This document shows positions 1-64,000 of a stretch of 64,000 bases of DNA, in pieces. This stretch comes from Pseudoselenomonas ruminantium (GTDB lineage Bacteria > Bacillota > Negativicutes > Selenomonadales > Selenomonadaceae): NCBI GenBank assembly GCA_015058575.1, contig SVBZ01000017.1:1-64000 (forward strand), in the 5' to 3' direction. How positions within the stretch are numbered: the stretch's first letter is position 1; each line of letters begins with the position of its first letter. The notes beneath the pieces were generated by a model. It was not told where the DNA came from and made no database searches. It worked only from the letters and a program-made list of their open reading frames with translations. Position numbers and translations under genes: made by a program.

Positions 1-1
1 A

Positions 2-874
2 GAGTCAAGCGACTGGCGTAAGGCAGCAGAAGATATCGATGTGATCATCCTCTGCCCTGGGATGCGTCATCGCTACAAAGTGGCTGTGATTAATCACTGT
101 CATCAGACGGGGAAAACAACACTATTGATTCCTAATACCTACGAAATCTTTTGCACAGGCGCAGAACTGGACAAGATTGATGATATTCCCGTATTTCGCC
201 CGCAAAGCCTTAATCCCAGCTTAGAGGTGCGTACGCTAAAACGAATGTTGGATATCGTAGTAGCAGGTATCGGCTTTATCTGCGCTCTGCCCTTTATGGT
301 TGTCACAGGGATAGCAATAAAAATCTTCGATCCTGGTCCTATGCTATACAGTCAGATTCGGACTGGCAAGAACGGCAAAGAATTTCGTGTCTACAAATTC
401 CGCACCATGCGGGTAGATGCCGAAAAATACACCGGGCCGATGCTGGCACAGGAAAATGACCCGAGAATCACTAAGCTGGGAAAATTCCTGCGCGCCGTAA
501 GGCTTGACGAATTGCCACAGATCTGGAATGTAATCATCGGCGATATGAGTATTGTCGGCCCCAGACCGGAGCGGCCTTTCTTTGTGGAGCAATTTGTCAA
601 GGAAACACCAGAATATGCTTATCGCCATAATGTCAAACCCGGCATTACAGGCATGGCCCAAGTCTATGGGAAATACAATACAACTGCTTTTGATAAGTTG
701 GTCTATGATTTGATGTATATCGAAAAATGCGGGTTGCTGACAGATTTAGCAATTATCATTCAGACGGTGAAGGTGCTGTTTACTAAGAGTGCTACAGAAG
801 GTGCTGGTGTTGGACAGAAACCGCTGAATTTAGAAAAGTATGATATTGGCAATAATATTTATGGAGACTTTTAA
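2..874 (+). CDS. Exopolysaccharide initiating sugar transferase (polyprenyl glycosylphosphotransferase), 5' end outside window
   Basis: Frame is open from base 2 (ESSDWRKAAEDIDVIILCPGM...); bacterial sugar transferase motifs KRMLDIVVAG, KFRTMRVDAE, RLDELPQIWNVIIGDMSIVGPRPERP. Confidence 0.93.
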   Translation, partial: ESSDWRKAAEDIDVIILCPGMRHRYKVAVINHCHQTGKTTLLIPNTYEIFCTGAELDKIDDIPVFRPQSLNPSLEVRTLKRMLDIVVAGIGFICALPFMVVTGIAIKIFDPGPMLYSQIRTGKNGKEFRVYKFRTMRVDAEKYTGPMLAQENDPRITKLGKFLRAVRLDELPQIWNVIIGDMSIVGPRPERPFFVEQFVKETPEYAYRHNVKPGITGMAQVYGKYNTTAFDKLVYDLMYIEKCGLLTDLAIIIQTVKVLFTKSATEGAGVGQKPLNLEKYDIGNNIYGDF

Positions 875-879
875 GTACT

Positions 880-1647
880 ATGGAGACTTTTAATCAATTT
901 TTAGATGATATGGTTTCTATAATAATGCCGGCATATAATAGTGATAATACAATTTCAGATAGTATAGAGTCGGTGTTGAAACAAACATATGAAAATTGGG
1001 AATTGATTATTATAGATGATTGCTCAACTGATAATACAATAAATGTTGTTTTGTCATTTGATGACGAAAGAATATGTTTAATCAGGCAAAATAGTAATCG
1101 AGGGGTTGCAGAAGCAAGAAATATTGGCATAAAAAAAGCAAGAGGGAGGTTTTTAGCATTTTTAGATAGTGATGATGTTTGGTCGGAAATAAAGATAGAA
1201 AGACAAATGAGTTTTATGAAGACAAATGATGTAAGTTTTTCTTATACTTGGTATCATCACTTGGATACAGAAAATAATGGTAAAATTAAGGTTATTAAAA
1301 CACAGCCATATGTTAATTATCAAAAATTATTGAAAGGTAATGATATTGGTTGTTTAACTGTCATGATTGATCATGCTGCATACCCTAATATTATGATGCC
1401 TAATAAGCGTCATGAAGATTATATAACATGGCTAAATATTTTAAAAGAAAATAATGGTTATGCATATTCTATTAATGAAGATTTAGCGGCTTATAGGAAA
1501 AGTTTAAATTCATTATCAAGTAATAAAATTAAGAGCATAAAGTGGACTTGGGATGTCTATAGAAAAGATCAAAATCTATCTTTTTTTTCTTCTTTGTATT
1601 ACTTAGCATTTTATGCTATAAGAGCTATTCAAAAACACATAAAATGA
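880..1647 (+). CDS. Glycosyltransferase family 2 (start may be ATG at 910)
   Basis: VSIIMPAYNSDNTISDSIESVLKQTYENWELIIIDDCSTDNT and FLDSDDVW GT-A motifs. Confidence 0.9.
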   Translation: METFNQFLDDMVSIIMPAYNSDNTISDSIESVLKQTYENWELIIIDDCSTDNTINVVLSFDDERICLIRQNSNRGVAEARNIGIKKARGRFLAFLDSDDVWSEIKIERQMSFMKTNDVSFSYTWYHHLDTENNGKIKVIKTQPYVNYQKLLKGNDIGCLTVMIDHAAYPNIMMPNKRHEDYITWLNILKENNGYAYSINEDLAAYRKSLNSLSSNKIKSIKWTWDVYRKDQNLSFFSSLYYLAFYAIRAIQKHIK

Positions 1648-1653
1648 AATGAA

Positions 1654-2730
1654 GTGAAAGAAAATATGAACATTGTGATTTCCTCGATGCATTTTTCTCC
1701 AGCATTTATATCGCATATGGGAGGATATGGTAATTTATGCAGGATGATTGGTGCTGATGTTAGTTTTTTGATAGATGAAAAATATAAAGAATTCGGAGAA
1801 TTTAATAGGCAAAAAATATATACGGATATTCCCAAAAATGAAATAAGTAAATATGATTTGATTATTTTTGTAAATTTTGCTGTAGAGAATGTTAGAATAG
1901 CAAGATTATGGAGAAAACAGGGGAAAAAGATTATATATGTATTACATGAACCGGATTTGGGGATGAGGAGACTATATCATGAATCTTTTGTAGGTGCAGC
2001 AAAAATTATTATTGCTGGAATTATATCTAAATACATATGTAGATTAAGTGATTTAGTTTTAGTAGCTTCGCAACAGGGAATGAATAGTTATAAGAAGTAT
2101 TATAGTATGTACAACTCTAATGTACGATTGATTCCTCTGATTTTTGATGATGAAATAAGAAGTGAAGATATAAGAATTGGGAAGAAGATATTTTTTTCAT
2201 ATATTGGAAATATTAGTAAATCACATGCTTTTTTAGAATATATAAAAGCTATAAAAAAAATCCACGAGATAAATGGTAAAGCGAAGTTTCTTATAGCAAC
2301 TAGAAATGATATTAATAATTTAATAAACAATGATAAATATGTTAAGAATATGATTGAAGATGAAACATTAATTATACAGTCTGGAAGGGATTTGAGTAAT
2401 GAGGAAATTAATCATTACTATTTGGATAGTTTTTGCGTGTGGACGGCATATGCATCTAGTACACAGAGCGGGGTGTTAGGGAAGTCTTTTATGGCAGGTA
2501 CACCAGTTCTTGCATCACGTGTTGGTAGCTTTAATGAATTTGTGATTGAAGGTAAAAATGGAGAAATAATAAATTCATACTCTTTTGAAGTTATTAATGA
2601 AAAGATTATGCAAATATTTAATAATAAGAGAGAATATGTAAAAAATGCTAGAGATACGTACGAAAAGATATATTCATATAAAAGTTATGAAAAAACTTTT
2701 GCTAAAATTGTTGATGAATTAAATGGATGA
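1654..2730 (+). CDS. Glycosyltransferase, GT-B fold (family 4-like)
   Basis: C-terminal GKSFMAGTPVLASRVGSFNEFVIEGKNGEII resembles the GT4 donor-binding region; sits within the GT cluster. Confidence 0.75.
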   Translation: MKENMNIVISSMHFSPAFISHMGGYGNLCRMIGADVSFLIDEKYKEFGEFNRQKIYTDIPKNEISKYDLIIFVNFAVENVRIARLWRKQGKKIIYVLHEPDLGMRRLYHESFVGAAKIIIAGIISKYICRLSDLVLVASQQGMNSYKKYYSMYNSNVRLIPLIFDDEIRSEDIRIGKKIFFSYIGNISKSHAFLEYIKAIKKIHEINGKAKFLIATRNDINNLINNDKYVKNMIEDETLIIQSGRDLSNEEINHYYLDSFCVWTAYASSTQSGVLGKSFMAGTPVLASRVGSFNEFVIEGKNGEIINSYSFEVINEKIMQIFNNKREYVKNARDTYEKIYSYKSYEKTFAKIVDELNG

Positions 2731-2749
2731 TGGAAAACAGAGGTAAATA

Positions 2750-3838
2750 ATGGAAATATACATTTTTCTATATGGATGGAGCATTATTTTAGCCTTGTTT
2801 TTTCTGTTGCTTTGTAAAAATAAATTCAAGAAAATCTATATTCTATTAAATGCAATACCAATGATTACGGTTTTGGGGTTTCGAGGAATATATACTGGGG
2901 CAGATACATATACTTATGTTTCTGCATTTGAAATTATCGGAGTACATGGCAACGGATGGTTAGACTGCGTTGATATGGAATATGGCTATATCATATTTAA
3001 TAAAATAGTATATACTTTGTTTGGGGATGTTAGATATTTATTTATTTCTATTGCAGGATTAAGTATTGGAATTTTATGTTGGTTTATAAATAAATATTCA
3101 TGTAATATTTATTTATCGCTGATTGTATTTAATGGAATAGGTTTTTTTATTTCTAATGTAAATACAATAAGACAATGCTTAGCGACTTCTATCTTGTTAA
3201 TTGCATTAAATTATATTATTGAAAACAAAAAATATATAGCAATATTGTTTGTCATGATAGCTGGATCATTTCATATGACAGCGTATTTGTTTTTTCCGTT
3301 GGTCTTTTTACAACCATTAAATATGAAAAAAATATTTTTAGTGATAATGTCATGCGTATATGTCGTTTTTTTGGTACATGATGCTGGATTGATGGCTGTA
3401 GCATCAATCCTTCCAGAAAAATATTTGCTATATATAGGAAGCGTACATGATGTTGAAAGTAGCAAAATAGGTTCTGTAATTCGAGGTGTAGCATATATAT
3501 TCATTTCTCTTGTTAGTATTTGGCAGTATCATACTGGAAATGCTTCTCTTGATAAAGAAATTGATAATAAAATAAATAGTCAATGTGTGTTATGGTTTGC
3601 TATGCTTGTTTTTCTCTCAGGGCTAATATTATGCATTCAATATGATGTGGCGATTATAGGACGAATAGGATATACTTTTACGATTTTTATCTGTTTGCTA
3701 GTTCCGATTTTCTTTTATGGAATGGGAAAAGTGGCAAGGATGTTCGCTATACCAATATTTATCATCGTGTTAACGCTTCAATTTTTTTATATGATTCAAA
3801 ATCTACCTAAAGACAGAATATATTATTTTTTATATTAG
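2750..3838 (+). CDS. EpsG-family polysaccharide polymerase (Wzy-like), multi-pass membrane protein
   Basis: FRGIYTGADTYTYVSAFE and NVNTIRQCLATSILL motifs typical of EpsG; many hydrophobic segments. Confidence 0.8.
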   Translation: MEIYIFLYGWSIILALFFLLLCKNKFKKIYILLNAIPMITVLGFRGIYTGADTYTYVSAFEIIGVHGNGWLDCVDMEYGYIIFNKIVYTLFGDVRYLFISIAGLSIGILCWFINKYSCNIYLSLIVFNGIGFFISNVNTIRQCLATSILLIALNYIIENKKYIAILFVMIAGSFHMTAYLFFPLVFLQPLNMKKIFLVIMSCVYVVFLVHDAGLMAVASILPEKYLLYIGSVHDVESSKIGSVIRGVAYIFISLVSIWQYHTGNASLDKEIDNKINSQCVLWFAMLVFLSGLILCIQYDVAIIGRIGYTFTIFICLLVPIFFYGMGKVARMFAIPIFIIVLTLQFFYMIQNLPKDRIYYFLY

Positions 3839-3875
3839 TGGTTACATTTTTTTACTATTGTATGGGGGGATATAT

Positions 3876-4982
3876 GTGAAACGAGTATTATGTCTTATTG
3901 CAAATATGGACACAGGTGGAGCAGAAACATTACTTATGAAACTATATCGAACAATGAATGTTGAAGAATATCAGTTTGATTTTTTAACATATGCTGGGAA
4001 AAATGGATATTATGATAAAGAGATTATTAATCGAGGTGGCAAGATATATCCTATAACACCTGTAAAAAAAAATCCTATAAAATGTTTTTATGATGTTTAT
4101 ACTGTTGTGAAAGGCGGAGGATATAAATCAGTTCTTTTGTCTGTTCCATTTTCTGTTTATTCGATTATGTTATTAATAGCAAGAATGGCTGGAGCAAAAA
4201 AAATAGGTTTACGTTGCACTAATACAAAAGTCGGTGATGGAAAAATATCTTACACAGTATTGCATTACATTTTTAAACCTTTTGCAAAAGTAGTGACTAA
4301 TGTGAAGTTATCGCCATCTGTTCTAGCCGCAGAATGGATGTTTGGTAAAGGCTGCGTTTATAAAAAACAAGCAGTGATATTAAATAATGGAGTGCAGTTA
4401 GATAAGTTTATTTTTTCTATACAAAGAAGAAAGATGATTCGAGAAGAATTTAATGTTTCAAATAAACATGTTTACGGGCATGTTGGTCGGTTTGTAAAAC
4501 AAAAGAATCATATATTTCTATTAAAGATATTTCAAGAGATATGTAAACAAGACTCTGAGGCGGTTTTGCTTCTGGTTGGTACGGGAATGTTATTAGAGGA
4601 TATAAAAAAGAAGGTTTATGAATTAAAGATAGAAAACTCGGTTATTTTTGCTGGGGTTAGAAAAGATATTCCAGATATTATGATGGCAATGGATGTTGTT
4701 ATTTTTCCATCTTATTATGAAGGTATGCCAAATGTGATTATTGAAGCACAATGTACCGGTTTGCCATGTATTATTGCAGATACAATTACACGTGATGTTC
4801 AAGTAACAGATCTTATTGAATTTCTAAGCTTAGAGGATGATGCTTTGATTTGGGCAAATACAGCAATGAAAAAAATGACGCTATCTAAAGATATAAAAAG
4901 AAATATTTATAATAGTATCATGAAGGAAAAAGGATATGATATCAATGATGTTACTTGTAAATTCTTGGAATTAATGACATAA
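3876..4982 (+). CDS. Glycosyltransferase family 4 (ORF extends to 3858; GTG at 3876 follows a GGGGGGA SD)
   Basis: NMDTGGAETLLMKL N-terminus; VGRFVKQKNH, FPSYYEGMPNVIIEAQCTGLPCIIAD GT4 motifs. Confidence 0.88.
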   Translation: MKRVLCLIANMDTGGAETLLMKLYRTMNVEEYQFDFLTYAGKNGYYDKEIINRGGKIYPITPVKKNPIKCFYDVYTVVKGGGYKSVLLSVPFSVYSIMLLIARMAGAKKIGLRCTNTKVGDGKISYTVLHYIFKPFAKVVTNVKLSPSVLAAEWMFGKGCVYKKQAVILNNGVQLDKFIFSIQRRKMIREEFNVSNKHVYGHVGRFVKQKNHIFLLKIFQEICKQDSEAVLLLVGTGMLLEDIKKKVYELKIENSVIFAGVRKDIPDIMMAMDVVIFPSYYEGMPNVIIEAQCTGLPCIIADTITRDVQVTDLIEFLSLEDDALIWANTAMKKMTLSKDIKRNIYNSIMKEKGYDINDVTCKFLELMT

Positions 4983-5036
4983 AGGATAAATATATACTAT
5001 CAAATATTTCGATTATATAATTGGGAGCTGTTAATT

Positions 5037-5567
5037 TTGTTGAAATGGATATTAGATAAGTGGAATAAGAAAAAAAATACAATAGATTACTGGAGGGGGG
5101 AAGGTACAAGAATTGGTGAACGTTGTTTTGTACATCCTGATGCAGATTTTGGATCAGAACCATATTTGATTTCTTTGGGGAATCATGTTCGAGTTAATAA
5201 TGGCGTAAAGATGATAACACATGATGGTGGTGTCTGGGTTTTGCGAGAGTTGCCTAGTATTAATCGTCATAAAGAAATTGATTTGTTCGGGAAAATTTCG
5301 ATAGGGGATAATGTTCATATAGGAACTAATGCTATTATTTTGCCAGGCGTGTCAATAGGTTCAAATTCTATTATTGGAGTCGGTGCAATTGTTACGCGTA
5401 GTATACCGGAGAATTCTATCGCAGTTGGTATTCCGGCACGTGTTATTGAAACTGTAGATGATTATTATGAAAAAAATAAATATAAATTATTATACACTAA
5501 GCTAATGACTGATATTGAAAAAAAGAATTATTTATTAAAAGAAGATATTGAGTTAAAAAATAAATAA
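5037..5567 (+). CDS. Hexapeptide-repeat acyltransferase (LbH / CatB-like)
   Basis: IGDNVHIGTNAIILPGVSIGSNSIIGVGAIVTRSIPENSIAVGIPARVI left-handed beta-helix repeats. Confidence 0.88.
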   Translation: MLKWILDKWNKKKNTIDYWRGEGTRIGERCFVHPDADFGSEPYLISLGNHVRVNNGVKMITHDGGVWVLRELPSINRHKEIDLFGKISIGDNVHIGTNAIILPGVSIGSNSIIGVGAIVTRSIPENSIAVGIPARVIETVDDYYEKNKYKLLYTKLMTDIEKKNYLLKEDIELKNK

Positions 5568-5586
5568 TAATGGGAAAAGGACAGAA

Positions 5587-6741
5587 ATGAAAAAGGTACT
5601 TCAAATTATAGAACATATGGGAGCTGGTGGAGCACAAAAGATTATTACAGATACATTGATTCTTATGAAAAATGATAAGAAGATTAAATTTTCGCTATTG
5701 GTGCTAACAAGCAAAAGTGATTCTAGTTATGAACAACTTTTAGATAAAGAAAATATTCCCATTATATATTTACATTCTACAGAAGGTTATAATGGTAATA
5801 ATATTATTCGTAAAATTTTAAATAAAGTTAAGAATAGAATTATAGATCAATATTTGATTTATAAAAAACTAATGGAAATCTCCCCGGATATCATACATAG
5901 TCATATTACTCCTATACAGATTAAGCTGTTTATTCCTTTTTTGGTTTCTAGAATTCCTATATGGATACATACTATGCATTCAGACCCGCTAAGATTTTCC
6001 TGTTTTATAAGATGTTTTACTAAAATATTATGCCGTTATATTAATTTTTTTCCAGTGGCCGTAACAAAAGGACAATTGAATCGCATAAATAAATATTATA
6101 ATATAAATAATTGCTATTTATTGCGAAATCGTATAAATGTTTTTTTAATAAAAAAATATATAAAAGCACTTGATAAAAAACATGCTAGACGATTGTTTAA
6201 TATACCAGAAAATGCCTTTGTAGTTGGTGGAGCAGGACGATTTGTACAAATAAAAAAATTTGACAAACTTGTAGAGATTTTTTTCGAATATCAAAAATAC
6301 AATAACAATTCTTTTTTGATTTTAGTTGGTGATGGCCCGGAGAGAAGAAAAATATCGGATTTGATAAGTCAGTATAAATTGGAGAAAAAATCGATAATTA
6401 TTGGGAGCCTACCTACGGATAAGATGATTATGTTCTATTCAAGTATTGATGTGTTTTTACAGCCATCTATTTCTGAATCATGTTCATTAGTTGCTCTTGA
6501 AGCACAAGCTGTAGGCATACCAGTCATTGTTTCAGATGCAATACCAACAGACATATTGTTTAGCAACAAAACTGTTCAGATGAAAAAAGATGCATCTATT
6601 CGTGAATGGGCTGCAGAAATTTATAAACCTTCTTATCTACAACCGCAGGCATCAATAGATAATTATGATATAAATACTTTAAAAAATGATATATATAATA
6701 TATATCATTCGATTTTATTGAGAGTAAAAAATGGAAATTAA
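5587..6741 (+). CDS. Glycosyltransferase family 4
   Basis: EHMGAGGAQKIITDTL; GAGRFVQIKKFDKLVEIF; QPSISESCSLVALEAQAVGIPVIVSDA. Confidence 0.85.
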   Translation: MKKVLQIIEHMGAGGAQKIITDTLILMKNDKKIKFSLLVLTSKSDSSYEQLLDKENIPIIYLHSTEGYNGNNIIRKILNKVKNRIIDQYLIYKKLMEISPDIIHSHITPIQIKLFIPFLVSRIPIWIHTMHSDPLRFSCFIRCFTKILCRYINFFPVAVTKGQLNRINKYYNINNCYLLRNRINVFLIKKYIKALDKKHARRLFNIPENAFVVGGAGRFVQIKKFDKLVEIFFEYQKYNNNSFLILVGDGPERRKISDLISQYKLEKKSIIIGSLPTDKMIMFYSSIDVFLQPSISESCSLVALEAQAVGIPVIVSDAIPTDILFSNKTVQMKKDASIREWAAEIYKPSYLQPQASIDNYDINTLKNDIYNIYHSILLRVKNGN

Positions 6742-8140
6742 AACTAAAAAATCAGATATTATTTGGAATTATTTAGGTGCTTTTCTTGTAATATCTTCAC
6801 AAATTATATGGTTGCCTTTTTTGTTACATTATTTATCTAATGAGTTATTGGGGGTTTGGTATATTTTTGTTAGTATTGGAGGCTTAGTTACATTATTTGA
6901 TTTTGGATTTTCTTCTCAATTTTCGAGAGGAGTAAGTTATGCATGGAGCGGTGTAACGGAATTAAAAAAGGAAGGAATATCGTTAGTAAGAAAAGAATCA
7001 TTACCCAATATTAATTTGATTAAATCTATCATTAAAGCTTGTAAGATGATTTATTTTTTTTTAGCAAGCATTGCTACATTAATTATGTGTACAGGTGGTT
7101 CTTTATATTTATATAATATAGTACCTAGATCATTACATAATGAAATTTTACTTGCATGGCTGGTGTATATTATTGCAGTATTCTTTAATTTATATATAGG
7201 ATATTATGTTGCAGTTCTTCAAGGAATTGGAGATATAAAAAAAATGAACCAAGCAAAGGTAATAGCAAGAGTTGTTATGCTATTTGGAGGGATTGTTGCA
7301 TTAATTATGCAATGGGGATTATTAGGGTTGGCAGTATCCTATCTTTTAAGTGGCTTTATCCAACGGATTTTATGCAAATATTTCGTTTCTTTCCAAGTGC
7401 TGAAAAATTCAAACGTAGAATATGAAAATTATGTGTATAAACCTTTTGAAATTGTAAAAATATTATGGCACAATGCTTGGCGGGATGGGCTAGTAACAAT
7501 ATCACAGTATATAACTGGTCAAGCAAGCGTTTTGCTTTGTGGTGCGTTTTTAACCTTATCGGATACAGGAATTTATTCGGTATCGTTACAAATTATAAAT
7601 GCAATAGTACAGATAGCCCGCAGTATGAGTTCTTCATATATGCCAGCAGTACGTTCAATGTTTGCTAATAATAATTTATTATCAGCAACAACAGTTATTT
7701 CGAAATCTGTGGTTTCTTATTATATTATTACTTTATTATCTGTTGTTGTATTTATTTGTTTAGGGATACCGATAATTCAGTATATAAAACCAAATTTTTT
7801 AATTGATAGGTGTGTATTCGTGGTATTGTCTATTCATTTAATTTTAATAGATAGACATCGCTTGTCGGCTGCATTTATATCGTCATTAAATGAGTTACCA
7901 TACACTTCGGCATTTATAGTTTCGAGTTTTCTGGGAATTTTTTTTGCCTGGATGATGATGTCCTTTTTTAATTTAGGTATTTGGGGACTGATTCTTGCAC
8001 CACTTACCATTCAATGCTTATATAATAACTGGAAATGGCCCTTATATTTAAATAAATATTTAAACACATCAGAATATACTATCTTAAATAATGGGGTTGT
8101 ATGGATACGACTAACTTTTATTAAATATATCCGTAGATAA
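6731..8140 (+). CDS. Polysaccharide flippase / MATE-like Wzx
   Basis: 469-aa protein with many hydrophobic helices; FDFGFSSQFSRGVSYAW N-terminal motif typical of O-antigen flippases; overlaps the upstream GT by 11 nt. Confidence 0.82.
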   Translation: MEIKTKKSDIIWNYLGAFLVISSQIIWLPFLLHYLSNELLGVWYIFVSIGGLVTLFDFGFSSQFSRGVSYAWSGVTELKKEGISLVRKESLPNINLIKSIIKACKMIYFFLASIATLIMCTGGSLYLYNIVPRSLHNEILLAWLVYIIAVFFNLYIGYYVAVLQGIGDIKKMNQAKVIARVVMLFGGIVALIMQWGLLGLAVSYLLSGFIQRILCKYFVSFQVLKNSNVEYENYVYKPFEIVKILWHNAWRDGLVTISQYITGQASVLLCGAFLTLSDTGIYSVSLQIINAIVQIARSMSSSYMPAVRSMFANNNLLSATTVISKSVVSYYIITLLSVVVFICLGIPIIQYIKPNFLIDRCVFVVLSIHLILIDRHRLSAAFISSLNELPYTSAFIVSSFLGIFFAWMMMSFFNLGIWGLILAPLTIQCLYNNWKWPLYLNKYLNTSEYTILNNGVVWIRLTFIKYIRR

Positions 8141-8376
8141 AAAGTGTGTAGAAGGTGAAGTTGTACTTCACTGATTATGGACTTGGATAAGAAACTGGTG
8201 TATTGCCTTCTTGATATGTTAAAAATAAACTTCGTACATTTAAAACAAGCTTGCAGTAATACATGGCAAAGGAATGTAATTTATTAAATGCTAACTTTAT
8301 GTATGGTTTTTTATAGGTGTGCCATAATATAGCAGTTTCTTAACTGTAAATTTAATTATAAAGGTGTGAAAAAGCA

Positions 8377-9744
8377 TTGAAAATAATAATAATGGCCGGC
8401 GGTGGTGGCTCTCGATTATTTCCGTTATCCCGCAGGTCTTATCCAAAACAATTTTTGAGGTTGGAGGATGATATCTCTTTGCTGGCGCATACGGTAAAAC
8501 GATTTATGTCGTTTATTCCAGCTGAGGATATTATTGTCATTACCAATCAAAAATATCTGTATCATGTGCAAAATGAGCTGAGTGAGTGTCATGCAGAAGA
8601 TGCTCATGTTTTATTGGAGCCAGTAGCTCGAAATACGGCTCCAGCCATTGCTTTGAGTGCTGAATTTTGCCGTTCTACTTTAGGCTGTGATGAAGAGGAA
8701 ATTTTGTTAGTGGCTGCGGCTGATCATGTGATTCGTCCATTGGATAAATTTCAGCAATGTGTGAAGGCAGCCGAGCAGGCAGCAGAAACAGGTAAGGTTG
8801 TTACCTTGGGTATCCCGGCTAAACAGCCGGAAACAGGGTATGGTTATATTGAAGCCGGGAAAGTGTGTGGTAATGCTAGGCTAGTAACTTCTTTTAAAGA
8901 GAAGCCAGATTTAGCGACTGCTGAAAAATATGTGGAGGCAGGGAATTACTATTGGAATTCTGGTATGTTTGCATTTTCTCTAAAAACTATTACACAAGAA
9001 TTGACGGCATATCAACCAGAAATAGCCCAGCAAATGGCTAGAGGATATGATTATATGCTAGCTAATTTCAATAAGTTGCCAGAAATTTCCATCGATTATG
9101 CTGTAGCGGAACGTTCGCGTAACGTATGCATGGTGGAACTGCTTTGTTATTGGAATGACATTGGTTCTTGGGACGCTATGTATGATATTTTACCCAAGGA
9201 CGGTGATGGCAATGCAGTGAAAGGCGATGTTTTAGCGCTTGAATGCAAGGACTCCTTGATCATGGGACGCGACCGTTTGATTGCCGGTATTGGTCTTGAC
9301 GATTTGCTGCTGGTAGAAACTGATGATGTAATTGTCGTAGCCAAAAAAGGAGAATCACAAAAGGTCAAAGATGTGGTGGAAAAGCTTAAGGCTATGCATC
9401 GTAAGGAGGCTGTTGAACATACGACGATTTATCATGCATGGGGAACCTCATCCATTATTGGGCAGGGGAAGGGGTATTGCATGAAAAAAGTTCGGGTTAT
9501 GCCAGGAAAAAAATTATCGTTGCAGATGCATTATCATCGGACGGAACATTGGGTTATACTGCGTGGTACTGCGGAAGTTATACGAGATGGAGAACGTATG
9601 TTTATTCATGAGGAAGAATCTGTATTTATTCCGCAGACAGTAAAACATCAGTTGTCGAATCCCGGAAGAATACCATTGGAGCTCATTGAAATTCAGAATG
9701 GCGCTTATATTAGCGAAGATGATATTGTGAGATTGTCTAATTGA
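8377..9744 (+). CDS. manC: Mannose-1-phosphate guanylyltransferase / mannose-6-phosphate isomerase
   Basis: IIMAGGGGSRLFPLSRRSYPKQF, FKEKPD, YWNSGMFAF, C-terminal cupin MHYHRTEHWVILRGTAEV. Confidence 0.93.
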   Translation: MKIIIMAGGGGSRLFPLSRRSYPKQFLRLEDDISLLAHTVKRFMSFIPAEDIIVITNQKYLYHVQNELSECHAEDAHVLLEPVARNTAPAIALSAEFCRSTLGCDEEEILLVAAADHVIRPLDKFQQCVKAAEQAAETGKVVTLGIPAKQPETGYGYIEAGKVCGNARLVTSFKEKPDLATAEKYVEAGNYYWNSGMFAFSLKTITQELTAYQPEIAQQMARGYDYMLANFNKLPEISIDYAVAERSRNVCMVELLCYWNDIGSWDAMYDILPKDGDGNAVKGDVLALECKDSLIMGRDRLIAGIGLDDLLLVETDDVIVVAKKGESQKVKDVVEKLKAMHRKEAVEHTTIYHAWGTSSIIGQGKGYCMKKVRVMPGKKLSLQMHYHRTEHWVILRGTAEVIRDGERMFIHEEESVFIPQTVKHQLSNPGRIPLELIEIQNGAYISEDDIVRLSN

Positions 9745-9772
9745 TACTTTTTAATGCGTAAGGAATGATTTG

Positions 9773-11128
9773 ATGAGTTATTGCACAAAAGCGTTTGGAG
9801 CGTATGATATTCGGGGGATTTATCCCGAAACAATCAATGAGGAAATCGCTTATAGGATTGGTAGATTTTTTCCAATGTTATTTGCCGCAAAGAGAGTAGT
9901 TGTTGGTCATGATATCCGATTGTCTGGACCGTCAATAAAAAAAGCCTTGATACAAGGTTTAGTGGAATCGGGCTGTAATGTTATTGATATCGGTCAATGC
10001 GGTACGGAGATGATTTATTTTGCGACGTTCCATTTGAAACTCGATGGCGGCGTGATGATTACTGCCAGCCATAATCCGCGAGAATACAACGGCATGAAGT
10101 TTGTGCGACAGGAGGCAAGGCCTATCTCTGGGGATACCGGTCTGCTGGATTTAAAACAGCAGGTTGCAGATGGTGAACTGCCTGCTATGGCAGAAATTTA
10201 TGGTAAAGTAGAATCGCTAGACATTACTGAAAAATATGTGAAGCATATCCTGTCTTATGTGGATGTGACGAAACTGAAATCTCTGAAAGTGGTTGTCAAT
10301 GCTGGTAATGGTGCAGCAGGGCCGATTCTTGATTTTATGGAGAAATACCTGCCGTTTGAATTAGTAAAGGTTCACCATGAACCAGATGGCAGTTTTCCTC
10401 ACGGAGTTCCCAATCCATTGCTTCTAGAAAATCGTGATGCAACGGCAAAAGCTGTACGGAAGTATGGTGCTGATGCAGGTGTAGCGTGGGATGGCGACTT
10501 TGATCGCTGTTTTATGTTTGACGAACAGGGGAACTTTATTGAAGGATATTATATGGTCGGATTTCTTGCAAAAGCATTTTTGCAAAAGAATCCCGGTGAA
10601 AAGATTATCTATGACCCGCGTCTTACCTGGAATACGGAAGAGATTGTTATAGATAATGGTGGTACACCAATAATTTCTAAAAGCGGTCATGCTTTTATCA
10701 AGGAAAAGATGCGTAAGGAAAATGCTATTTATGGGGGCGAAATGAGTGCTCATCATTATTTTCGAGATTTTTCTTACTGTGATAGCGGCATGATTCCGTG
10801 GCTTTTAGTACTGGAATTATTGTCTCAAGTTGATGGTATGCAGTTATCAGGATTGATGCAGGAACGCATGAAACGATATCCTTGTTCTGGGGAAATAAAT
10901 AGCAAGGTTAAAGAGGTTGATGAAGTATTAGCACGGATTGAAGCCGAATATGGATCACAGGGCAAGGTCACGAAAATAGATGGTTTATCGGTAGAATATT
11001 CCAATTGGCGTTTTAATTTACGTAAATCTAATACGGAGCCGGTTATACGGTTGAACGTAGAAGCACGGTGTGATGAAGTATTGATGGGAAATAAAACACA
11101 AGAGCTGCTGGCAAAAATTCGCGCATAA
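9773..11128 (+). CDS. manB: Phosphomannomutase / phosphoglucomutase
   Basis: FGAYDIRGIYPE, MITASHNPREYNGMKF, WDGDFDRCFMFDEQG, GGEMSAHHYFRDFSYCDSGMIP, KSNTEPVIRLNVE. Confidence 0.93.
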   Translation: MSYCTKAFGAYDIRGIYPETINEEIAYRIGRFFPMLFAAKRVVVGHDIRLSGPSIKKALIQGLVESGCNVIDIGQCGTEMIYFATFHLKLDGGVMITASHNPREYNGMKFVRQEARPISGDTGLLDLKQQVADGELPAMAEIYGKVESLDITEKYVKHILSYVDVTKLKSLKVVVNAGNGAAGPILDFMEKYLPFELVKVHHEPDGSFPHGVPNPLLLENRDATAKAVRKYGADAGVAWDGDFDRCFMFDEQGNFIEGYYMVGFLAKAFLQKNPGEKIIYDPRLTWNTEEIVIDNGGTPIISKSGHAFIKEKMRKENAIYGGEMSAHHYFRDFSYCDSGMIPWLLVLELLSQVDGMQLSGLMQERMKRYPCSGEINSKVKEVDEVLARIEAEYGSQGKVTKIDGLSVEYSNWRFNLRKSNTEPVIRLNVEARCDEVLMGNKTQELLAKIRA

Positions 11129-11198
11129 GAGTAGCGTTTTCCATTGAAAAAAAGAGAATCAAGAATGTGATCATGAAGATGTTTTGGGAGGTGAGGGA

Positions 11199-11393
11199 AT
11201 GTTTGTAGTCAAGAAATCATCCGAAATGATGAATAAGACGTTTCGCTTGCCGGTTGATTTGATAGAACGGTTGACTGAGGTGGCAAAATCGCAGGATGTT
11301 TCGGTCAATAACCTGGTGCAGCAGTGCTGTGAGTATGCGCTTGGAGACATGGCAGGTGGAGGAAAGTCTGCGAAGACGAAGCAGAGGAAGTGA
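11199..11393 (+). CDS. Small ribbon-helix-helix (Arc/CopG-like) protein
   Basis: MMNKTFRLPVDLIERLTEVAKSQDVSVNNLVQQCCEYAL RHH-type pattern; SD GGGAGGTGAGGGA upstream. Confidence 0.7.
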   Translation: MFVVKKSSEMMNKTFRLPVDLIERLTEVAKSQDVSVNNLVQQCCEYALGDMAGGGKSAKTKQRK

Positions 11394-11397
11394 GCTT

Positions 11398-11754
11398 ATG
11401 ACGGAGCTTTCGAAGAATCTTCAGCATATCCGAGCGGCGCGTGGTTTGCGGCAGCAGGATGTGGCAGATGGACTGGGAATCAGCAGGGCGACCTATGCCA
11501 ATTATGAGGCGGGGCAGCGCAGCCCGAATCATGTTATGCTGATGAAGCTTGCCGCGCTTTTTCAGGTGCATGTCGATGATCTTTTAGGCTTTCGGCCAGA
11601 TGAGAGCCATCTGAAACCTGCGGAGATTTCCTTGCTGGAGCGGTTCCGGCGCTTGCCAGCGTCTAAGCAGGAGTTCTTTTCCCGGCTGGTTGATTTTGAG
11701 CTGCAGGAAAATTTGAATACAGATAGCAAGAAGCCATCGTTCTCGAAGAAATGA
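11398..11754 (+). CDS. XRE-family HTH transcriptional regulator (true ATG at 11398; the longer ORF from 11296 overlaps the RHH gene)
   Basis: LSKNLQHIRAARGLRQQDVADGLGISRATYANYEAGQRSPNHVMLMKLAALFQVHVDDLLG HTH_3. Confidence 0.9.
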   Translation: MTELSKNLQHIRAARGLRQQDVADGLGISRATYANYEAGQRSPNHVMLMKLAALFQVHVDDLLGFRPDESHLKPAEISLLERFRRLPASKQEFFSRLVDFELQENLNTDSKKPSFSKK

Positions 11755-11770
11755 GAACGATGGCTTCTTG
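11727..11770. terminator. Perfect 18-bp stem hairpin between convergent XRE and rpn genes
   Basis: CAAGAAGCCATCGTTCTC-GAAGAAAT-GAGAACGATGGCTTCTTG; the left arm encodes the XRE C-terminus. Confidence 0.75.
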
Positions 11771-11784
11771 TGGAATGATTACGA

Positions 11785-11994
11785 TTAACGAATTTGTTCG
11801 GCTAGTTCGGCAATTCGCTCAGGACTAAGGCGTGAGTACTTTATAATCTTATCAATGGGTTCATTGTCGCGAAGCATGTTTATTGCCATGGAAGTTCGTT
11901 CTTCTAATCGGCCTTCAAGTCGTCCTTCGGCCCGGCCCTCAGCTCGGCCCTCAGCTCGGCCCTCGTCTTGTAGTTTCTGCATTAATTCACACAT
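11785..11994 (-). CDS. Candidate intragenic small protein (69 aa), in frame with the rpn C-terminus
   Basis: Internal ATG at 11994 preceded on the minus strand by AAGGGGGTT-AAAGCC-ATG; SD-like sequence pairs with AAGGAGGT anti-SD apart from one G:U wobble, 8 nt from G-run to ATG. Confidence 0.4.
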   Translation of the reverse strand: MCELMQKLQDEGRAEGRAEGRAEGRLEGRLEERTSMAINMLRDNEPIDKIIKYSRLSPERIAELAEQIR

Positions 11995-12624
11995 GGCTTT
12001 AACCCCCTTGTTTTTATGTTTGAAAAAGTCGGCTCTTTGGGCCAGTTCAGGATAGTGCATCTGCCTAGGGTCAGAGCAGAAAAAATCCTGCATAAGCAAC
12101 CCTAGGGCATTGGTTCCTCGGTAGGAACCGTTTACGTAGATAGTATGAGCAGCATCCTCGAAAGGCTGATTAAGTTCTTGGATGATAGGTTCGATGTGAT
12201 ACATGGGAATCTTTCCGCCGAATATATCCTTTTCCGTGATAAATATGACCCATACCTCAGGAAAATTTTCATATTTGGTGCCTTTGTTGATTTCTCGGGA
12301 GTCGATAAGGCTGTGGTTGAAACGAGCACGTTTAGGGGTAGCTCCTTCGTTGGCACGCTGGATTTCTACATTATATATTTTGCCATCGTTATCCACGGCA
12401 ATGACGTCGAAACGTGCACTGCGACCATAGAGATTTTGTGCGGAGCGTTGTGTAACAACTTCTTTTATCATGATGTCATCGCGGTTAAAGAAAATGCGGA
12501 GTAGCAGTTGCATACATTCATTGCTGCCATCGAAGCATACATCAAAGAATGTATCGTCGATGAGACGAAACTGTTCAATGAGCTCCAAATATTTCTTTGG
12601 CGGTGCAAATTCTAGTAGGCTCAT
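11785..12624 (-). CDS. Rpn family recombination-promoting nuclease / PD-(D/E)XK nuclease family transposase
   Basis: N-terminal FAPPKKYLELIEQFRLIDDTFFDVCFDGSNECMQLLLRIFF, RSARFDVIAVDNDGKIYNVEIQRA nuclease core, MQKLQDEGRAEGRAEGRAEGRLEGRLEE tail typical of the family. Confidence 0.9.
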   Translation of the reverse strand: MSLLEFAPPKKYLELIEQFRLIDDTFFDVCFDGSNECMQLLLRIFFNRDDIMIKEVVTQRSAQNLYGRSARFDVIAVDNDGKIYNVEIQRANEGATPKRARFNHSLIDSREINKGTKYENFPEVWVIFITEKDIFGGKIPMYHIEPIIQELNQPFEDAAHTIYVNGSYRGTNALGLLMQDFFCSDPRQMHYPELAQRADFFKHKNKGVKAMCELMQKLQDEGRAEGRAEGRAEGRLEGRLEERTSMAINMLRDNEPIDKIIKYSRLSPERIAELAEQIR

Positions 12625-12769
12625 AGCACATCGTCCTTCCTTTTATTATATCACGAGATTGTGATTGTAAAAACAATCCTATATTAAAACACTTGTTCCT
12701 TATAGTGATAATATCATAGTTGCAGATAAAAGTCCATGCTATCGCAGAAGAATTTAAAGCAAGATAACA

Positions 12770-12809
12770 AAAAGCCATTGTCCTCGAAGAAATGAGAACG
12801 ATGGCTTTT
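12770..12809. terminator. Hairpin terminator downstream of accC, near-copy of the hairpin at 11727-11770
   Basis: AAAAGCCATTGTCCTC-GAAGAAAT-GAGAACGATGGCTTTT; loop and right arm identical to the first copy. Confidence 0.75.
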
Positions 12810-12823
12810 GCTAGTTATATTGA

Positions 12824-14233
12824 TTAAGCGAAGTACATGCCTTCACTGATGGTGTTGGCGAGTTCTTCTTCGTTCATGTCGCTGGTATCTTTTGGCAGGG
12901 CTTCGTAGACGTCCATGCGGTTCTTGATGAACTGGGTGTCGATGTTGCCCGTGCGGAAGTAGGTGTCCTTGAGGATTTTCTTGTGCAGCGATACGGTGGT
13001 CTTGACGCCGTCGATGCGGAATTCCTTGAGGGCTCGCTCCATGATCTTGATGGCGTCGCCACGCGTGCGGCCATGGGCGATGATCTTGGCGATCATCGAG
13101 TCATAGTATGGCTCGATGGCAAGGCCAGCCGTCACGCCGCTGTCGAAGCGGACACGCGGGCCGCTCGGCTCATGCAGGAACGTGATGTCGCCCGGGGACG
13201 GCAGGAAGTTGTTGTCCGGGTCCTCGGCGTTGATGCGGCACTCGATAGCGTGTCCCGTGAAGGAGATGTCTTTCTGCGTGAATTCGAGCGCTTCGCCGGC
13301 AGCGATACGGATCTGGGTGCGGACAAGATCGATGCCCGTGACGGCTTCGGTGATGCCGTGCTCGACCTGGATGCGCGGGTTGATTTCCATGAAGTAGAAT
13401 TCGTTGTTCGAGAGGTCGAGCAGGAATTCTACGGTGCCGATGTTGGAGTAGTGGACGCTCTTGGCGGCTTTTACAGCGAGCTGGCCAACGCGTTCGCGCA
13501 TATCCTGCGTCAGGGCAATCGATGGCGATTCCTCGAGAAGCTTCTGATTGCGGCGCTGCAGCGAGCACTCACGCTCGCCGAGATGCAGGACTTCGCCGTA
13601 GTTATCGGCAACAATCTGTACTTCGATATGGCGGGAACGCTCGATGTAGTGTTCGAAGTAGTATTTCGTTTTCGTGATGTCGACGAGCAGGTTCAGGATG
13701 TTGCGCAGGTCTTCTTCGTTGTGTGCTACGCACATGCCTTTGCCGCCGCCGCCAGCAACTGGCTTGAGAATGACTGGATAGCCGACTTCCTCGGCTGCCT
13801 TCATGGCTTCTTCGTTGCTGGTCAGCGGATCGCTGCCTTTTGCCATCGGGATGCCCGATGGAGCAATCGAGGCGCGGGCGATGTCCTTATCGCCGACGAG
13901 GCGGATGGTTTCTGGCATCGGTCCAATCCAGGTAATGCCAGCATTCGTGACCTGCTCAGCAAAGTCAGCATCTTCAGAGAGGAAACCATAGCCTGGATGG
14001 ATGGCATCGGCGCCAGACTCGCGGGCAGCAGCGAGCAGTGCTGCTTTGTTGAGATAGCTTTCCGTGGCATCGGCCGGACCAACGCAGATGGCGTGGTCAG
14101 CCAGACGGACATGCAGAGCCTTGGCGTCGGCTTCGGAGTAGACGGCTACCGTCTCGATATCGAGCTCCTGGCAGGCGCGGATAATGCGAACGGCGATCTC
14201 GCCGCGATTCGCGATAAGAATGCGTTTAAACAT
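12824..14233 (-). CDS. accC: Acetyl-CoA carboxylase biotin carboxylase subunit
   Basis: MFKRILIANRGEIAVRIIRACQELDIETVAVYSEAD; KPVAGGGGKGM; FMEINPRIQVEHGITEAVTGIDLV. ATG at 14233 follows an AGGAGGT SD. Confidence 0.96.
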   Translation of the reverse strand: MFKRILIANRGEIAVRIIRACQELDIETVAVYSEADAKALHVRLADHAICVGPADATESYLNKAALLAAARESGADAIHPGYGFLSEDADFAEQVTNAGITWIGPMPETIRLVGDKDIARASIAPSGIPMAKGSDPLTSNEEAMKAAEEVGYPVILKPVAGGGGKGMCVAHNEEDLRNILNLLVDITKTKYYFEHYIERSRHIEVQIVADNYGEVLHLGERECSLQRRNQKLLEESPSIALTQDMRERVGQLAVKAAKSVHYSNIGTVEFLLDLSNNEFYFMEINPRIQVEHGITEAVTGIDLVRTQIRIAAGEALEFTQKDISFTGHAIECRINAEDPDNNFLPSPGDITFLHEPSGPRVRFDSGVTAGLAIEPYYDSMIAKIIAHGRTRGDAIKIMERALKEFRIDGVKTTVSLHKKILKDTYFRTGNIDTQFIKNRMDVYEALPKDTSDMNEEELANTISEGMYFA

Positions 14234-14438
14234 AGGATTACCTCCTAAACTTAACAAAGTAAATATAAATAAGTTTAAATAAGCCTGTTAGTGTCAAACA
14301 ACTGGTATTAGTACCTGTTCCTAACAAGACTTCATGAAGGAATTCTAGCACAGTTGTCTGATAAATGCAATGATAATTTCCGGTTATTGTAATAATTCTT
14401 TAGAAGAATTATTTATACTGTATACAGATTTGGCGTTT

Positions 14439-14456
14439 CATTTGACCGGTCAAATG
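14439..14456. promoter_or_regulatory. Perfect 18-bp palindrome CATTTGACCGGTCAAATG upstream of uvrC
   Basis: Direct reading; shares the 12-bp core TTGACCGGTCAA with 29352-29363. Confidence 0.55.
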
Positions 14457-14516
14457 GAGTATAATAAGAAGCATCGATTATAAGTGACGACAATACAGTG
14501 GAAAGGAAGTGAGCCG

Positions 14517-16367
14517 ATGAACGAGACGGTGGAGGAAAAACTCAAGCTGCTGCCCGATAAGCCTGGTGTCTACATCATGAAGAATGAACAGGGCAAAATC
14601 ATTTATGTGGGCAAGGCCGTGGTGCTCAAGAACCGTGTGCGGCAGTATTTCCAGTCGAATAAGAACCATACGCCGAAGGTGCGGGCGATGGTTTCGCATA
14701 TCGCGGACTTTGAGATCATCATGACGCATTCTGAGGTCGAGGCCTTGATTCTTGAGTGCAATCTTATCAAAAAGCATCGGCCTCGCTATAATATCAGTCT
14801 CAAGGATGACAAGAGCTATCCTTACGTCAAGGTGACGGTGCAGGAGGATTTCCCGCGCGTGTTTATCACGCGGCGGGTCTTGAAGGATGGGGCGCGTTAT
14901 TTTGGCCCGTATACGAATGCGACGGCAGTTCATGAAAGCCTAAAGCTGCTGCGGCGTCTGTTCCCGCTGCGGACCTGCAGGCATTTGCAGGAGCGGCCGT
15001 GCCTTGAGTATCATATCAAGCGCTGCCTGGCACCGTGTGCCGGCAAGGTCGAGAAGGACGATTATGATGCGATGATCCGTGCGGTGCTGTTGTTTTTGGA
15101 AGGGCGCACCGATGATGTGGAGCGTGAGCTGCAGTTCCGCATGGAGGCGGCGGCCGAGGCGTATCATTTCGAACTGGCGGCGAGGCTGCGCGATCAGCTG
15201 CTGGCTGTGCGCAAGGTAGCAGAGAAGCAGAATATCGTTACAGGGTCGGGGGACCAGGATGCCGTGGGCATGGCGCGTTCGGAAATCGGCGTTGTCGTGC
15301 AGATTTTCTTCATCCGTGCAGGCAAGATGATTGGCCGTGAGCATTTCCTGTTGCAGAGCACGGAAGAGGAAAGCGACGAGGCAATCCTGGCGGCTTTCTT
15401 GCAGCAGTATTATCATCGGGCGGCGTTTATTCCACGCGAGGTGTTGCTGCCGTTGGAGCTGCCAGCAGCTGAGCGCGAACTGCTCGAAGCCTGGCTCAGT
15501 GAGAAAAAGCGCAAAGCCAAGGTACAGATTTTGTGTCCGCAGCGCGGGACTAAGCATGATATCGTGGCAATGGCTGCGGGCAATGCGCAGAAATATCTGG
15601 CGGATGAGGCTGCACGCATCAAGCAGGCCAACGATCAGACGCGGGGGGCAGTCGAGGAGCTCGGGCGTTATCTGGGGCTCAGGAATCCGCCTGAACGCAT
15701 GGAGTGTTTCGATATTTCACATATCCAGGGCAGTGAGACGGTGGCGTCGATGGTCGTCTTTGAAGGCGGCCTGCCGAAGAAGTCAGACTACCGGCGGTTC
15801 AAGATCAAAAGTACGGAGGGAAAGCCTGATGATTTCCTGTCGATGCGCGAGGTGACAACGCGCCGTTATGTTGGTCTGCCGGAAAATGAGCTGCCGGATC
15901 TAATTGTCATCGATGGCGGTAAGGGACAGCTCTCTTCGGCACTGGAAATCATCCGGCAGCATGCCGGACATAAAAAGGTGCCTGTGGTCGGGCTGGCCAA
16001 GCAGTTTGAGCTCGTATTCCGTGAGGGCGAGTCAGAGCCGGTGGTACTGCCGCGTCATAGCCAGGCATTATACCTTATCCAGCGCATTCGCGATGAGGCC
16101 CATCGGTTTGCGATTACGTATCATCGCAAACTGCGCGGCAAGCGCAATCTTGTCTCGGTGCTTGACCATATCGTCGGTATCGGGCCGAAACGCCGGCAGG
16201 CGCTATGGTCGCATTTCGGCACGCTCAGCCGCATCAAGGCGGCAGGGGTCGAGGAACTCATGGCGGCGCCAGGCATGAACCGGCCAGCGGCGGAGGCCGT
16301 CTTTAATTTCTTTTTGGCACAACAGGAATTTCGAGGGAAGGATAAAGATATAAATGAAAACAGTTGA
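14517..16367 (+). CDS. uvrC: Excinuclease ABC subunit C
   Basis: LPDKPGVYIMKNEQGKIIYVGKAVVLKNRVRQYF GIY-YIG; ECFDISHIQGSETVASMVVFEGG; C-terminal HhH. Confidence 0.97.
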   Translation: MNETVEEKLKLLPDKPGVYIMKNEQGKIIYVGKAVVLKNRVRQYFQSNKNHTPKVRAMVSHIADFEIIMTHSEVEALILECNLIKKHRPRYNISLKDDKSYPYVKVTVQEDFPRVFITRRVLKDGARYFGPYTNATAVHESLKLLRRLFPLRTCRHLQERPCLEYHIKRCLAPCAGKVEKDDYDAMIRAVLLFLEGRTDDVERELQFRMEAAAEAYHFELAARLRDQLLAVRKVAEKQNIVTGSGDQDAVGMARSEIGVVVQIFFIRAGKMIGREHFLLQSTEEESDEAILAAFLQQYYHRAAFIPREVLLPLELPAAERELLEAWLSEKKRKAKVQILCPQRGTKHDIVAMAAGNAQKYLADEAARIKQANDQTRGAVEELGRYLGLRNPPERMECFDISHIQGSETVASMVVFEGGLPKKSDYRRFKIKSTEGKPDDFLSMREVTTRRYVGLPENELPDLIVIDGGKGQLSSALEIIRQHAGHKKVPVVGLAKQFELVFREGESEPVVLPRHSQALYLIQRIRDEAHRFAITYHRKLRGKRNLVSVLDHIVGIGPKRRQALWSHFGTLSRIKAAGVEELMAAPGMNRPAAEAVFNFFLAQQEFRGKDKDINENS

Positions 16368-17217
16368 TTTACATGTCCATTCGCTGGTATCTGATGGCAG
16401 CTACCGTCCAGCTGAGCTGGTAAGGCTTGCCAAGGAGCGTGGCCTTTCGGCTTTGGCGCTGACCGACCACGATGTTATCGCGGGCAATGCGGAGGCCGCT
16501 GCGGCGGCAAAGGAGGCTGGCATAGAATTCATCCCGGGCATGGAGCTTGCGGCGACTTTTGGTGAGCGCAAGGTGCATATCGTCTGCCTTGGCTTCGATC
16601 CAGAGCATCCATCGTTTCAGAAGGTCTATAAGAAGATCCGCGCGGTCAAGGAAGGAAAAATCGAGGAAATCATCGCCTACGTCAGGGGAAAAGGCGTAGA
16701 TATTTCCGTAGAGAAGGTGCGTCCCTTTGCCTATGATGGCCCGTTTGACCGCTATGCCATCATGCGTTATCTGGTGTCGCTGCACATGTATGACCGCGCC
16801 CAGCCGCTCTGGGATAATTATCTCGATCCGGCTGCCGCTGAACTCGGGCTCAATAAGACGATTACGGTCGAGGAAGCGCTGCCGCTTATCCATGAGGCGG
16901 GTGGCGTGACATCACTGGCGCATTTCCATAAGAATATCGGCCTCAAGGGGCTGACGCGTGAGCAGCAGGAAGAGGCTATCTGTTATCTGCATAGTCTTGG
17001 CCTCGATGGGATGGAGCGTTATTATCCAAACTATACCGAGGAAGACAAGGCGTTTGCTGCAGCCGTGATTGACAAATACAGTCTGCTGCCAACGGGCGGC
17101 ACGGATTTCCATGGTACGAACCGTCCGGGAATCGAGCTGGGGACAGGCATTGACAACAATATGGCCGTGCCATATGAGTTCTTTGCCCAGTCCAGGGCGC
17201 ATTGCGGGAAAAGATAG
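16354..17217 (+). CDS. PHP domain metal-dependent phosphoesterase (YciV/TrpH-like)
   Basis: VDLHVHSLVSDGSYRPAELVRLAKERGLSALALTDHDVIAGN; GGTDFHGTNRP; overlaps uvrC by 14 nt. Confidence 0.9.
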   Translation: MKTVDLHVHSLVSDGSYRPAELVRLAKERGLSALALTDHDVIAGNAEAAAAAKEAGIEFIPGMELAATFGERKVHIVCLGFDPEHPSFQKVYKKIRAVKEGKIEEIIAYVRGKGVDISVEKVRPFAYDGPFDRYAIMRYLVSLHMYDRAQPLWDNYLDPAAAELGLNKTITVEEALPLIHEAGGVTSLAHFHKNIGLKGLTREQQEEAICYLHSLGLDGMERYYPNYTEEDKAFAAAVIDKYSLLPTGGTDFHGTNRPGIELGTGIDNNMAVPYEFFAQSRAHCGKR

Positions 17218-17244
17218 AACAAGACATGGGATTAGAGGATAGCA

Positions 17245-18219
17245 ATGGTTAGGATAAAAGATGTAGCGAAAGAAGCAGGGGTAGCAGCAAGTACCGTATC
17301 ATTGGTCATGAACAAGAAAGGCTATGTTTCGGAAGCCACACGGCAAAAAGTCGAGGCTGCCATGAAGAAGCTCAAATATGTGCCGAGTGAGGTAGCGCGC
17401 AATCTGTCTCTTAGCCGGACCAATACGATCGGTGTCATCATGCCATCGGTATCGCATCCATTTTTTGGTGAGGTCATCGAAGCACTGGAGGCTGCGCTTT
17501 ATGACCAGAATTGCAAGATGATGCTATGTTGTACGCAGCATAAAGAAAATGGGGAGCGGACCTTTGTGGATATGCTCAAGCGGCGGACCATGGATGGTAT
17601 CATCATGGGCGCCCATTCACTGGATGTTTCGCTGTATGCAGATGTCCAGCAGCCGATTGTGGCCTTTGACCGTTATCTGAATGATCGGATTCCGATTGTG
17701 CATTGCAATCATAAAAAGGGAGGACAATTGGCGGCGGAGCGCTTTTTGGCGCATGGCTGCAGGCATATTGTCGAAGTCATAGGTTATCAAGGGGTACAGA
17801 CGCCAGCCAATGAATATCATTTCAATGCGGCAGATCTTTTACATGCGCATGGGGTAAGAGTGGATGTGGTTGAGATGCCGTGGAATGCGTTTGATTATCC
17901 GAGCTTTGCAGCGGCAGCACAGCAGTTATTCCAGCAGTATCCGGATGTAGATGGCGTACTGGGAGCAGATTTGGCTATTGCGGCGTGTTTGCATGTCGCT
18001 GCCGCGCTGGGGCGGCGTGTCCCTGATGATTTACGCTTGCTTGCCTATGATGGCACAGCGGTGACGCGGATGGGGTTGGAGCCGATCACTGCTGTGCGGC
18101 AGCCGATTCGTGAATTGGCTGAGCTGTCGGTACGTAAAGTGCTGCAGATGGTCAATGGTACGTGTGAAGACGGTCCTTGGGTTATCGATCCGTTTATCCT
18201 GGATGGCAATACTTGTTGA
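17245..18219 (+). CDS. LacI-family transcriptional regulator (probable sucrose/fructan regulator)
   Basis: MVRIKDVAKEAGVAASTVSLVMNKKGYVSEATRQKVEAAMKKLKYVPSEVARNLS; adjacent to GH32 and permease genes. Confidence 0.92.
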   Translation: MVRIKDVAKEAGVAASTVSLVMNKKGYVSEATRQKVEAAMKKLKYVPSEVARNLSLSRTNTIGVIMPSVSHPFFGEVIEALEAALYDQNCKMMLCCTQHKENGERTFVDMLKRRTMDGIIMGAHSLDVSLYADVQQPIVAFDRYLNDRIPIVHCNHKKGGQLAAERFLAHGCRHIVEVIGYQGVQTPANEYHFNAADLLHAHGVRVDVVEMPWNAFDYPSFAAAAQQLFQQYPDVDGVLGADLAIAACLHVAAALGRRVPDDLRLLAYDGTAVTRMGLEPITAVRQPIRELAELSVRKVLQMVNGTCEDGPWVIDPFILDGNTC

Positions 18220-18262
18220 TTCCTATTTTTTATTATATGCTATATATTCGCCGCAAATACTA

Positions 18263-18291
18263 TTGACAAATCGTATTTGCAGCGTTATTAT
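18263..18291 (+). promoter_or_regulatory. Sigma-70-type promoter of the GH32-permease operon
   Basis: TTGACA (18263-18268), 17-bp spacer, TATTAT (18286-18291). Confidence 0.65.
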
Positions 18292-18298
18292 TAATATA

Positions 18299-18312
18299 TC
18301 GAACCGATTCGA
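18299..18312. promoter_or_regulatory. LacI-type operator O1 (TCGAACCGATTCGA)
   Basis: Near-palindromic, just downstream of the -10; embedded in a 13-bp inverted repeat AATATATCGAACC/GGTTCGATATATT (18293-18329). Confidence 0.65.
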
Positions 18313-18341
18313 TATTGGTTCGATATATTTTCGGATAAATC

Positions 18342-18355
18342 TCGAACCGGTTTGA
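18342..18355. promoter_or_regulatory. LacI-type operator O2 (TCGAACCGGTTTGA)
   Basis: Second copy of the TCGAACCG half-site palindrome before the GH32 start. Confidence 0.65.
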
Positions 18356-18384
18356 GAAAAAGAAGAAGCTATGGGGGATAATCG

Positions 18385-19770
18385 ATGAAAGAAAAAATAC
18401 AGGTGAATAATCAAAGATATAGACTAGGGTATCATTTGATGACTAGCGGCGGATGGATGAATGATCCCAATGGTTTTTCCTGGTTCAAAGGCTATTATCA
18501 TATGTTTTATCAGTATTATCCATATGCGGCTGAATGGGGGCCGATGCATTGGGGGCATGCGCGCAGCAAGGATTTGGTACATTGGGAGACGCTGCCTGTT
18601 GCGTTGACACCAGATGAAGCGGAGGATGGCTGCTTTTCTGGCAGTGCGGTTGTCTATGAGGACAAACTTTGGCTGATCTATACAGGCCATCATTTGACCG
18701 ACCCTGCAGACAGCGAGGCGTTTTATCAGGATCAGAACCTTGCGTGGTCAGAGGATGGCGTTCATTTCGTAAAATATGAAGGAAATCCGGTCTTGCAGGT
18801 ACCGGCGGATAATACAAAACATTTTCGCGATCCTAAGGTTTGGCAGGAGGCGGGGACTTTCTATATGGTGCTGGGGAGCCAAGGGCAGGACGGCTTAGGA
18901 CGGGCGCTGCTCTATCAGTCAAAGGATCTCAAGCAGTGGGAGAAGGTCAGTGTCTTAGCAAAAGCTGCAAATGTAAAAAGTGAAGGTTATATGTGGGAGT
19001 GTCCGGATTTCTTCCCTCTGATGGGGCAGGACGTTTTACTGATGTCGCCGCAAGGGGTAGAAGCGCAGGGCGATCGGTTCCGCAATCTCAATCAGACGGG
19101 TTATATGCTGGGACAGGTTACAGATGACAATGCGTTCATCCGCGGGCCGTTCGAGGAAATCGACCATGGGCATGATTTTTATGCTACACAGACCATGCTG
19201 GCACCAGATGGAAGAAGAATCATGGTAGCGTGGATGAATGCTTGGGATTCGCCCATGTATGAAAAGGCGGATGGCTGGGCTGGCGCTTTGACGATTCCTC
19301 GGGAATTATCCATAAAGGATAATCATATATATCAGCGGCCGGTTCAAGAAATGCAGCTGCTGCGCGAGAAAAAATTATGGGATGGCAATCTGGCTGCCGG
19401 AAAACAGCTGGCGATACCGCGTACGGCTGAAGTGGAGCTGGTTTTTGGAGATATCCCCGATGGCAAGCAAAAGCTTTTGGAATTGAGTGATGGACAGCAG
19501 ACGCTTAGTTTGGAGATAGATAGGAGGGACAGGCGTCTGACGCTTAGGCGTACAACGGAGGATGGCGAGCGGTCGCTCACCATGCGTTCGGCGGCGCAGC
19601 TGGATTTGACGGTGTATATTGATAATAGTTCTGCAGAATTATTTGTGAACGAGGGGGAATTTACGTTTACCGAACGGATTTATTGGCAGAACGATTTGAC
19701 GATGCAGCTTCCCTGGGGGGCTGAAGCTGCTAAGGTTTACGCCTTGGAGGCACAGGCCAATCAATATTGA
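18385..19770 (+). CDS. GH32 beta-fructofuranosidase / sucrose(-6-phosphate) hydrolase
   Basis: GGWMNDPNGFSWFKGYYHMFYQYYPYAAEWGPMHWGHARSKDLVHWE; FRDPKVW; WECPDFF. Confidence 0.94.
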   Translation: MKEKIQVNNQRYRLGYHLMTSGGWMNDPNGFSWFKGYYHMFYQYYPYAAEWGPMHWGHARSKDLVHWETLPVALTPDEAEDGCFSGSAVVYEDKLWLIYTGHHLTDPADSEAFYQDQNLAWSEDGVHFVKYEGNPVLQVPADNTKHFRDPKVWQEAGTFYMVLGSQGQDGLGRALLYQSKDLKQWEKVSVLAKAANVKSEGYMWECPDFFPLMGQDVLLMSPQGVEAQGDRFRNLNQTGYMLGQVTDDNAFIRGPFEEIDHGHDFYATQTMLAPDGRRIMVAWMNAWDSPMYEKADGWAGALTIPRELSIKDNHIYQRPVQEMQLLREKKLWDGNLAAGKQLAIPRTAEVELVFGDIPDGKQKLLELSDGQQTLSLEIDRRDRRLTLRRTTEDGERSLTMRSAAQLDLTVYIDNSSAELFVNEGEFTFTERIYWQNDLTMQLPWGAEAAKVYALEAQANQY

Positions 19771-19817
19771 CCGCTAGATAATCGGGGCAGAAATGGTATG
19801 GATAAGGGGGATTTACC

Positions 19818-21095
19818 ATGAAATTTCTACAGGCATTTCAAAATCCATTTTATCGTGTTGGTTCTACGCAGTTGTTGTTATTTTTTATGGGCTGGGGCAT
19901 CTGGTGGTCATTTTTCCAGATATGGCTCACGACAAAACAAGGTTTTTCCGGGGCTCAAGTAGGTACGATTTTTTCGTTTGGCTCGGCGGTCGCGCTGGTC
20001 TTGATGTTTGTTTATGGTTCGATTCAGGATAAACTTGGCATGAGGAAAAATCTGTTGCTGGCTTTGATCGGGTTACAGATATTCATAGCACCGTTCTTTA
20101 CCTGGGTGTATGTACCGATGCTGGAAAACAATTTTTTCCTTGGTGCGATGGTTGGTGCGGTTTATTTGGCAATTTCGTATTTGGCGGCTTGTCCTGTGTT
20201 TGAGGCTGTGACTGAGCGCATGAGCCGGCGGTATCATTTTGAGTATGGGCAGGCAAGGGCATGGGGCTCCTTTGGCTATGCTGTGGCAGCGCTGGCCGCC
20301 GGATTCCTCTTCACCATCAATCCGTATCTGATCTTTTGGACGGGGTCGGCGATTTCTGCCATATTGTTCGTGAGCTTGCTGGTATGGAGACCTGAGCGCG
20401 ACACGACAAATCTGGCGCATTATGAGGATAAAGAAGAGAGCAGAAAAGACAATAAAACACCATCGATGCGAGAGATCCTGGGTGTATTCAAAATCTTTGA
20501 CGTTTGGAAGATTATACTTTTTGTGGTTATGAGCTGGACGTTTTATACGGTATTCGATCAACAGATGTTTCCGGAGTTTTTCACCCGTTTCTTTGCAACG
20601 CCGGAACAGGGGCAGCAGGCTTATGGTGTGCTGAACTCCGTTGAAGTATTTTTGGAATTCCTGATGATGGGGTTGGTGCCTGTATTCATGAGAAAGATTG
20701 GTGTCCGCAAGGCCATTCTCCTCAGCTGTGCAATCATGATCTTGCGTATCGGCGGCTGCGGCTTGGTTACAAATCCGTTCGGTGTAGCAGTGATCAAGCT
20801 GCTGCATGCTCCGGAGACAGCACTGTTTATTTTGGCCATCTTCCGTTATTTTACGCTTCATTTCGATACGCGTATCTCGGCGACGCTCTATATGGTGGGC
20901 TTCCAGATTGCTGCGCAGGTTGGCCAGATTATTTTCTCGGCTCCTTTAGGAGCACTGCATGATTCAATTGGTTATCAGCCGACATTTCTGGTGATCTCTG
21001 GAATCGTGTGTGTGGCCAGTGCTTATGCTTTCGTTATCCTGCGAAAGGACGATCAATGCGTGGAGGGCCAGCCGCTCGAGGCTGTACTTGAGTGA
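19818..21095 (+). CDS. MFS oligosaccharide:H+ symporter (LacY/CscB-like permease)
   Basis: FYRVGSTQLLLFFMGWGIWWSFFQIWL; YGQARAWGSFGYAVAALAAGFLF; 12-TM-like hydrophobicity. Confidence 0.87.
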   Translation: MKFLQAFQNPFYRVGSTQLLLFFMGWGIWWSFFQIWLTTKQGFSGAQVGTIFSFGSAVALVLMFVYGSIQDKLGMRKNLLLALIGLQIFIAPFFTWVYVPMLENNFFLGAMVGAVYLAISYLAACPVFEAVTERMSRRYHFEYGQARAWGSFGYAVAALAAGFLFTINPYLIFWTGSAISAILFVSLLVWRPERDTTNLAHYEDKEESRKDNKTPSMREILGVFKIFDVWKIILFVVMSWTFYTVFDQQMFPEFFTRFFATPEQGQQAYGVLNSVEVFLEFLMMGLVPVFMRKIGVRKAILLSCAIMILRIGGCGLVTNPFGVAVIKLLHAPETALFILAIFRYFTLHFDTRISATLYMVGFQIAAQVGQIIFSAPLGALHDSIGYQPTFLVISGIVCVASAYAFVILRKDDQCVEGQPLEAVLE

Positions 21096-21211
21096 GGCAG
21101 CATGGCTGCAAGCGGGAAAAATAATTGCTGCGAGGCAGGATTTTATCGCAGGCAAGGCGAAGTGTAGACCTAAGATATCATGTATGTGTGGATATTTTAG
21201 GAGGTACGGTT

Positions 21212-21373
21212 ATGAAGATTTGGGTTTGCTCCGTTTGTGGCTGGATCTATGATGAAGCTAAAGGAGATCCGGATTATGATCTGGCTCCTGATGTGAAGTT
21301 TGAAGATCTGCCAGATGACTTTGTCTGCCCGCTCTGTGGGGTAGGCAAGGATATGTTTGAAGAGCAGTCGTAA
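21212..21373 (+). CDS. Rubredoxin
   Basis: [53 protein letters not shown]; two CxxCG motifs; AGGAGGT SD. Confidence 0.95.
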
Positions 21374-21378
21374 GGTCA

Positions 21379-21414
21379 AGGAGGCCCTTTGCGAAAGGGG
21401 CCTCTTTTGTTGTC
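21379..21414 (+). terminator. Rho-independent terminator after rubredoxin
   Basis: GAGGCCCTTTGCGAAAGGGGCCTCTTTTGTT stem-loop with T-tract. Confidence 0.75.
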
Positions 21415-21486
21415 TGACGAATTGTTAGCAGGTCATATGATAATAATCACAATTTATGATAAAATAAGAAATTTCAAGGAAAGTCA

Positions 21487-21515
21487 TTGCTTTTTTGGTC
21501 GCACTTTGTTATAAT
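21487..21515 (+). promoter_or_regulatory. Promoter of mdh
   Basis: TTGCTT (21487-21492), 17-bp spacer, TATAAT (21510-21515). Confidence 0.55.
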
Positions 21516-21524
21516 TTACACGTA

Positions 21525-21546
21525 ATGAATCATAAGTGTGATTCAT
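21525..21546. promoter_or_regulatory. 8-bp inverted repeat ATGAATCA-N6-TGATTCAT just after the mdh -10
   Basis: Direct reading. Confidence 0.45.
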
Positions 21547-21623
21547 AATAATAGGCATTCCGAAAGCGGTTTCCATTATGGTAGTGGAGGTGCCGTTTTC
21601 AAATTATAAGGAGGCAATCTATT

Positions 21624-22592
21624 ATGAAAGTAACAGTTGTTGGTGCAGGTAACGTTGGTGCTACCGTTGCAAATGTCCTGGCAGTCAAGAATTTCTGCAG
21701 CGAGGTCATGCTCGTGGATATCAAGAAAGGCTTTTCCGAAGGTAAAGCCATGGATATCATGCAGACGGCACATATGCTGAACTTCGACACGCGGGTCATC
21801 GGTGTAACGGCCGAGATCGGGGATGAGAATGGCTATGCGCCGACGGCTGGTTCGGATGTCGTTGTCATCACGTCCGGCATGCCGCGTAAACCGGGCATGA
21901 CGCGTGAGGAGCTCATCGGCGTCAATGCTAAGATTGTCAAGAGTGTTGTCGATCAGGCACTCAAATATTCGCCGGATGCTATCTTCATCATCATTTCCAA
22001 CCCGATGGATGCTATGACGTTCCTGACGCTCAAAGACTCCAAACTGCCGCGTAACCGCGTTATCGGCCAGGGCGGCATGCTCGATAGCAGCCGTTTCCGT
22101 TATTTCCTGTCCAAGGCTCTGCAGGAAGCTGGCTATCCGGCTACGCCGACCGATATCGATGGCACGGTCATCGGCGGTCACAGCGACAAGACGATGGTTC
22201 CGCTCACGAGCCTTGCTACGTACCGCGGCATCCCTGTAACGCAGCTCCTCTCCAAAGAGCAGCTGGATGAGGCTGTTGCCCAGACGAAAGTCGGCGGCGC
22301 TACGCTGACGGGGCTTCTGGGCACTTCCGCTTGGTATGCACCGGGTGCTGCTGCAGCTGCCATGGTTGAGGCTATTGCGCTGGATTCCAAGAAGCTCATG
22401 CCGTGCTGCGTATACCTCGATGGCGAGTATGGCGAGAAAGACCTCTGCATCGGTGTACCGGTTCTGCTCGGCAAGAACGGTATGGAGAAGATCGTCGAGT
22501 ACAAACTCGAGGGCGATGAGAAAGCTAAGTTCGATGAGAGCGTAGCTGCTGCTCGCAACACGAACGCAAAACTCGGTGATGCACTGAAATAA
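21624..22592 (+). CDS. mdh: Malate dehydrogenase
   Basis: MKVTVVGAGNVGATVANVLA; IISNPMDAMT; VIGGHSDKTMVPL. LDH/MDH family; MDH rather than LDH is the likelier call. Confidence 0.88.
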   Translation: MKVTVVGAGNVGATVANVLAVKNFCSEVMLVDIKKGFSEGKAMDIMQTAHMLNFDTRVIGVTAEIGDENGYAPTAGSDVVVITSGMPRKPGMTREELIGVNAKIVKSVVDQALKYSPDAIFIIISNPMDAMTFLTLKDSKLPRNRVIGQGGMLDSSRFRYFLSKALQEAGYPATPTDIDGTVIGGHSDKTMVPLTSLATYRGIPVTQLLSKEQLDEAVAQTKVGGATLTGLLGTSAWYAPGAAAAAMVEAIALDSKKLMPCCVYLDGEYGEKDLCIGVPVLLGKNGMEKIVEYKLEGDEKAKFDESVAAARNTNAKLGDALK

Positions 22593-22619
22593 TCCAGTGA
22601 TGAAACTGGATCAATAGAG

Positions 22620-22656
22620 ATAGGGGCATGTGCGGTTGGCACATGCCCCTATTTTC
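22620..22656 (+). terminator. Rho-independent terminator after mdh
   Basis: ATAGGGGCATGTGC-GGTTG-GCACATGCCCCTAT followed by TTT. Confidence 0.8.
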
Positions 22657-22767
22657 ATAAAATCTTGTAAAATATCGGCAAAATGCTTAATGTTTGCTGG
22701 AAATTTGACGATATAAACTATGTAAGGTATGATAATAACCGCTGCCATCACCAGGGAGGTGGTTGAT

Positions 22768-23055
22768 ATGGTAGACCGCATTGAAAGAGTATCCCGTCTC
22801 AAGGGAATCGATTCAGGCATTGGTAAGTTCTTTGAGCGCAAGGAAGGCTATGAGGACGATCCGAAGAAAAAGAAACAGTTTGCTGATGTGCTCGATCGTG
22901 AGCTGGCCAAGGATACACGGCCAGAGAACGAAGCGGGGCCAGGGGCGCCGAACGCTTATCGTTTGGAGCTTTCAGCCCGGCCTACCCAGTCCTTGTTTTA
23001 TCGTGAGGGCGTAGACCTCAGCAAGGTAGAAAGGAAGATACATGACGCTGGATGA
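22768..23055 (+). CDS. Hypothetical protein, 95 aa, charged
   Basis: Starts MVDRIERVSRLKGIDSGIGKFFERKEGYEDDPKKKKQF; SD GGGAGGTGG upstream; overlaps tadA. Confidence 0.7.
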   Translation: MVDRIERVSRLKGIDSGIGKFFERKEGYEDDPKKKKQFADVLDRELAKDTRPENEAGPGAPNAYRLELSARPTQSLFYREGVDLSKVERKIHDAG

Positions 23056-23533
23056 CGAGAAGTATATGAGGCTCGCGCTGGAGGAAGCGCAGAAAGCCTA
23101 TGAGAAAGAAGAAGTCCCCATTGGCGCTGTCCTTGTGGATGAGGATGGCGCTGTTGTGGCGCGCGGACATAATATGCGTGAGAATTGGCATGATGCGACG
23201 GCTCATGCCGAGCTCATAGCCATTCAGCAGGCATGCAAGGATTTGGAACGCTGGCGTTTGTCAGGACTTACACTCTATGTAACGATTGAGCCGTGTCCGA
23301 TGTGTGCTGGAGCTATCGTGATGAGCCGTGTTGACCGTGTGGTATATGGCAGTACGGATGCCAAGGCCGGTGCCTGCGAGTCGGTATTCAATATCCCGGG
23401 GAATCCGACACTCAATCATCGCCCGGAAATTACAGCGGGGATATTGCAGCAGGAATGTGCGGACATCATGAAGCGGTTCTTCAAGATGCGACGGGAGCAG
23501 CGTAAAGCAGCAAAACAAAAGCCTTCCCCATAG
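23042..23533 (+). CDS. tadA: tRNA-specific adenosine deaminase
   Basis: YMRLALEEAQKAYEKEEVPIGAVLV, HAELIAIQQA, EPCPMCAGAIVMSRV. Confidence 0.95.
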   Translation: MTLDDEKYMRLALEEAQKAYEKEEVPIGAVLVDEDGAVVARGHNMRENWHDATAHAELIAIQQACKDLERWRLSGLTLYVTIEPCPMCAGAIVMSRVDRVVYGSTDAKAGACESVFNIPGNPTLNHRPEITAGILQQECADIMKRFFKMRREQRKAAKQKPSP

Positions 23534-23552
23534 GGGAAGGCTTTTGTTTTGG
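23517..23552 (+). terminator. Rho-independent terminator after tadA
   Basis: CAAAAGCCTTCCCCATAGGGGAAGGCTTTTGTTTT. Confidence 0.82.
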
Positions 23553-23566
23553 AATAATGGATAGTT

Positions 23567-24271
23567 TTAGATATCCCAATGCAGCTTTTCTGGATTGGGC
23601 GTTGCCTTGTCGACTTCGCTGAGAATCCATGAAGCATTGTCATGGGTGGCCGCAAAGGCTTTTTCGAGGCCAGCTTCGTATTCGGCAGGGATTTCCATGC
23701 TGTGGATGGCCATGTGCATGTAGTCCTTGGCGACGAGGGTCACACCGCGTTCAGCTGAGAGCTGGGCTTTGAAGCGATAGCCATAGTAGAGATAGCTGTT
23801 GTGTTCGACCGGGATGTCCTTGTAGGCGGCGATGCGTTCATCGGCTTCGCTTTCGGCTTCGCTGGTCATGCCCAGTTTGTGCAGGAGATTCCAGCGGTCA
23901 GCCCAAAGCTCGCCACGCAGGATGTATTTGTAGAGGAAGTCCGTGCCCTCGGCAAGTTCGATGGCCTGATTGATATGCGTCAAGGCCTCGTCGTTCTGGC
24001 CAAGTTCTTTTTCAAGTGAGCTGAGGCGCTGCAGTGCATAGACCTTCTCTTCGACTTCTTCGGATTTTTCTTCGTCGGGTTCAGCCTCGACGACGCTATG
24101 GAAGAGTTCGAGGGCCTCGTCGGTCTTGTCAATGCCCTGCATGGCGAGAAAATGTGCAAGACGTGCGCGGGCCTGCCAGCTGTCCATGCCGCCCATGAAC
24201 AGCGACTCGGGCGGTTTGGCTGGGGAGTCCATTACGACATGTACCAATTTATGAAATTCATCTTGAGTCAT
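23567..24271 (-). CDS. TPR-like hypothetical protein
   Basis: MTQDEFHKLVHVVMDSPAKPPESLF... with helical repeats (LSSLEKELGQNDEALTHINQAIELAEG); ATG at 24271 preceded by AGGAGG. Confidence 0.65.
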   Translation of the reverse strand: MTQDEFHKLVHVVMDSPAKPPESLFMGGMDSWQARARLAHFLAMQGIDKTDEALELFHSVVEAEPDEEKSEEVEEKVYALQRLSSLEKELGQNDEALTHINQAIELAEGTDFLYKYILRGELWADRWNLLHKLGMTSEAESEADERIAAYKDIPVEHNSYLYYGYRFKAQLSAERGVTLVAKDYMHMAIHSMEIPAEYEAGLEKAFAATHDNASWILSEVDKATPNPEKLHWDI

Positions 24272-24350
24272 GAAAAAAACCTCCTGAACGTGATATAATG
24301 ATAACATTATATCATGAATCCTGTGATTTGACAGGGCAGGAGGTCTTTTT

Positions 24351-26063
24351 GTGCGAGTGAAGGCGTGTATTCTTAGGCTATGGGCCCGGATGCAGCAGGT
24401 GGCTGAGTCGAGGCCAGGCTTGATCCTTAGCTTGTTTGGGCTGAATTTCTTTACGATTGCCTGGCAGAATATCCACATGTATAAAGGCGGTCAGCTTGCT
24501 GTGCTGGGGACAGATGCCTTGTTCCTGTTGGCGGCAGTGACATTGGTGGTCACAGTGCTGGGCAGCATACCGGTGCGCAAGGTGCGCAAAGTGCTGGTGG
24601 CGCTTGTGCTGGGCGGCTCGGCGGTGCTGGCAGCGTTGGAGTGCTTTTCCATCTACCATTATGATGCCTTGGTCGGTGCGGGTATCATCACGGCTGTGTT
24701 ACAGACGAACGGGCAGGAAGCCGGCGAGTTCTTGCGCATGTATGTGGGCTGGTCAGGCTTAGGGATCATGCTGTTGTTCTTGGGAGGATGGGGCGCTTTG
24801 CGCCGCCATCCGCTAAAGCTTCCGCGCTGCCCCCTGTCACGCCATTGGCGCAGCCGGGCCTTGCCGCTTTTTTTGCTGGCAGGTGGTGTGGCGGGAATCT
24901 GTCTGTGGCAGTTCTATCATTCGTTTGTCATCAATGATTCGCTGGATATTCCGGTCGTGCGTGTTGCCCGGGCTATGGACACCTCGGTGCGCAATATCCA
25001 GGCGTTCGAGGAGCTGCGTCAGCAGGCGTCTGCCGATGTGACGATTACTGCCAATGACAGTGATGTGCCGTATGTCGTGTTTATCCTCGGCGAGTCGACC
25101 AATCGGGAGCGCATGCACCTTTATGGCTATCCTTTGGAAAATACGCCGAATCTAGATGATCTGGCCGCAAAGGGCGAGCTCGCTGTTTTCCGTGATACTA
25201 TTGCGCCACAGGGTGCAACGGTCGCAGTCTTGCGCGAACTCATGACGTTCAATGATGCGGAGTCAGACAAGGAATGGTATGCCTACAATAATCTTATCGA
25301 CGTCATGAAGGCTGCTGGTTATCGCACGTACTGGCTTTCCAATCAGGAAAGCTCGGGAATCTGGGGCAATGTCGGGCAGCTTTTTGCTGAGCGCAGTGAT
25401 GTGCGCCGCTATACGCAGCTGCGTGAGTCACATGAGGAGGGCGGCAGGCTCGATGAGGAGCTTTTTCCATTGGTCGATGAAGCTTTGCAGCAGCCAGCAG
25501 CAAAGAATTTTTATGTACTGCATCTGATGGGGGCGCACAGCCTGTACTATCTGCGCTTTCCGTATATCTTTACGAAATTTTCCCCGGATGATATCCCTGC
25601 ACCGCAGAATGATTTGTCGGAGGAGAAGCGTACGGAAATCGCCCAGTATGAGAATGCACTGTTCTACAATGACTTTATTGTAAGCTCGCTGATGGGCAAA
25701 TTCCAGGATAAGGAGGCTATTGTCATCTATCTGCCGGATCATGGGGAGACAATCTATGATAATGGCAGTAATTTTGCCGGTCATGTCGAGGAGAATCCCA
25801 ATCGCCAGCAGCTGGAGGTGCCCTTGGTATTTTGGGCTTCGCCTGCCTATCGGCAGAAGCACCCTGAGAAATGGCAGGCCATTTGTGCAGCTGTGGACCG
25901 TCCTTATATGACCGATGATATGATACATACTTTGCTGGATATCCTGGACATCCGGACGCCGGAGTATAATCCTGCCAAAAGCGTCATCAATCCAGCGTTC
26001 GCTACTAACCGCAAGCGCATAGTACGCGGGCGTGACTACGATGCCGAAATGAAAACAAAATGA
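24351..26063 (+). CDS. Phosphoethanolamine transferase-like sulfatase-fold membrane enzyme (EptA/CptA family)
   Basis: N-terminal TM helices; VVFILGESTNRERMHLYGYPLENTPNLDDL; YLPDHGETIYDNGSNFAGH metal-binding motif. Confidence 0.87.
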   Translation: MRVKACILRLWARMQQVAESRPGLILSLFGLNFFTIAWQNIHMYKGGQLAVLGTDALFLLAAVTLVVTVLGSIPVRKVRKVLVALVLGGSAVLAALECFSIYHYDALVGAGIITAVLQTNGQEAGEFLRMYVGWSGLGIMLLFLGGWGALRRHPLKLPRCPLSRHWRSRALPLFLLAGGVAGICLWQFYHSFVINDSLDIPVVRVARAMDTSVRNIQAFEELRQQASADVTITANDSDVPYVVFILGESTNRERMHLYGYPLENTPNLDDLAAKGELAVFRDTIAPQGATVAVLRELMTFNDAESDKEWYAYNNLIDVMKAAGYRTYWLSNQESSGIWGNVGQLFAERSDVRRYTQLRESHEEGGRLDEELFPLVDEALQQPAAKNFYVLHLMGAHSLYYLRFPYIFTKFSPDDIPAPQNDLSEEKRTEIAQYENALFYNDFIVSSLMGKFQDKEAIVIYLPDHGETIYDNGSNFAGHVEENPNRQQLEVPLVFWASPAYRQKHPEKWQAICAAVDRPYMTDDMIHTLLDILDIRTPEYNPAKSVINPAFATNRKRIVRGRDYDAEMKTK

Positions 26064-26064
26064 G

Positions 26065-27696
26065 TCAGAGCCTTACGATTTGCCGGACGCGGGCGGCGGC
26101 AAGCAAGTCGTGGGTGATAATGAGCAGCGTCCGCTGCTTTTCATCGAGTTCGTCAAGAACAGCGGTGAGAAGGGCGGAGGCTGTTTTTTTGTCGAGGCCG
26201 GCGGTTGGCTCGTCGAGCAGCAGGATCGGGGCGGGGCGGGCGATGGCCAGTGCTGTCAGCAGACGGTTGCGTTCGCCGCCTGAAAGATTTCCGGCGTTGG
26301 CCGTGAGCGGGCTGGCAAGTCCTGCGGGCAGCTTCTGGATGATGCCCGCAAGCTGGGCAATCTGCAGGCAGTGCCAGATGGCATCGTCGGTAATACCAGG
26401 AATGAGCTGCAGGAAAATCGAGCGGATGGTGCCAGCAGGAAGTTCGCAGCCTTGCAGCATGGCGGAAAAATAGCTGCGCTGCCGTGCAGGGGGGAGCTGG
26501 CTGCAGTCCTGCCCTTGCAGGCAGATGGTGCCAGCTGTGGCCGGCCAGCAGGCTGTGAGCAGGCAGCCAAGTGTAGTCTTGCCGCTGCCGCTGTCGCCGA
26601 GGATGGCTGTATGGAGGCCGGTTGTTACTGTAAACGAGAGGTCGTGCAGGATGGGAGTTCCAGCATGGTAGCCAAAAGTGAGATGATTGACGGCGAGCAG
26701 CGGAGTAGTGGCAAGTGGGGGTGAGAACGTTTGCGGTGCGGACGCGCAGGGGGCTGCTGCAGGGGCGGAAAAGAGTGGCGCAGCGGCTAATCTGCTCTGG
26801 TGCAGGGAGCGGGCGGCCGCTGCGAGCGGCTGGAGCTCATTTTGCAGGGCAAGCAGCAGGAAGAGCCAGACGGTAAGCTCGATAAAGGTTAGCGTACCTG
26901 CTAGTGCAGCTGTGGTCAGGCTGGTGAGCAGGAGGATGAGGAAGATGGCATCAAGGAACTGCAGCAGGATGTCAGTAGGAAGTGTTTTATGCAAGCTTTG
27001 CTGCTGCTCGCAGCGCAGCTTGCGGGCGTGTTCTGCCAGGCGGGCTTGAAGATTGGGCAGGCTGCCAGCTGCTAAAAGTTCCTCCTGGCCTAAGGCTGCA
27101 TCCAGCAGTGCACTGCGATAGGCGGCCAGCGCTTGATTGTCTGCTGCGTCAAGTCTCGTTTCCCGCAGATAGGGCAGGAGCAGATGCAAGACCCAAAGCA
27201 ACGGCAGCAGCAAGCTGATGGGGCCGTTGGTTTCAAACAGCAGCAGTGAGGCTGGCAGGGAGATCAGCAGACTGACGACAGGCGGCAGCAGCGCGCGCAG
27301 ATAGAAATCGCGTAAAGTCTGACAGCCGCTAGTCAGCTGATGCAGCCACTGGCCTTGGGAAATCGGGCCTGTACGCAAGGGAAGGGCCGTTGCTGCTTGA
27401 TCGTAGAGTTTCAGCTGCAATTTTGTATGGCTATGGAAGGCGAGTTTATGCGAAAGCCATCGGTCAGCATAGCGAAAGACGGCACGGCCAATGCCACACG
27501 TGCGGACAATGGTGATACCGAGAGCCAGAGCAGCCAGGGGCGGCTGCAGTGCGGCAGTGGTTATGAGCCAGGCGGCAGCGCCCATAAGGCCTAGTGCACA
27601 AATGGCCGCAGCTAGAGAAGCGGCAGCTGCGGCCACCAGCTGGACAGAATCGGTCAGCCGCAGCAGGGGGCTGATTACCGGATAAAGAGATTTCAT
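26065..27696 (-). CDS. cydC: Thiol reductant ABC exporter subunit CydC
   Basis: ABC exporter: ILGDSGSGKTTLGCLL Walker A, LSGGERNRLLTALAIARPAPILLLDEPTAGLD; next to cydD and cydAB. Confidence 0.88.
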   Translation of the reverse strand: MKSLYPVISPLLRLTDSVQLVAAAAASLAAAICALGLMGAAAWLITTAALQPPLAALALGITIVRTCGIGRAVFRYADRWLSHKLAFHSHTKLQLKLYDQAATALPLRTGPISQGQWLHQLTSGCQTLRDFYLRALLPPVVSLLISLPASLLLFETNGPISLLLPLLWVLHLLLPYLRETRLDAADNQALAAYRSALLDAALGQEELLAAGSLPNLQARLAEHARKLRCEQQQSLHKTLPTDILLQFLDAIFLILLLTSLTTAALAGTLTFIELTVWLFLLLALQNELQPLAAAARSLHQSRLAAAPLFSAPAAAPCASAPQTFSPPLATTPLLAVNHLTFGYHAGTPILHDLSFTVTTGLHTAILGDSGSGKTTLGCLLTACWPATAGTICLQGQDCSQLPPARQRSYFSAMLQGCELPAGTIRSIFLQLIPGITDDAIWHCLQIAQLAGIIQKLPAGLASPLTANAGNLSGGERNRLLTALAIARPAPILLLDEPTAGLDKKTASALLTAVLDELDEKQRTLLIITHDLLAAARVRQIVRL

Positions 27697-29336
27697 CGCT
27701 TATCGTCTCCTTCGGTGTTGCAGGGGGTAAGCTCGATAATCTTATCGGCTATGGCGTGTATGGCGGGATGATGGGAAATGATGATGAGCGTGCGCCGATA
27801 GGAAAAAGCGGTCAAGGCGCGGATGATTTGCTGCTCTAATGCCGCATCCATGCCAGCAGTGGGTTCATCGAGCAGTGTAACCGGGCGGTTCTGCACGAGA
27901 GCACGGGCCAGGCCCAGGCGTTTGCGCTCCCCCTGTGAGAGGGGCAGACCCTTGCCACCTAGTCTGGTGCTGAGCCCTGCGGGGAGTGTCTGCAGCCAAT
28001 CGTCAAGGGAAGCGAGCCGCAATGCCTGGCGGATGCGTTCGGCTGGTACGTCTTGGAATAGGCTGATGTTTTCTTGCAGGCTGGCAGTGTAGATATGCGG
28101 CTGTTGCGGGACGTAGGCAAGGAGTTTTTGCCGGCTGGTAGCCGCCATGGTTGTCAGGGGCTGATCATTCAGCAAGATCAGTCCCCGACAAGGAACCAGC
28201 AAACCAGCCAGAAGTTTCAGCAGGGTTGATTTTCCACAGCCACTAGGACCGGTGATGACGGAAATCTTATGGGCAGGGAAGGTTTCTTGCTGTAAGGCGA
28301 GTATGGTGGCCTTGCTGCCGGGATAACAGTAGCGTATATCCTGCAGATGAATTGCCGGCGGGAGCTGTAATTGTTCATGATGGCCAGTGAGCATAGATGG
28401 CTGAGGTATGCGAATAAAGGTTTGCAGTTTGTTCCAGGCGGTCAGCGATTCGATGGCAGCATGGAAGATGATACCGCCCTGACGTAATGGCTGGTAGAAT
28501 TCAGGGGCTAAGAGCAGCAGGAGCAGTGCTGTACGGAAGGCAATCGCACCATCAAGCAGCCGTAAACCGGTACTTACAGCGACGATGGCAATGGCCAGGG
28601 TCGTGATGAGTTCCAAGGCAAAGGCACTGGCAAAGGCCAGCTTGAGTACTTGCAGGGAAGTCTGGGTAAAGCCTTGGCTGAGTGTCTTGAGATTTTGCCG
28701 TTGGGCATGCTCCTGCCCGAAAAGTTTCAGTGTCATCATGCTGTGCAGCAGATCGTCAAAGCCTGCGGCAAGATGCTGGAGCTGATGCCATTCCCGGTTG
28801 CTGGCGTTCTTTGTAGCCTGGCCAATCAGATAGAGCAGAAACGGTGCGATTGGCAGGGTAAGGGCAAAAAGCACAGCAGTCAGCGGGTCAGCTGCGAGTG
28901 TGGCAGCAAGGATGACTGGCGTGCGGAAGAAAAGTGCACTGGCGGCTGGCAGGCCTTTGCTGAGCAGATGGTCGAGTGCGTCGACTGTTTCGGTGGCGAG
29001 CAGTGACAAGTCAGCTGGTGGCACGGACATCTGAGGAAAGCTCTGCTGCAGATGCAGGCGGCATGTTTCACGCCAACTGGCGGACATCTGGGCAAGGATG
29101 CGCCGCTGCTGGAAGCTTATTGGTAATTGCAGGCAGAGCATAAGAAACAGCGCCAGCAATACTGGCGCTGCAGCAGAAAAATCAATCAATGCCTGAGGGT
29201 AGACAAGGACAATCAGCCCCGATAATTGCCAGGCGATTGCCAGCAGCAGCAAACTGTGCAGGAGTTCCAGGCCAGCAAGTGCAAGCAAGGACGTTCTGTA
29301 TGTGTTGATGAGTTCTTTGCAAAGTTGTTTGGTCAT
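27693..29336 (-). CDS. cydD: Thiol reductant ABC exporter subunit CydD
   Basis: ITGPSGCGKSTLLKLLAGL, LSQGERKRLGLARALVQNRPVTLLDEPTAGMD; overlaps cydC start by 4 nt. Confidence 0.88.
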   Translation of the reverse strand: MTKQLCKELINTYRTSLLALAGLELLHSLLLLAIAWQLSGLIVLVYPQALIDFSAAAPVLLALFLMLCLQLPISFQQRRILAQMSASWRETCRLHLQQSFPQMSVPPADLSLLATETVDALDHLLSKGLPAASALFFRTPVILAATLAADPLTAVLFALTLPIAPFLLYLIGQATKNASNREWHQLQHLAAGFDDLLHSMMTLKLFGQEHAQRQNLKTLSQGFTQTSLQVLKLAFASAFALELITTLAIAIVAVSTGLRLLDGAIAFRTALLLLLLAPEFYQPLRQGGIIFHAAIESLTAWNKLQTFIRIPQPSMLTGHHEQLQLPPAIHLQDIRYCYPGSKATILALQQETFPAHKISVITGPSGCGKSTLLKLLAGLLVPCRGLILLNDQPLTTMAATSRQKLLAYVPQQPHIYTASLQENISLFQDVPAERIRQALRLASLDDWLQTLPAGLSTRLGGKGLPLSQGERKRLGLARALVQNRPVTLLDEPTAGMDAALEQQIIRALTAFSYRRTLIIISHHPAIHAIADKIIELTPCNTEGDDKR

Positions 29337-29351
29337 GATTCCTCACTGTTT

Positions 29352-29363
29352 TTGACCGGTCAA
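29352..29363. promoter_or_regulatory. Palindrome TTGACCGGTCAA between cydB and cydD
   Basis: Direct reading; same 12-bp core as upstream of uvrC. Confidence 0.5.
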
Positions 29364-29367
29364 TTAT

Positions 29368-30384
29368 TCAATGGACATCGTTGCAATCGTTGGGCGAGAT
29401 GCGCTGGCGGAAAATCCAATAGGTCCAGCCTTGATAAATCAAGACGACAGGAACAAGGCAGGCTGCCGCGATTGTCATGATGGACAGCGTATAGTGGGTA
29501 GAGGCGGCATTGAAGATAGTCAAGGACCAGTCAGGGTTGAGACTGGATACCATGAGCCGCGGGAATAGTCCGGCAAAAAAGCCGATGGTAGTGGCGATGA
29601 TGGAAAATGAGCTTAGCACAAAGGCTGTGCGCGAATGTCCTTGGAATAGGCGCAGATAGCCCAGAATGAATACAGCGCCAGCGGCTAAAAGGCATACTCC
29701 GGCCAGTGCGCTATGGAAAAGGTCTGTGTTGAGGAAGGTAAGCAGCAGGCAGAAGACAAAGACGATGATAGCCATGGCTCCTGCTTTGGCAGCCAGCGTC
29801 CTGGCACGCAGGATCAGCCCGTAGCTGGCCAGGCGCTGGGTCAGGAAGGCAGCCCCGTGGAAAGTGAAGACAAAGAAGAAGGTCAGCCCGCCGATAATGG
29901 TATATGGCGTCAGCAAATCGAAGAAGCCGCCGAGATAAATCATTTTCTCATTGATGGGCAGCCCCTGGATGAGATTCGTGACGGCAACACCCCATAAAAA
30001 GGCGGGGACAGCACTGCCAAAGCAGATAGCACCCTCCCAGAAATGGCGCCAGCATGGCGACTCATGACGGCCGCGCAGTTCAAAGGCCACACCGCGCAGG
30101 ATGAGGGCGATGAGCATCAGAAACAGGGCGAGGTAGAAGGTCGAAAACATCGTAGCGTAGACGTGCGGGAAAGCGGCAAACAGCGCACCTCCTGCAGTAA
30201 TCATCCAGACTTCGTTGCCATCCCAGACTGGGGCAATCGTGCGCAGTACCTGTGAGCGTTCGCTGTCGTGCGGGCTCATGAAGGGCAGCAGTATGCCGAC
30301 GCCGTAATCAAAGCCTTCGAGGAGGAAAAAGCCTGTGAACAGGACGACGATAAGTACAAACCAGATCAGATTGAGTTCCATCAT
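29368..30384 (-). CDS. cydB: Cytochrome bd ubiquinol oxidase subunit II
   Basis: LIWFVLIVVLFTGFFLLEGFDYGVGILLPF; WDGNEVWMITAGGALFAAFPHVYATMFSTFY. Confidence 0.95.
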   Translation of the reverse strand: MMELNLIWFVLIVVLFTGFFLLEGFDYGVGILLPFMSPHDSERSQVLRTIAPVWDGNEVWMITAGGALFAAFPHVYATMFSTFYLALFLMLIALILRGVAFELRGRHESPCWRHFWEGAICFGSAVPAFLWGVAVTNLIQGLPINEKMIYLGGFFDLLTPYTIIGGLTFFFVFTFHGAAFLTQRLASYGLILRARTLAAKAGAMAIIVFVFCLLLTFLNTDLFHSALAGVCLLAAGAVFILGYLRLFQGHSRTAFVLSSFSIIATTIGFFAGLFPRLMVSSLNPDWSLTIFNAASTHYTLSIMTIAAACLVPVVLIYQGWTYWIFRQRISPNDCNDVH

Positions 30385-31748
30385 GAATCCCTCCCTTCAA
30401 CAGGAATCGAAGCCGTGCGGATATGGCGCAGAGCGATGTAAAGAGCAGCGATAGCCAATAACAGGTAAAGGACCGTAAAGCCAATCATGGTCAGCCAGAC
30501 GGAACCTGCGGTAAGATTTGGCGATACGGCGTCAGCTGTCTTCTGCAGTCCGACGACAATCCAGGGCTGACGTCCGGCTTCAGCGATGAACCAGCCAGCT
30601 GAATTGGCGAGGAAGGGCAGTGGCAGTAGGAACGGCAGAGCTTTTAAAAGCAGCGGGAAAGCCATGATGCGATCCATTTTTGCCAGCAGTACAATCGCGA
30701 GTGCCAGCATCAGCATAAAACCGCCCGTTGCAACCATGATGCGGAAGCTCCAGAACAAGGCCGGCACGTCAGGCCGATAATCGCCGGGGCCGTATTTTGA
30801 CTGATATTCTTTTTGCAGAGCGTTGATGCCCTTTACCTCGCCTTCCGGTTTGTTATAGAGCATGAAAGAAAAGACACCAGGTATGGACAGCTCGCAGTCG
30901 TTGCGGTTCTTTTCCATATTGACAGCGGCCATTATGGCAAAAGGTGCTGGATTTTCGGTTTCCCAGAGGGCTTCCATCGAAGAGAGTTTCATGGGGTTGG
31001 CTTCGGCAAGATACTGCGTGTGCATGTGGCCGCTTCCCATGACACCAAGAAGACCGATTGACATGTAGATGGCACCGGCTTTGAGCGTCTGGGTAAACGC
31101 ATAGCGTGAAGCCTCGTCGTGGAGAACTTTCCAGGCAGAAATAGCCAGTACGACAAAGCCGCCTGTCGAGATACCGGCAAATAATGCATGTGAATATTCG
31201 CCAAGGACATAGTGATTGGTAAGCAAGGCGAAAAAATCGGTCATGACGGCACGTCCGTTTTCAATGGCATAGCCGACGGGATGCTGCATGAAGCTGTTGG
31301 CGACAAGAATCCAGAATGCTGAGATGTTGCTGCCAATGGCTACAAGCCAGATGCAGGCGCAGTGCAGTTTCTCGGATAGCTTATCCCAGCCGAATACCCA
31401 GATACCAAGGAAGGTCGATTCAAGGAAAAAGGCCGTGAGCGCTTCAAGTGCCAATGGAGCACCGAAGATATCGCCCATGAAGCGTGAGTACTCAGACCAA
31501 TTCATGCCGAAGTGGAATTCCTGCACGATGCCAGTGACGACACCCATGGCAAAGTTGATCAGGAAAATCGTGCCGAAGAAGCGCACCAGTTTACGGCAGG
31601 TGGCTTTCCAATCCGGGCGTTTAGTGCCGACATAGCATGTCTCAAGCAGGGCGACAAAAATCGACAGTCCTAATGTGATGGGGACGAATAGAAAGTGATA
31701 CGTTGTCGTGATGGCAAATTGCCATCGGGATAAGAGCAAGGCTTCCAT
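30381..31748 (-). CDS. cydA: Cytochrome bd ubiquinol oxidase subunit I
   Basis: LSRWQFAITTTYHFLFVPITLGLSIFVALLET; GIVQEFHFGMNWSEYSRFMGDIFGAPLALEAL. Confidence 0.96.
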   Translation of the reverse strand: MEALLLSRWQFAITTTYHFLFVPITLGLSIFVALLETCYVGTKRPDWKATCRKLVRFFGTIFLINFAMGVVTGIVQEFHFGMNWSEYSRFMGDIFGAPLALEALTAFFLESTFLGIWVFGWDKLSEKLHCACIWLVAIGSNISAFWILVANSFMQHPVGYAIENGRAVMTDFFALLTNHYVLGEYSHALFAGISTGGFVVLAISAWKVLHDEASRYAFTQTLKAGAIYMSIGLLGVMGSGHMHTQYLAEANPMKLSSMEALWETENPAPFAIMAAVNMEKNRNDCELSIPGVFSFMLYNKPEGEVKGINALQKEYQSKYGPGDYRPDVPALFWSFRIMVATGGFMLMLALAIVLLAKMDRIMAFPLLLKALPFLLPLPFLANSAGWFIAEAGRQPWIVVGLQKTADAVSPNLTAGSVWLTMIGFTVLYLLLAIAALYIALRHIRTASIPVEGRDS

Positions 31749-31820
31749 AGGATTCCCTCCTTTGCTGATAATCGATATGAATTCATCTTTATTATAAATC
31801 AGAAAATTAAGAATTACAAT

Positions 31821-31866
31821 AAAATAACAACACCGCTCCCGATTGCGGAAGCGGTGTTGTTATTTT
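31821..31866. terminator. Bidirectional-looking terminator hairpin upstream of cydA / downstream of the P-type ATPase-like ORF
   Basis: AAAATAACAACACCGCT ... AGCGGTGTTGTTATTTT, 17-bp perfect stem. Confidence 0.8.
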
Positions 31867-31871
31867 GCGAA

Positions 31872-33089
31872 TCAAGCACGCATGGAATTGAGCAGAATGA
31901 GGATAGCGGCGATAAGCTGTCCAGCAGCCGCGCAGAACGGTGGCAGGAATGGTCCGCCGAAGACATGCAGAAGACCAAGGGCTGGCGGCAGCAGGATTAG
32001 CCAGGCAATGATGGCAATGATGCGGTTGGCCTTGACGATGCCCATGGTATTGCGGCTGATGGTAAGCAGTGACGAAAAATCCCAGAGCTTGCCGCTCTTG
32101 AGGATAACAGAGAAAGCAGGCGATGCTGGCGTGCCATCCTCGGTTGAAGGATTTTCGGGCAATGTGCCCACATGGATGCTGAGATCGGCAGCAATCATGG
32201 CGGGCATATCGGTGGCAGGATTTCCCGCCATGGCCAGCGTTGCGCCATGGGCACGCAGCAGCTGGATTTCACGGACCTTATCCTGCGGGGAGAGGTTGGC
32301 ATGGGCTTCGTCAATAGCAGCCTGCTTGCGGACGGCGTTGGCGGTGCGGCGGCTGTCGCTGGTCAGCAGGACAAGTTTTAGGCGCTGGCGGTGGAATTTG
32401 TGGAAGGCTGTGATGTTGTCCTGTGGAATCTCGTCGGCCATGGCGATGATTCCCCGACAGTATTTATCGTTGGCGACAAATACTGCCGTCTGTCCGCGTT
32501 GGGAGAGCTGGTCGGCTTTTGTCAACAGGTTGGCACTGATTTCGATGCCTTCTTCCTGCAGCCATTCGCCTCTGCCGACCCGCAGCGGTGAGCGGTTGAT
32601 CAGAGCCTCTACACCATAGCCAGGGAGTTCGTTGGCGGCCGACAGGCGCTGGAGATGCAGCCGGCGCTCGATAGCGGTTTGGTAGATGGCCTGGTAAAGC
32701 GGCTGGCTCGAATCGCGTACAGCTGAGGCAGCGAGCGCGAGCAGGGCGCCTTGGCTGATGCCCTCCGGAACAAGCGCAGCGACATAAGGGCGTCCCTCTG
32801 TGGTGATGCCGTCTTTGGCAACGGCAAGCGTATCGATTCTTGCTGTTTCGGCAATCACAGCTGGACTGGCGAGCACGATGTCTTCTTTGGCTGCGCGTTT
32901 CGCGCCGCGTGCGAGGGCAATCGGACGCGAGAGCCAGAGCGGGATGGGCAGGCCAGCCAGCAGGATGGCAACTCCTGTGTTGATGGTATCGGAAAGCGGC
33001 AATCTTGCCGAATACCAATAGAGGCTCATTCCGGCAGCGAGCAGTATGGCCAGGGCGGTGAAATAACGGATGTTTGCTTGTTTTTTCAT
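31872..33089 (-). CDS. Truncated, divergent P-type ATPase-like protein lacking the catalytic Asp (candidate pseudo-ATPase)
   Basis: SRPIALARGAKRAAKEDIVLASPAVIAETARIDTLAVAKDGITTEGRPYV aligns by eye with the P1B-ATPase region before and after DKTGTLTEG; AGNPATDMPAMIAADLSIHVG aligns with [20 protein letters not shown]. Confidence 0.8.
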   Translation of the reverse strand: MKKQANIRYFTALAILLAAGMSLYWYSARLPLSDTINTGVAILLAGLPIPLWLSRPIALARGAKRAAKEDIVLASPAVIAETARIDTLAVAKDGITTEGRPYVAALVPEGISQGALLALAASAVRDSSQPLYQAIYQTAIERRLHLQRLSAANELPGYGVEALINRSPLRVGRGEWLQEEGIEISANLLTKADQLSQRGQTAVFVANDKYCRGIIAMADEIPQDNITAFHKFHRQRLKLVLLTSDSRRTANAVRKQAAIDEAHANLSPQDKVREIQLLRAHGATLAMAGNPATDMPAMIAADLSIHVGTLPENPSTEDGTPASPAFSVILKSGKLWDFSSLLTISRNTMGIVKANRIIAIIAWLILLPPALGLLHVFGGPFLPPFCAAAGQLIAAILILLNSMRA

Positions 33090-33233
33090 GCGTATGACCT
33101 CGTTTTTTCAGTTTTCTGATTCTTATTATCCTGCAAAAAGCAGAAATGTGCAATAGATTCGGGGGAAACACTTGAACCCATGGGGATTTATTGCTATCCT
33201 TATAAAGAAAAGTTTGCGAAAGGACGTGGTTTC

Positions 33234-34094
33234 GTGATTAAAGTGGAGGGCAATGCCAAGATAAATCTTACCTTGGATATTCTGGGCAAGCGTCCCGACG
33301 GTTATCATGAAGTGGCGATGGTCATGCAGTCGATTGGTCTTTCTGATACGGTGGAAATGGAGAAGACGGATGGGCCCATCGAGCTGACGATCAATGTGCC
33401 GTGGCTTAAGGCTGATGAGAAAAATCTGGCCTGGCGGGCAGCAGCGCTGATCAAGGAGGAATACAAGCTGGCGGGCGGCGTGCGTATGAAACTCACCAAG
33501 CGCATCCCGGTGGCTGCGGGCCTGGCAGGTGGCAGTACCGATGCTGCTGCCGTACTGCGCGGCATGAAGGAGCTCTATGCGCTGGATATTTCCGAGGAAA
33601 GACTTTGCGAGCTGGGCGCACAGTTGGGCTCGGATATTCCCTTCTGTCTGCTTGGCGGTACGATGCTGTCGACGGGGCGCGGTGAGGTGCTCAAGCGACT
33701 GCCGGATCTGCCAGCAACGTGGGTCGTGCTGGCGAAGCCGCGTATCTCGGTCTCGACGGCCTGGGCTTATCAGAATTATGATGCACAGGGAGCAAAGGAG
33801 CATCCGGACAATGAGAGAATCCAGCAGGAAATTGCCCGTGGTGACCGAAAAGCTGTGGCCGGATTATTGTGCAATGTGCTCGAAAGTGTTACTATTAAAA
33901 AGTATGATGTGATTTCCCAGTACAAGCAGATGATGCTGCAGCAGGGCGCTATGGCCAGCATGATGTCTGGCAGCGGGCCAACTGTTTTCGGCCTGGCTGA
34001 GCGCAAGGAAACGGCTGACAGGATTGCGGCGTATATGCGCGAGCATACCGATGCCTATGTCTATGTCATCCGCACGACGGGGAAGGTACAGTAA
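33234..34094 (+). CDS. ispE: 4-diphosphocytidyl-2-C-methyl-D-erythritol kinase (GTG start)
   Basis: VEGNAKINLTLDILGKRPDGYHEVAMVMQSIGLSD; PVAAGLAGGSTDAAAVLRG; MSGSGPTVFGL. Confidence 0.95.
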   Translation: MIKVEGNAKINLTLDILGKRPDGYHEVAMVMQSIGLSDTVEMEKTDGPIELTINVPWLKADEKNLAWRAAALIKEEYKLAGGVRMKLTKRIPVAAGLAGGSTDAAAVLRGMKELYALDISEERLCELGAQLGSDIPFCLLGGTMLSTGRGEVLKRLPDLPATWVVLAKPRISVSTAWAYQNYDAQGAKEHPDNERIQQEIARGDRKAVAGLLCNVLESVTIKKYDVISQYKQMMLQQGAMASMMSGSGPTVFGLAERKETADRIAAYMREHTDAYVYVIRTTGKVQ

Positions 34095-34137
34095 CCATAG
34101 AATATCACTAAGCTACCAGAATTGAGGGAATCGTAAA

Positions 34138-34878
34138 ATGGACAACAGATTAGCTCCCATTAAGCTTGACAGCTATCAGCCGTTGCGCGAGGTCGTGTGT
34201 GAGTCACTGCGCGAGGCTATCCGCAATGGTATCTTGAAGCCAGGCGAACGCATCATGGAAATCCAGCTGGCCGAGGAACTCGGCGTTAGCCGTACACCGG
34301 TACGTGAGGCAATTCGCAAGCTGGAGCTTGAAGGCTATGTTGTCATGATGCCGCGGCGTGGTACTTATGTGGCGAGCATGTCGATACGTGACATCAATGA
34401 AATCTTTGAAATCCGTACGGCACTGGAATCGCTATCGAATGGTCTGGCAGCCGACCACATTACGGATGAGGAGCTTGAGCATCTGCAGCGTTTGCTCGTC
34501 ATCATTGGCGGCTATATCAAAGAGGGCAATATGGAAAAAATCGTCGAGACGGATATCGAGTTCCACGATACGATGTACCATGCTGCCCGCAACACGCGCC
34601 TGGTCGGTATCATCTCGAATCTGCGTGACCAGCTGACGCGTTTCCGCACATTGTCCATGTCGTATCCGGGACGCCTTGAGGCTACGCTTGAAGAACACCG
34701 CTTGATCGTTGAGGCCATTGCGCAGGGTGATCGCAAGGCTGCAAGCAAGGCTGCTGAGCGTCATATGGAGAATTCGGAGAAGACGCTGCTAAAGGCGATG
34801 GAGCTTGTGGACAAGAAGGGCGAAGCCAAGACGAAGGCGAAAAAGAAAAAAGCCGGGGACAAAAAAGCCTCGGAATGA
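34138..34878 (+). CDS. GntR-family regulator with FCD domain and Lys-rich C-terminal tail
   Basis: ESLREAIRNGILKPGERIMEIQLAEELGVSRTPVREAIRKLELEGYVVMMPRRGTYVA wHTH; FCD helices; tail KGEAKTKAKKKKAGDKKASE. Confidence 0.92.
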   Translation: MDNRLAPIKLDSYQPLREVVCESLREAIRNGILKPGERIMEIQLAEELGVSRTPVREAIRKLELEGYVVMMPRRGTYVASMSIRDINEIFEIRTALESLSNGLAADHITDEELEHLQRLLVIIGGYIKEGNMEKIVETDIEFHDTMYHAARNTRLVGIISNLRDQLTRFRTLSMSYPGRLEATLEEHRLIVEAIAQGDRKAASKAAERHMENSEKTLLKAMELVDKKGEAKTKAKKKKAGDKKASE

Positions 34879-34896
34879 TAAAGGAGTAGTTTCAAC

Positions 34897-36264
34897 ATGT
34901 CTGATTTAGTTACAGTTATCCTGGCTGCCGGCAAGGGCACCCGCATGAAATCTAAACTGCCGAAGGTCCTGCACAAAGCAGCTGGCAAGTCCATGGTACA
35001 GCATGTCATCGATGCAGCCAAGGCCGCTGGTGCCAAGCGCAATATTGTGGTAACGGGATTCGGCGGCGATATGGTCCGCGAGGCCATCGGGGACCAGGCT
35101 GAATTCGCCCAGCAGAAAGAGCAGCTCGGTACGGGCCACGCCGTTATGCAGACGGCTGATCTGCTGAAAGATGAGACGGGAACGGTCATGGTGCTTTGCG
35201 GAGACACGCCGCTTCTGACTGGTGATTTGCTGAAAAAACTCTTTGATTCGCATGTCAAGGCACAGGCAAAAGCTACGGTACTCACGGCTATCATGCCGGA
35301 TGCTACGGGGTATGGCCGCATTATCCGCATGGCTGACGGTTCTGTGCAGAAGATTGTCGAGCATAAGGATGCTACGGAGGAAGAGCGTCAGGTAAAAGAG
35401 GTAAACTCCGGTATCTATTGTTTTGATGCCAAGGCGCTGTTTGAATCGTTGCAGAAGGTCACGAATGATAATGCGCAGGGTGAGTACTATCTGCCGGATG
35501 TCCTTGAAATCCTGCAGAAACAAGGGGAGAAAATCTGGGCTGTGGCTGCCGATGATTACGAATCGACGCTGGGCATCAATTCTCGCCAGCAGCTTGCCGG
35601 TGCGGAAAAAATCCTGCGCCGTCGCAAAAACGAGGAGCTCATGGCCGAGGGCGTAACGCTCATGGACCCGGATACGACTTATGTCGATGCTGATGTCAAA
35701 GTTGGCCGTGATACGGTTATTTATCCAATGACCTGGCTTGAGGGCGATACGGTCATCGGCGAGGAATGCGAAATCGGTCCGAGCATCCGTTTTCAGAATG
35801 TCAAAGCGGGCAATCGTGTGACGGGACAGTTTACCTATGCACATGATTGTGAGCTGGAGGATGGTGTTATCCTCGGCCAGTTCACGCATATCCGTCCGGA
35901 TACGCATTTGGCGGAAGGGGTTAAGATCGGCAACTTCGTCGAGGTCAAGAATTCCACGGTCGGCAAAGGTTCCAAGCTGCCGCATCTTTCCTATATTGGT
36001 GATACTGATATGGGCTCGGGCTGCAATATGGGCTGTGGTACGATTACGGTCAATTATGATGGCAAGACGAAGTTCCGTACGAAAATCGGCAACGATGCGT
36101 TCATCGGCTGCAACTCGAATCTCGTTGCACCGGTCGAGGTTGAAGATGGTGCCTATGTAGGGGCAGGCTCCACCATTACCAAGAAGGTGCCGAGCAACAC
36201 GCTGGCTATCGCCCGTGCCCGCCAGACGAATATCGAGGGCTGGAAAGACAAGCGCAACAGCTAA
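34897..36264 (+). CDS. glmU: Bifunctional UDP-GlcNAc pyrophosphorylase / glucosamine-1-P acetyltransferase
   Basis: LAAGKGTRMKSKLPKVLHKAAGKSMVQHVIDAA; C-terminal LbH with NFVEVKNSTVGKGSKLPHLSYIGDTDMG. Confidence 0.97.
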   Translation: MSDLVTVILAAGKGTRMKSKLPKVLHKAAGKSMVQHVIDAAKAAGAKRNIVVTGFGGDMVREAIGDQAEFAQQKEQLGTGHAVMQTADLLKDETGTVMVLCGDTPLLTGDLLKKLFDSHVKAQAKATVLTAIMPDATGYGRIIRMADGSVQKIVEHKDATEEERQVKEVNSGIYCFDAKALFESLQKVTNDNAQGEYYLPDVLEILQKQGEKIWAVAADDYESTLGINSRQQLAGAEKILRRRKNEELMAEGVTLMDPDTTYVDADVKVGRDTVIYPMTWLEGDTVIGEECEIGPSIRFQNVKAGNRVTGQFTYAHDCELEDGVILGQFTHIRPDTHLAEGVKIGNFVEVKNSTVGKGSKLPHLSYIGDTDMGSGCNMGCGTITVNYDGKTKFRTKIGNDAFIGCNSNLVAPVEVEDGAYVGAGSTITKKVPSNTLAIARARQTNIEGWKDKRNS

Positions 36265-36411
36265 GAGAAGTTTTAATAAATTTTTAAAAACAAATCGAAA
36301 GCTTTATGTTATTTTGGTACAAACAGTGCTATACTGTTGTATAAAGGGTGACTTTGCTCACTCAGGAGAAGAAAACTTTTAGTACAAAACGATTTGGAGG
36401 ATTTTTACAAA

Positions 36412-37359
36412 ATGGCTTTAGACACTGGAAATTTATGCATCCTTACCGGTAACGCGAATCCGGAACTGGCAAAAGAAATCGCTGACCATATCGGCGTCAA
36501 TCTCTGCGATGCATATGTCGGTCATTTCAACAATGGTGAGACGCAGGTCATGATCAGCGAGAGCATCCGTGGCAAGGACATCTTCATCATCCAGCCGACG
36601 TCCTATCCGGTCAATGATAACCTGATGGAACTGCTGATTATGGCAGATGCCTGCAAACGTGCTTCAGCACATAGCGTTACGGCTGTTGTTCCGTACTATG
36701 CTTATGCTCGTCAGGATCGCAAGACCCGTGGCCGTGAGCCGATTTCGGCTAAGCTCGTCGCTAACCTCATGGTTACGGCTGGTGTTACCCGTGTGGTTAC
36801 CGTTGACCTCCATGCTGGCCAGATCCAGGGCTTCTTCGATATTCCGGTCGATCATCTGGCAGCAGCTCCGGTCATTGCCAACTATTTCCGCGAGCAGAAG
36901 CTTGAGGATGTCGTTGTCGTATCGCCGGATCTCGGTGGTGTTACGCGTGCACGCGTGCTGGCTGATCATCTCCATGCGCCGATTGCCATCATTGAGAAGC
37001 GCCGTCCGAAACCGGGTTGTGCAGAGGTCATGAACCTCATCGGCGATGTCGATGGCAAGACGGCTATCATCATCGATGATATCGTTGATACGGCAGGCTC
37101 CCTCTGCGAAGGTGCTAAAGCCCTCCAGAAACGCGGTGCAAAACGCATCTTTGCTTCCTGCTCGCATGCAATCCTCAGTGATCCGGCTGTTTCACGTATC
37201 AATGAGTCGCCTATCGAGAAACTCGTTATCACGAACACGATTCCGCTGCCGCCGGAGAAGAAATCTGACAAAATCGTTACGCTGTCCCTGGCCGATGCTC
37301 TTGGCGATGTCATCATGCGCATCCAGAGCCACCGTTCGGTCAGCCAGCTTTTCCGTTAA
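36412..37359 (+). CDS. prs: Ribose-phosphate pyrophosphokinase
   Basis: [57 protein letters not shown]. Confidence 0.97.
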
Positions 37360-37491
37360 TCGTATACCGTGGTTTTTCAAGCAGTCTGCTCTGGTGAGCG
37401 GGCTGCTTTTGTGCATGAGTTACAGAATCCGGCGCTGCATTCCAGTATAATGGAATCAGAGAGGTTCTGAAGGGGAGGAATATGTTTGGAA

Positions 37492-38166
37492 ATGAAAACG
37501 AGTGTTACAGATCTTTTCATCCAGCACTTTGACTTCTGGCCGCATCTGTCGGAAGCGGAGAAAGATCTTATCAGTGCACATACCAATATCGTCCATTATG
37601 CGAAAGGGACGCAGGTTCATCAGGGCCCGCTGGATTGTATTGGCGTGCTGCTCATCAAGAGTGGTCAGCTGCGTGTTTACACGATGTCTGAGGATGGCCG
37701 TGAGGTCACGCTCTACCGCCTGTTTCCTGATGATGTTGGTATCCTGTCGGCGTCTTGTGCGTTAGATGCTGTGACTTTTGATGTTTACATAGATGCGGAA
37801 GAGGATACGGAGGTGCTGCTTACCGATGCTGTGGCGTTCCGCAGATTGGCGGATACCAATGTGTATGTACGTTGCTTTGGCTATGAGAAGGCGTCAAACC
37901 GGTTATCCGAGATGCTATGGAAGATGCAGCAGGTACTTTTCCTGTCGGCTGATCGGCGGCTGGCTATTTTTCTGCTCGAAGAGAGTGAGAAACTGGGGGG
38001 CGATGAAATTCATATGACGCATGAACAGATTGCCCGCTTTATGGGAACGGCCCGCGAGGTCGTGAGCCGCCTGGTCAAATATTTCAACCAGGAGGGCTGG
38101 GTAAAGACGGCCCGTGGCTGCATCCGGCTGACGAACCGCGAAGCACTGCGCGATTTAGCTGGCTGA
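37492..38166 (+). CDS. Crp/Fnr-family transcriptional regulator
   Basis: cNMP-binding-like N-terminus; MTHEQIARFMGTAREVVSRLVKYFNQEGWVKTARGCIRL HTH_Crp. Confidence 0.9.
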   Translation: MKTSVTDLFIQHFDFWPHLSEAEKDLISAHTNIVHYAKGTQVHQGPLDCIGVLLIKSGQLRVYTMSEDGREVTLYRLFPDDVGILSASCALDAVTFDVYIDAEEDTEVLLTDAVAFRRLADTNVYVRCFGYEKASNRLSEMLWKMQQVLFLSADRRLAIFLLEESEKLGGDEIHMTHEQIARFMGTAREVVSRLVKYFNQEGWVKTARGCIRLTNREALRDLAG

Positions 38167-38180
38167 ACATACTAGCAGGA

Positions 38181-38226
38181 AAAACGCTGAGAAATGACGA
38201 AAATGTCATTATCTCAGCGTTTTTTA
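38181..38226 (+). terminator. Rho-independent terminator
   Basis: AAAACGCTGAGAAATGAC-GAAAAT-GTCATTATCTCAGCGTTTTTT. Confidence 0.75.
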
Positions 38227-38298
38227 GTATAGGGATTGTATAATGACGGCGTTTGGTTAATGACAGGCAGGGAGCCTGCAGCAGAAGGGGGAAAGATT

Positions 38299-39573
38299 AT
38301 GGGACTGATCAAGGCAGCTGTTGGAGCTGTGGACGGCGTATTAGCGGATCAATGGAAAGAATTCTTCTACTGTGACAGCTTGACGGCAGATGTTCTGGCG
38401 GCCAAAGGACAGAAGCGGACGAGCGCTAGAAGTTCGAATACGAGTGGTGAGGATAATATTATTTCCAATGGTTCGGTAATTGCTGTCAACGACGGACAGT
38501 GTATGCTGATTGTCGAGCAGGGCAAGGTGGTCGACATTTGTGCAGAACCGGGCGAGTATGTTTATGATAAGTCGACGGAGCCATCGATATTTGGCGGCAA
38601 TCTGCGTGAGGATATCAAGGCGGTCTTTGAACGCATCGGTCATCGTTTCACATATGGCGGTGATACGGGCAAGGATCAGCGCGTTTATTATATCAATACG
38701 AAGGAAATCATGGGCAACAAATATGGCACGCCAAGCCCGATCCCTTTCCGTGTGGCCGACCAGAACATCGGACTCGATGTGGATATTTCTATCCGCTGTT
38801 TTGGCGAATACAGTTACCGGCTGACAAATCCAATCCTGTTCTACACGAATGTTTGCGGCAATGTGGAGGGCAGTTATGACCGCAGTGCGATTGACAGTCA
38901 GCTCAAGACGGAGCTTATGACGGCATTGCAGCCGGCGTTTGCCAAGATTTCGGCGATGGGAATCCGCTACAGCGCTTTGCCGGGGCATACGCAGGAAATC
39001 GCTGATGCGCTCAATGAGGTGCTGAGCCAGAAGTGGGGACAGCTGCGCGGCATTGATGTCGTGTCGTTTGGTATCAGCAATGTCAGCGCCAGTGAGGAGG
39101 ATCAGCAGCTCATCAAGGAAATCCAGCGCAATGCGGCATTCCGTAATCCGGCGATGGCGGCTGCTCACCTTGTGGGCGCTCAGGCCGAGGCGATGCAGGC
39201 TGCGGCGGCCAATGAAGGCGGCATGGGAGCGGCCTTGGGCTTTATGGGCATGAATATGGCTGGCCAGGCTGGCGGCATGAACGCTGGCAATCTCTATGCG
39301 ATGGGGCAGCAACAGGCAGCACAGGCTCCAGCAGCTGCTGGCAACTGGACTTGTGAATGCGGGGCAGTAAATGATGGCAAGTTCTGCCCGGAATGTGGTA
39401 AGCCGAAACCAGTGCCGCCTGCTGTCTGGACGTGCAGCTGCGGTCACGCAGGCAATACGGGAAATTTCTGCTCCGAGTGTGGCAAACCAAGACCGACGGG
39501 CCAGTGGGGCTGCGGATGCGGGACGATAAATACTGGCAGGTTCTGTTCAAATTGCGGCAAGCCGCGCCCATAA
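38299..39573 (+). CDS. SPFH-domain protein with three C-terminal zinc ribbons (YdjI-like)
   Basis: MGLIKAAVGAVDGVLADQWKEFFYCDSL; tail CECGAVNDGKFCPECG, CSCGHAGNTGNFCSECG, CGCGTINTGRFCSNCG. Confidence 0.85.
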   Translation: MGLIKAAVGAVDGVLADQWKEFFYCDSLTADVLAAKGQKRTSARSSNTSGEDNIISNGSVIAVNDGQCMLIVEQGKVVDICAEPGEYVYDKSTEPSIFGGNLREDIKAVFERIGHRFTYGGDTGKDQRVYYINTKEIMGNKYGTPSPIPFRVADQNIGLDVDISIRCFGEYSYRLTNPILFYTNVCGNVEGSYDRSAIDSQLKTELMTALQPAFAKISAMGIRYSALPGHTQEIADALNEVLSQKWGQLRGIDVVSFGISNVSASEEDQQLIKEIQRNAAFRNPAMAAAHLVGAQAEAMQAAAANEGGMGAALGFMGMNMAGQAGGMNAGNLYAMGQQQAAQAPAAAGNWTCECGAVNDGKFCPECGKPKPVPPAVWTCSCGHAGNTGNFCSECGKPRPTGQWGCGCGTINTGRFCSNCGKPRP

Positions 39574-39586
39574 AGGAGGGAGAGCG

Positions 39587-40690
39587 ATGGCGGAGACCTC
39601 TGTGAATTATAAATGTCCGAATTGCAGTGCCCCATTGGTCTTCCTGCCTGGCAAGGATAAGGTAAGCTGTGAATATTGCGGCAATGAATTTGCCGTAAAG
39701 ACCATCGAGGAGATGTTCCAGAAGGAAGAGGAACGTGCGGCCAGAGCTGCTGAGGCGCAGGAGGCTGGGTGGGCAACGGAACAGGCCGGTGCAGAGTGGG
39801 CTTCTGAAGAGGCAGCGGCTTTGCGCGTATGTACTTGCCCTTCGTGTGGTGCTGAACTTGTCTGCGATGGCAATACGATGGCAACTGAGTGCGTGTATTG
39901 TGGCAATCCGACCATGATACCGCGGAACTTTGATGGTATGCTCAAACCGGACTATGTCATTCCGTTCAAGAAGACAAAAGAGGAGGCAATGGCAGCTCTT
40001 AGGGAATTCTACAAAGGCAAGCTGCTGCTGCCGGCTGAGTTCAAGACACAGAACCGCATTGAGGCAATACAGCCGATGTATGTACCATTTTGGTTGTTTG
40101 ATTCAGCTGTGAAGGCGCATGCTGGATTCCAGGCGACGCGGGTACGTGTCTATGAGACTTCGGATGAGCGCGTTACAGAGACTTCATATTACGATTGCGA
40201 GCGCAGCGGGGAAATGGCTTTTGCCCGGATTCCTGTCGATGGCAGCGAGAAGATGGATGATACTTATATGGAGAGCATCGAGCCTTTCGATTATACGGAG
40301 ATGGTACCGTTCAGTTCTGCGTTCCTGACGGGATTTCTCGCGGATAAGTACGATGTAGATGCCGAGGCTTCGGTCCCGCGGGCCGATAAGCGGGTAGAGC
40401 ATAGTGCGGTGGGCGTGCTCGAAGAAAGCGTCACAGGCTATGATTCGGTAGCATGCCAATCTTCGGCGGTTATCAAGGAGGACGGTAAGGTGGCATATGC
40501 CATGGCACCAGTCTGGATACTGACGACACGTTACAAAGGGACGCCGTATACGTTCATGATGAATGGACAGACTGGCAAGGTGGTCGGCAGTCTGCCAAGT
40601 GATAAGCGCAAGGAAATCCTGTATCCGATGGCTGTGTTTTTGCTGGTGCTGCCTATGCTTTACTATCTGGCCAAATGGATTTTTGCGTGA
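39587..40690 (+). CDS. Zinc-ribbon protein with C-terminal TM helix (YdjG-like)
   Basis: YKCPNCSAPLVFLPGKDKVSCEYCGNEF and CTCPSCGAELVCDGNTMATECVYCGNPT ribbons; C-terminal hydrophobic helix. Confidence 0.8.
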   Translation: MAETSVNYKCPNCSAPLVFLPGKDKVSCEYCGNEFAVKTIEEMFQKEEERAARAAEAQEAGWATEQAGAEWASEEAAALRVCTCPSCGAELVCDGNTMATECVYCGNPTMIPRNFDGMLKPDYVIPFKKTKEEAMAALREFYKGKLLLPAEFKTQNRIEAIQPMYVPFWLFDSAVKAHAGFQATRVRVYETSDERVTETSYYDCERSGEMAFARIPVDGSEKMDDTYMESIEPFDYTEMVPFSSAFLTGFLADKYDVDAEASVPRADKRVEHSAVGVLEESVTGYDSVACQSSAVIKEDGKVAYAMAPVWILTTRYKGTPYTFMMNGQTGKVVGSLPSDKRKEILYPMAVFLLVLPMLYYLAKWIFA

Positions 40691-40702
40691 GGAGGAGAAG
40701 CG

Positions 40703-41500
40703 ATGAGGAAAAAGATTTTTTCGCTGCTGCCGGTTCTCGTCCTGGCAATCCTGCTGCCGGCAGCTTTGGCGGCTGCCAGCAGTCTTACGGTGCCGCAGCA
40801 GACTGGAAGTCCGGTGCCAAGTGTGGTAGATCAGGCAGGGCTGCTTAATGACAAGCAGAAACAACAGCTTAGTGCACAGATCGGTCAGGTAGAGCGTAGC
40901 CACGGTGTCAGGATTGCGGTGGTGACGCTGCAAACTCTGCAGGGCAAGGAGCCAAGACAGACAGCTGATGCCATCCTTGATCGTGATTATGCGGATGGTG
41001 CGCATGGCAGTATGGTCTTGTTGCTGGCGATGGATACAAGGGATTGGTATGTGTCGACGGATAACTCGATGCGCAAGCGTATCACCGATGATGGTGGCTT
41101 TGCCTATCTTTCTGATGCGTTCCTGCCGTCTCTCAAGGACGGCGATTATTCTGGGGCTTTTCGCCAGTATGTGGCGACAGCCGATGCTATGCTGGATTAT
41201 TATGAAGAACAGGGCGAGCCATACGATCCGGCAAGTGAATTCAGTCTATTAGCATTTATCGTGGCTGTTGTTTTGGCGGGACTCGCGGCCATTGGTGTCT
41301 GGCAAATTCTGCTCTGCCAGCTTAATAACGTGACGCGCGCTGTCGCCGCAGATTCGTATCTGCAGCGCGATAGTGTTGCGCTTACTGAACAAAGCGACAC
41401 GTATCTTTATACCGATGTTACGCGTACGCCGAAAGCTAAAAGCAGCAGCGGCAGCAGCAGTTCAGGTGGAAGCCACGGTGGTGGCGGCGGCAAGTTCTAA
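40703..41500 (+). CDS. TPM-domain protein (YgcG / YdjH-like) with Gly-rich tail
   Basis: VVDQAGLLNDKQKQQLSAQIGQVERSHGVRIAVVTLQTLQGKEP; signal-like N-terminus; tail GSSSSGGSHGGGGGKF. Confidence 0.85.
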   Translation: MRKKIFSLLPVLVLAILLPAALAAASSLTVPQQTGSPVPSVVDQAGLLNDKQKQQLSAQIGQVERSHGVRIAVVTLQTLQGKEPRQTADAILDRDYADGAHGSMVLLLAMDTRDWYVSTDNSMRKRITDDGGFAYLSDAFLPSLKDGDYSGAFRQYVATADAMLDYYEEQGEPYDPASEFSLLAFIVAVVLAGLAAIGVWQILLCQLNNVTRAVAADSYLQRDSVALTEQSDTYLYTDVTRTPKAKSSSGSSSSGGSHGGGGGKF

Positions 41501-41506
41501 GACAGG

Positions 41507-41545
41507 AAAAGTCCTTCCCGGATGACAGGTGGGAAGGACTTTTTC
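41507..41545. terminator. Convergent terminator between the TPM gene and trxA
   Basis: AAAAGTCCTTCCC ... GGGAAGGACTTTTT. Confidence 0.75.
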
Positions 41546-41552
41546 CATTGAA

Positions 41553-41861
41553 TCACTTGAGCAGTGATTCGATATTTTCTTTGGGGATAAGGCCAACCGA
41601 TTCGTTGACTTTCTGGCCGTCTTTGAAGACGATGAGCGTAGGGATGCTCATGACGCCGAACTGTGCGGCAAGTTCCTGCTGCTCATCGACATTGACTTTG
41701 CCGACTTTTACGTCACTATGAGCAGTGGCAACTTCGTCAATGAGCGGCGACAGCATGCGGCAGGGGCCGCACCATGGTGCCCAAAAATCGATAAGGACTG
41801 TGCCGTGGGCGTCGAGGACTTCGGCTTGGAAATTTTCATTGGTGATGGTAATTGCTTCCAT
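41553..41861 (-). CDS. trxA: Thioredoxin
   Basis: VLIDFWAPWCGPCRMLSPLIDEVA; GVMSIPTLIVFKDGQ. Confidence 0.95.
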   Translation of the reverse strand: MEAITITNENFQAEVLDAHGTVLIDFWAPWCGPCRMLSPLIDEVATAHSDVKVGKVNVDEQQELAAQFGVMSIPTLIVFKDGQKVNESVGLIPKENIESLLK

Positions 41862-42084
41862 GAGATACCTCCTGAGTAAGTAATCGTGCAATTGGATAGC
41901 TCGTTTCGTTACCTGCATTATAGCAGGGCGAGAGAAAGCTTTTCCGTGACCGGCTCACACAGATGATGAGCCAGCATAAAAAATATACAGATTTTTGCCG
42001 GCTTCACATGCAGAAGGCGGGGCACTGTGCTATAATGGGACTTGTTTTTAAATCTGCATACGAATTTTAGGAGGAAATAGCACA

Positions 42085-42933
42085 GTGGATCTAAGTATCA
42101 TAGAATTATTGAAAACAATCATCCTTGGCATTGTTGAGGGCTTGACCGAGTGGCTGCCTGTATCGAGTACAGGTCATATGATTCTCGTGGATGAATTCAT
42201 CAAGCTGGATGTCAGCAAGGCATTCATGGATATGTTCCTGGTGGTTATCCAGCTCGGCGCTATCTTGGCCGTTGTAGTGCTGAATTTTGAAAAGCTCAAT
42301 CCTTGGTCGGCCTGGAAGTCGCGGCAGGAGAAACGTGAGACGATGCAGCTCTGGGGCAAGGTCATCGTAGCCTGCCTGCCTGCGGCTGTCATCGGTTTGG
42401 CGTTCAACAAATACATGGAAGAGCATTTCATGACGGCTCCGGTCGTTGCGGCAACACTTATTTTCTATGGTATCATGTTTATCCTGGTCGAGAATTATAA
42501 CAAGCGCCGCCGTCCGCGTGTCAATGAACTGCGCCGTCTCGACTACAAGACAGCTTTCATCATCGGCATGTTCCAGGTATTGTCACTGGTGCCGGGGACG
42601 AGCCGTTCCGGTGCGACAATCCTTGGTGGTATCCTGTTTGGGACCAGCCGTTATGTAGCTGCTGAGTTTACGTTCTTCCTGGCTATCCCTGTCATGTTTG
42701 GTGCCAGCCTGCTCAAGATGGTCAAGTTCGGTTTCCAATATACGGGGGCAGAAATCGTCATCCTGTTGGTCGGTATGGTGACGGCATTTATCGTTTCCAT
42801 CCTGTCCATCAAGTTCTTGCTGAGCTATATCAAGACGAATGATTTCAAAGCCTTCGGTTGGTACCGTATCGCTCTCGGTATCATCGTTATCGCGTACCTG
42901 CTTTTGGTGGGTGATCCGACGGCTGATAATTGA
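42085..42933 (+). CDS. uppP: Undecaprenyl-diphosphatase
   Basis: [48 protein letters not shown]. Confidence 0.96.
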
Positions 42934-43141
42934 TGGTTATAGGCAGCCTTCCTGCGGGGGGCTGTTTTTTTTATGGCTTGCCGTTACTGGCTGACTTTAC
43001 GATAACGGGATATGGATATCAAAATGGGCGGCGTGATATCTACCGCTTTGGTGGAACGGCAGGAGAAAGTTTTGTTAGTGGCAAAACTGGAACAATGGCG
43101 TTATAATGGGAGTTACAGTTTTGATGGGAGTGAAAACCAGA

Positions 43142-43768
43142 ATGAAGATAATTGCAGGCCTGGGAAATCCGGGCAGTGAATATGCCAAGACGAAGCATAA
43201 TGTAGGTTTTATGCTCGTCGATGCATTGGCTGATAAGCTGGGGGTGACGGAGTGGAAGGATAAATTCGATGCCAGGATCGGTGAAGCCCGTATCGGTACG
43301 GAGAAAATCCTGTTGGTCAAGCCACAGACTTATATGAATGAGAGTGGCCAGGCCGTTGGCCCGCTGATGAATTTTTATAAAACAGCGATAGAAGATCTTA
43401 TTGTTGTCCACGATGATATGGATATTCCTGCCGGAACGATCCGCATCCGCAAGAAGGGCAGCGCAGGCGGCCACAACGGCATCAAGTCGGTTTTGGCACA
43501 TGTGGGCGATGAGCATTTTGCCCGCGTGCGCATCGGCATTGGCCGTCCGCTTCCAGGCTGGACAGTAGTCAATCATGTGTTGGCGCCATTTACGGCTGAA
43601 GATGAGCCGAAAATCCGCGCGGCCATCGACTATCTGCTGCCAGCGGTGGAATGCATTGTGACGGAAGATGTCGATATGGCTATGAACAAGTATAACCCGA
43701 AGAAACAGAAGAAAAAGAAGGCGGCACCAGCCAGCAATCCACAGGAAGGAGAAGCAGTCAATGCATGA
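43142..43768 (+). CDS. pth: Peptidyl-tRNA hydrolase
   Basis: MKIIAGLGNPGSEYAKTKHNVGFMLVDALA; LLVKPQTYMNESGQAV; GSAGGHNGIKSVLAHVG. Confidence 0.96.
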   Translation: MKIIAGLGNPGSEYAKTKHNVGFMLVDALADKLGVTEWKDKFDARIGEARIGTEKILLVKPQTYMNESGQAVGPLMNFYKTAIEDLIVVHDDMDIPAGTIRIRKKGSAGGHNGIKSVLAHVGDEHFARVRIGIGRPLPGWTVVNHVLAPFTAEDEPKIRAAIDYLLPAVECIVTEDVDMAMNKYNPKKQKKKKAAPASNPQEGEAVNA

Positions 43769-45002
43769 GATGATTACGGCAGTATATGCCGATGAAGAGG
43801 GCAATATCCTCGATGCGCCGGGCATGCAGGGGATGGGACGTACAGGTCGGGAGAATGTCCTGTTAAAGCCAGAGGATTTGATTCCGCTGCCGGAAAGTGC
43901 CGATCTCATGCTACTGCCCGATCATCTGGCAGTAGGCTGTGCAGAGGATGGCGAGGTCATGCCGATAAGTGGCCTGGCGGTAGCGGCCATCCTGCCAGCT
44001 GGGTACACGCGCCTATATATGCCGGCCTATGAGCGGGCCGAAGAAGCCGAGCGTCTGCCGCTTTATGGCTATACGGCGGTCGTTGTCTATAAGGATGAGC
44101 TTTATTGTGCGGCAGTCTATACCGATGAAAATCATAAATGGGACCCGGTTCACTATAATACGCAGGATTTGAAGAAGCTGGTCAAGCGTACGAAGAAGGA
44201 TTTGCCGGGCAATCGCATCGTGGAACAGGTTGCTGGTTGCAGCTTGAATTGGCATTGCTGCACGGCACAGAATTTATTTTACCGCCGTTGGGAGTGTGGC
44301 ATCCCCACATCACCAGTCTGCAATGCCAACTGCTTTGGCTGTATCTCCCTGCAGCCAGCGGAGTGCTGCCCCTCGCCGCAGGAGCGCATCAAATTCCGTC
44401 CGACGCCGGAGGAAATTGCAGAGGTAGGAATCTACCATCTTTCCGTAGCTCCCGATGGCATCATCAGTTTTGGCCAGGGATGTGAGGGAGAGCCATCGCT
44501 GGCAGCAGACAATATCGCTGCAGGCATCAAGCTCATCCGTGCGAAGACTGCCAAGGGACAGATCAATATGAACTCCAATGTCGGCTGGACGGAAGGCGTG
44601 AAGAAGATTGTCGATGCGGGGCTCGACTCGCTGCGCGTATCGATTATCAGTGCGCGTGATGAGGGGTATGATGCTTATTATCGTGCCAGCTACCATCTTG
44701 GAAATGTCAAGGAATCGATTCGTTATGCACTCGATCATGACGTCTATGTTTCCTTGAATCTGCTGTATTTCCCAGGTTTCAATGACCGTGAGGAAGAGCT
44801 GGCCGCCTGGCAGGAATTCTTCCGTGAGTTGCCAGTACACATGATTCAGGTGCGCAATCTGAACATCGATCCGGATGCGTTCCTTGATATCATGCCGGAG
44901 CCGCTGGGCAAAGCTGTCGGAACATGTAAGTTTATCGAGACGCTGCATCAGGAGTTCCCGCAGCTCGTCATTGGTAGTTTTAGTCATTATGTGGAGGAAT
45001 GA
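43761..45002 (+). CDS. Radical SAM protein of unassigned function
   Basis: CX3CX2C motif in TSPVCNANCFGCISLQP; IISFGQGCEGEPSL; DSLRVSIISARDEGYDAYYR. Confidence 0.87.
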   Translation: MHEMITAVYADEEGNILDAPGMQGMGRTGRENVLLKPEDLIPLPESADLMLLPDHLAVGCAEDGEVMPISGLAVAAILPAGYTRLYMPAYERAEEAERLPLYGYTAVVVYKDELYCAAVYTDENHKWDPVHYNTQDLKKLVKRTKKDLPGNRIVEQVAGCSLNWHCCTAQNLFYRRWECGIPTSPVCNANCFGCISLQPAECCPSPQERIKFRPTPEEIAEVGIYHLSVAPDGIISFGQGCEGEPSLAADNIAAGIKLIRAKTAKGQINMNSNVGWTEGVKKIVDAGLDSLRVSIISARDEGYDAYYRASYHLGNVKESIRYALDHDVYVSLNLLYFPGFNDREEELAAWQEFFRELPVHMIQVRNLNIDPDAFLDIMPEPLGKAVGTCKFIETLHQEFPQLVIGSFSHYVEE

Positions 45003-46159
45003 AGATGCTGGCAATAACAAATGGCAGATGTATCCTGCCGGATGAAGCGGGAAATTTTACGATTCAGACGGGTAAAGCAATTCTCTGCGAGGGAGATAAA
45101 ATCAAAGCAATCGTTTCGGCGGACGATGCTCTGTTGCAGTCTGTGAACGAGACGATTGATGCGGAAGGCAATTATGTTTCGCCGGGGTTCTTGAATGTCC
45201 ATATTCATGGCTGCGATGGTATGGATACTATGGATGATGCAGCAGAGGCTTTGCCGCGTATGAGCCGCTTGCAGGCGAAAACTGGTGTGACAGGTTTTTT
45301 ACCTACGACTATGACCTGCGCCTGGGATGAGGTTGCTCGGGCGTTTTCGCATATCCGCCATTACCAGCAGCATCAGCCGGAGGGCGCGCGCATTCTTGGC
45401 GCTCATATGGAGGGGCCGTTCATCAGTCCGGCTAAGAAAGGTGCTCAGGCAGAGTGTAATATACGGCCTGCGGATTTCGAGCTGGTTGAGCCTTGGCAGG
45501 ATGTTGTCCGCATCATCACGTTGGCGCCGGAAGAGCTGGCTGATTATCGCTTTGTCGAGCTTTGTGAGGAAGCTGGCATTACGGTATCGGTTGGGCATAC
45601 GGCGGCAGATTATGATATGGTGATGGATGCCATCAACAATCATGGCGTTCATCATATCACGCATCTTTATAATGCCATGACACCGTTTCATCATCGCAAT
45701 CCAGGCGTGGTCGGGGCTGCGCTCGATTCAGCAGCGAATTGTGAGATTATTGCCGATAATATTCACTCCCACCCAGCAGCGCAGCGCTTGCTGTACCGGG
45801 CAAAGGGCGGCAGGAACATCATCCTGATCACGGATTCTTTGCGGGCCTGTGGCATTGGCGATGGTCCGTCAGAACTCGGCGGCCAGGCAGTATTTGTCAA
45901 AGGCGAGCTGGCGACGCTGGCTGATGGAACGATTGCGGGCAGTGTGGCGACGATGAACCGCTGCGTGGCGCATTTCCAGGAGAATACAGGTGCGCCGCTG
46001 CCTTTAGTCATCGAAATGGTGACGAAGACACCGGCACAGGAGCTGGGGCTTTATGATGAACTCGGTTCGCTGACGGCTGGCAAGCGGGCTGATATCGTAA
46101 TCTTTGATGAGGCAATCGCTATCCAGCATACTATCATTGGTGGCAAGTTATTTGTTTAA
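44999..46159 (+). CDS. nagA: N-acetylglucosamine-6-phosphate deacetylase
   Basis: SPGFLNVHIHGCDGMDTMDD; GAHMEGPFISPAKKGAQ; VSVGHTAADY; HLYNAMTPFHHRNPGVVGAAL. Confidence 0.95.
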   Translation: MKMLAITNGRCILPDEAGNFTIQTGKAILCEGDKIKAIVSADDALLQSVNETIDAEGNYVSPGFLNVHIHGCDGMDTMDDAAEALPRMSRLQAKTGVTGFLPTTMTCAWDEVARAFSHIRHYQQHQPEGARILGAHMEGPFISPAKKGAQAECNIRPADFELVEPWQDVVRIITLAPEELADYRFVELCEEAGITVSVGHTAADYDMVMDAINNHGVHHITHLYNAMTPFHHRNPGVVGAALDSAANCEIIADNIHSHPAAQRLLYRAKGGRNIILITDSLRACGIGDGPSELGGQAVFVKGELATLADGTIAGSVATMNRCVAHFQENTGAPLPLVIEMVTKTPAQELGLYDELGSLTAGKRADIVIFDEAIAIQHTIIGGKLFV

Positions 46160-46236
46160 AGCAACTTAGCAAAAAGAACTGTCGAGCAGTCGGCGGTTCT
46201 TTTTTTGTGCTAAAATGTGCGCAAACTGACAAAGGT

Positions 46237-46250
46237 TTGATTTTTATCAC
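46237..46250. promoter_or_regulatory. FNR-like site TTGAT-TTTT-ATCAC upstream of the nap module
   Basis: 9 of 10 half-site positions match TTGAT-N4-ATCAA. Confidence 0.5.
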
Positions 46251-46374
46251 AAAATTTTCAGACGTGTGACTGCGGCAACATCACACAATGATAATAACCG
46301 CTATAATTATGGTAATAATTGCGGCCATTTGCGTTGCAATAAGAAGAATAGGGAATGTTTGGGGAAGGATGACT

Positions 46375-46932
46375 ATGGAGAGACGCATGTTTATCAAAAT
46401 GGCAGCTGGTGCGGGGCTGCTGGGCTTGGTCTTTGGCGTCAGCAAAGGCAGGGCATCGCCAAGGCTGAGACCGCCAGGGGCAGAACATGAGGAGGCATTC
46501 CTGGCAAAATGTGCCCGGTGTGGCAAATGTGCGGAGGTATGTCCGCTGAGCTGCATTCAGATTGCACATGCAGAAGATGGTATCCTGTCTGTTGGTACAC
46601 CATATATGACGCCGCTGGAACACCCTTGCGATCTCTGTATGAAATGCACGGAAGTTTGCAGTACAGGCGCATTGAAGAAGGTGCCCAAGGAAGAGGTGCG
46701 CATGGGCATCGCGGTTATCGACAAGGATCTTTGCATTGCCCGCCGCGATGATGACTGCCAGACCTGCTACCGTACTTGTCCGCAATATGGCAAGGCAATC
46801 AAGCTTGAGAAGTTCAAATATCCAGTCATCGATCCGGATTATTGTACCGGGTGCGGCATGTGTGAGCATGTCTGTCTGGGCAATCCCAAGGCAGTGCATG
46901 TGAAGGTGCGGGAACAGGAGGCGAAGCTATGA
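46375..46932 (+). CDS. napG: NapG-like ferredoxin-type protein
   Basis: MERRMFIKMAAGAGLLGLVFG leader; CARCGKCAEVCPLSC, CDLCMKCTEVCSTGAL, CTGCGMCEHVCLG clusters. Confidence 0.85.
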   Translation: MERRMFIKMAAGAGLLGLVFGVSKGRASPRLRPPGAEHEEAFLAKCARCGKCAEVCPLSCIQIAHAEDGILSVGTPYMTPLEHPCDLCMKCTEVCSTGALKKVPKEEVRMGIAVIDKDLCIARRDDDCQTCYRTCPQYGKAIKLEKFKYPVIDPDYCTGCGMCEHVCLGNPKAVHVKVREQEAKL

Positions 46933-47699
46933 AATATAAGCGTAAGTATATTCGCCGACTGATACAGCTGGCTGCTATCGGCTGGCTGCTTCCACCGGTA
47001 TACTTCCTGGGAACGGTTTGGATTGGGACGTATATTTCGGCCGATTTCCTGGGCGTTGGTTTGACCGATCCGCTTTCGGCACTGGAAATCACTTTGGCGG
47101 GCAGGGCTTTTTGGCCAGCTCTGTGGCTGTCGGCGCTGCCGCTGGTTTTGCTGGCACTGATCCTGGGACGTGTGTTTTGCAGCTATATATGTCCACTGAA
47201 TTTTCTGCTGGAGCTTCTGCCGCGCAGGCAGGACAGGCAGCTGACGCTGAGAATCCTGCCCGTTGGGATATTGATACTGGTGCTGTTGTTATCGCTGCTA
47301 GTGGCAGTTCCTGTAAACAATACGCTGTCGCCGGTTTTTGCTTTGATGCGTGTGTTGTTGTTTGGCTGGGGCTTGGAGCTGCTGCTGGTGGCAGCAGCGG
47401 TAGTGAGTGCGCTGCTTTGGGGACAGAAGATATGGTGCCGTGCGATTTGTCCGCTTGGTGCAGTGTACGGCTTGCTGGGCGTCAAGCGCCGTTTGTTCCT
47501 GCAGGTTGATGCAGATAAATGTGTCCGCTGCGGCAAATGCCGGGCTGTCTGTTCCATGGGGACATATCCTGGTGGCAGCCATTGGAAAGAAGCGTATCTG
47601 TGTACGAACTGTGGGGATTGTCTGGATGCTTGTGAGAAGAAAGCTATCAAATTTATTTGGAGTGGAAAGGGAAAAGACACTCTAGGGGAGGGAAAGTGA
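46929..47699 (+). CDS. napH: NapH-like quinol dehydrogenase ferredoxin subunit
   Basis: GRVFCSYICPLNFLLEL, WCRAICPLGAVYGLLGV, CVRCGKCRAVC, CTNCGDCLDACEKKAI; overlaps napG by 4 nt. Confidence 0.86.
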   Translation: MKYKRKYIRRLIQLAAIGWLLPPVYFLGTVWIGTYISADFLGVGLTDPLSALEITLAGRAFWPALWLSALPLVLLALILGRVFCSYICPLNFLLELLPRRQDRQLTLRILPVGILILVLLLSLLVAVPVNNTLSPVFALMRVLLFGWGLELLLVAAAVVSALLWGQKIWCRAICPLGAVYGLLGVKRRLFLQVDADKCVRCGKCRAVCSMGTYPGGSHWKEAYLCTNCGDCLDACEKKAIKFIWSGKGKDTLGEGK

Positions 47700-47700
47700 C

Positions 47701-48246
47701 ATGAAATTATCAGAATTGCCAGATAAGAAATTCAAACTTAAACACATCGCTATTGCCGGCTTGGCTTGTATTGTCCTGCTCGGTGCGTCAACGGCTATGA
47801 TTGAGGCAACGAATACGACTGCGTTTTGTTCAACGACTTGCCATGAGATGGAACCGATGGCGAAGAGTTATGACCATTCTGTCCATGCAAAGGCTGGTGT
47901 TGGCTGTGCTGACTGCCATGAGAAGCCGGGAATTCAGGGGACGATTGCCTCGAAGTGGCAGGGAACGCAGGAACTGTTCCTGCATGTGACCGGCCAGGTG
48001 CCGGATCCAATCAAGATGACCGACGCGCATAAGAAGGTCAACTGCTATATTTGCCATCAGGATAAAATCATGAACAGCGAAGTGGCAGCAAAACATAAAG
48101 ATCCGCATACGGCTAAACACTTTGAGAACGGCATGAACTGCCTGACCTGCCATACAGGCGTAGTTCATGATGACAAGGTCAATATGGATGTGCTGGGGCG
48201 TGAGCGCTGCTACACCTGTCATCTCGATAACATGGGGAAGCTGTAA
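47701..48246 (+). CDS. NapC/NirT-family multiheme cytochrome c
   Basis: One TM anchor; FCSTTCHEMEPM, CADCH, CYICH, CLTCH, CYTCH heme motifs. Confidence 0.86.
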   Translation: MKLSELPDKKFKLKHIAIAGLACIVLLGASTAMIEATNTTAFCSTTCHEMEPMAKSYDHSVHAKAGVGCADCHEKPGIQGTIASKWQGTQELFLHVTGQVPDPIKMTDAHKKVNCYICHQDKIMNSEVAAKHKDPHTAKHFENGMNCLTCHTGVVHDDKVNMDVLGRERCYTCHLDNMGKL

Positions 48247-48255
48247 GGAGGCATA

Positions 48256-50538
48256 ATGATGAAATCGATAACGCGTAGAAATTTCCTGAAGGCGATGGCT
48301 GTTTCCTGTGCCATGCTTACAGCCGGGTGTACTTCGAAAGACCGTGATACGCAGAATGGTCCTAAAGGGGCTGAAGATGCTGAGAAATGGGTGAAAGGCG
48401 TCTGCCGTTATTGCGGCACTGGCTGTGGTGTGCTGGCTGGTGTAAAAGGCAATAAGATCGTAGCCGTCAAAGGCGATCCGGATTGTGCGGTCAACAAGGG
48501 ACGCCTTTGTGTCAAAGGTATTTTGCTGCCAAAGATCATCAACACGAAAGACCGCGTGCTGCATCCATTGATCAAGAAAAATGGCGAGTTTGTCGAAGCA
48601 TCATGGGATGAAGCGCTTGACCTCATCGTTTCGAAAATCAAGGAATCGGTTGACCAATATGGTCCGGATTCCATCGGCTTCTATGGATCGGGGCAGACGT
48701 TTGCCGAGGAGACTTATGTGGCGCAGAAGGTTATCCGCGCCGGTATCGGCACGAATAACATCGATGGCAATCCGCGTACCTGCATGGCGTCAGCGGTAGC
48801 GGGGTTCATGACATCGTTTGGCGAAGACGAGCCGTCGGGAACTTATGCCGATATCGAAGAGGCCGATACGTTCTTCATCATTGGTGCCAATCCGGCTGAG
48901 GCACATCCAGTCCTGTTCTCGCGCTTGATCGATCGCAAGAATGCAAATCCGGATGTCAAGGTAATCGTGGCCGATCCGCGCAAGACGCGCACGGGAGATA
49001 TCGCCGATTATTATCTGGAATTCATTCCGGGCCGTGATTTGGCGCTGCTGAATTCCATGGCCCAGGTTATCATCGAAGAGAATCTGATCAACCAGGGATT
49101 TATCGACCGCCATACGGAATTCATGAAGGGGACGGATAAGCTGTCCTTTGACGAGTATAAGGCTTTTCTGCAGGACTATACGCCAGAGAAAGTTGAGGCT
49201 GTTTCGGGCATTCCGGCGCAGACTATCCGCGAGGTGGCAAGGCTGTTCGCTGCGCCGGGCCGCAAGACAATGTCGCTTTGGTGCATGGGGCTCAATCAGC
49301 GCACGCGGGGAGTCTGGGTCAACAACCTCGTCCACAACCTGCACCTGTTGACGGGCAAGATTTGCTCGCCGGGCAATTCCTCATTCTCGCTGACAGGTCA
49401 GCCGAGTGCCTGCGGCTCAGTCCGCGAGACGGGCGGCCTTTCGCATATCCTGCCGGCACATCGTCTTGTGGCGAATGCAAAGCATCGTGAAGAACTCGCG
49501 AAGATTTGGGGCATAGATCCTGCGCGGATGCCAAGCAAGCCTGGCTATCATACGCTGGCAATGTTCAAGGCGGCTGTCGAAGGCAAGCTCAAGTTCCTTT
49601 GGGTCATGTGCACGAATCCTGGCCAGTCACTGCCGAATCTTGAGTATTACCGTCCAGGCATGGAAAAGACATTTATGGTCGTTTCGGAGGCTTATCATCC
49701 GACGCGTACATCGGAGCTGGCTGACGTTGTTCTGCCGGCAGCATTGTGGATGGAGAAGGAAGGCGTCTATGGAAATGGTGAGCGTCGCACGCAGCATCTG
49801 GCGAAGGCAATCGATCCGCCGGGTGAGGCAAAGCCAGACCTCGAAGTTCTCATTGAGGTGGCAAAACGTCTCGGCTATGAGGAACTTGTCCCATTTAAGA
49901 CTCCGGAAGATGTTTGGAAAGAATATCAGAAATGCCAGGAAGGTACAGCGATGCAGCTGGCATCCTATGGCCGCCTGCGCAAGGAACATGGCCTTACTTG
50001 GCCAGTGCCGGGCGATGATAAGCCGGAGACGTATATCCGTTACGCACGTCCTTGGGATCCGTACGTCAAGGAGGATGCGCCGGATGGTATCGAATTCTAT
50101 GGCCGCCCAAATGGCCGTGCTGTCATCTGGGCACGGCCGCAGGTCGATCCGCAGGAGAACCCGGATGTGGAGTACCCGTTCTATCTGACGACGGGACGTA
50201 TTCTCGAACATTGGCATACGGGAACAATGACGTTCAACGTGCCGGAGCTCAAGAATGTCGTCGGAGAGATGTATGTTGAAATCCATCCGGAGGATGCTGC
50301 AAGTCTGGGCATTGCAGAGGGTGATGAAGTGGATGTTATCTCACGCCGTGCAACTTGTACATTCAAGGCACATCTCAATGGGCGGGGACGGCCGCGCAAG
50401 GGGCTGGTCTATGTGCCGTTCCACGATCAGGTCAAGGAGCGCATGATCAACCGCGTACTGCTCGATGCATTTGATGCGGCATCCAAGCAGCCTGAGTATA
50501 AGGTCTGTGCTGTGAGACTGCAGAAGCATCAAGCCTGA
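48256..50538 (+). CDS. napA: Molybdopterin-dependent periplasmic nitrate reductase-like catalytic subunit
   Basis: Tat RRNFLK; CRYCGTGCGVLAGVKGNKIVAVKGDPDCAVNKGRLCVKG; GFYGSGQTFAEETYVAQK; NPRTCMASAVAGFMTSFGEDEP. Confidence 0.9.
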   Translation: MMKSITRRNFLKAMAVSCAMLTAGCTSKDRDTQNGPKGAEDAEKWVKGVCRYCGTGCGVLAGVKGNKIVAVKGDPDCAVNKGRLCVKGILLPKIINTKDRVLHPLIKKNGEFVEASWDEALDLIVSKIKESVDQYGPDSIGFYGSGQTFAEETYVAQKVIRAGIGTNNIDGNPRTCMASAVAGFMTSFGEDEPSGTYADIEEADTFFIIGANPAEAHPVLFSRLIDRKNANPDVKVIVADPRKTRTGDIADYYLEFIPGRDLALLNSMAQVIIEENLINQGFIDRHTEFMKGTDKLSFDEYKAFLQDYTPEKVEAVSGIPAQTIREVARLFAAPGRKTMSLWCMGLNQRTRGVWVNNLVHNLHLLTGKICSPGNSSFSLTGQPSACGSVRETGGLSHILPAHRLVANAKHREELAKIWGIDPARMPSKPGYHTLAMFKAAVEGKLKFLWVMCTNPGQSLPNLEYYRPGMEKTFMVVSEAYHPTRTSELADVVLPAALWMEKEGVYGNGERRTQHLAKAIDPPGEAKPDLEVLIEVAKRLGYEELVPFKTPEDVWKEYQKCQEGTAMQLASYGRLRKEHGLTWPVPGDDKPETYIRYARPWDPYVKEDAPDGIEFYGRPNGRAVIWARPQVDPQENPDVEYPFYLTTGRILEHWHTGTMTFNVPELKNVVGEMYVEIHPEDAASLGIAEGDEVDVISRRATCTFKAHLNGRGRPRKGLVYVPFHDQVKERMINRVLLDAFDAASKQPEYKVCAVRLQKHQA

Positions 50539-50565
50539 AGACGAGGCATCTTGCTTGATGGGATA

Positions 50566-50609
50566 AAAAATATAGAGCCGCTTGTTTTGGCAAGCGGCTC
50601 TATATTTTT
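50566..50609. terminator. Terminator between napA and the small membrane-protein gene
   Basis: AAAAATATAGAGCCGCTTG-TTTTGG-CAAGCGGCTCTATATTTTT, 19-bp perfect stem. Confidence 0.82.
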
Positions 50610-50610
50610 G

Positions 50611-50895
50611 TCAGCGTTTCTGGTGATTGGCATATCTGGCCAGAGCCAGCGTGTAGGCATCGGGGCGCTGCCCTTTGGGAGCGATGCCTGTGCGCAGGTA
50701 CTCCTGTGCTTTCTGGAGGTCATGTTTCATCTTCCCATAATGCTGGCAAGTGTGCCAGACGGAGAGGATTCCCCAAGCTGCGCCGAAAGCGACATGCAGT
50801 TTCTTCCCGGCGAAGATGGTGGCGATGGTGCCGGCTGAGGCCAAGGCTAGTGGCCAGCCGAGCGGCATGGTTTGCAGTCTGTTCTTGACATTCAT
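50611..50895 (-). CDS. Small hypothetical membrane protein
   Basis: 94 aa, MNVKNRLQTMPLGWPLALASAGTIATIFAGKKLHVAFGAAWGILSVWHTCQHYGKMKHDL; GGAGGAA SD. Confidence 0.65.
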   Translation of the reverse strand: MNVKNRLQTMPLGWPLALASAGTIATIFAGKKLHVAFGAAWGILSVWHTCQHYGKMKHDLQKAQEYLRTGIAPKGQRPDAYTLALARYANHQKR

Positions 50896-51052
50896 GATAG
50901 TTCCTCCCTTATGTTGGAATGGTTAGCGGTTCTTTTCTGATTATACCATCTTTGGGGATGCAATTACCATAGCACGAGTTTGGACTTTCCTGGGGAACTT
51001 TGCTATAATGTAATGATGTATAAATAGAAATATTGATCGAGGTGTTTTATCC

Positions 51053-52303
51053 ATGGAACTGGAAATGGATGTATTAGTAAAACGTTTTAAGGACTATATC
51101 AGCTTTGATACGCAGTCTGATGAAGAAAATGATAAGGTTTGTCCGAGTACGCCGGGACAGTTGGTACTGGCCAAACATCTCGCCGAAGAATTGAAGGAAA
51201 TCGGCCTTACGGAGGTCGAGCTTGATAATCATGGCTATATCATGGCAACCTTGCCTGCAAATGGCATCGAGGATGCGCCAGTCGTTGGTTTCATCGCGCA
51301 TGTCGATACGAGTCCGGATGCCTCAGGGGCTGATATCAAACCGCAGATCATCAAGAATTATGATGGCAAAGATGTCGTGCTCAATGAAAATGGCCCAATC
51401 GTTTTCTCGACGAAAGATTTCCCTGAGGTGTTGAAGTATAAGGGGCAGGATATCATGTTCACCGATGGCACGACGCTTTTGGGAGCTGATGACAAGGCTG
51501 GCGTCACAGCAATCGTGAGTGCTATGGAATATCTTGTCAAGCATCCGGAAATCAAGCATGGCAAGATTCGTGTCGGCTTCACGCCAGACGAGGAAGTAGG
51601 CCGCAGTGCAGATCGTTTCGATGTTGAAAAGTTTGCGGCAGATTTTGCCTATACGATTGATGGCGGTGAACTCGGTGGTCTTGAGTATGAGAACTTTAAT
51701 GCGGCCAATCCGACTATTACCTTCCATGGGCGAAGCATGCATACGGGCAGTGCCAAGGGAAAGATGATCAATGCATTGAGTGTAGCAGCCGAGTGGCAGC
51801 AAATGCTGCCGGCTGGGGAGAAACCTGAGTATACGGAAGGTTATGAGGGCTTTTACCAGGTCCATAAGCTTGAAGGCGGCGTGGAGAAGTGCACGATGCA
51901 TATGCTGATCCGCGATCACGACCGGCAGAAGTTTGAGGCGCGCAAGGCCATGCTGCAGACGATTGCCGATTTCCTTAATGCCAAATATGGTGAGGGGACA
52001 GTGGAAATCACGCCGCATGATGTTTATTATAACATGCTCGAGAAAATCGCGGATGGCAACATGTATGTGGTAGAGCTGGCCAAGCGGGCCATGGAAGGCT
52101 GCGGGGTTACGCCGGATGTGCAGCCCATCCGTGGCGGCACGGATGGTGCGCGTTTGTCCTTTATGGGGCTGCCTTGCCCGAATATCTTTACAGGCGGAGC
52201 GAATTTCCATGGCCGGTTTGAATATTTGCCGCTTAACTCCCTCAAGAAAGCCGGAGAGACAGTCCTCGGTATTGCAGTGGGAGCGGCAGCACTGAAGAAG
52301 TAA
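51053..52303 (+). CDS. pepT: Peptidase T
   Basis: FKDYISFDTQSDEEN; VGFIAHVDTSPDASGADIKPQII; LLGADDKAGVTAIVSAMEYL; FTPDEEVGRSADRFDVEKF. Confidence 0.96.
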   Translation: MELEMDVLVKRFKDYISFDTQSDEENDKVCPSTPGQLVLAKHLAEELKEIGLTEVELDNHGYIMATLPANGIEDAPVVGFIAHVDTSPDASGADIKPQIIKNYDGKDVVLNENGPIVFSTKDFPEVLKYKGQDIMFTDGTTLLGADDKAGVTAIVSAMEYLVKHPEIKHGKIRVGFTPDEEVGRSADRFDVEKFAADFAYTIDGGELGGLEYENFNAANPTITFHGRSMHTGSAKGKMINALSVAAEWQQMLPAGEKPEYTEGYEGFYQVHKLEGGVEKCTMHMLIRDHDRQKFEARKAMLQTIADFLNAKYGEGTVEITPHDVYYNMLEKIADGNMYVVELAKRAMEGCGVTPDVQPIRGGTDGARLSFMGLPCPNIFTGGANFHGRFEYLPLNSLKKAGETVLGIAVGAAALKK

Positions 52304-52312
52304 GGAATTGCG

Positions 52313-53152
52313 ATGAAGATCATTGACGCACATCTGCACTTGGGGCCGGACGCTTATTTCGATGAAATTGCCAAGGCAGCGGGGCACGAGAACAATATAG
52401 AGTATTTGGCAGAGCAGTACCGGGCCCGTGGTTTGGTGCATGGCATCATTATGGGCAACTTGCCGTTGGAGAATACGGCACCGCAGTATCCGAAGTTCTT
52501 GAGCTATTGTGTGGGTATCGACAGTCGTACAGGTTTTGCGCGGGAAACAATCAAGGCACAGGCGGCTCTTGTCGAGCAGCACTTTCAAAACCCGCAGTGC
52601 GCAGGAATCAAGCTCTATCCGGGGTATAATTATTTCTATATCTATGATGATTGCCTGGCACCTTTTTATGAGCTGGCAGAGAAGTATGATAAACCGGTAG
52701 CCGTACATATGGGACTTACGGCTTCCAATGATGCGCTGCTCAAGTACAGCCACCCGCTGGTCATGGATGAAGCGGCCACGAAGTTCCGTGGCGTGCAGTT
52801 TGTCATGTGCCATTTTGGTGAGCCGTGGTTTGAGGATGCGGCGGCAGTGATTGAAAAAAATCCCAATGTCATGGCCGATTTGTCGGGAATCCTTACAGGC
52901 AAGATCCCTGATTTTGCAGCGTTTTTGCAGAAAAAGCATTTCTATATCGACCGTATGAAGGGATGGCTGGAATACCTGGACAGTTATGACCGGTTCTTGT
53001 TCGGTACGGATTGGCCCTTGGCAAATCTTGGTGATTATATCAAGTTTACCCAGGAAATCATCCCTGCTGAGCATTGGGAGGCTGTATTTGCGGCAAATGC
53101 CCAGCGTGTCTATCATTTGCAATTGACGGAAGAAAATACTATCAAGCGATAA
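52313..53152 (+). CDS. Amidohydrolase-family (TIM-barrel) protein
   Basis: IIDAHLHLGPDAYFDE; KPVAVHMGLTA; FLFGTDWPLANLGDY. Confidence 0.87.
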   Translation: MKIIDAHLHLGPDAYFDEIAKAAGHENNIEYLAEQYRARGLVHGIIMGNLPLENTAPQYPKFLSYCVGIDSRTGFARETIKAQAALVEQHFQNPQCAGIKLYPGYNYFYIYDDCLAPFYELAEKYDKPVAVHMGLTASNDALLKYSHPLVMDEAATKFRGVQFVMCHFGEPWFEDAAAVIEKNPNVMADLSGILTGKIPDFAAFLQKKHFYIDRMKGWLEYLDSYDRFLFGTDWPLANLGDYIKFTQEIIPAEHWEAVFAANAQRVYHLQLTEENTIKR

Positions 53153-53171
53153 TGTGTGAAGGAGTAATGGA

Positions 53172-53639
53172 ATGGCATTATTAGAGATAAAGAAGGCCGG
53201 CGATCCGGTCTTGAAAGAAGTCTGTGCGCCGGTCGAGAAGATTGACAAGCAACTAAAGAAACTGATGGACGACATGGCCGAAACCATGTATCAGAACGAT
53301 GGCGTGGGCATTGCGGCGCCACAGATCGGCAAAGCTATCCGCCTGGTCATCATCGATTGCCAGGATGAGCATGGCCTCATTGAGCTCATCAATCCGGTCA
53401 TCACGTTCCGTGAGGGGACAGCATTGGATACTGAAGGCTGTCTTTCCGTACCGAATATTTTTGGTGAAGTCGAGCGTGCGGCTAAGGTCAAGGTGGAATT
53501 CCTGAACCGTCGGGGCAAGAAACAGCATTTGACGGCGACGGGGCTGCTGGCGCGTTGTATCCAGCATGAACTGGATCATCTGGAGGGGCAGTTGTTCATC
53601 GATGTTGCGAAAAGCATCCGTAGGGGGAATCAGGAATGA
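53172..53639 (+). CDS. def: Peptide deformylase
   Basis: GVGIAAPQIGKAIRLVI; EGCLSVPNIFGEVERA; CIQHELDHLEGQLFID. Confidence 0.96.
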   Translation: MALLEIKKAGDPVLKEVCAPVEKIDKQLKKLMDDMAETMYQNDGVGIAAPQIGKAIRLVIIDCQDEHGLIELINPVITFREGTALDTEGCLSVPNIFGEVERAAKVKVEFLNRRGKKQHLTATGLLARCIQHELDHLEGQLFIDVAKSIRRGNQE

Positions 53640-54571
53640 AAAAATTCCGTGTAATCTTTATGGGTACGCCGGAGTTTGCTGTACCATGCCTGGCTGCTTT
53701 GCATGAGCAGTGTGAGGTTATCGGGGTTATCACACAGCCGGATAAGCCGCGTGGCCGTGGGCAGAAGCTGATGCCATCACCGGTCAAAGCATGGGCAGTG
53801 GCGCATGATTTGCCAGTCTATCAGCCGGAGAAAATCAAGACAGAAGAATTTACGGCCGAACTCGAGGCGCTTAAGCCGGATTTGATGATCGTTGTGGCTT
53901 TTGGCCAGATCTTGTCGCAGCGTATCCTGGATATTCCGCCCTATGGCTGCATCAATGTGCATGCTTCACTATTGCCGCGCTATCGTGGGGCAGCACCAAT
54001 GCAGTGGTGTGTCATCAATGGTGAGGAAAAGACTGGTGTTACGACGATGTTCATGGATGCTGGCCTTGATACAGGGGATATGCTGCTCAAAAAGGAACTG
54101 CCGATTGGTCCGGATATGACGCTGGAGGCAGTCCATGATGGTTTGATGGCAATGGGGGCCAAGGTACTCATTGCGACACTGGAGCAGCTGTCAGCAGGGA
54201 CGCTTACGCGTACGCCGCAGACTGGTGCATCGAATTATGCGCCGATGCTCACGAAAGAGACTGGCCATATTGACTGGTCAAAACCGGCGCAGGAAGTCCA
54301 TAATCTTGTGCGTGGCTTGAATTCCTGGCCTGGTGCTTTTACAGAGCTTGATGGCAAGAAGTATAAAATCTGGCTGACGAAAAAGACTGGCCGTAGGGCA
54401 GAGGCTGTGCCGGGAACTATCGTCAAGGCAGATAAGAAGGAAGGGCTTCTGGTAGCTGCTGGTGATGAGCTGCTGGAAATTCTGGAGCTGCAGGCACCTG
54501 GGAAGAAAAAGATGCGTGCCGCCGACTATTTGAATGGACATGGCATCAGCCTGCCGGTGGCATTTGCCTGA
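53636..54571 (+). CDS. fmt: Methionyl-tRNA formyltransferase
   Basis: KFRVIFMGTPEFAVPCLAAL; INVHASLLPRYRGAAPMQWCVINGEEKTGVTTMFMDAGLDTGDML. Confidence 0.97.
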   Translation: MKKFRVIFMGTPEFAVPCLAALHEQCEVIGVITQPDKPRGRGQKLMPSPVKAWAVAHDLPVYQPEKIKTEEFTAELEALKPDLMIVVAFGQILSQRILDIPPYGCINVHASLLPRYRGAAPMQWCVINGEEKTGVTTMFMDAGLDTGDMLLKKELPIGPDMTLEAVHDGLMAMGAKVLIATLEQLSAGTLTRTPQTGASNYAPMLTKETGHIDWSKPAQEVHNLVRGLNSWPGAFTELDGKKYKIWLTKKTGRRAEAVPGTIVKADKKEGLLVAAGDELLEILELQAPGKKKMRAADYLNGHGISLPVAFA

Positions 54572-54623
54572 GAGATTTTGAGAAGCAGGATGCGAGAAAG
54601 GTGAGATTTGTTGGAGGTTAACA

Positions 54624-55424
54624 ATGGCAGATCCATCCATAAACAAGAAGAAAATCGTGATTCCCGGACGGCCTAAAAAACGTTTGTTTTTGGCAATGCT
54701 GACGCTGACCGCGATGTTGGCAGCGGTATTGCTCTATGGTATCTGGTATATTGCGTCACCGGGGCTGGCAAATATCGCTGCGGTGTTGCCGATGGCAGTG
54801 GGCATCATTTTTGGTGTAGTGGTGGCCGTTTCCTTGCTGGGTATATTCAACATGGTGCTTGCCGTGATGAATATGCCGTATCTGCCTGTATTGCAGCGTC
54901 AGACGTATGAGCTGATCAATCTGCTCTTTCCTGTGGCTGTGCGGCTGGCAAAGCCGTTTGGTATCGGGCGGCGGAAACTTGAAGGGTCCTTCATTGCGAC
55001 GAGCAACTTGATGTTTAGCCGCATGGGCATCCGCGTGCCGGCGGACCGTCTGCTCGTGGTGACGCCGCATTGTTTGCAGCTGGCGACCTGTCCGCACAAG
55101 ATTACGCGCGATCCGAATAATTGCAAGCGTTGTGGTGGCTGTGACATCGGTGCTCTCGTGACACTGGCCGAGGAGATGGGCTTTCACTTTTTCGTGGCTA
55201 CAGGTGGGACACTAGCCCGGCAGGTTGTCTATCAGACGCGGCCAAAGGCCGTGCTGGCGATTGCCTGTGAGCGCGATCTCATGAGCGGTATACAGGATGT
55301 CTATCCGTTGCCGGCTGTAGGTGTGCTCAATATCCGTCCGAATGGACCGTGTTATAACACGCATGTCGATATCGATGAAGTGAAGGCTCAGCTGGAAAAG
55401 ATTATCATACCGAAGGAGAAATAA
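54624..55424 (+). CDS. DUF116 domain-containing membrane protein
   Basis: LVVTPHCLQLATCPHKITRDPNNCKRCGGCDIGALVTLAEEMG; VLAIACERDLMSGIQDV. Confidence 0.87.
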   Translation: MADPSINKKKIVIPGRPKKRLFLAMLTLTAMLAAVLLYGIWYIASPGLANIAAVLPMAVGIIFGVVVAVSLLGIFNMVLAVMNMPYLPVLQRQTYELINLLFPVAVRLAKPFGIGRRKLEGSFIATSNLMFSRMGIRVPADRLLVVTPHCLQLATCPHKITRDPNNCKRCGGCDIGALVTLAEEMGFHFFVATGGTLARQVVYQTRPKAVLAIACERDLMSGIQDVYPLPAVGVLNIRPNGPCYNTHVDIDEVKAQLEKIIIPKEK

Positions 55425-56759
55425 ATGGACAAAGCGCGTGACACCGCGGTAAAAATCTTGAATGAAGTGCATGAGAAGGGCGCATATGCGAATGTGGCGC
55501 TGGTCAGGGAACTGCGCCGTGCGGGCCTTGAAGACCGTGACCGCCGCTTTGTGACGGAGCTTGTGTATGGCGCCGTAAAGGCTGGTGATACGCTCGATTG
55601 GATACTGCGCCGCTACGTAGATCGTCCGCTTAGGAAAATCGAGCCCATGGTGCGCGATATCCTGCGGCTGGGCATCTATCAGCTGTTTTATCTCGATAAG
55701 GTGCCGGCTTCAGCTGCCTGTAATACGGCTGTTGATCTGGCAAAGAAATACAGCAATGCAGGGACGGCAAAGTTTGTCAATGCGGTGCTGCGGACAGCTG
55801 TGCGGCAGCCGGAAAAGGCAGTATTTCCCAGCGGCAAAGGACATGGAGTGGAGGAGCTGGCGCTGAAAAGCCAGCACCCGTATTGGCTGGTCAAACGCTG
55901 GGTAAAGAAGTTCGGCTTTCATGAGGCGCGCGATCTCTGCGCCTTCAATAACGGGGAGCCAGTGCTTTCGGTGCGTACGAATACCTTGAAAACGAACCGT
56001 GAGGAATTGCTTGCACAGTTGGCGCAGCAGGGAGCTGAGGCGGAGTGCTCAATATGGACGCCAGAGGGTATACGCATAACGCGCCATGGATCATTGGATG
56101 CCTTGACGCCACTGCAGCAGGGGCTTTGCCAGGTGCAGGATGAAAGCTCGATGCTTGTAGCACATGTCGTCAATCCGCAGCCAGGCGAATTCGTCATTGA
56201 TTGTTGTAGTGCACCAGGCGGCAAAACAACGCATATGGCGGCATTGATGCAGGATAAAGGACGCATTGTTGCTGGCGATGTCTATGAGCATAAGCTGGCG
56301 CGCATCAAGGAGAATACAGAGCGTTTGGGAATCCATATTGTCGAGACGCAGCTTATCGATGCACGCCAGGTAGGTGACACTTATCCTGAACAGGCAGATC
56401 GTGTACTGGTTGATGCACCGTGTTCGGGCCTTGGTGTATTGCGCCGTAAGCCTGATGCACGCTGGAACAAGACGGCGGCTGAAATCGATGCCTTGCCGGC
56501 CCTGCAGCTGGAAATCCTTATGAGTGCTGCCAAGGCCGTGAAGAAGGGCGGTGTGCTGGTTTACAGTACTTGCACGATCGAAGCAGCGGAAAACCAGGAG
56601 GTTGTCCAGGCTTTCCTGCTCAAGCAGCCTGGGTTCGTGCTGGAAGATACAGGAAGTTTCCTGCCAGGAGAAAAACGGCAGGAAAAAATGGTGCAGCTTT
56701 ACCCGCAGCATGATGGCACCGATGGATTCTTTATCGCGCGCATGCGCCGCAGCGATTAG
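55425..56759 (+). CDS. rsmB: 16S rRNA (cytosine967-C5)-methyltransferase
   Basis: NusB-like N-terminus; VIDCCSAPGGKTTHMAALM; VDAPCSGLGVLRRKPDARW; VYSTCTIEAAENQEVV. Confidence 0.95.
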   Translation: MDKARDTAVKILNEVHEKGAYANVALVRELRRAGLEDRDRRFVTELVYGAVKAGDTLDWILRRYVDRPLRKIEPMVRDILRLGIYQLFYLDKVPASAACNTAVDLAKKYSNAGTAKFVNAVLRTAVRQPEKAVFPSGKGHGVEELALKSQHPYWLVKRWVKKFGFHEARDLCAFNNGEPVLSVRTNTLKTNREELLAQLAQQGAEAECSIWTPEGIRITRHGSLDALTPLQQGLCQVQDESSMLVAHVVNPQPGEFVIDCCSAPGGKTTHMAALMQDKGRIVAGDVYEHKLARIKENTERLGIHIVETQLIDARQVGDTYPEQADRVLVDAPCSGLGVLRRKPDARWNKTAAEIDALPALQLEILMSAAKAVKKGGVLVYSTCTIEAAENQEVVQAFLLKQPGFVLEDTGSFLPGEKRQEKMVQLYPQHDGTDGFFIARMRRSD

Positions 56760-56772
56760 AAAGGAAAGAAAC

Positions 56773-57816
56773 GTGAAAGATATATTTGGAATGACACTGG
56801 ACGAGCTGCAGGAGGTACTGGCGCCGTATAGGGTTCAGAAATTCCGTGCCAAGCAGATTGCGGAGTGGATGTATCAACGGGGGGCAAAAGATTTTGCGGC
56901 GATGACAAACCTTTCTAAGTCATTGCGTGAAGAGCTGGCAATGAAGCTTTGCATTGGCCGTCCGCGCATCAAGGATCGTCTGGATTCCAAGGATGATCGT
57001 ACGACGAAGTTCCTGCTTGAATATGCAGATGGTACGGCAGTAGAGACTGTACTTATGCGGCAGCCGTATGGCAATAGCATTTGCGTGTCGACACAGGCTG
57101 GCTGCAATATGGGCTGTGCGTTTTGTGCTTCGACGCTGCATGGCATGGCACGTAATCTCACGAAAGGAGAGATTCTTGCCCAGGCTGTGACCATCAATGA
57201 TATGCTGCGTGAGGAAGAAAACGGAGCAAAGGTCGATACGATGGTTATCATGGGCTCAGGAGAGCCGTTGATGAACTATGACAATGTCGTTGCTTTTTTG
57301 CGGCTGATCCATGAGGCGTATACGCTGGGTATGGGGTACCGCAACATTACACTATCGACGTCGGGAATCGTGCCGAATATGTATAAGCTGGCTGAGGAAG
57401 GCCTGCCGATATCGTTGTCGGTGTCGCTGCATGCGCCCAATCAGGAATTGCGGTCGGAAATCATGCCCATAAACCGGAAATATCCTTTGACCGATGTTAT
57501 AGCGGCAGCCAAGCATTATGCTGCTATGACAAAGCGGCGTGTGACTTATGAGTACATTCTCATAGACAAGCTCAATGATGGTGAGCAGCAGGCACGTGAG
57601 TTGGTTGCTTTGCTGAAAGGACAGCTGGCCAGTGTCAATCTCATCCCTATCAATCCGGTAGTGGAGCGCAATTTGCTGCGGCCGTCGAAGACACGTATCG
57701 ATTGGTTTGAGAAGTATCTGGCTGATCATCATGTGAATGTTACGGTCCGTCGCGAGATGGGAGCGGACATTCAGGCTGCCTGCGGGCAGCTGCGCAATAA
57801 GCATCTGCAGGATTGA
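56773..57816 (+). CDS. rlmN: 23S rRNA (adenine2503-C2)-methyltransferase (GTG start)
   Basis: GNSICVSTQAGCNMGCAFCASTLHGMARNLTKGEILAQ; VIMGSGEPLMNYDNV; YRNITLSTSGIVP. Confidence 0.96.
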   Translation: MKDIFGMTLDELQEVLAPYRVQKFRAKQIAEWMYQRGAKDFAAMTNLSKSLREELAMKLCIGRPRIKDRLDSKDDRTTKFLLEYADGTAVETVLMRQPYGNSICVSTQAGCNMGCAFCASTLHGMARNLTKGEILAQAVTINDMLREEENGAKVDTMVIMGSGEPLMNYDNVVAFLRLIHEAYTLGMGYRNITLSTSGIVPNMYKLAEEGLPISLSVSLHAPNQELRSEIMPINRKYPLTDVIAAAKHYAAMTKRRVTYEYILIDKLNDGEQQARELVALLKGQLASVNLIPINPVVERNLLRPSKTRIDWFEKYLADHHVNVTVRREMGADIQAACGQLRNKHLQD

Positions 57817-57908
57817 ATGGTGTCTTGGGCTGTGCAGCCTAGGCATTGCGGAGGCTTTCTGCTATAATGGACAAAAAGGAAAACAGACGGGAAAAGGAGG
57901 TCTGTTTT

Positions 57909-58652
57909 ATGGGAATCGGTAAACTGGAATCGTTCCTCGAAAATCATATCGAAGGCTTTTTCAATAAACGGTTCAGTAGCAGCCTGGAGCTCGTAGAGCT
58001 GATCAAGGGCATTGAAAAAGAAGTGGCACGGCAGGGGCGTGGCAAGGCCATGCATCAAGTGCCAAACCGTTATGTATTTACTTTGTCTGGTGATGATTAC
58101 CAGCGATTCTGTGCGCAGCGGGTTATTGACACTTTGTATGCTGCCGTAGAAAAACAAGTAATCCTGCAGAATTATCGCATGATAGGTCAATTGCGGATTG
58201 AGTGCCGGCAGGATAAGGCGCGGGGCATCGGTACCTATACACTTGTATCCGCGTATGAGGAGTTACCGACGCAGCAGCAGTCTGAGGCAGCAGCCAATAC
58301 GATTGTCCTGGAGCGGTCAGCTCTTGCTGCCAGCACGCCATTGAATCTTCCCCGTGAGTATAAGACCGTATCACTGACAGTTCTGGAGGGGCCGGATAAG
58401 GATGCTTATCTTGAATTCGGTGAGAAGAAAATATATATTGGCCGCCGGGATAAAAATGAATTCATCCTGACGGATACGAAAGCATCGCGGCTCCATGCCT
58501 GGATCACTTATGAGGAGCATCGCCATATCCTGCACGATGCGCAGAGTACGAACGGCACGTTTGTGAACGGCAGGCGCGTGGATACGTATTGTTTGCAAGC
58601 GGGCGATAAGATCAAGGCAGGTTCCACGGTTTTAGTATATGAGGTGATTTGA
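57909..58652 (+). CDS. DUF3662/FHA-domain protein (FhaA-like)
   Basis: IGKLESFLENHIEGFFNKRFSSSLELVELIKGIEKE; FHA IGRRDKNEFILTDTKASRLHAWI...STNGTFVNGRRV. Confidence 0.88.
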   Translation: MGIGKLESFLENHIEGFFNKRFSSSLELVELIKGIEKEVARQGRGKAMHQVPNRYVFTLSGDDYQRFCAQRVIDTLYAAVEKQVILQNYRMIGQLRIECRQDKARGIGTYTLVSAYEELPTQQQSEAAANTIVLERSALAASTPLNLPREYKTVSLTVLEGPDKDAYLEFGEKKIYIGRRDKNEFILTDTKASRLHAWITYEEHRHILHDAQSTNGTFVNGRRVDTYCLQAGDKIKAGSTVLVYEVI

Positions 58653-58653
58653 A

Positions 58654-59106
58654 TTGCCGGCAATGGCGATGATTTTGAAGGGTGTCCGCGTGGTACTTGA
58701 ATATGGCATGCTGCTATGGCTGTTGTGGTTTGCCACAAAACTCACGCGGCGTATGTTTATGGAAATCCGCAAGGAAAGCAGACAGCAGCGGCGGCCGGAG
58801 ACCAGTCAGAATGAAGCGGTGCTTTCCGTATTGGAGGCTGAGGAAGGAAATCTTGCTGGCAGGCGGTTTGCGTTCCGGGAGCAGATTGCCATTGGCCGTG
58901 GTGAAGACAACGATATTGTGATTCCGGAAGGATTTGTATCGCATCATCATGCGGTCATCTACCAGCATGGCAATCAGTATGTCGTTGAGGATCTGGGCAG
59001 TGTGAATCACACGTATGTGAATGACCAAGTGCTGGAAGGCAGGGCTTATATCAAGCCAGGCGATGTTGTCCGCATTGGCATGGTCGCATTGAGATTCGAG
59101 AGGTGA
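58654..59106 (+). CDS. FHA-domain protein with N-terminal TM (FhaB-like)
   Basis: IGRGEDNDIVIPEGFVSHHHAVIYQHGNQYVVEDLGSVNHTYVNDQVLEG. Confidence 0.85.
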   Translation: MPAMAMILKGVRVVLEYGMLLWLLWFATKLTRRMFMEIRKESRQQRRPETSQNEAVLSVLEAEEGNLAGRRFAFREQIAIGRGEDNDIVIPEGFVSHHHAVIYQHGNQYVVEDLGSVNHTYVNDQVLEGRAYIKPGDVVRIGMVALRFER

Positions 59107-59110
59107 GCGG

Positions 59111-59815
59111 ATGATTCAGGTATACGAGGCCACTGATGTTGGACTGGTCCGTCCAAGAAATGAAGATTGTGCAGTGGTGTTTGAACCAGCAACGTACGTG
59201 GTGGCTGATGGTATGGGCGGCCATGTGGCTGGGGAAGTGGCCAGCCATTTACTTACCGATACGGTTCGCCGCCAGTTGGCAGGCGTACCGGTAATCGGGG
59301 AGGAGGAACTGCGCCAGGCTGTGCTGGCAGGGAACCAGGCAATCCTGGATTGTGAGAAGGAAAATCCGGATTATAAAGGCATGGGAACGACGGCTACCGT
59401 CTTGCATTTGGCCGGGAATGAGGCCTATTGGGCGCATGTTGGTGACAGCCGGCTGTATCTGCTGCGCGGCGATTCGCTGCAGCAGGTCACGCGCGATCAT
59501 TCTTATGTGGAAGACCTGGTATTTGAAGGAACGATCACAGAAGCTGAGGCGCGTGTGCACCCTAAGCGCAATTACTTGACACGGGCTGTTGGTGTTGAGG
59601 CTGTGCTGGAGGTCGATACGGGGCATTTCCGTGTGCAGCGGCAGGATATCCTGCTGCTGGCGACAGATGGGTTGATGAAAGCTGTCGATGATACAGAAAT
59701 TGCGAAAATCCTTCGTGCAGGCGCTAAGGATCCGGCAGCAGAACTTATCCAGCAGGCATTAGCTGGTGGTGGCCGCGATAATATCACAGCAATCGTGGTG
59801 GTGTGTGATTCATGA
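59111..59815 (+). CDS. PP2C-family Ser/Thr phosphatase (Stp/PstP-like)
   Basis: ATDVGLVRPRNEDCAVVF; VVADGMGGHVAGEVAS; AHVGDSRLYLLRGDSLQQVTRDHS; GGGRDNITAIVV. Confidence 0.95.
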   Translation: MIQVYEATDVGLVRPRNEDCAVVFEPATYVVADGMGGHVAGEVASHLLTDTVRRQLAGVPVIGEEELRQAVLAGNQAILDCEKENPDYKGMGTTATVLHLAGNEAYWAHVGDSRLYLLRGDSLQQVTRDHSYVEDLVFEGTITEAEARVHPKRNYLTRAVGVEAVLEVDTGHFRVQRQDILLLATDGLMKAVDDTEIAKILRAGAKDPAAELIQQALAGGGRDNITAIVVVCDS

Positions 59816-61083
59816 AGAATTGGGGATTACTCACTGCGCCTTTGGGGCTTGTCATCTGCGGCTTGAGTGTACTTTACTTGAAAATGAATCCTGGCGGTTC
59901 CAAGCTGACAACCGATGTTTTGCAGGGGCCGCTGGCTTATATTCCGTGGCTGGCTGGCGTGATTGTGCTGGCACTGTTCATTCAGGCAGTCATTATCCGG
60001 CGGCACGAAGATACGTTCTTGTTTCCTATTGTGATGATGCTGGCGAGTGTCGGTATCGTTGAGATCGCCAGACTCAAGCCATCGCTGCTCGTTCGCCAGC
60101 TGCAATGGTTATGTGTAGCGATGCTCGTGATGCTTTTGGTATTGCGATTTTGGAGCCGCATACGGCGGATGCTCAGCTATCCCTATCTGTTGGGGATTGT
60201 CTGTGTATTCCTGCTTGGCCTGCCCCTGTTGTTTGGCACGGAGATTGGCGGCAGCAAGAACTGGCTGGTATTGGGGCCTGTGTCTGTCCAGCCGTCGGAG
60301 TTTGGTAAGATTTTGCTGGTGTTTTTCCTTGCGTCGTACCTGTCGGATCATCGGCGGGTACTTACGCTTCCTTCGCGGCGCATCTTATTTTTGCGTTTGC
60401 CGCCTATCCGCTTCATTGCACCGCTTATTTGCATTTGGGGCATGGCGGTTTTGATGTTTGTCGTGGAGAAGGATTTGGGGTCAGCCTTGCTGTTTTTTGG
60501 CATGGCCGTGCTCATGACCTATATGGCGACCGGCAGCAAGTCGTATGCGTTCTTGGCGATGGCTTTTATCGGCGTAGCTGCTGCTGCTAGTTATGCAGCT
60601 TTTGGTCATGTCCGGGTGCGATTTGACATCTGGCTTGACCCGTGGCAGGATCCTAATGGCATGGCTTATCAGATTGTGCAGTCGTTGTTTGCATTCGGTA
60701 CAGGAGGAATTTGGGGAACTGGCTTTGGCTATGGTCATCCGGGGTTCATCCCTGAGGTACATACCGATTTCATCTTTGCGGCCATCGCTGAGGAGATGGG
60801 ATTGATTGCAACGATGATGCTAATTGCCTGTTACGTGCTGTTTTTCTGGCGGGGAATCAAGGCTTCGCTGGGCTGCCAGAAAGAGAAGGAAGCATTGCTG
60901 GCTGCTGGTTGCAGTTCGCTGCTGCTTTTGCAGGCGTTCATTATCATTGCCGGTGTTACGAAGTTCCTGCCGCTTACCGGTATCACGCTGCCATTCATCA
61001 GCTACGGTGGCAGTTCACTCGTATCCAGTTTCATCTTGCTGGGCTTATTAGTATCGTTATCAAAGGAGCAGGAACATGGCTGA
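59812..61083 (+). CDS. FtsW/RodA/SpoVE-family peptidoglycan glycosyltransferase
   Basis: NWLVLGPVSVQPSEFGKILLVFFLASYL; PEVHTDFIFAAIAEEMG; LPLTGITLPFISYGGSSLVSSFI. Confidence 0.94.
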   Translation: MKNWGLLTAPLGLVICGLSVLYLKMNPGGSKLTTDVLQGPLAYIPWLAGVIVLALFIQAVIIRRHEDTFLFPIVMMLASVGIVEIARLKPSLLVRQLQWLCVAMLVMLLVLRFWSRIRRMLSYPYLLGIVCVFLLGLPLLFGTEIGGSKNWLVLGPVSVQPSEFGKILLVFFLASYLSDHRRVLTLPSRRILFLRLPPIRFIAPLICIWGMAVLMFVVEKDLGSALLFFGMAVLMTYMATGSKSYAFLAMAFIGVAAAASYAAFGHVRVRFDIWLDPWQDPNGMAYQIVQSLFAFGTGGIWGTGFGYGHPGFIPEVHTDFIFAAIAEEMGLIATMMLIACYVLFFWRGIKASLGCQKEKEALLAAGCSSLLLLQAFIIIAGVTKFLPLTGITLPFISYGGSSLVSSFILLGLLVSLSKEQEHG

Positions 61084-62473
61084 TTGGAAAATCAAGCGGC
61101 AAATCCTGCAGGCGGCATCAATCCTATTGGTGCTGACAGGTCTTTTGACCGCATATATTGTTTATCTTTCTACATGGGCAGCGGATGGACTGGCCAGTAA
61201 TTCGCTGAATATGCGCCGTGCTGCGGCTCGCGCGGATATATGGCGCGGATCAATCCTGGATGCACAGGGACGCGTGTTGGCGCAGAACCGGCCGGATGGC
61301 AGCCGCAGCTACCCGATGGGGGCAGCTATGGCTGCCGTGACGGGCTATAATGGCGAGAATATCGGCAGCGCGGGTGTGGAGGGCCATGCCAATCGCGAAT
61401 TGCTGGGCCTGTCGGATGATTTGAGTCATATGGGGGCTGTATCGCAGCTATTCCAGTCAGAGCGTGGCAATGATGTCAAGCTGACAATTGAAGCCGATGC
61501 CCAGCAGGCTGCCTATGATGGCCTCGATGGCCGCAAGGGAGCTGTGGTGGTGCTGGATGCGGATACTGGTGCCATCCTGGCGATGGTCAGCGCTCCGTCG
61601 TATGATCCCAATAACATCGAAGCCAATTGGAAAGAGTTATCGCAGCAGGCCGATGGTGCTTTGCTGAATCGAGCGGTGCAGGGCATGTATCCGCCAGGAT
61701 CGACTATCAAGCCAATGATTGCTGATGCGGCACTGACAGAGGGGATTACCGATGAAAAGGAAATCTTTGCATGCAATGGTGTGCTGGATGTAGGCGGTGG
61801 CCATTCCATCCGTGAGAGCCATGGAGAGGTTCATGGCAAAGTGGACTTGCGCAAGGCGCTGACCGAATCGTGCAATGTTACCTTTGGTACGTTGGGGATG
61901 CGCCTCGGCGATGATAAACTCAAGAAGAGTTTTGAGCGCTTTGGTTTTGATCGCGGACTGGGTGGCGAGATACTTATGGCCAAGCCGCATTTGCCGGACT
62001 TCGGCAAGCTGGGCAGTGGCGATCAGGCACAGACGGCTATCGGACAAAGCACGCTGCTGGTAACACCGATGCATATGGCCCTGCTGGCCGCCGCCTACGC
62101 TAATGGCGGGGAAATGATGAAGCCGTATTTGGTGCAGCAGGTCATTACGCCTGGCGGGATGGTCATTGCGGATACGCGGCCTGAAAAATGGCTGAGCGTT
62201 ACGACGCCATCGATGGCGGCTAAAATCGACAGCTATATGGAAGATGTTGTCACCAAAGGGACAGGAAGGGCAGCTCAAGTCAGCGGCGTGCGTGTGACGG
62301 GCAAGACTGGCACAGCTGAAAACGCAGCTGGCGAAGATCATGCCTGGTTTATCGGTTCGGCTGAACTGCGCAATCGCCGGATTGCATTTGCTATCCTCGT
62401 GGAAAATGGTGGCGGTGGTGGCACTCAGGCAGCGCCGATTGCCCGCAAGGTAATCCTTAGCTTGCAGAATTAG
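61076..62473 (+). CDS. Penicillin-binding protein 2 (PbpA-like transpeptidase)
   Basis: RGSILDAQGRVLAQN; YPPGSTIKPMIADAAL (SxxK); TESCNVTFG (SxN); GKTGTAENAAGEDHAWFIG (KTG). Confidence 0.94.
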   Translation: MADWKIKRQILQAASILLVLTGLLTAYIVYLSTWAADGLASNSLNMRRAAARADIWRGSILDAQGRVLAQNRPDGSRSYPMGAAMAAVTGYNGENIGSAGVEGHANRELLGLSDDLSHMGAVSQLFQSERGNDVKLTIEADAQQAAYDGLDGRKGAVVVLDADTGAILAMVSAPSYDPNNIEANWKELSQQADGALLNRAVQGMYPPGSTIKPMIADAALTEGITDEKEIFACNGVLDVGGGHSIRESHGEVHGKVDLRKALTESCNVTFGTLGMRLGDDKLKKSFERFGFDRGLGGEILMAKPHLPDFGKLGSGDQAQTAIGQSTLLVTPMHMALLAAAYANGGEMMKPYLVQQVITPGGMVIADTRPEKWLSVTTPSMAAKIDSYMEDVVTKGTGRAAQVSGVRVTGKTGTAENAAGEDHAWFIGSAELRNRRIAFAILVENGGGGGTQAAPIARKVILSLQN

Positions 62474-62526
62474 AAAAGGATGCATGGTGTTCGATAGATT
62501 TTACTTTTGTCTAGGAGGAACAGTTA

Positions 62527-64000
62527 ATGATAAAGCGTGTATTAGACCAACGCTATGAGCTGCAGGAACTGATCGGCGGCGGTGGCATGGCAGATGTCTA
62601 CAGGGCGCAGGATTTATTGCTCAATCGCCCCGTAGCTGTAAAGATACTGCATGAGCAGTTCAAGAGCGATACGGAATTCATCAATAAGTTCAATCGCGAA
62701 GCACAGGCGGCTGCACGTTTGTCGCATCCGAATATCGTAAACATCTATGACGTTGGCGTGATGGACGATGCACATTACATTGTCATGGAATATGTCCCCG
62801 GGCGTACACTGAAGGACAGGATCAAGCAGGAAGGGCATCTTTCGGTAAGCGATGCCCTGCAAGTGGCCAAGGACATCGCGCGGGCGCTGGCACATGCACA
62901 TGCGAATAACCTTGTCCATTGTGATATCAAGCCGCATAACATCCTGATGATGCCGGATGGCAGTGCCAAGGTTGCTGATTTTGGCATTGCCCGTGCGGTC
63001 ACGGAATCCACGATGACTTATACGGGCAATGTGGTGGGGTCGGTACATTATTTCTCTCCTGAGCAGGCCAAGGGTACGATGATTACCCCCAAGTCAGATG
63101 TTTATTCGTTGGGAGTCGTGCTCTACGAAATGCTTACTGGTGCGCTGCCATTTACTGGTGAGACGCCAGTAAGCATTGCGATGAAGCACTTGCAGGAGGA
63201 ACCAGTATCGGTGCGCGAGCTTGATCCTGCAATTCCGCCAGTTGTCGAGGCCATCGTGGCACGGGCTATGAGCAAAGATCCTGCCATGCGGCCGGTGGCA
63301 GCTGAATTCATGCACGATATCCAGCAGGCCGAGCAGATGCTAGGGGCTGGACAGGGCTATGGTCAGGCAGCTCCGGCTGATCCCTTTGCCACGCAGGTGC
63401 TGCCGCGGGTGGAAGAGCCGGTTGAGCCGGTTGTCTCGCGGCGTGAACGCAATCATGCTGCAGTGTATGCGGATGAGGAGCCTGAGCAGGAAAAGTCGAT
63501 TTTCAAATCCAAGGCGTTCATCGCTGGTCTTATCATGGTGCTGGTCATGGGCTTTTTTGCCGGGGCCTTCATGAGTTATGGTAAATTCTGGAGCACGGCT
63601 GAGGTTGTGGTGCCCGATGTGACAGGCAAGCAGATGACGCTGGCCCGTCAGATACTTGAAGATAAGAAGCTGCGGGTAAACGTGGCTGAGACTTATGATG
63701 CAAGCGTGCCAGCGGGCACGGTTGTCTCGCAGAATCCGGAGGCAGGAACGAAGGTAAAAGAGGAGCGCCTGGTTACGATTTATGTCAGCAAAGGCGGCGA
63801 AAGTTTAGAGATGCCGGATCTCAAGGGGCTTAGCCGCAAGGATGCCGAAGAAAAGCTAACGAAGATGGGACTGAAGATTGGTTCGATTTATGAGCGGAAT
63901 TCGGATGAGGAAGCTGGTACGGTCATTGCGACGGACCCGCGGGCTGGCAGCAAAATCAATAAGGGGCAGAGTGTTGACATCACAGTCAGCAAGGGCAAGA
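62527..64000 (+). CDS. PASTA-domain Ser/Thr protein kinase (PknB/Stk1-like), 3' end outside window
   Basis: My reading from ATG 62527: MIKRVLDQRYELQELIGGGGMADVYRAQDLLLNRPVAVKILHEQF; NLVHCDIKPHNIL; PASTA repeats VVVPDVTGKQMTLARQIL and EMPDLKGLSRKDAEEKL. No stop before 64000, so absent from the ORF track. Confidence 0.95.
   Translation, partial: MIKRVLDQRYELQELIGGGGMADVYRAQDLLLNRPVAVKILHEQFKSDTEFINKFNREAQAAARLSHPNIVNIYDVGVMDDAHYIVMEYVPGRTLKDRIKQEGHLSVSDALQVAKDIARALAHAHANNLVHCDIKPHNILMMPDGSAKVADFGIARAVTESTMTYTGNVVGSVHYFSPEQAKGTMITPKSDVYSLGVVLYEMLTGALPFTGETPVSIAMKHLQEEPVSVRELDPAIPPVVEAIVARAMSKDPAMRPVAAEFMHDIQQAEQMLGAGQGYGQAAPADPFATQVLPRVEEPVEPVVSRRERNHAAVYADEEPEQEKSIFKSKAFIAGLIMVLVMGFFAGAFMSYGKFWSTAEVVVPDVTGKQMTLARQILEDKKLRVNVAETYDASVPAGTVVSQNPEAGTKVKEERLVTIYVSKGGESLEMPDLKGLSRKDAEEKLTKMGLKIGSIYERNSDEEAGTVIATDPRAGSKINKGQSVDITVSKGK

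Follow-up and report, generated by a model that had tools for sequence, protein, structure and literature searches.

The minus-strand rpn gene at 11785..12624 of the analysed window, a 64,000-nt stretch of Pseudoselenomonas ruminantium contig SVBZ01000017.1, very probably contains an internal start that yields the tail of its product as a separate small protein. Across Selenomonadaceae, both the internal ribosome-binding site and its start codon are maintained by selection that acts separately from conservation of the protein sequence, and we consider it highly likely that the locus is an RpnL/RpnS gene-within-a-gene toxin–antitoxin. The mechanism is already known, as this type of system was published in 2023 by Zhong et al. 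(PMC10327210); the window locus is a well-supported additional case, not a new system.

The rpn (rpnL) ORF encodes a 279-aa PD-(D/E)XK nuclease of the Rpn family (COG5464). It is matched by PF12784 (PDDEXK_2; E=2.9e-9, 37.4 bits against a cut-off of 27.4), while TIGR01784 (Rpn) reaches 45.9 bits, slightly under its 52.1-bit cut-off. The full-length start ATG at 12624 is preceded by a GGAAGG Shine-Dalgarno sequence (SD; 12635..12640, minus strand) with a spacing of 10 nt. Residues D73, E87 and Q89 (minus-strand codons 12408-12406, 12366-12364 and 12360-12358, spanning 12358..12408) are unvarying in our homologue alignment and form D73...E87-x-Q89, which, from what is known of PD-(D/E)XK nucleases, we take to be the catalytic motif. 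Among named relatives, the nearest protein, from Selenomonas sp. ND2010, is 90% identical along the entire length, indicating a genome in Selenomonas or very close to it. Unlike the E. coli Rpn proteins, this Negativicute protein does not significantly resemble any solved Rpn structure in sequence: neither the full-length profile nor the C-terminal 69 aa retrieved a match in PDB sequence searches. A fold search with the full-length model (medium quality) gave nothing significant, and PADLOC held no model matching the protein.

Within the ORF, the codons AAC AAG GGG GTT AAA GCC ATG are present exactly as the original prediction had read them. They include a putative internal SD, AAGGGGGT (12002..12009, minus strand; GGGGG core at 12007-12003, in place of the perfect GGAGG of E. 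coli rpn genes), followed by an in-frame ATG (11992..11994, minus strand) that encodes Met211 of RpnL and would encode Met1 of RpnS. The pairing of AAGGGGGT with 3'-UUCCUCCA-5' extends over 8 bp including one G:U, in agreement with the single wobble claimed before; the claimed gap of 8 nt to the ATG at 11994 is correct when counted from the last G and becomes 7 nt from T12002, the last paired base. Translation from this ATG would produce the 69-aa C-terminal protein with the sequence originally given. The 16S gene was not found in the window's own draft assembly, so the anti-SD was taken from relatives: two further genomes from the genus have 7 copies of GGATCACCTCCTTTC apiece, and the CCTCC form is usual in the genus. 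Taken singly, the window gene is weak evidence for an internal SD, because 5% of its synonymous reshuffles pair equally strongly with the anti-SD.

The pattern becomes clear when homologues are considered together. In an alignment of 100 rpn genes of the genus and the family, we identified the codon corresponding to Met211; clustering at 85% identity left 66 non-redundant homologues. Pairing was expressed as the mean energy of the duplex formed between the anti-SD and the 16 nt preceding this codon. The observed mean was -10.86 kcal/mol, against -7.28 kcal/mol (sd 0.29; best of 200, -7.91) for a synonymous-codon reshuffle null. A null with per-gene codon usage gave -6.92 kcal/mol (z = -14.2 at 85% clustering), and z remained at -9.4, -7.3 and -5.6 with stricter clustering at 60%, 50% and 45%, respectively; at each level, 0/300 nulls were as strong as the observed pairing. 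Among 253 codon positions, codon 211 ranks strongest for upstream anti-SD pairing, and no consistent excess is seen at the control sites, which comprise Mets 178, 189 and 215 together with two purine-rich sites elsewhere.

Codon choice within the SD follows the same direction. In the 58 of 66 clusters with Gly at the SD position, the codon is GGG in 38, GGA in 12, GGT in 8 and GGC in none, whereas GGC is the most frequent Gly codon in the rest of these genes (P=4e-16). The amino acids specified by the purine stretch differ between homologues (KGV, EGV, HGV, GGV, KGG, RGG, ERV, REV) while the stretch itself persists. Codon 211 itself is ATG in 64 clusters, GTG in one and TTG in one, thus a possible start codon in 66/66, in contrast to the otherwise well-conserved Mets 178 and 189, which drift to Ile, Phe, Leu, Val, Asp or Glu codons. 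The SD-to-start spacing is 6-10 nt in 66/66 homologues and exactly 7 nt in 41 of them. The reshuffles under both codon-usage schemes (pooled, per-gene), the four redundancy levels and the control Mets together lead us to reject an SD arising by chance or dictated by the protein; the synonymous-site conservation on which the original prediction had staked its reading is therefore present.

The same kind of internal site is found in sibling rpn copies of the window's genome: AAAGGAGTGAGCAAAATG in L002, AAAGGGGTGACTAAGATG in the truncated L003 and AAAGGGTGAGTTATATG in L004. L002 and L004 are tandem paralogues (L002 coordinates 1453-2316 and 2500-3402, genome G000 contig C55) with very different nuclease parts and a final 238 nt that is 92% identical; the break lies within the 12-nt repeats, of which they have 3 and 6 units. 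A shared 3' end behind differing nucleases indicates that the C-terminal domain moves between nucleases. A distant rpn-type gene on contig C41 of genome G000 (L005) carries AAAAGGAGGAACTCGCAATG / AAAAGGAGG before an in-frame ATG, with a would-be 103-aa C-terminal protein; the ribbon-helix-helix/HTH pair beside it shares 89% DNA identity with the pair next to the window's rpn gene, described below.

The predicted antitoxin RpnS (11785..11994, minus strand) contains five 12-nt units encoding EGRA EGRA EGRA EGRL EGRL (11905..11964, minus strand), which begin 10 residues past the internal Met; the number of units differs among homologues. An AlphaFold2 model of the 69-aa protein, with low to medium confidence in residues 1-30, has a long helix (3-42) followed by short helices at 47-54 and 58-68. 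In a Foldseek search of the whole PDB, E. coli RpnA-S (7TH0) was ranked second, with a probability of 0.97, a TM-score of 0.83 by target length, an rmsd of 0.9 over 41 columns and 29% identity. The E-value is 0.89 owing to the tiny size of the domain, and the fold match rests on the TM-score, the probability and the rank. The model thus gives good but not decisive support for a fold shared with E. coli RpnA-S.

The locus resembles E. coli RpnA-E and plasmid-borne RpnP2 in that its PD-(D/E)XK nuclease gene has a second, in-frame start located at the domain border, from which the C-terminal domain would be made, and in the predicted three-helix fold of its RpnS. The repeats also agree: in described RpnS proteins the four-residue units start 8-20 residues after the internal Met and vary in number (PMC10327210), a range that includes the spacing seen here. 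E. coli rpn genes additionally carry an internal promoter for a short rpnS mRNA (PMC10327210). In the window gene, a promoter search inside rpn returned at best a 9-of-12 match at 12209-12182 that was not above chance. The C. difficile rpn gene is likewise a Firmicute-lineage gene with an internal ribosome-binding site and start, although its sequence differs; when expressed in E. coli it yields RpnS, and mutation of the internal site removes the small product (PMC10327210), an experiment that concerns production of the small protein and not antitoxin activity.

By analogy with E. coli, the same mRNA would be read from ATG 12624 to give the nuclease RpnL and, independently, from the SD/ATG at 12009-11992 to give RpnS, for whose production C. 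difficile provides a second precedent. RpnS, made up of two short helices and a long dimerisation helix that carries the repeats, would bind the matching C-terminal domain of RpnL and keep the nuclease inactive; release of RpnS, presumably upon phage infection or other stress, would free it. Toxicity, neutralisation and a role in phage defence are likewise proposed from the E. coli systems, and the step from a selected internal start to an antitoxin rests on homology and the predicted fold. The original prediction of an Rpn nuclease with an internally started candidate antitoxin is supported and named the right system. Its suggestion that the arrangement widens this system is true for a Negativicute, but the widening is modest, as rpn had already been found in 34 bacterial phyla and an RpnS product had been demonstrated for the gene of the Gram-positive C. 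difficile (PMC10327210).

The surroundings of the gene offer circumstantial evidence of another kind. Two palindromic hairpins bound an exchangeable slot: GCCATCGTTCTCATTTCTTCGAGAACGATGGC at its downstream edge (11733..11764, minus strand) and the terminator-like GCCATCGTTCTCATTTCTTCGAGGACAATGGC at its upstream edge, after accC (12774..12805, minus strand). The possibility that the hairpin is a genome-wide repeat was discarded, as only the two copies flanking rpn occur within 3 mismatches. In sister genomes G001 and G009, the same flanks (in G001, 88.7% and 95.6% identical to those of the window) enclose a RelB antitoxin paired with a YafQ toxin in place of rpn (L141 1053-1700; L142 2230-2800), with YafQ partly deleted in G009. 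Rpn and the two-gene RelB/YafQ toxin–antitoxin therefore replace each other at one site. The RelB/DinJ-YafQ type II system shares the chromosomal slot and the hairpins, but differs from rpn in consisting of two separate genes, having an RNase toxin and lacking the gene-within-gene layout. This swap lends independent, circumstantial support to the toxin–antitoxin reading of rpn.

Two further genes lie convergent to rpn on the plus strand. One encodes a 69-aa ribbon-helix-helix protein (11184..11393; Pfam RHH_5/HicB/CopG_antitoxin, all below cut-off) and the other an XRE-type HTH protein (11398..11754; Pfam HTH_3 E=7e-14). Among the 26 best genus matches of the ribbon-helix-helix gene, 18 are convergent to an rpn gene at a distance of 44-400 bp. 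An exclusive partnership with rpn was rejected, as the gene also adjoins unrelated genes.

In three sister genomes, a copy of the C-terminal rpn part stands alone, immediately behind the stop codon of a tyrosine recombinase gene: G018 (L006/L056; L006 856-1137), G021 (L016, about 1633-1364, minus strand) and G016 (L029 1492-1743). Separate rpnS genes have been described before (PMC10327210); the Selenomonas copies differ from these in being located behind a recombinase gene and not downstream of an intact rpn. Their homology to rpn reaches back to about 54 nt upstream of the internal ATG and thus includes AAGGGGGT and the ATG; the free copies carry 3 to 5 repeat units. Codon changes between rpnS copies are predominantly synonymous (10/1, 11/3 and 7/2, synonymous/not). 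This separate preservation of the rpnS segment counts in favour of the RpnL/RpnS reading. The recombinase is single-copy in 14/22 genomes and has rpnS behind it in only three, which weakens the idea of a mobile integrase carrying rpnS; in G008 it is followed by a ribbon-helix-helix gene without rpnS. Neither G016 nor G021, the latter assembly being only 82% complete, yielded a full-length rpn of the same type, defined as 57% identity or more.

In G018, the gene order is recombinase, free rpnS, ribbon-helix-helix fragment, full rpn and ribbon-helix-helix gene, an arrangement that suggests a tandem duplication followed by loss of the nuclease part from the first copy. The free rpnS has 5 repeat units and the adjacent full rpn has 6. 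It may be inactive on the neighbouring RpnL, because in E. coli RpnC a mismatch of a single unit abolishes inhibition (PMC10327210). Tentatively, and with rather more doubt than conviction, we speculate that the GCCATCGTTCTC hairpin site is a toxin–antitoxin exchange slot alternating between rpn and RelB/YafQ, that nuclease-deleted rpnS genes persist as antitoxin-only genes, and that the G018 copy is specific for another toxin. If this is true and the E. coli rule holds, the free G018 rpnS would be blind to its neighbour.

Some of these observations can also be read without an antitoxin. Cas11d is a structural or assembly subunit for Cas10d, and by this parallel the internal start could be real while its 69-aa product serves as such a subunit of the nuclease, or as a regulator. 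Our computed results do not separate inhibition from assembly, and the free-standing rpnS genes are compatible with any trans-acting role. We nevertheless regard this as improbable, as a type II toxin–antitoxin pair fills the same slot elsewhere in the genus and experiments with E. coli RpnA, RpnB, RpnC and RpnP2 demonstrate inhibition (PMC10327210). A different objection concerns the purine stretch, which might be a ribosome pause site or a by-product of the conserved K/E-G-V-x-x-M-C peptide at the domain border, with no internal initiation. The GV..MC peptide is indeed well conserved, and the 5% of equally strong reshuffles in the window gene taken singly also speak for it. However, the synonymous-site excess lies above every null, the SD is kept while amino acids change, the Met codon is limited to ATG/GTG/TTG and the spacing is fixed at 6-10 nt, which leaves this explanation with almost no credibility.

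It is also conceivable that rpn is decayed or silent in this genome, the arrangement being inherited and no longer used. Rpn genes turn over fast, as seen in the broken or partial copies L003 and L015, and two sister genomes have no rpn at this site. Nonetheless, the window ORF is intact with every motif residue present, and the closest relative is 91% identical with mostly synonymous differences in the RpnS domain, making such decay highly unlikely. We therefore retain the RpnL/RpnS toxin–antitoxin as the preferred reading.

In the literature we searched, which was incomplete, we found neither a synonymous-site selection test of the internal rpn start nor a report of the rpn/YafQ slot swap or of rpnS behind a recombinase gene; we make no claim of priority for any of these. 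Rpn antitoxins have been demonstrated in few organisms, and internal starts are seldom annotated. Through the codon-level test, any genome can be scored for a pattern known until now from a few cloned genes, and the slot swaps, domain swaps and free copies of rpnS constitute compact natural experiments.
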